A stretch of 20,255 nt of DNA, from assembly GCA_029557025.1 (NCBI GenBank), contig JAKPRU010000823.1, positions 1-20,255 on the forward strand, read 5' to 3'. The translations under genes and the position numbers were made by a program. The first letter of the stretch is position 1, and each line of letters starts with the position of its first letter. Of this stretch, positions 1 to 20,255 are shown piece after piece. The stretch is from Candidatus Omnitrophota bacterium. Its GTDB lineage: Bacteria; Hinthialibacterota; Hinthialibacteria; Hinthialibacterales; JAKPRU01. The notes under the pieces are model-generated. The model made no database searches. It saw only the letters and a program-made list of their open reading frames with translations, and was not told the DNA's origin.

Positions 1-990
<990 letters not shown>

Positions 991-1029
991 CGTCCTCTTC
1001 CTTTGATTTTTATTGGAATGAGAATGACA

Positions 1030-1052
1030 GCCCGGTGAACATTCCTCCGGGC
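1030..1052 (-). other. Hairpin between tRNA-Thr and tuf
   Basis: GCCCGG at one end pairs with CCGGGC at the other (6 bp) around an 11-nt loop in the tRNA-tuf spacer. No T-run follows on the minus strand, so it does not look like an intrinsic terminator. It may mark the point where the tRNA is cut from the tuf mRNA, or shape the tuf leader; this is inference. Confidence 0.4.
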
Positions 1053-1076
1053 CGCTTGTATGTACCGTTACTGCAA

Positions 1077-1149
<73 letters not shown>

Positions 1150-1155
1150 AGATTC

Positions 1156-1193
1156 CGGGAGGAGTCTGATCCATAAAGACGGGTCTCCTCCCG
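1156..1193 (-). other. Leader hairpin upstream of tRNA-Thr
   Basis: CGGGAGGAG (1156-1164) pairs perfectly with CTCCTCCCG (1185-1193) around a 20-nt loop. Pairing of the outer ATTC/GAAT bases continues with one bulge. It lies between the predicted promoter and the tRNA 5' end, so it would sit in the transcript leader 6 nt from the mature tRNA 5' end. A role in processing is possible but not shown by the sequence. Confidence 0.45.
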
Positions 1194-1221
1194 AATCCAT
1201 GCCTTCATGTTAGAGTCAGAA

Positions 1222-1250
1222 TTGATACCATGCGAGGGTTCTCCAGTCAA
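1222..1250 (-). promoter_or_regulatory. Sigma-70 promoter for tRNA-Thr-tuf
   Basis: On the minus strand the -35 TTGACT (complement of 1245-1250) and the -10 TATCAA (complement of 1222-1227) are separated by 17 nt. Transcription would start near 1215 and run through the leader hairpin into the tRNA and tuf. The position and near-consensus -35 box make this the best promoter candidate for the unit. Confidence 0.6.
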
Positions 1251-1297
1251 GCAGAGAGCCGTTTCGTCTCATCAACAGGAGAGTACAGATTCTCGTC

Positions 1298-3700
1298 ATG
1301 GGACTTCTCGGAAACAGGTCATGGCAGTCGATTCTCCGTAACGGTGCGCCGTATTTACTCTGTTTCCTGTTTCTGGTTCTGCTGACCTGGCGTATTGTTT
1401 TCCTGGCGAATCAGCCGATGTTCGGCGATATTGCCTGTCAGTTTCTTCCATGGAAAGCCTACGCCCGTGAGAAGCTGTTCACCGGGCGGGTTCCACTGTG
1501 GAATCCCCATACGTACGGCGGCGCGCCGTTTCTTGCCAACCTGCAATCCGCGGTTTTTTATCCCCTGGATTTGATTCTATTCGCTTTTCCGCTGGAGTAT
1601 TTCTTTGGTCTTTCGCTGCTGCTTCATTTGTCGATCAACCTGTGGTTGACGATACGTCTTGGGCGGGCTTGCGGACTCTCCCTGTGGGCCGCCTCTCTTG
1701 CGGCGCTTGTTTATGCGTTGAACGGCTTCGTCATGATTCACATTATGGCGGGCAATCACCTGACCTACATTGCGATATCCTGGACACCGGCGCTGTTTCT
1801 TGCGGCGATCCGTGCGGTTCGCGCGTCCGCGCTTCGATGGCAGTATTGCGCCTGTTTTGCCTTCCTGATGTCCATGCAGATTCTGTGCGGGCATCCGCAA
1901 ATGGCTTTTTATGCGTTCTTTTTCACGGCGGTTTTTCTTGCGGGATACGGCGGACCGACCGGACAAGACCGGCTGGTTCGCGGTGTGGCGGCATTCGTTA
2001 TCGGGGGTGTGATTGCCGGGATCCTCTGCGCCTTTCAGATATTTCCCACGCTTGAGTATATCCCGCTTTCCGGTCGCAGGTCTGCCCTGTCGTTCGAGCA
2101 GGCAACGGAGTTCTCCTTTTCCTGGCATCGGATGATCAGCCTGTTTGCCGGTGAGTTTTTCGGTTCGCACGCTTGGGGGAATCACTGGGATCGGTTCTAT
2201 TACTGGTCATCGGCTTACGGGGGAGCGGTGACGCCTTTTCTGGCGATTCTGGGTGTGTGGAGTTGGCGCTCCAAGCGGTCTCTCCAGCTTGGATTGTTGC
2301 TTACGGCGATGCTTGCGCTGTTTCTGGCCTGCGGTCGTGACAATCCTTTTTATCACGTGGTTTTGGCATTGCCTGGATTCAAGTATTTCCGCGCGCCGGC
2401 AAAGTTTCTGCCGTGGATGATTCTTCCGATGGCGCTTTTTGCGGGACGGGGTTTGGACTGGCTGGTTTGTCATCTGCGATCCCTGAAAAGCGCGAAGAAA
2501 GGCTTACGCAACCTTGCTGTGCCTGCGCTTACGGTTTTTGTCGGGGTGTTCGGACTGTCCCTGGTTGTGAGATTTCGTGAGTTTCAATCCGCTCAGAACA
2601 TCTCCGTGGTTCGGATTGCCTCCCTGTTTGTCGCGGTCGGGTTTTTGTTTGTCGCCCTCTCGTGGTATGGGATGGGGCGGCAATTCCGGGTGTTTCGCGG
2701 TTCGGTTTTCGCGGTCGGGATGCTAATCCTGGTCGGCGCGGATTTGTGGTTATACGGATACAAATACGTGGATGGGTGCCTGGTTCCGTCGTATCGTGTG
2801 CGGGTTTGGCTGACTCCGCCGCCCGAAGCGCAGTTGTTGCAGAGCCTGGAGCGGCAATCGGGTCCTTTTCGAGTGGCGATGGTGGGGAACGTCCCGTTTC
2901 CGAATATGACGATCCCGTGGAATCTTATGGGACTGGGCGGATACGATCCCATGAGCCTGCGATTTACTATGGATCTGTTGGGTGCAAGCGAAGGCTGGGA
3001 ACCGGATCGGTTTGTGGATTCAGTGGAACTGAAACGAGCCGAGAGTCCGGTTTACGACCTTTTTGATGTTCGGTATCTCCTCTGCTCAAAAGACGCGAGT
3101 GAACTTTCCTTTAAGAAACTGTTCGACGGGCCGTATTTTCGTGTGTATGAGCGGGAACGCTCCCCCCGTGCGGTGCGATGGGTGGGATTAGAGCAAGTAG
3201 ATTACCGTCCGGACACTGTCTCCCTCAGACCACAGGAGGACCTTCTGCGGCTCACTTGGGATCGCCCGGAAATCAATTGTAATCCTATAGAAATCAGTAA
3301 CTTAGAAACAGATGATGTGGCAGGATCGGCGGATGTCCTGTCCTGGAAAGCACAAGAGATCCGGCTGCGATATAAGTCAACTCGGGAGGGCTGGCTGGTT
3401 CTTTCGCTGCCGTGGTATCCGGGCTGGACAGCATACATAGACGGGGAACGGGGAGAGTCCTCTGTGAGGGCAATGCATGCTTTGTCGGCGTTTCGTGTTC
3501 CAGCTGGGGAACATCAAGTTACTGTACGATTTCTGTCCGGTTCGTGGAGAATCGGGTGTATGGTCACCGCTGTGGGCCTGATCGGGGTGGTTGTCTGGTG
3601 TGTTTGGGCCTTGAAACGACAGAAGGGTAGGGAGCATGTGGATAAGTTTAATGAACTCAACCCGCCTTGTATTCCCCCCGATCTTCGGGGGGAAGGATAA
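1298..3700 (+). CDS. YfhO-family polytopic membrane protein (GT-C-like)
   Basis: An 800-residue integral membrane protein with many hydrophobic segments; the first is at about residues 18-37. Just after it, in the outer loop, comes the family pattern D44...QFLPW, then PLWNP (66-70) and GGAPFLANLQSAVFYP (74-89). This matches YfhO-type proteins, which resemble GT-C glycosyltransferases using lipid-linked sugars. D44 would be the acidic residue at the usual catalytic place. The hydrophobic block ends near residue 500. A soluble C-terminal part contains GWLVLSLPWYPGWTAYIDG (about 698-716) and the VPAGEHQVTVRF beta-strand, both typical of YfhO, before a last membrane helix. AGGAGAG (1277-1283) may be the ribosome binding site, at a rather long 14-nt spacing. 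The last residues, IPPDLRGEG, are encoded by an intergenic hairpin repeat. Likely envelope glycan modification; substrate unknown. Confidence 0.85.
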   Translation: MGLLGNRSWQSILRNGAPYLLCFLFLVLLTWRIVFLANQPMFGDIACQFLPWKAYAREKLFTGRVPLWNPHTYGGAPFLANLQSAVFYPLDLILFAFPLEYFFGLSLLLHLSINLWLTIRLGRACGLSLWAASLAALVYALNGFVMIHIMAGNHLTYIAISWTPALFLAAIRAVRASALRWQYCACFAFLMSMQILCGHPQMAFYAFFFTAVFLAGYGGPTGQDRLVRGVAAFVIGGVIAGILCAFQIFPTLEYIPLSGRRSALSFEQATEFSFSWHRMISLFAGEFFGSHAWGNHWDRFYYWSSAYGGAVTPFLAILGVWSWRSKRSLQLGLLLTAMLALFLACGRDNPFYHVVLALPGFKYFRAPAKFLPWMILPMALFAGRGLDWLVCHLRSLKSAKKGLRNLAVPALTVFVGVFGLSLVVRFREFQSAQNISVVRIASLFVAVGFLFVALSWYGMGRQFRVFRGSVFAVGMLILVGADLWLYGYKYVDGCLVPSYRVRVWLTPPPEAQLLQSLERQSGPFRVAMVGNVPFPNMTIPWNLMGLGGYDPMSLRFTMDLLGASEGWEPDRFVDSVELKRAESPVYDLFDVRYLLCSKDASELSFKKLFDGPYFRVYERERSPRAVRWVGLEQVDYRPDTVSLRPQEDLLRLTWDRPEINCNPIEISNLETDDVAGSADVLSWKAQEIRLRYKSTREGWLVLSLPWYPGWTAYIDGERGESSVRAMHALSAFRVPAGEHQVTVRFLSGSWRIGCMVTAVGLIGVVVWCVWALKRQKGREHVDKFNELNPPCIPPDLRGEG
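3672..3694. repeat. Perfect GC hairpin overlapping the 3' end of the YfhO gene
   Basis: TTCCCCCCGA (3672-3681) and TCGGGGGGAA (3685-3694) form a 10-bp perfect stem with a 3-nt TCT loop. It encodes the final residues of the YfhO-type protein up to the stop. No T-run follows, so it looks more like a dispersed repeat that supplied the stop codon than a classical terminator. It could still block 3' exonucleases. Confidence 0.6.
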
Positions 3701-3710
3701 GAGGGTTGAT

Positions 3711-3745
3711 TCCTCTCCGGAGGATTGGGGGAGGTCAGGTGGGGG
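3711..3745. repeat. Degenerate CTCTCC/GGAG...TTGGGGG intergenic repeat
   Basis: The element reads CTCTCC, then GGAGG, ATTGGGGGAGG and a G-rich tail. The same order (TCTCC, short loop, GGAGA, TTGGGGGGAG) recurs at 17842-17872, so the two look like members of one repeat family. The match is imperfect and judged by eye. Confidence 0.4.
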
Positions 3746-4144
3746 TTGACAAGTTCAGCAGGTTCAACTCCCTGTGTGTCTCTCCTGATCCTTGGGCGAA
3801 ATGATTTCCTGTAAAGCGCAGCGAGGATACGAGATAAAAGTGGTTGTGGAATGGATGTAAAGCTAGGCTTGCCAAACGGTTAGGTATATAATACAAGAAA
3901 GAGGTTTTGAATAACAAGGATTGCCCCGCATTGGCTTATTTGTTGGTATCATCAGCAATTTCAACGGCTTATGTATGAGTTGAGGGTCTTTGACCGGAAG
4001 TGGAATCGAACCGATTCTCGACGGACGCGGTTTTTGTATAAAATACATGTTACCGGAGGCAGGAGGCATTCGTTTACAGCCTGTGCGGAGGTGTAATCAT
4101 GTGAAAGGAGTAGAGCCGAAATAGGTCGGCTGCGCAGCAGAATC
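3746..4144. other. Gene-free spacer with a small inverted repeat upstream of the ECF sigma gene
   Basis: About 400 bp with no credible gene; the longest plus-strand reading frames checked are around 20 codons. The only clear structure is a perfect inverted repeat, GAATCG-AAC-CGATTC, at 4003-4017, about 130 bp before the sigma gene. It could be an operator or a hairpin, and it also resembles a tRNA T-arm by chance. A TATAAT occurs at 3887-3892 but has no -35 box at a suitable distance. TTGACC at 3990-3995 has only a poor -10 (GATTCT) 17 nt downstream. The promoter of the sigma operon is therefore not settled. Confidence 0.4.
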
Positions 4145-4879
4145 GTGAGCAGACAATCAGCAAGTATGACAGCGACTGCCGGATCGAACCTATGGGCGAG
4201 CACGCAGACCATGGAGCGAGCTTTGGAGAAAAGCGCCGAGGAGAGCGGCGGCAGGCTTGCATCCATGCCGCTGACGTTGCGGAACTTGCAGGGGCTTTCC
4301 GATGAAGAATTGATGATGGCCTGTCGGGTGGGAAGACAGGAGGCGCTTGAAGAACTCTATAAGCGCCATTACAGGCCCGTTTTTTCGTTTATCCTGCGTA
4401 TTGTGCAGGATCGGCAATTGGCGGAAGACTTGGTGCAGGAAACGTTTATGCGGGTGTATGGCAGCCGGGAACGCTGGGAGCCGAAATCGAAGTTTACGTC
4501 CTGGATGTACCGGATTGCCCGTAACCTCTGCATTGACGAAAAGCGTCGATATTGGAATCGACTGGTGCAACGGGACACCGATGCGCCCACCAATTCATCG
4601 GGGGATACCATGTCGGTGATTGACGCGACGATGGAGAAAGGGCCGGATGCGCGTCAGGAATATGCGGAGAGAGTGCATCAAGACATCATTATGCGCGCCA
4701 TCAACTCTCTCTCGCCGGACCAGAGGGAAGTGATTATTTTGAATAAGTATCAAGGGTTGTCATATCTCGAGATTGCCGAGATATTGAACGTCACCCCGGA
4801 ATCGATCAAACAACGCGCGTACCGGGCACATTTGAAACTGAGACAGATTCTCCGTCCATTGATGGAGGAATATCAATAA
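4145..4879 (+). CDS. ECF-type RNA polymerase sigma factor
   Basis: A group 4 (extracytoplasmic function) sigma-70 family factor, directing RNA polymerase to a dedicated set of promoters. Region 2 spans about residues 66-138: ALEELYKRHYRPVFSFILR, then the core-binding AEDLVQETFMRVY and the -10-recognising FTSWMYRIARNLCIDEKRR. A poorly conserved linker of about 40 residues follows, then region 4 (182-238) with LSPDQREVIILNKYQGLSYLEIAEIL and the helix-turn-helix NVTPESIKQRAYRAHLKLR. There is no sigma region 3. The GTG at 4145 gives 244 residues, longer than the usual ~180-200. ATGs at 4166, 4211 and 4265 are in frame; none has a strong Shine-Dalgarno sequence, so the first ~40 residues may not be translated. 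The anti-sigma gene starts 1 nt after the stop, implying translational coupling. Confidence 0.95.
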   Translation: MSRQSASMTATAGSNLWASTQTMERALEKSAEESGGRLASMPLTLRNLQGLSDEELMMACRVGRQEALEELYKRHYRPVFSFILRIVQDRQLAEDLVQETFMRVYGSRERWEPKSKFTSWMYRIARNLCIDEKRRYWNRLVQRDTDAPTNSSGDTMSVIDATMEKGPDARQEYAERVHQDIIMRAINSLSPDQREVIILNKYQGLSYLEIAEILNVTPESIKQRAYRAHLKLRQILRPLMEEYQ

Positions 4880-4880
4880 C

Positions 4881-5567
4881 ATGGACGAACATCCTTGCCG
4901 ATTCGATCAAGATCTTCTGTCGAGGTACGTATCCTGCGACTGCGATGCCGAGGAGCGGATGCGTGTCGAGCGGCATGTGCGGATCTGCCGGGATTGTCGT
5001 CGGAACCTGTACGAGTTCGAACAGGCCTGGAGCCTTTTGGAGGAATGGGAGGTTGATGAAGCGGAGATTCCTTATCAGCCGGAGACCCTGCGTGCGGGTC
5101 TGGAAGAGCGGTTTGGGACAGCCCGGAAGTCCTCCAGATGGTGGGATGTGATATCGTTCAGTTGGGGTTGGGGTGTTTTGCGGCCCATTCCAGTGGCCGC
5201 TGTGGTTGGGGTTTTGGCAGCCATTCTGGCCTGGTGGGACATGGATACGCTCACGGCTCCTTCGATGATGCAACCGCTTGAGACTCTTGCCGTTTTGAAA
5301 CCGACACCGGCGCTCGAACCGACTCCGGCGTTGGAACCGACACAGGGATCGGCGGTAAGGGTAAAAGAAGAAGTGGATATTGCAAAAGAACTTGAGCAAA
5401 TCAACCAGAGCGCCGAAAGAATCCGTACACTCCAGAATTTCACCGGGATCAGAACGAAAGGGAACTACGAGGACTTCCGTTCTCAGCTGAATAATCCTTC
5501 TCTGCCACTCCCCGTTTTCCGCCCGCAGACGGATATCGCGATGGTTTCCCTATCGGGTCGACTGTGA
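4881..5567 (+). CDS. Membrane-anchored zinc-binding anti-sigma factor (ZAS type)
   Basis: A 228-residue protein expected to hold the upstream ECF sigma factor at the inner membrane until a signal arrives. The N-terminal cytoplasmic part has H32-x3-C36-x2-C39 (HVRICRDC), the zinc motif of ZAS-domain anti-sigma factors, with further cysteines at 19 and 21. One hydrophobic segment (about 102-119, PIPVAAVVGVLAAILAWW) should cross the membrane. The remainder would be periplasmic. It begins with two and a half copies of a PTPALE repeat (141-155) and ends in a helical stretch rich in Glu, Gln and Arg. ATG 4881 follows the sigma stop by 1 nt, with GGAGG at 4864-4868 inside the sigma gene. Position and motif agree; the inducing signal cannot be read from the sequence. 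Confidence 0.88.
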   Translation: MDEHPCRFDQDLLSRYVSCDCDAEERMRVERHVRICRDCRRNLYEFEQAWSLLEEWEVDEAEIPYQPETLRAGLEERFGTARKSSRWWDVISFSWGWGVLRPIPVAAVVGVLAAILAWWDMDTLTAPSMMQPLETLAVLKPTPALEPTPALEPTQGSAVRVKEEVDIAKELEQINQSAERIRTLQNFTGIRTKGNYEDFRSQLNNPSLPLPVFRPQTDIAMVSLSGRL

Positions 5568-5596
5568 TTTTTCGATTGACGACGCATAAGACCTGG

Positions 5597-5616
5597 ATTC
5601 CGGCTTTCGCCGGAAT
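5597..5616. repeat. ATTCCGGC-TTTC-GCCGGAAT hairpin repeat
   Basis: A perfect 8-bp stem with a 4-nt loop lies between the anti-sigma gene and the HtrA-like gene. It is followed by GACGGATAGAGGCCGGGATGACG, in which part of the repeat (CCGGGATGACG against CCGGAATGACG) recurs. Sequences of the form TGGATTCC-hairpin-GGAATGACG are common dispersed intergenic repeats in many bacteria. No T-run follows, so termination is doubtful and read-through into the next gene is possible. Confidence 0.6.
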
Positions 5617-5697
5617 GACGGATAGAGGCCGGGATGACGTTGAGGGGGATTCGGGTTTATGAGGGAATAACAGTTATCGGATAGTCCGCAGATCCAT

Positions 5698-5705
5698 GGA
5701 GAGGA
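5698..5705 (+). promoter_or_regulatory. Ribosome binding site that fixes the start of the HtrA-like gene
   Basis: GGAGAGGA lies 8 nt before ATG 5714. The in-frame ATG at 5696 lies upstream of it with no such sequence in front. The 5714 start also places the hydrophobic signal segment directly at the N-terminus. Confidence 0.6.
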
Positions 5706-5713
5706 CCTGGCTG

Positions 5714-6877
5714 ATGATTCGTGTGTTGATCGCAGCGACAGTGATTTTTACTCTCACCCAAACGGGACAGACCCAGGGTGCGCCGGTGGATTATTCTCAG
5801 GTGTATCAGGACGTGCGAGGGGGGGCTGTGCGAATCACGGCCAAACTGGTTCCGGGCGCGGACGAACAGAAACTGGGGCAGGATACGGCCGAACTGGTCC
5901 AGTTCCTCAAGAGTTTCAGTGACTCCCTCTCCCAGCAACAGTTTCAGCCGATTCGTGTGATTGACTTCTGGCAGAGCTGGTATGAGCGGTTTAACGCGGT
6001 TCACAATAGTTTCCTTGAAATGGTGGGGCGGCGGGGACAGGAGGGCAATCCGGTTTACAACAGTATCGGTATTGTAGTGGATCGAGACGGATTGATTGTC
6101 TCCAGTAACGCCTCCATTCTCTGCTCAACCAGTGTGATGGGCCTGGAGGTCTACGACGCGAATCAGACCGTGTATGATGCGACGGTGACAGCGGTGGATA
6201 CAATCACGAATATCGCGCTGGTCAAAGCGTTCGGGGCGCGGTTTGATCGGGTGATCTCCATTACACCGGCAGTGGAGTTGCCACCTGCCGGCACGCCGAT
6301 TTTCTCTATTCAACATTGTTACACTCCCAAACAAATGACCCCGGTCCCGGGGACCATCGGGAACAGCGGATTCAATGGGTACGGATATCAACTGAATGTG
6401 TTGCGGGCCTATCACGAGGAGTATTTCCAGGCCCTCATGTCGGTTTATCATGACAGCGAGGGAGCGCCGATTTTCGATTTACAGGGGAATCTGCTGGGTC
6501 TTCTGGCGCTGGACTATCGCCTGGCCCCGTATCCCGGTGTCGCGTTCGCCGTTCCCGACTGGATGGTTGCCGATGTGGCCACGGACCTGATTTTGTATGG
6601 GAAACGGGAGCGGGGCGGTTTGGGGTTGGAGTTTGACTGGCAGACTCTGAAGGTCACCGGTGTGGAGAAAGGCGGGGCCGCGGAACGGGCCGGAATTGAG
6701 GTCGGCGATATTATCGAATCATTCAATGGGGTTCCGATCAACAGCGGCATTCATTTGTTTTACCAAGTGCTTAAGACTCGGCCGAACCAGCATGTTCAAA
6801 TTCGTGTGCGTCGGCAACAGGAAGCCCGTCAGATCGTCATCAGCATGGATAATACGGTTTCAAACTCCGGGATTTGA
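5714..6877 (+). CDS. Exported HtrA-like PDZ protein with apparently lost protease triad
   Basis: A 387-residue protein beginning MIRVLIAATVIFTLTQTGQT, a signal peptide with probable cleavage near residues 20-24, so it should be periplasmic or membrane-tethered. A helical region (about 45-110) precedes a trypsin-like fold of HtrA type, followed by one PDZ domain (about 300-380: LGLEFDWQTLKVTGVEKGGAAERAGIEVGDIIESFNG). By hand alignment to DegP, the catalytic His in TNNHV becomes Ala133 (SSNAS). The Asp in SDIALL becomes Asn166 (TNIALV), and the Ser in GNSGGP/GNSGAP becomes Glu249 (DSEGAPIF). All three triad positions therefore seem replaced; Ser248 is adjacent to the expected site, leaving slight doubt. 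It follows a sigma/anti-sigma pair, so a binding or sensing role in envelope stress is the natural guess. Its last 18 bp overlap the convergent ATP-grasp gene. Confidence 0.85.
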   Translation: MIRVLIAATVIFTLTQTGQTQGAPVDYSQVYQDVRGGAVRITAKLVPGADEQKLGQDTAELVQFLKSFSDSLSQQQFQPIRVIDFWQSWYERFNAVHNSFLEMVGRRGQEGNPVYNSIGIVVDRDGLIVSSNASILCSTSVMGLEVYDANQTVYDATVTAVDTITNIALVKAFGARFDRVISITPAVELPPAGTPIFSIQHCYTPKQMTPVPGTIGNSGFNGYGYQLNVLRAYHEEYFQALMSVYHDSEGAPIFDLQGNLLGLLALDYRLAPYPGVAFAVPDWMVADVATDLILYGKRERGGLGLEFDWQTLKVTGVEKGGAAERAGIEVGDIIESFNGVPINSGIHLFYQVLKTRPNQHVQIRVRRQQEARQIVISMDNTVSNSGI

Positions 6878-8410
6878 TACAAGTCGCCACAGGTGACGGG
6901 TTACTCCCGGTTCGGCCTTTTTCCCCGGTTGGGGGATGAATTCAGAATGAGTTAATCCGGCAGGGCGGGGATTCGCGTCCAGCACTTGTGCATCCAGTTT
7001 TTCGCTTGTCGATAGTTCCAATTTCAAGTCCACTCCCACAAGAGCCAAGTCCGGGAAGGCTTTGGCGGCGGACTCGGCAATTCCGCAGATTCGAGTCAGC
7101 CTATCCGCATCCCACTCGATCTTGCGACCTTCGGGACCATACAGACTCTCCATCGCTCCCCGGCTGAATTTCCGGATTGTCCCGCCCCGTGATGCGGAAG
7201 ACACCATGGATTGCTCATCGCCCGCGACCTGCAAGTAGCCGCTCTCTGCGCGGTGTCGTTGACCGTCGAAACTGACATTGAGCCGCAAATCGCAAACATG
7301 TCCCGTCATATCTCCAGCCGCATGAAAACGGACATTGCCCACCCATTCACGCACAATGGCGTCATCTTCTGTGAGAATCTGCCGAACCATGGAGATCGCA
7401 TCCGAATCCCGCTCGGGTTCAAGAATCAGGCTATTTACGCTACGACCCTCGGTTCCCGAATCAGGTTGCACGGCGCACAGGAGAGAGTGTTTCCGAGAGT
7501 TTTCTCGGAACTCTCTTAAAATGGATTGAACCATTGCCGGTGAACTCTGTGCCGGGATGAGGACTGTTCTGGGAGTGGGAACAGCGGCGTGTTTCCACAG
7601 ATCGTAACAGGCGATCTTACTGTCGGCGGTTTCGGCTGCGTGGCGATAGGGATTGAGTTGGAGAATCCCGCGCCGGGTGGCTGCCTCGGATACCTCGCGA
7701 TGGGCGGTGGGAGAGGCGCACAGAACAAGAATTGCGCAGACCGACAGCGGCGGATCGCAGTCGGTCTCGATGAGCGCGTACCCGGCGGGATCGTAGAATG
7801 CGGCGCGTGTGGGTCTGCACTGCTCATCCAGCCAGGCGATATGGGATGCGCACACTTGCCATTGCGGTTCGCCGAATGTTTCCAGGTTGTAGACACAGGC
7901 ATCCACAAACAGCGGGAAGCATTCATTCATTATGTTGGGGAATGCCTCGAAAACGACGAGGACAACGGGTTTCTCACTGACAACGCGGCGATACTTCGCA
8001 GCGGGAAGGATACTCGGACAGACCCGCAATTCCGGCGCGGAACGCTGCCCGAGCAACTGTTCCCAAACGAGGAAGGTCATTCGTCGGCGATATCTTTCCG
8101 AGTGGATTTGCTCCAGGTCTTCCGGTGAAAACTCGGCGGCATGATCCTGTTTCAGAATGCGCAACAGGTCTTCCAGGTCTTGGTCCCAGATATTCCGGAT
8201 GAAGGAATTCAGTGTCTCGAAACCGGAGCCGGAGCCGGCATCGGCGATATCCGGGTGAATGTCGGGGATTTCCTGTTTTACGCAGCGCAACAGGGCATAT
8301 TTGAGTACAAGGGAGAGGTCCGAATTGGACAGGGGATCGGACGGCTTTCTTCCGATGGATTCCGCTGTGTCGGTATAAGCCTCCAAAATAATGTTTCGCG
8401 GATTGTTCAT
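6860..8410 (-). CDS. ATP-grasp fold protein, probable carboxylate-amine ligase-like
   Basis: A 516-residue protein, without signal peptide, whose C-terminal half follows the order of ATP-grasp ligases. It shows DSK265...YDLWKHAAVPTPRTVLIPA, the glycine loop AVQPDSGTEGRSV (about 313-325), VREWVGNVR (hinge), DLRLNVSFDG (374-383), SRGG (407-410), GVDLKLEL (459-466) and DANPRP (478-483). Such enzymes join a carboxylate to an amine or thiol through an acyl-phosphate. Two positions differ from the common pattern: the lysine of VKP is Gln315, and the metal-binding E-x-N is D478-x-N480. The N-terminal ~250 residues are not recognised. ATG 8410 has no clear Shine-Dalgarno sequence, and a hairpin repeat lies 14 bp upstream of it. 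The gene stands alone, divergent from ribF and convergent with the HtrA-like gene. Substrate unknown. Confidence 0.75.
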   Translation of the reverse strand: MNNPRNIILEAYTDTAESIGRKPSDPLSNSDLSLVLKYALLRCVKQEIPDIHPDIADAGSGSGFETLNSFIRNIWDQDLEDLLRILKQDHAAEFSPEDLEQIHSERYRRRMTFLVWEQLLGQRSAPELRVCPSILPAAKYRRVVSEKPVVLVVFEAFPNIMNECFPLFVDACVYNLETFGEPQWQVCASHIAWLDEQCRPTRAAFYDPAGYALIETDCDPPLSVCAILVLCASPTAHREVSEAATRRGILQLNPYRHAAETADSKIACYDLWKHAAVPTPRTVLIPAQSSPAMVQSILREFRENSRKHSLLCAVQPDSGTEGRSVNSLILEPERDSDAISMVRQILTEDDAIVREWVGNVRFHAAGDMTGHVCDLRLNVSFDGQRHRAESGYLQVAGDEQSMVSSASRGGTIRKFSRGAMESLYGPEGRKIEWDADRLTRICGIAESAAKAFPDLALVGVDLKLELSTSEKLDAQVLDANPRPAGLTHSEFIPQPGKKAEPGVTRHLWRLVSNPGV

Positions 8411-8423
8411 GGTGTTGTACTGT

Positions 8424-8448
8424 CACGGGCAAGATGCCGGTGCCACCC
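8424..8448 (+). repeat. 25-bp hairpin repeat, copy 1 (CACGGGCA-AGA-TGCCGGTG + CCACCC)
   Basis: An 8-bp stem with one mismatch and a 3-nt loop is followed by CCACCC. It matches the minus-strand copy at 17880-17904 in 23 of 25 positions. It lies in the 218-bp divergent gap between the ATP-grasp gene and ribF, just upstream of the ATP-grasp start. The rest of this gap shows only a weak promoter candidate for ribF (TTGAAC 8550-8555, 17 nt, AATCAT 8573-8578). Confidence 0.7.
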
Positions 8449-8628
8449 GAATCATCTCACTGCAACCGTCCTCACTGCAACATGTGGGACGAGACGTGGG
8501 CAAGAAGAGGATAGGGTGGAGGGGGTGGACAGGCAAGGAGACCGGTTTTTTGAACGGGAGGATGCTACCCTGAATCATCGTGCGGAAGCGATAACCTTTT
8601 TTACAATTTGAGATTTGGAACAGTGAAT

Positions 8629-9585
8629 ATGCGCGAAATCGATGATCTCGATGCAGTTCAGCTGAATCCGGGCGACAATGTCTCGGTTGCACTGGGGGTG
8701 TTTGACGGCGTCCATCGCGCCCACCAGGCGCTGGTCTCGGAGTGTGTGCGCTCGGCGCGGGAAATCGGCGGTACGGCGGCGGTCTTCACCTTTCAAAATC
8801 ATCCCGCGGAAGTGCTTTTTCCGAATGAGAATCTGTCCCTCTTGACACCGCACTCGGTCAAACGGGAGATATTGGCTTCTCTCGGTGTCGATCTGATTAT
8901 TGCGCCTCAATTCGATCTTGCCCTGGCAGAAATCTCCCCACGGGAGTTTGTGGAATCCATCCTGGGGGAACGTCTTGCGGCACGCCATGTGTATGCCGGA
9001 TTCAATTTCCGATTCGGAAAAGGGGGACGGGGGGATGCGGCGATGCTGCAATCCTATCAAGGCCGTCTGTTTGAGCGGGTTCATATTGTCCCCATGATGA
9101 AATACGATGGTCTTCCGCTGAGCAGCACAAGGATTCGTGAGGCGGTGCAGGCGGGCAACCTGGACGCTGTGGAAGCCATGCTGGGGCGGCGGTATCGCCT
9201 TGCGGGATTGGTGGTTGCCGGGGATTCTCGCGGACGCCTTCTTGGATTTCCGACAGCCAATCTGGACATTGGGAAACAAACCTTGCCCCGTGAGGGAATC
9301 TACGGCGCTCGTGTTTTCTTTGATGCCGCTTCCTCGGAAGGATTTGACAGCCTTCTGTATATCGGCTCGGCTCCTTCATTTCGTGCAGGGAACGAACAAC
9401 GACCGGTTCGGATTGAGGTTTTCCTGATGGATTGGGAGGGGGATTTGTACAATCGAGAGTTGTTTGTAGAGATTCTCTGTTCCATCCGCGAGGACCGCGT
9501 TTTCAATGACCCTTGCGACCTGGTTCGACAAATTGAGAAGGATCGGGAGTTCTTTCTGGCCTGGCTGGAGAAAAACCGGGTTTGA
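8629..9585 (+). CDS. ribF: Bifunctional riboflavin kinase / FAD synthetase
   Basis: RibF phosphorylates riboflavin to FMN and adenylates FMN to FAD. The 318-residue length fits the family. The N-terminal nucleotidyltransferase domain (about 15-170) has GVFDGVHRAHQ (23-33), the HxGH-like nucleotide-binding loop with Ala where Gly is usual. It continues with TFQNHPAEVLFP, VYAGFNFRFGKGGRGD and the SSTRIREAVQAGNLDAVEAMLGR segment. The C-terminal riboflavin kinase domain (about 180-310) has GDSRGRLLGFPTANLD, then GIYGARV, IGSAPSFRAGNEQRPVRIEVFLMDWEGDLY and the closing REDRVFNDPCDLVRQIEKD. ATG 8629 is chosen over the upstream TTG 8608 and GTG 8623 because family members begin near here; only weak purine-rich sequence precedes any of these starts. 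No FMN riboswitch was seen in the leader. Confidence 0.96.
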   Translation: MREIDDLDAVQLNPGDNVSVALGVFDGVHRAHQALVSECVRSAREIGGTAAVFTFQNHPAEVLFPNENLSLLTPHSVKREILASLGVDLIIAPQFDLALAEISPREFVESILGERLAARHVYAGFNFRFGKGGRGDAAMLQSYQGRLFERVHIVPMMKYDGLPLSSTRIREAVQAGNLDAVEAMLGRRYRLAGLVVAGDSRGRLLGFPTANLDIGKQTLPREGIYGARVFFDAASSEGFDSLLYIGSAPSFRAGNEQRPVRIEVFLMDWEGDLYNRELFVEILCSIREDRVFNDPCDLVRQIEKDREFFLAWLEKNRV

Positions 9586-9816
9586 CGCAAAAACTCAGGA
9601 AAGGCCGGCTGCTCGATGAAGCGCGCTATCTCCCAAAGAAATTTTCGGGGTGTGATTTGATGCTGTGGCGCAGTTTCCATCGTGACAAGGTATGCAATCT
9701 TGCCTCAACCCCATCGTCAGGGTAGTTTCTACCCAGGGAAAAAATGGAATGATTTGTCGACCGCGATTTCTGCTGTTGGCTGACTTTGAAATCCCATCCA
9801 GGAGTTGGATTTGACC
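9586..9816. other. Spacer between ribF and the giant gene, with one small hairpin
   Basis: About 230 bp without a recognisable gene. GGGTAG-TTT-CTACCC (9720-9734) forms a perfect 6-bp hairpin, followed by AGGGAAAAAATGG rather than a T-run, so it is not an intrinsic terminator for ribF. AGGAG at 9800-9804 serves as ribosome binding site for the ATG at 9817 (12-nt spacing) or a TTG at 9811. No convincing promoter pair was found. Confidence 0.4.
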
Positions 9817-12800
9817 ATGGATCGTATCTGTCTGCCTGTATACTGCGTGGATCGAACCGCGCCGAAAACACGTGTTCCTGTGGCGCGACGCAACACGGGT
9901 GTGGAAATTGCCACAGACCGCATGAAAATGTCCGACAAAATCACCTCGTTCCAGTTGCCGGAGTCCCGCAAGGACCCGGACGGAGTGCGAGCGGCCAAAG
10001 CCGTGCTGAATGCCGCCGCTCAAGGCATTCTGGCGCGCACCATGGGACCGAGAGTGAATCGGATTCTCAAGGGGATCCGAAGCGCCTCTGTTCGAATCCG
10101 CTGGTGTGAAGGCCACGATGTTCTTGCCGATGTGGTGAAAGAGGAGGACTCTCTCCGAATCGCAGCGGACGTGTTTGCGGAGTTGGGGGTATCCGTTTCG
10201 GAAGAGGATGAATCGCTCGCAGGAGATTCGCAGGCGGTTTTAGGTGCGGAGCTGCTTGGTTCCGTTGTGCTGCTGTTCGGTCTTTCGGTTCTTTCCGGCG
10301 ATTCCCAGCGGGATGCGATTCATACCGTTCTGGATTTCTGGTTTCTGCTGGACCAGGAACGTCGCGATGCGCTGCGGCGAATCCTGCGATCCGCCGAATC
10401 CGTGGACCGTGGTCACGTTTTTCAGATCTTCTTGCAAAACGCTTTGAACGCGGAACTGGCGGGGCAAATGGAAGGTGTCCGCATCGAACGATATGCGCAT
10501 CTGGGCGCAAAGGAATTGCGCGACTTGGGCAACAATTTATTGGAATTGACCCGGTCCATTCCCGAATCCACCGTTTCTATTCCCAAGAAGTCTTTTCAAA
10601 GGGCTATCAGTCTTTTGAACCGGACAGGCGAGCAGGGCCGGGAGACCGCCGAATCTCTCGAAGGTCTGGGACCGGATCATCCGCAGGAATTTCTGCACGC
10701 TTGCGAGCGTGTGATGCGCGAGCTGGAGGGGACACTGAAATGGCGCGATTTGTGGGTGACCTGGCTGATCGGCCAGTCGCGGATTGACTTGCCTTATGAC
10801 CATGAGCGGGTTCTGGCGATTCTCGATCAGCCCGGTGAGGACGTCGATTTGCAGCGGGCAATGGTCAATGAGGCGGTGGTCGGCACGTATGACCCACGGG
10901 TGGAGGGGCTGAATATCCGTCGCATTGCGGACTGGGCGCTGGAGAATCATGTGCGGCTGGTGGGCGGGCGTCTATCACGCGCATTCGGCAACCAGGCGCA
11001 CCTTCTTTCGGTCAGTAAACTTGTGACCGGCAAAGAGGCGCTATTGGAAACGGCGCAGGAATTGTACCTGCATTGCCGGATCATCCGCGACTTGGAGACC
11101 TTTGCCACCCGACTGGTCAGCCTGATGGGCCGCCCCGGCGAGATTTCATATTCCGCGGCGGTGGGGGCCATCGACCAGCTGGAAGAGGCGTTGATTAAGT
11201 ATCAATCCTCCGAGCTCAAGGCCATTATGCGGGAACGGGAGGAGGCCTCCCGCCGACTACTGACCGGTGGCGTGGAAGAGCGTACGGAGCGAGACCGCAG
11301 AAACCTGTTTGTGGATGTGAGCCGGATTTTTAATCTGATCGGCGAACTTCGCGGGCGACTGGCGCAAGCGCCCGCGCGGGATGCGGCGTATGTCATCCTT
11401 TTGCAGCGCACACACCCCGCCGAAACAATCAACCTGGCGAATGCGAACGCATTTCGCGAAGTCCATCCCGGAAAAGAAGAAGATTTAAAAGATCTCCCCC
11501 GTCGTGGCGGGCACAACACTTACGCCACGCCGGGTCCCGGCAAGATCCTTCTACCGAACGGGGATGTGGAAGATTCCCATTGGATTATCAAAGTACAGGA
11601 TTGGGTGGAAGCCATCCCGCTGTTTATTCACGAGCGGGTGATTCGCAAGACCGTGGAGGTCGGCGGGGAAGAGCGGGTCGTAGAGGTGATCGAAACGGAA
11701 GTGGACCAGGAGGCGATGGAAGCCTTCTTCCGACTTCATGCGGAGTTCTGGGCGCGCAATATCGAGGAGGTAATGGATTCCGAGCATATTGCCGTCGCCC
11801 GTCAACTCTTACTGGAAAAGGAACCTCCTTTACTGGCCAGAGCGGAACGGCGGCTTGCCGAATATCCTTCCCTGGGCCGGGCGGAAGCGATTCGGACGGT
11901 TCTGAAATCCGCGAAGGATCTGAACGGCTATATCGGGCCGGTGGCGGCAGTGGTGGCCGATTCCGCGCGGAAGGCTATTTTAGATATTAACCGAACGGTC
12001 GAGAAATCAGGGCGCCTTCGCCGTGATGTACTCGTCCCTGTGTTGGTGGAAACAGGAGGAAAATCCTCCGGCATCGGTGCGGCTTATACCTCCGCGAAGG
12101 ATGCGGAATCCCTGTACAAACGCTGCAAGACCCTGGTCGGTAAAGACCCCGATCTGCAGCGGGAAGCGGATCGGCTCGGGGCACGGGGGATGGAACGGCT
12201 TCGGCCGGTGCCCTCGCTCCACATTTTGACTACCGAATCCGCCGGAATGACCGAGGGATATGTGCAATCCTGGATTGAGGAGGAAATGGCGCTGTACAAC
12301 GCCATCAAGGGCGAGGGTTTGGAACAGGAAGTCCGGAATCGGCTTAGCCGGTATCGCAATCAGATTACGCGGATCGGCAGGAAAGTCATTCATGAGTTTG
12401 CGATGGATGTCGTGATCGACGAGGTGATGGCGGATCAGCGTATCGACCGGGAACGCGCCACGGGGACTGTGGTGATGTCTTTTCTTCCGGTAGCCAATGA
12501 GGTCTCGAAATTAGCCGTGCTGCTGGAAGAGGACCCCGAAGGAAATCCGGACGCGGAGGTGATTGTCGATCCTCCGTCCGTGGAACGGGTGATGGAAGCG
12601 CATCGGATTGAGTTGGAAACAAGCTGTGTTCCCAAGGTAATCGAAAATAACGGGCAGCTGATCCTGGACCGTATCAATGCCTTCCTGAAAGAGAATCCCG
12701 GGATCGACTTGAACACCGCGCAGCGATCGGTAATCGACAGTGACCGGGACTATGCGGAGGAACTGGAAAACCTCGTTCGATTTGAGGCGCGACAGCGTGT

Positions 12801-15800
12801 GTTGAACGCGCTGCACGAGGCGAATCCGGCGCGCGGTATTCCCGGGAAGGTGGCGACGTATCTGCGACGGCATACGAGTCTCGGATTGTCGACGGCCCGC
12901 AAAGAGACACTAGCCGAACGGGATTTGCAGCATCTGGTACTGAATCCCAAGTACCATTACCAGGCTGTGGGGGGCAATAAGCGGTACAACCTGCTTTACA
13001 CACCCAGCCGTGTGAACCTGGGCGAACGAGAGCGGGATTCGGTAGTGAAATGGCGGCAGTGGGTCGGCGGAGCGGATGCCACGGCGGCCCGCGCCGGATT
13101 TGAATTTTATAGCCTTGTCAATGAGGGCGGTGTGGAAGAACGTCCGGCCCTGGCTCATGCGGAGATACAGAAAACCTCCGAGAATGCGCTTTGCGTTACG
13201 CATTTCGCCGGGTCCAACGCGCTCGCGCTGTTGATTATGGCCGTCACAGAAGGCGATGAAGAGGATATGGCCGACCAGATGAACCTGCGCGAGGACCGCC
13301 TGGTGCTTCCCGCCGGGGAAGGCTATGGCGGCTACTGCGTGCCGAAAGACGGCCTGTTCCTGGCCTTTGTGCTTTCGTTAACGAATGAGGTAAAGCTGCG
13401 CCAGATCGGAATACCAGATCACCATCGGGCCGGTGTGATGGCGCTTGCCAAAAAGGCCCTGATACACAAGAACGACTTTGAATCCGAGTTGGATTGGCAG
13501 GTCTGGGCGGCGGAAAAACTGTTGTCGGTTGATTCGCTGAAGGAGTTTTTCGAGGTACGCGACGGCCTCCTGGTGATGCAGATCACGAAGATCGCCAAGG
13601 CGATTGTGCGCCTGGGGCGACCGTGGCCGGAGGTTGCGGACGGGGCGACGTTGATAGCCAATCTCGCGGCGCGGTGGGGCGTGGAAAAGATGATTATCTG
13701 CGCCGAGCAGGTTAACCGGTTTATGGTGTTCTATAAGGCCTGGATGATTTACCAATGCATCCGGGAAGCGCGGGAGCATGAATCCCGTTGCCCGACCGAA
13801 GAGCACGCGCGCATTGCGCTGACTGCCGAATATAAGCCTGTTCAGGACGTCCGGTACTCGACGGGGCTTCGGCTATTTGAGATTTTCGCTCAAACCGGAG
13901 AGCATCTGACATTCAGCCTTGATGAGGAAGGACAGAATCTCGTTTACTTGATGGCGCACGGTTTTGATCCGGAGGACCACCATCCGGTTGCGCGTCGGTT
14001 GCGTGAACAACTGGCGGCATCTTTCGATCTGAAATTGACCGACCCCGCGACCGTGGAGAGGCTGAAGAAAGCTTTCCCGCGTCATCTACCCCCTGCCGAT
14101 ATTGTCATGACCTCGATTACCATGTCCTCTACCCAGGATGTGCTGCACTACACGGCGGACACAAAACTGGACGCGGTAGCGGAAGCGGTGAAGACAAAAC
14201 TGGCCGATGTCGGCTTGAGCGAAGAACAGATTACGGCGAACGCGAAGGTATATGGCGGGAAACTCGCGGAGTGGGCCGGAATAAAGGACCTTCCCGAAGA
14301 GCAGCGGAATCGACTAATGGCCGATATCGCCGGCAACATTCACGCATTGGTACTCAAATACCGGGGACCGGGCCGGGACTACGAGAGAGATGTCCAGGGC
14401 ATTGACGTGCTGAATACGGGTATCCCGTTCCGTGAACTATTGGACCTGATTGACGATGCGCCGAAGTTGGTAGCCCTGATGCTGAACGGGAACCCGAACA
14501 GTTCGCTGGCGATTGCGGACGGCGCCGCAGGCAAAAAACGTCGCGCCCTGACTTATCGCGACATTATGACGTTCTTTGCGGCCTGCGAGAAATTCGGACG
14601 GCGCGGGACTTATCGGGCCATCGGGCTGGGATCATCCAATGTGGAACGTCTACGCGATGAAATGCACCGGAAACGCGAACGCGCTTTGAATCTGTACCAT
14701 CGAATTGAAGCCGTTGCAATCGCAAAAGACAACACGGTTCGAGACCGGGCGATTCAAGAGGCGAAGGACTTTTACAGCAGGCTGCTCCACCATATTCAGG
14801 AAGAGGATGAAGCCGGTAAAGCGCTTCGAGAAGAGGAACGCCTGAAGCGATACGGAACGTGGCGTGAAGGGGATGCGTTTATCAGCCAGGCGTCGGCCAA
14901 ATTGTCTGCCGGGCTTCCGTTATCGCATCTGGATTTCGGGACCTGGATTGCAGGAATCGGCGGAATTTTTGTGGTGACCGGCGAGCCGGAAGCGCGGGTT
15001 TGTGAAATCCGAACGCTCTTTGAAAAGGGCATAGACGGGATTCGGCGACGGGAACGCCGACCGGCGATTGTATTCGACGGGCCGCGCTCTACGCCTCAAG
15101 AACCGTTCACACCGAGGGAAATGGACCTGCTGATGAAAGCGCTGGTTCGCTACAAATACGTTCCCGAAACGCAACAGTTCAAGCAGCAGCAGTTAGTCGA
15201 ATCCTCCAGCAAGGCCGTAGAGGTAGCGGCGGCGGAAGCCCTGGAACGCCGTCGCGCGCTCCAGCAGCGTGCCATGCGCGCTCAGGCATTTTCCAATCGC
15301 GAGAAAGGATTTCAATCGGCATTCGATTCCGCACAGAAACAGCCGTTCGGTTCGTATTCCCAGAAGGCCCGTCAGGTAATGGATCGGATGGGGATCGATC
15401 TGGAGACTGCCCTGAGAGGGGAATCCGAAGACCGTTCGCTTGAATGGTTGTCTCACCTTAATCACGAGTTTGGAATGTTAATCGCCCATACCCGTAACGC
15501 CCTCGTGGCGCTGGCGGATGCCGTCGTTCCTGCGGAGAATCGTGTACTCCGAGAACGCATTTCGGAGGACCTCGGAGTGGTGTTCTCCGGCCGGGAAATC
15601 ACCCTGGAAGACTGGAAGAAAATCGCAGGCGGATACGAAAACATCGGTGATTTGGCGCGTGTGGCGGAGGCCGCGGAAGGCGATAAGGGAAAATTAGCCA
15701 TGATCGCCGAGGGCATCGAGTATTTCTATGTAACATTTGCGCTGGCCCAGACACTGGAATTTGTCTATCAGGCGTGCGGTGAATACGACCAGAGGGTATT

Positions 15801-17787
15801 CTGGAAAAATCTGACCGATTTCTTCGCGGAGACGGTGAACGATCACCGGTGCGAATACTGGCCCTGGGCGTATTCGCGCGGTTCGGGATTCCTTTGTCTT
15901 ACGCCTGAAGAGCGGTACGAATTGGCGGTGAAACATCATCGCCGGCTGTATGAGTACATCCGTAACCTGTTGATCTATCGAACCGAATTAGCCGATTGCC
16001 CGGCCCACGAACGGGATCATTTACTTGGAGATTTCACGGGAACAAACGAATTGCCGGGCATTGGGGCCGATGCACCAACGGCGACAGAACGCCGGTGGCG
16101 CGCCTACAACCAACTGCGCGAAATCTGTTTCATGCGCAGCGATGGATTCCCGATCCCTGTTGTTTTTGAGAAATTCGATCCGGATATCATCGCCGCGGAT
16201 GAGCGCGTGAACCTCGCGTTCCTGTTTCCGGTAGGGCGGACGCACGTGTCCCGTGCGTTACGGGAGGGGCCGACACTGAATCGCGATTTGCTCAAGGAGG
16301 GGAGGTCCGGCGCGAATGTTTTGATTACTCGATTCGGGCGATTTGTAACGAATCAGGGCACTAGAAAGCCGAGCCTTGTAGTCGACGGTGCGCATCTGTA
16401 TGTCACCCGCGACGAATTTGCGGAGGCGCTTCGGCGCCATCGCGGGCTGTCCGATGAGGAAATTAAATCGGTACTCGAGGCGGAGGAGAAATCGGGGCGG
16501 CTTCAGTCGAAGGGGATTCGCCTCGCCGTTCGATTTACCCGTCCTGTAACGGTGGGATCGGTTATCCCGTATCACGGTCTCTCGATCTATGAATCCGGCG
16601 AACTGGAGGATGCCGGGTTTCCGGCGACCGTTCAGTCGCTGATTTTTTCAGATATTACTTACGACAAGTCTCTTTATCCGGAGATTTACGACCGAAAGAG
16701 CGGTGTGGATCTTCCACCGGAAATTGATTGGAAAAGGGCTTACAACGAAGGGCTTCCGGCGAAGGACATCCTCGCTCGAATTGAAGACGGGATTCCCGGT
16801 GGCGTGTATATCGGGCTGCGCAAGTTTGCGGAGGAACATCCGATTATATTGATTAAAGGCGCGGCGGAATCCGGCGCTCGGAATCTGAAAGTATTTGAAA
16901 TGCAGGACGCTCATGGGCGAGTCGATGCGGAGACGGTCCGCCAGGCGGCCGAGTTTGTGTATGATGTCTCGCGGTCTCAGAATGTAGTCATTCAGGCGGC
17001 CGTATTGACCTCGCCGGAGTTCTGGGCGAGCGACGAGCTGATGCGTTCGTTTGTGGATCGACAGATCCTCGAATGGAACATGCCGGTAAATCGGGACACC
17101 TACCCGCGCTCGCAGATTTATTGCTCGCTGCGTATAATCGTTTGCTCCTCGGAACCGGAGGAGCCGTATCGGACTGCGTTTCCCATTATCCTGATGAGCC
17201 TTCAGGTGGCGACTAATGTCGGACGCGGCGGCACACTGGAACCGCTGCGGGATGAGCTGGTTCAGGAGCGGTTTCGCGGTCAGTTGCGCCCGAAACTCGA
17301 ACAGCAAGCACCGAAGGTAATGGATGCCATGGCGCGTTTCTCCAAGAAGTACGCCAAAACATACCGGGAGGAGCGCGGACGGGAGGTCGGCGAGGATCTG
17401 CGTGGTGTCTCCTACGGGTGGCCGCCGTACCTGATGCTGGATTACCTGGCCACGCCGGTTTTCAAGCGAAGGGGACGGCTAGTAGATATCGAGCCGGAGT
17501 ATGATGAAAACGGGAGGAGAATCGGTTCGAAGGTAATCTTGCAGGATGAACAGGGCCGGTTTGAGGGCGAGATAGTCGATTGGAAGTTTATTCACCTCGA
17601 GCCGAATGTCGGCGTCGGATTATGGGATCGTTATACCTTGCGCGAGGAAGAGAACGAGCGACGGAAGGCCAAACGTGAGGGTCGTGAGATCAACTGGGAA
17701 GTCATTGGGGGCAGTGACCGGATTGTACTGCGCAGTTTTGCAATTGCCGGTGAGGAGTATCTGAAGGCGAATCTCCGGCAGGCTTAA
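9817..17787 (+). CDS. Giant cytoplasmic protein (about 2,656 aa) with a C-terminal ATP-grasp-like domain
   Basis: One open frame of nearly 8 kb. ATG 9817 is preferred over TTG 9805 or 9811; AGGAG lies at 9800-9804. There is no signal peptide. One hydrophobic patch (about 141-160, LLGSVVLLFGLSVLSG) looks too short and isolated for a membrane helix. Residues 1-560 and most of the middle are charged and probably helical, and a coiled-coil-like segment spans about 1788-1825. Near residue 1169 is GYGGYCVPKDG (Cys1174), resembling the UDP-glucose dehydrogenase active-site motif, though no GxGxxG Rossmann loop was seen before it. The C-terminus follows ATP-grasp order: IK2347G-AAESGARN, VVIQ, VDRQILEW (2413-2420), TNVGR2470GG (2466-2472) and E2595-P-N2597. 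I do not recognise the whole protein. A very large ATP-dependent ligase or modifying enzyme is a reasonable guess from the C-terminal part only. Confidence 0.85.
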   Translation: MDRICLPVYCVDRTAPKTRVPVARRNTGVEIATDRMKMSDKITSFQLPESRKDPDGVRAAKAVLNAAAQGILARTMGPRVNRILKGIRSASVRIRWCEGHDVLADVVKEEDSLRIAADVFAELGVSVSEEDESLAGDSQAVLGAELLGSVVLLFGLSVLSGDSQRDAIHTVLDFWFLLDQERRDALRRILRSAESVDRGHVFQIFLQNALNAELAGQMEGVRIERYAHLGAKELRDLGNNLLELTRSIPESTVSIPKKSFQRAISLLNRTGEQGRETAESLEGLGPDHPQEFLHACERVMRELEGTLKWRDLWVTWLIGQSRIDLPYDHERVLAILDQPGEDVDLQRAMVNEAVVGTYDPRVEGLNIRRIADWALENHVRLVGGRLSRAFGNQAHLLSVSKLVTGKEALLETAQELYLHCRIIRDLETFATRLVSLMGRPGEISYSAAVGAIDQLEEALIKYQSSELKAIMREREEASRRLLTGGVEERTERDRRNLFVDVSRIFNLIGELRGRLAQAPARDAAYVILLQRTHPAETINLANANAFREVHPGKEEDLKDLPRRGGHNTYATPGPGKILLPNGDVEDSHWIIKVQDWVEAIPLFIHERVIRKTVEVGGEERVVEVIETEVDQEAMEAFFRLHAEFWARNIEEVMDSEHIAVARQLLLEKEPPLLARAERRLAEYPSLGRAEAIRTVLKSAKDLNGYIGPVAAVVADSARKAILDINRTVEKSGRLRRDVLVPVLVETGGKSSGIGAAYTSAKDAESLYKRCKTLVGKDPDLQREADRLGARGMERLRPVPSLHILTTESAGMTEGYVQSWIEEEMALYNAIKGEGLEQEVRNRLSRYRNQITRIGRKVIHEFAMDVVIDEVMADQRIDRERATGTVVMSFLPVANEVSKLAVLLEEDPEGNPDAEVIVDPPSVERVMEAHRIELETSCVPKVIENNGQLILDRINAFLKENPGIDLNTAQRSVIDSDRDYAEELENLVRFEARQRVLNALHEANPARGIPGKVATYLRRHTSLGLSTARKETLAERDLQHLVLNPKYHYQAVGGNKRYNLLYTPSRVNLGERERDSVVKWRQWVGGADATAARAGFEFYSLVNEGGVEERPALAHAEIQKTSENALCVTHFAGSNALALLIMAVTEGDEEDMADQMNLREDRLVLPAGEGYGGYCVPKDGLFLAFVLSLTNEVKLRQIGIPDHHRAGVMALAKKALIHKNDFESELDWQVWAAEKLLSVDSLKEFFEVRDGLLVMQITKIAKAIVRLGRPWPEVADGATLIANLAARWGVEKMIICAEQVNRFMVFYKAWMIYQCIREAREHESRCPTEEHARIALTAEYKPVQDVRYSTGLRLFEIFAQTGEHLTFSLDEEGQNLVYLMAHGFDPEDHHPVARRLREQLAASFDLKLTDPATVERLKKAFPRHLPPADIVMTSITMSSTQDVLHYTADTKLDAVAEAVKTKLADVGLSEEQITANAKVYGGKLAEWAGIKDLPEEQRNRLMADIAGNIHALVLKYRGPGRDYERDVQGIDVLNTGIPFRELLDLIDDAPKLVALMLNGNPNSSLAIADGAAGKKRRALTYRDIMTFFAACEKFGRRGTYRAIGLGSSNVERLRDEMHRKRERALNLYHRIEAVAIAKDNTVRDRAIQEAKDFYSRLLHHIQEEDEAGKALREEERLKRYGTWREGDAFISQASAKLSAGLPLSHLDFGTWIAGIGGIFVVTGEPEARVCEIRTLFEKGIDGIRRRERRPAIVFDGPRSTPQEPFTPREMDLLMKALVRYKYVPETQQFKQQQLVESSSKAVEVAAAEALERRRALQQRAMRAQAFSNREKGFQSAFDSAQKQPFGSYSQKARQVMDRMGIDLETALRGESEDRSLEWLSHLNHEFGMLIAHTRNALVALADAVVPAENRVLRERISEDLGVVFSGREITLEDWKKIAGGYENIGDLARVAEAAEGDKGKLAMIAEGIEYFYVTFALAQTLEFVYQACGEYDQRVFWKNLTDFFAETVNDHRCEYWPWAYSRGSGFLCLTPEERYELAVKHHRRLYEYIRNLLIYRTELADCPAHERDHLLGDFTGTNELPGIGADAPTATERRWRAYNQLREICFMRSDGFPIPVVFEKFDPDIIAADERVNLAFLFPVGRTHVSRALREGPTLNRDLLKEGRSGANVLITRFGRFVTNQGTRKPSLVVDGAHLYVTRDEFAEALRRHRGLSDEEIKSVLEAEEKSGRLQSKGIRLAVRFTRPVTVGSVIPYHGLSIYESGELEDAGFPATVQSLIFSDITYDKSLYPEIYDRKSGVDLPPEIDWKRAYNEGLPAKDILARIEDGIPGGVYIGLRKFAEEHPIILIKGAAESGARNLKVFEMQDAHGRVDAETVRQAAEFVYDVSRSQNVVIQAAVLTSPEFWASDELMRSFVDRQILEWNMPVNRDTYPRSQIYCSLRIIVCSSEPEEPYRTAFPIILMSLQVATNVGRGGTLEPLRDELVQERFRGQLRPKLEQQAPKVMDAMARFSKKYAKTYREERGREVGEDLRGVSYGWPPYLMLDYLATPVFKRRGRLVDIEPEYDENGRRIGSKVILQDEQGRFEGEIVDWKFIHLEPNVGVGLWDRYTLREEENERRKAKREGREINWEVIGGSDRIVLRSFAIAGEEYLKANLRQA

Positions 17788-17841
17788 TCTCGCTCTGTCC
17801 CTCTGAGAGAGCCTGATTTTTTCCCTCGCTCTCTTCGACTT

Positions 17842-17872
17842 TCTCCCTATAGGAGAGAGTTGGGGGGAGAGT
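17842..17872. repeat. TCTCC-CTATA-GGAGA / TTGGGGGGAG intergenic repeat
   Basis: TCTCC (17842-17846) pairs with GGAGA (17852-17856), followed by GAGTTGGGGGGAG. It resembles the widespread intergenic type CTCTCC-loop-GGAGAG-GTTGGGG and the element at 3711-3745. It lies just after the giant gene; the neighbouring TGATTTTTTCCC at 17813-17824 is T-rich but has only a very short stem before it. Confidence 0.45.
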
Positions 17873-17879
17873 TTATTCC

Positions 17880-17904
17880 GGGTGGCACCGGCATCCTGCC
17901 GGTG
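17880..17904 (-). repeat. 25-bp hairpin repeat, copy 2, inverted relative to copy 1
   Basis: CACCGGCA (17886-17893), TCC loop and TGCCGGTG (17897-17904) form a perfect 8-bp hairpin. Read on the minus strand the 25 bp match the plus-strand copy at 8424-8448 with 2 mismatches. Together the copies form an inverted pair flanking ribF and the giant gene. Confidence 0.7.
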
Positions 17905-18023
17905 GAGTCCCGTCGGTCTCATCCGAATTATTTCATTTTGTGAAACCAGCCCCCCGTGGTCCTCTCCCCGCATTTATGCAACCATAGTTCCATCCATTTA
18001 TCCTGCAAAGAGAGAACAGGAAC

Positions 18024-19454
18024 ATGACCGAACACACCCAGATATCCCGTCGCGATCTCCTTGGAACCTCATTGGCAGGCGGATTTGCCCTGGCTCTGGG
18101 GCGCATGGCCTCCGCTCGTTCCTCGGAAGCGGCCGCGAACCGCCCGAATATCGTTTTCATTATGACAGACGACCAGGGGCAATGGGCGCTCGGCTGCTAT
18201 GGCAACCCGGAAATCAAAACGCCCAATATCGACCGTCTTGCCGCCGGGGGGGTGCGATTCTCCCACGCCTGCGCTACAACCCCCGTCTGCTCGCCCAGCC
18301 GGGCGACATTTATGACGGGGCTGATTCCCTCGCAGCACGGCATTCACGACTGGATCAAAAATGAAAATGTCGGTCCCCGCGCACGATGTCTAGTTGATCG
18401 ATTCACTCTCCTGACCGAGGTCCTGGCGCAGAACGGCTACCGTTGCGGCCTGTCCGGTAAATGGCATCTTGGCGACAGCCTTCACCCGCACAAGAGTTTC
18501 GACTACTGGTTCGCGATTCCCGGCGGCTCCAGTCCTTACAACGATCCGGAGATGATTTGGCAGGGCAAGACGGAAAAGGTTCCAGGTTACATTACCGACC
18601 ATATTACCAACCACGCAACGGATTTCATTGAACAATCCGGTGAGAAACCGTTCTTCCTCAGCGTGCAATACAACGCGCCGCACAGCCCCTGGGATGGCGC
18701 GGTTCACCCGGAACCATTCGGAAGCCTGTATCGAGATTGCCCGTTTGATTCCATCCCCAGGGAACCCGTGCATCCATGGGCCTCGGCAAACATCAATCAA
18801 ATCGGCGATACCAAAACTTTGGAGAAGTATTTCGCCTCGATTTCTGCCGTCGATGCCGGTGTGGGTCGAATCATGGAGACGCTCGCGAAGAAAGGAATCG
18901 ACAAGAACACGATAGTAATTTATGCCAGCGACCAGGGATTCCAATGCGGGCATAACGGATTGTGGGGGAAGGGAAATGCCTCAAATCCGCGCAATATGTA
19001 TGAGGAATCCATGCTGATTCCGCTGATTTTCCGTTGCCCGGGAATGTTGCCGGCCGGGGCAGTACAGGACCGGTTGGTCAGCGCGTACGATTTCATGCCG
19101 ACGATTCTGGACTTGGCAGGATTGTCTATGCCGCAGGGACCGCGTTATGCCGGACACAGTTATGCACCGTTACTGAAAGGCGAGAACGCCGAATGGGACG
19201 ATGTCATCTACGGCGAATACGGGCGAACGCGCATGATCCGCACGGCGGAATGGAAATATGTACATCGCGCCGACGGCGGCCCGCATGAATTGTACAACAT
19301 GATTCTCGATCCGCGTGAGGACCGTAATGTCGCCGAAGACCCGTTCCACAAAACCATTCGGATCGAACTGCGGGATAAGATCGACAAGTGGTTCGATCAG
19401 CACTCGGAAGGCGATGCAAACCCGGTAGGACAGGAGTATCACAGACCGGAATAA
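18024..19454 (+). CDS. Tat-exported type I (formylglycine) sulfatase
   Basis: A 476-residue hydrolase of sulfate esters, probably on polysaccharides. The N-terminus has a twin-arginine signal, SRRDLLG, then a hydrophobic stretch ending near ASA (29-31), so the folded enzyme should be exported. The sulfatase fold begins with PNIVFIMTDDQGQW (Asp49 and Asp50 as calcium ligands). C89-S-P-S-R93 is the C-x-P-x-R signature whose cysteine is converted to formylglycine, followed by ATFMTG. SGK146WH148LG, the NAPH220SPW segment and SD303QGFQCGH310NGLWGKG supply further substrate and metal contacts. The end (EYGRTRMIRTAEWKYVHRADGGPHELYNMILDPREDRN) is typical of the family. ATG 18024 is preceded by GAGAGAACAGGAAC. 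It is apparently monocistronic. The natural substrate is not predictable from sequence; no maturase gene lies in the window. Confidence 0.95.
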   Translation: MTEHTQISRRDLLGTSLAGGFALALGRMASARSSEAAANRPNIVFIMTDDQGQWALGCYGNPEIKTPNIDRLAAGGVRFSHACATTPVCSPSRATFMTGLIPSQHGIHDWIKNENVGPRARCLVDRFTLLTEVLAQNGYRCGLSGKWHLGDSLHPHKSFDYWFAIPGGSSPYNDPEMIWQGKTEKVPGYITDHITNHATDFIEQSGEKPFFLSVQYNAPHSPWDGAVHPEPFGSLYRDCPFDSIPREPVHPWASANINQIGDTKTLEKYFASISAVDAGVGRIMETLAKKGIDKNTIVIYASDQGFQCGHNGLWGKGNASNPRNMYEESMLIPLIFRCPGMLPAGAVQDRLVSAYDFMPTILDLAGLSMPQGPRYAGHSYAPLLKGENAEWDDVIYGEYGRTRMIRTAEWKYVHRADGGPHELYNMILDPREDRNVAEDPFHKTIRIELRDKIDKWFDQHSEGDANPVGQEYHRPE

Positions 19455-19691
19455 AGAGACCGGTTCTTTTGTAAAATCATCCGGTGACCAGGCAACGCCG
19501 GAAACGGTCGGGATGGGGTGAACCGTATGGGGAGCGAATAGGAAGGCTATTGGGCTTCCTGTGCCGCCGCCTGGCCCGCTTACCTGCATTTACGTCGCAC
19601 ACCATATTTCCGGCCACTTTTGACAATCCTATTTCCCATGCTTATAGTAATGTTTTTAGTGTTTCATTCCTTTTTGAACCTGAGAGAATTC
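19455..19691. other. Spacer between the sulfatase gene and argC
   Basis: Directly after the sulfatase stop, ACCGG (19459-19463) and CCGGT (19481-19485) bracket an inner TTTT-GT-AAAA, forming an imperfect palindrome without a following T-run; it could be a weak terminator or an operator. The following ~130 bp hold no credible gene. The argC promoter occupies the end of the spacer. Confidence 0.35.
19620..19648 (+). promoter_or_regulatory. Near-consensus sigma-70 promoter of argC
   Basis: TTGACA (19620-19625) and TATAGT (19643-19648) are separated by 17 nt: a perfect -35, a -10 with one mismatch and the optimal spacer. Transcription would start about 7 nt downstream and give a leader of roughly 37 nt before ATG 19692. 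No ARG-box-like palindrome was noticed overlapping it. Confidence 0.8.
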
Positions 19692-20255
19692 ATGTCCAAT
19701 CCAATTCGAATTCAAATTGTAGGAGCGACAGGATACGCAGGGGGAGATCTTCTGCGGATTCTCCTGCAACACCCGAACGCAGAGATTGTTTCCCTGACAG
19801 CCGCGGATGTCGACAAACCGACCGATGTCGGAGCCGTCTGGACCGAATTGCGTGGGCTTTGCCCTGTCCAAATCCAACCCGCCGGTGGGCCGATCCCCGA
19901 TGGAATTGACATTGCGTTCCTGGCGACCCCGGACAAGGTGGCTATGAAACTAGCCCCGGCCTATTTGGAAAAGGGTATTCAAGTCATTGATTTCGCCGGA
20001 GATTACCGCTTCAAAGACCCGGCGCTTCATGACGAATGGTACGGGGGCAGGCATAGCTCTCCGGAATGGTGTGCAAAAGCGGTATACGGTTTGCCGGAAC
20101 TGTTTCGCGCCGAGATCCCACGGGCACAGCTGGTGGCGAATCCGGGCTGCTACTCAACGACAGTGATTCTCGGCCTGTATCCGGCTGTGAAAGCCGGGGC
20201 AATCGAGCGGGACGGGCTGATCGCCTCCTGCGCATCCGGCGTAACCGGCGCGGGG
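19692..20255 (+). CDS. argC: N-acetyl-gamma-glutamyl-phosphate reductase, 3' end outside the window
   Basis: ArgC reduces N-acetyl-glutamyl phosphate to the semialdehyde with NADPH, the third step of arginine synthesis. The first 188 residues are present, of about 345. IRIQIVGATGYAGGDLLRILLQHP (5-28) is the Rossmann loop with GxxGxxG. IAFLATPDKVAMKLAP and VIDFAGDYRFKD follow, and NPGC153YSTTVILGLYP contains the catalytic cysteine. The frame leaves the window at SGVTGAG, the expected family motif. TGAGAG at 19681-19686, 5 nt before the ATG, may act as ribosome binding site. A strong promoter lies just upstream, so this is probably the first gene of an arginine operon whose remainder is beyond the right edge. 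Confidence 0.96.
   Translation, partial: MSNPIRIQIVGATGYAGGDLLRILLQHPNAEIVSLTAADVDKPTDVGAVWTELRGLCPVQIQPAGGPIPDGIDIAFLATPDKVAMKLAPAYLEKGIQVIDFAGDYRFKDPALHDEWYGGRHSSPEWCAKAVYGLPELFRAEIPRAQLVANPGCYSTTVILGLYPAVKAGAIERDGLIASCASGVTGAG

What the first reader, a model, noticed from the sequence alone, without database searches (positions are those of the whole stretch)
9817..17787. Giant unrecognised protein ending in an ATP-grasp-like domain
An uninterrupted frame of about 2,656 codons codes for a soluble protein without signal peptide, surface-repeat structure or polyketide/NRPS-like modules, which are the usual reasons for giant bacterial genes. The C-terminal ~300 residues show ATP-grasp elements in order: K2347 in IKG plus a Gly/Ala-rich loop, a hinge-like VDRQILEW, TNVGRGG and E2595-P-N2597. 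The preceding ~2,000 residues match nothing I recognise. A very large ligase with thousands of extra residues would be new: a self-contained assembly machine, a peptide or protein modifier, or a structural protein with an enzymatic end.
Basis: partly seen in the sequence, partly recalled or inferred. Interest (0 to 1): 0.8.

Follow-up and report, generated by a model that had tools for sequence, protein, structure and literature searches.

The report
Giant sugar-dehydrogenase-like protein with ATP-grasp end
A roughly 2,650-residue bacterial protein with no recorded function carries the catalytic heart of a sugar-nucleotide dehydrogenase in its middle and an ATP-dependent ligase domain at its end, and it keeps company with a second, small ATP-dependent ligase, which suggests an undescribed enzyme system for sugar acids.

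Summary
The giant frame is real (ATG 9817 to stop 17787, 2,656 codons) and belongs to a conserved family (147 and 82 hits from two queries). A split UGDH C-terminal domain probably follows. The UGDH NAD domain was not detected. It has strong hits in 14 of 14 giant-bearing genomes among 386 (three weak partial hits in the other 372), and in 19 of 20 in another phylum (1 of 44 others). It is often, not always, directly downstream of the giant, and fused once. Best guess: a sugar-acid (uronate) ligase machine. No structure could be computed; the substrate is unknown.

The parts
9817..17787 (+). giant protein, 2,656 aa (open frame from TTG 9805)
   Evidence: start chosen from the starts of relatives
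9817..12975 (+). N-terminal about 1,050 residues; no recognised domain; conserved blocks such as GRxSRAFxNQ (388-397) and HVLTT (806-810)
   Evidence: no Pfam/NCBIfam/PDB hit that names it; conservation; UGDH NAD domain not detected
12976..13374 (+). UDP-glucose dehydrogenase central (catalytic) domain, aa 1058-1190
   Evidence: PF00984 E 2.4e-6 above cut-off at 1118-1187; TIGR03026 E 5.1e-11 at 1058-1190, model positions 144-276 only, below its cut-off; hhalign P 4.1e-10
13336..13338 (+). codon of catalytic-type Cys1178 in GEGYGGYCVPKD
   Evidence: C in 189 of 189; aligned to the UGDH cysteine
13753..13989 (+). first part of a probable UGDH-type C-terminal (sugar-nucleotide-binding) domain, aa 1317-1395, with AEYKPxxDxR
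   Evidence: P 0.005 alone; joined with the second part P 4.2e-5, above 30 permutations and 25 controls
14371..14529 (+). second part of the same probable domain after an insertion of about 130 residues, aa 1523-1575
   Evidence: P 0.002 alone
14602..16494 (+). aa 1600-2230, conserved, no recognised domain
16498..17646 (+). ATP-grasp domain, aa 2232-2614 (K2351, loop SGARN 2356-2360, Q2397, R2443, NVGRGG 2471-2476, EPN 2599-2601)
   Evidence: hhalign to small ATP-grasp family Prob 96.9, P 1.8e-10; relative P0156 hits PF02955 above cut-off at the equivalent of 2327-2402
6860..8410 (-). small stand-alone ATP-grasp protein, 516 aa, co-occurring partner of the giant
   Evidence: 23 members scanned: PF02655 in 13, PF14397 in 12 (best 5.1e-10), PF14398 in 11, at E up to 0.1; co-occurrence; adjacency in other lineages

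Best explanation
The gene encodes a giant enzyme of sugar-nucleotide chemistry. SHOWN by sequence: a UDP-glucose-dehydrogenase-type catalytic domain with the Cys, Lys and Asn of its active site, probably followed by a split sugar-nucleotide-binding domain of the same superfamily, and an ATP-grasp domain at the C-terminus; plus a separate small ATP-grasp protein that is present almost exactly where the giant is present. INFERRED: the dehydrogenase-like core binds a nucleotide-sugar (or sugar-phosphate) and forms the cysteine thio-adduct that ends as a carboxylate or thioester at C6; the C-terminal ATP-grasp, or the partner, activates that carboxylate as an acyl phosphate and joins it to an amine, giving a uronamide or amino-acid-linked uronate for a glycoconjugate. 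In several lineages a GHMP sugar kinase follows the pair and would supply the sugar phosphate. The unassigned N-terminal and middle segments would hold the redox cofactor site in an unrecognised form, the acceptor site, and the scaffold that passes the intermediate.
For: PF00984 above cut-off in P0001, P0018, P0063 and P0066, and hits in 16 of 19 diverse members at E up to 1; UGDH central domain P 4.1e-10; K1123, N1127, C1178 and K1181 in 189 of 189, D1182 in 114 of 114 of subfamily I and E in 75 of 75 of subfamily II. C-domain pieces P 4.2e-5 jointly. ATP-grasp P 1.2e-7 with 124 sequences (seven other giant windows score at most 17.5 and 20 permutations at most 20.4, against 62.1), P 1.8e-10 with the 189-sequence alignment; PF02955 and glutathione-synthase models in P0156, together with TIGR03026 in the same protein. 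Partner: strong hits in 14 of 14 giant-bearing genomes of 386, three weak partial hits in the other 372 (G009, G279 and G294 were not in the search model); in the phylum of G294, none of whose members was in the model, 19 of 20 giant-bearing genomes have it and 1 of 44 others. Next to the giant, same strand, in 14 of 18 places examined outside the window's own lineage or in paralogues; fused in P0068 in the order giant, ATP-grasp, GHMP. Distance correlation 0.76 over 21 giant/ATP-grasp pairs, 0 of 1000 permutations as high. GHMP kinase next after the ATP-grasp in 8 of those 14 places.
Against: No UGDH NAD-binding domain was found in any test, so oxidation is not shown. The C-domain pieces were chosen after seeing their separate hits. 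In the window's own genus the partner is two genes away on the opposite strand; in the other seven giant-bearing genomes of its class it lies elsewhere; in the phylum of G294 it is on another contig in 9 of the 19 genomes with both. One genome there (G386, 60% complete) has a giant without the partner and one (G387, 78% complete) the reverse. The GHMP kinase beside the ATP-grasp in six same-order genomes also occurs in four genomes of the class without the giant, so it is not specific there. The distance correlation may reflect shared descent alone. The genome has an ordinary UGDH as well. PDB profile searches with the giants gave no ATP-grasp hit. Substrate, acceptor and product are guesses. 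No structure could be computed.
Confidence: 0.4

Rival explanations
1. The UGDH-type core no longer oxidises. Without an NAD domain it uses the conserved Cys/Lys/Asn pocket to hold a sugar-nucleotide or a thioester intermediate, and the giant is mainly a ligase or assembly machine, with its partner a second ATP-grasp, acting on a sugar-linked or peptide substrate.
For: NAD domain not detected by profile in any window; TIGR03026 matches only positions 139-287 of 413 in the five giants tested; the catalytic Asp is Glu in 75 of 75 of subfamily II; two ATP-grasp modules. One source names P0066 'Rossmann-fold NAD(P)-binding', but Pfam finds only PF00984 in it.
Against: Cys, Lys and Asn of the oxidative mechanism are strictly kept, which is hard to explain if only binding is needed; about 1,000 conserved N-terminal residues could hide a diverged NAD site.
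Confidence: 0.35
2. The giant is a structural or regulatory scaffold with decayed enzyme domains.
For: Very large size; most of its length without recognised domain.
Against: Active-site residues of both enzyme domains are invariant or nearly so across two subfamilies, the reverse of decay; no significant internal repeats (best P 0.013 among the window pairs).
Confidence: 0.1
3. The system is an anti-phage defence or conflict module (enzyme plus ATP-grasp plus kinase).
For: Patchy distribution (14 of 386 genomes; 20 of 64 in one phylum).
Against: No PADLOC hit for the two giants, the ATP-grasp or the GHMP kinase scanned; ordinary cellular genes as neighbours in the window.
Confidence: 0.04

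Closest known systems
UDP-glucose / GDP-mannose dehydrogenase superfamily (TIGR03026, PF00984)
   Same: central domain with AExxK...N and GGxCxPKD; probable C-terminal domain with KPxxDxR
   Different: the family matches lie in open frames of about 400-600 aa (one partial of 168); the giant is about 2,650 aa, scores 42 bits against a family cut-off of 189.8, and shows no NAD domain
ATP-grasp ligases of the glutathione-synthetase / YheCD / sugar-transfer-associated groups (PF02955, PF14398, PF14397, PF02655)
   Same: order of K, Gly-rich loop, Q at the hinge, R, N-x-G-x-GG, E-x-N; homology to the small ATP-grasp partner; PF02955 in P0156
   Different: present as the last domain of a giant chain; insertions; Pfam does not name it in P0001 itself
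GHMP sugar kinases (galactokinase, HddA, mevalonate kinase groups)
   Same: follow the ATP-grasp in 8 of 14 operon-like places and are fused in P0068
   Different: not part of the giant in this window; the five scanned are below the NCBIfam equivalog cut-offs, so substrate unknown

Membership tests
UDP-glucose dehydrogenase family (TIGR03026) | central domain PF00984 above cut-off | tested here: met
   28 bits against 25.4; 16 of 19 members hit at E up to 1
UDP-glucose dehydrogenase family (TIGR03026) | catalytic Cys, Lys, Asn and Asp | tested here: met
   K, N, C 189 of 189; Asp 114 of 114 in the window's subfamily, Glu 75 of 75 in the other; roles recalled from UGDH enzymology
UDP-glucose dehydrogenase family (TIGR03026) | N-terminal NAD-binding Rossmann domain | tested here: not met
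   scores in the range of permuted or other-window controls; a diverged form is not excluded
UDP-glucose dehydrogenase family (TIGR03026) | family score above the 189.8-bit cut-off | tested here: not met
   42 bits
UDP-glucose dehydrogenase family (TIGR03026) | C-terminal sugar-nucleotide-binding domain | tested here: inconclusive
   joined pieces P 4.2e-5, controls lower, but pieces chosen post hoc
ATP-grasp superfamily (giant C-terminus) | significant profile homology to an ATP-grasp family | tested here: met
   P 1.8e-10; controls; P0156 PF02955 27.1 bits against 23
ATP-grasp superfamily (giant C-terminus) | conserved ATP-lysine and metal-binding E/N | tested here: met
   K2351, E2599, N2601 in all sequences that have the columns; roles recalled
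ATP-grasp superfamily (giant C-terminus) | ATP-grasp fold | not tested
   structure machine busy or silent in every attempt
ATP-grasp superfamily (small partner) | Pfam ATP-grasp hits | tested here: met
   PF02655, PF14397, PF14398 in 13, 12 and 11 of 23 members; the window's own member is below cut-off

The most novel reading that the evidence does not exclude
A roughly 300-kDa single-chain machine that both makes a sugar acid through a UGDH-type cysteine and couples it to an amine with its own ATP-grasp, working with a dedicated second ATP-grasp and often a sugar kinase: a new enzyme system for uronamides or amino-acid-decorated uronates, spread over several little-known bacterial phyla, with a redox cofactor site of unrecognised type.
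Probability: 0.25. Interest if true: 0.88.

Novelty: new variant of a known kind. Interest (0 to 1): 0.7.

Why it matters
A large conserved enzyme family has no recorded function: the names shown in the hit lists are 'hypothetical protein' or domain guesses, and most hits have none. It joins two catalytic chemistries in one chain and has a partner gene that makes its pathway testable. The strictly conserved dehydrogenase residues without a detectable NAD domain pose a direct biochemical question. The small ATP-grasp and the GHMP kinase give handles for finding the substrate.

Tried and rejected
Full-length match to a known family: none. Defence system: no PADLOC hit. Internal duplication: none significant. 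By eye I aligned the N-terminal region (GRxSRAF, QR..P, dhWiEAIP, LTTxS/GP) to the UGDH Rossmann domain; profile tests did not support it, so I do not claim it. A source's name 'Rossmann-fold NAD(P)-binding' for P0066 is not backed by Pfam, which finds only PF00984. GHMP kinase as a universal third partner: rejected, because the same-order type also occurs in four genomes of the class without a giant, and a GHMP kinase follows the ATP-grasp in only 8 of 14 operon-like places. The first profile comparison of the small ATP-grasp with the giant was weak (Prob 5%, P 0.007) and became strong only with deeper alignments. PDB profile searches found UGDH but no ATP-grasp for the giants; the small ATP-grasp gave only weak ligase hits (D-Ala-D-Ala ligase, E 0.3 or worse) and one better but off-topic hit to a repeat protein. 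Literature: (listings only seen, no paper opened) showed nothing on this family; a paper outside that library could exist.

Structure prediction: asked for many times and never accepted (two jobs too large; 'busy'; 'did not answer').

Full report
OBSERVATION. The frame runs unbroken from TTG 9805 to the stop ending at 17787. Upstream of it lies a riboflavin kinase/FAD synthetase gene and downstream a sulfatase gene, both on the plus strand.

FAMILY. A search with the window's protein returned 147 proteins at E up to 1e-3, of which 120 were listed; only the 8000 best candidates were scored. I call these subfamily I; most listed ones are about 2,360-2,740 aa, the rest mostly shorter pieces. A search with a divergent relative from genome G040 returned 82, which I call subfamily II. 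In the genome sample, 14 of 386 genomes hold a giant at E up to 1e-8, and 20 of 64 in the phylum of G294. The window's genus also carries a second, divergent giant on another contig.

DEHYDROGENASE CORE. In the window's protein Pfam reports one domain above its cut-off, the UDP-glucose/GDP-mannose dehydrogenase central domain at 1118-1187. NCBIfam TIGR03026 matches 1058-1190 with E 5.1e-11, but at 42 bits against a cut-off of 189.8, and only over model positions 144-276 of 413. In 19 diverse members scanned one by one, 16 hit PF00984 at E up to 1. Profile-profile comparison with 26 ordinary UGDHs taken from genomes gives P 4.1e-10 for window 1040-1220 against the UGDH central domain. The alignment superposes AExxK...N and GGxCxPKD. 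In 189 sequences K1123, N1127, C1178 and K1181 are present in 189 of 189; D1182 is D in 114 of 114 of subfamily I and E in 75 of 75 of subfamily II. That these are the catalytic residues of UGDH is recalled from enzymology. The UGDH C-terminal domain gave two separate, collinear, individually weak hits, at about 1317-1395 (P 0.005) and 1523-1575 (P 0.002). Joined, they score 34.7 (P 4.2e-5), against at most 22.3 in 30 column permutations and at most 17.1 in 25 same-shape controls; the pieces were chosen after seeing the separate hits. The UGDH NAD domain was not found in any window; one source calls P0066 'Rossmann-fold NAD(P)-binding', but Pfam finds only PF00984 in it.

ATP-GRASP END. The stand-alone gene at 6860-8410 (minus) is an ATP-grasp protein: of 23 members scanned, 13 hit PF02655, 12 PF14397 (best E 5.1e-10) and 11 PF14398 at E up to 0.1; the window's own member scores below cut-off. 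A first comparison of this family with the giant was weak (P 0.007). With 124 giants and 45 small proteins the giant's 2200-2660 aligned in register at Prob 94.2, P 1.2e-7, score 62.1; the seven windows not covering that part scored at most 17.5 and 20 column permutations at most 20.4. With the 189-sequence alignment it became Prob 96.9, P 1.8e-10. Independently, P0156 of subfamily II hits PF02955 (glutathione-synthetase ATP-grasp) at 27.1 bits, cut-off 23 (the other three proteins of that call did not hit it), at the equivalent of 2327-2402, and the same protein hits TIGR03026 and glutathione-synthase models. PDB profile searches with the giants found UGDH but no ATP-grasp. K2351, G2357, R2359, Q2397, R2443, N2471, G2476, E2599 and N2601 are kept in all sequences of both subfamilies that have those columns; R2474 is R in 113 of 113 of subfamily I and Q in 73 of 73 of subfamily II.

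PARTNER. In 61 genomes the giant proper was found in 12 (three further hits match only about 1033-1190 in frames of 431-487 aa, the size of ordinary UGDHs), and the small ATP-grasp in the same 12 and in no other. In 386 genomes: giant in 14, small ATP-grasp at E 2e-26 or better in the same 14; of the other 372, three gave weak partial hits (E 1e-6 to 1e-5 over 43-81 positions). The model did not contain G009, G279 or G294; the hit in G009 is a fragment on a separate contig. In the 64 genomes of the phylum of G294, none of them in the model, 19 have both, one (G386, 60% complete) only the giant, one (G387, 78% complete) only the ATP-grasp, and 43 neither. These searches score only the best few candidates per genome, so weak copies may be missed.

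GENE ORDER. At 18 places where sequence downstream of a giant was examined in other lineages and in the paralogues, 14 have the ATP-grasp next on the same strand; the misses are G438 and G440 (one genus) and G389 and G390, and in all four it lies on another contig. By contig, 10 of the 19 genomes of that phylum with both have them side by side. In the window's class it is not directly downstream in any of the nine main giants with downstream sequence (G000, G001, G003 to G009): in the window's genus it is two genes upstream on the other strand, in the others it lies elsewhere. A GHMP kinase follows the ATP-grasp in 8 of the 14 operon-like places. P0068 (4,185 aa) has giant, ATP-grasp and GHMP kinase in one chain in that order. 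In six same-order genomes a GHMP kinase lies beside the ATP-grasp, but that kinase also occurs in four genomes of the class without a giant. Over 21 giant/ATP-grasp pairs the distance matrices correlate at 0.76, reached by 0 of 1000 permutations; this does not separate co-evolution from shared descent, and two of the pairs were matched only by equal contig length.

MECHANISM. Shown: the domains above, conserved active-site residues, and a co-occurring partner. Inferred: the UGDH-type cysteine pocket works on a sugar-nucleotide or sugar phosphate, producing or holding a C6 acyl group, and an ATP-grasp activates a carboxylate and transfers it to an amine. This is the simplest scheme that uses both chemistries in one chain. 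The main weakness is the missing NAD domain, which leaves a non-oxidative variant nearly as likely. The genome has an ordinary UGDH too, so the giant need not be its routine source of UDP-glucuronate.

KNOWN OR NEW. The parts belong to known superfamilies; the architecture was not found in the searched library (listings only). It fails two defining tests of the UGDH family (NAD domain, family score), so I do not file it as a UGDH. Its C-terminus and the small partner are members of the ATP-grasp superfamily by sequence; the fold itself was not tested because the structure machine accepted no job.

Noticed in passing
L035 (G001 C128), L096 (G002 C728), L097 (G000 C382), L042, L039: The three genomes of the window's genus carry a second, divergent giant (about 28-33% identical) with its own ATP-grasp directly downstream, followed by a further gene shared by all three; in G001 that gene is a radical SAM protein of 610 aa.
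   Followed up: partly
P0068 residues about 2620-4185: A 4,185-aa relative fuses giant, ATP-grasp and GHMP kinase; the last few hundred residues look HAD-like by eye only (no call).
   Followed up: partly
L037 (G040 contig C45): Behind giant and ATP-grasp lie a P-II protein, a glutamate dehydrogenase and a class III aminotransferase, which hints at an amino-group theme.
   Followed up: no
L100 to L104 (same-order genomes): In five of six same-order genomes the small ATP-grasp sits beside two genes that look like hisF and hisH by eye.
   Followed up: no
window 4145-6877: ECF-type sigma factor, zinc-finger anti-sigma-like protein and a trypsin-like/PDZ protein in a row, a plausible envelope-stress module.
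   Followed up: no
aa 388-397 and 534-535 of the giant: GRxSRAFxNQ and QR motifs in the N-terminal third are nearly invariant, but nothing recognises them; candidate for an unusual cofactor site.
   Followed up: partly
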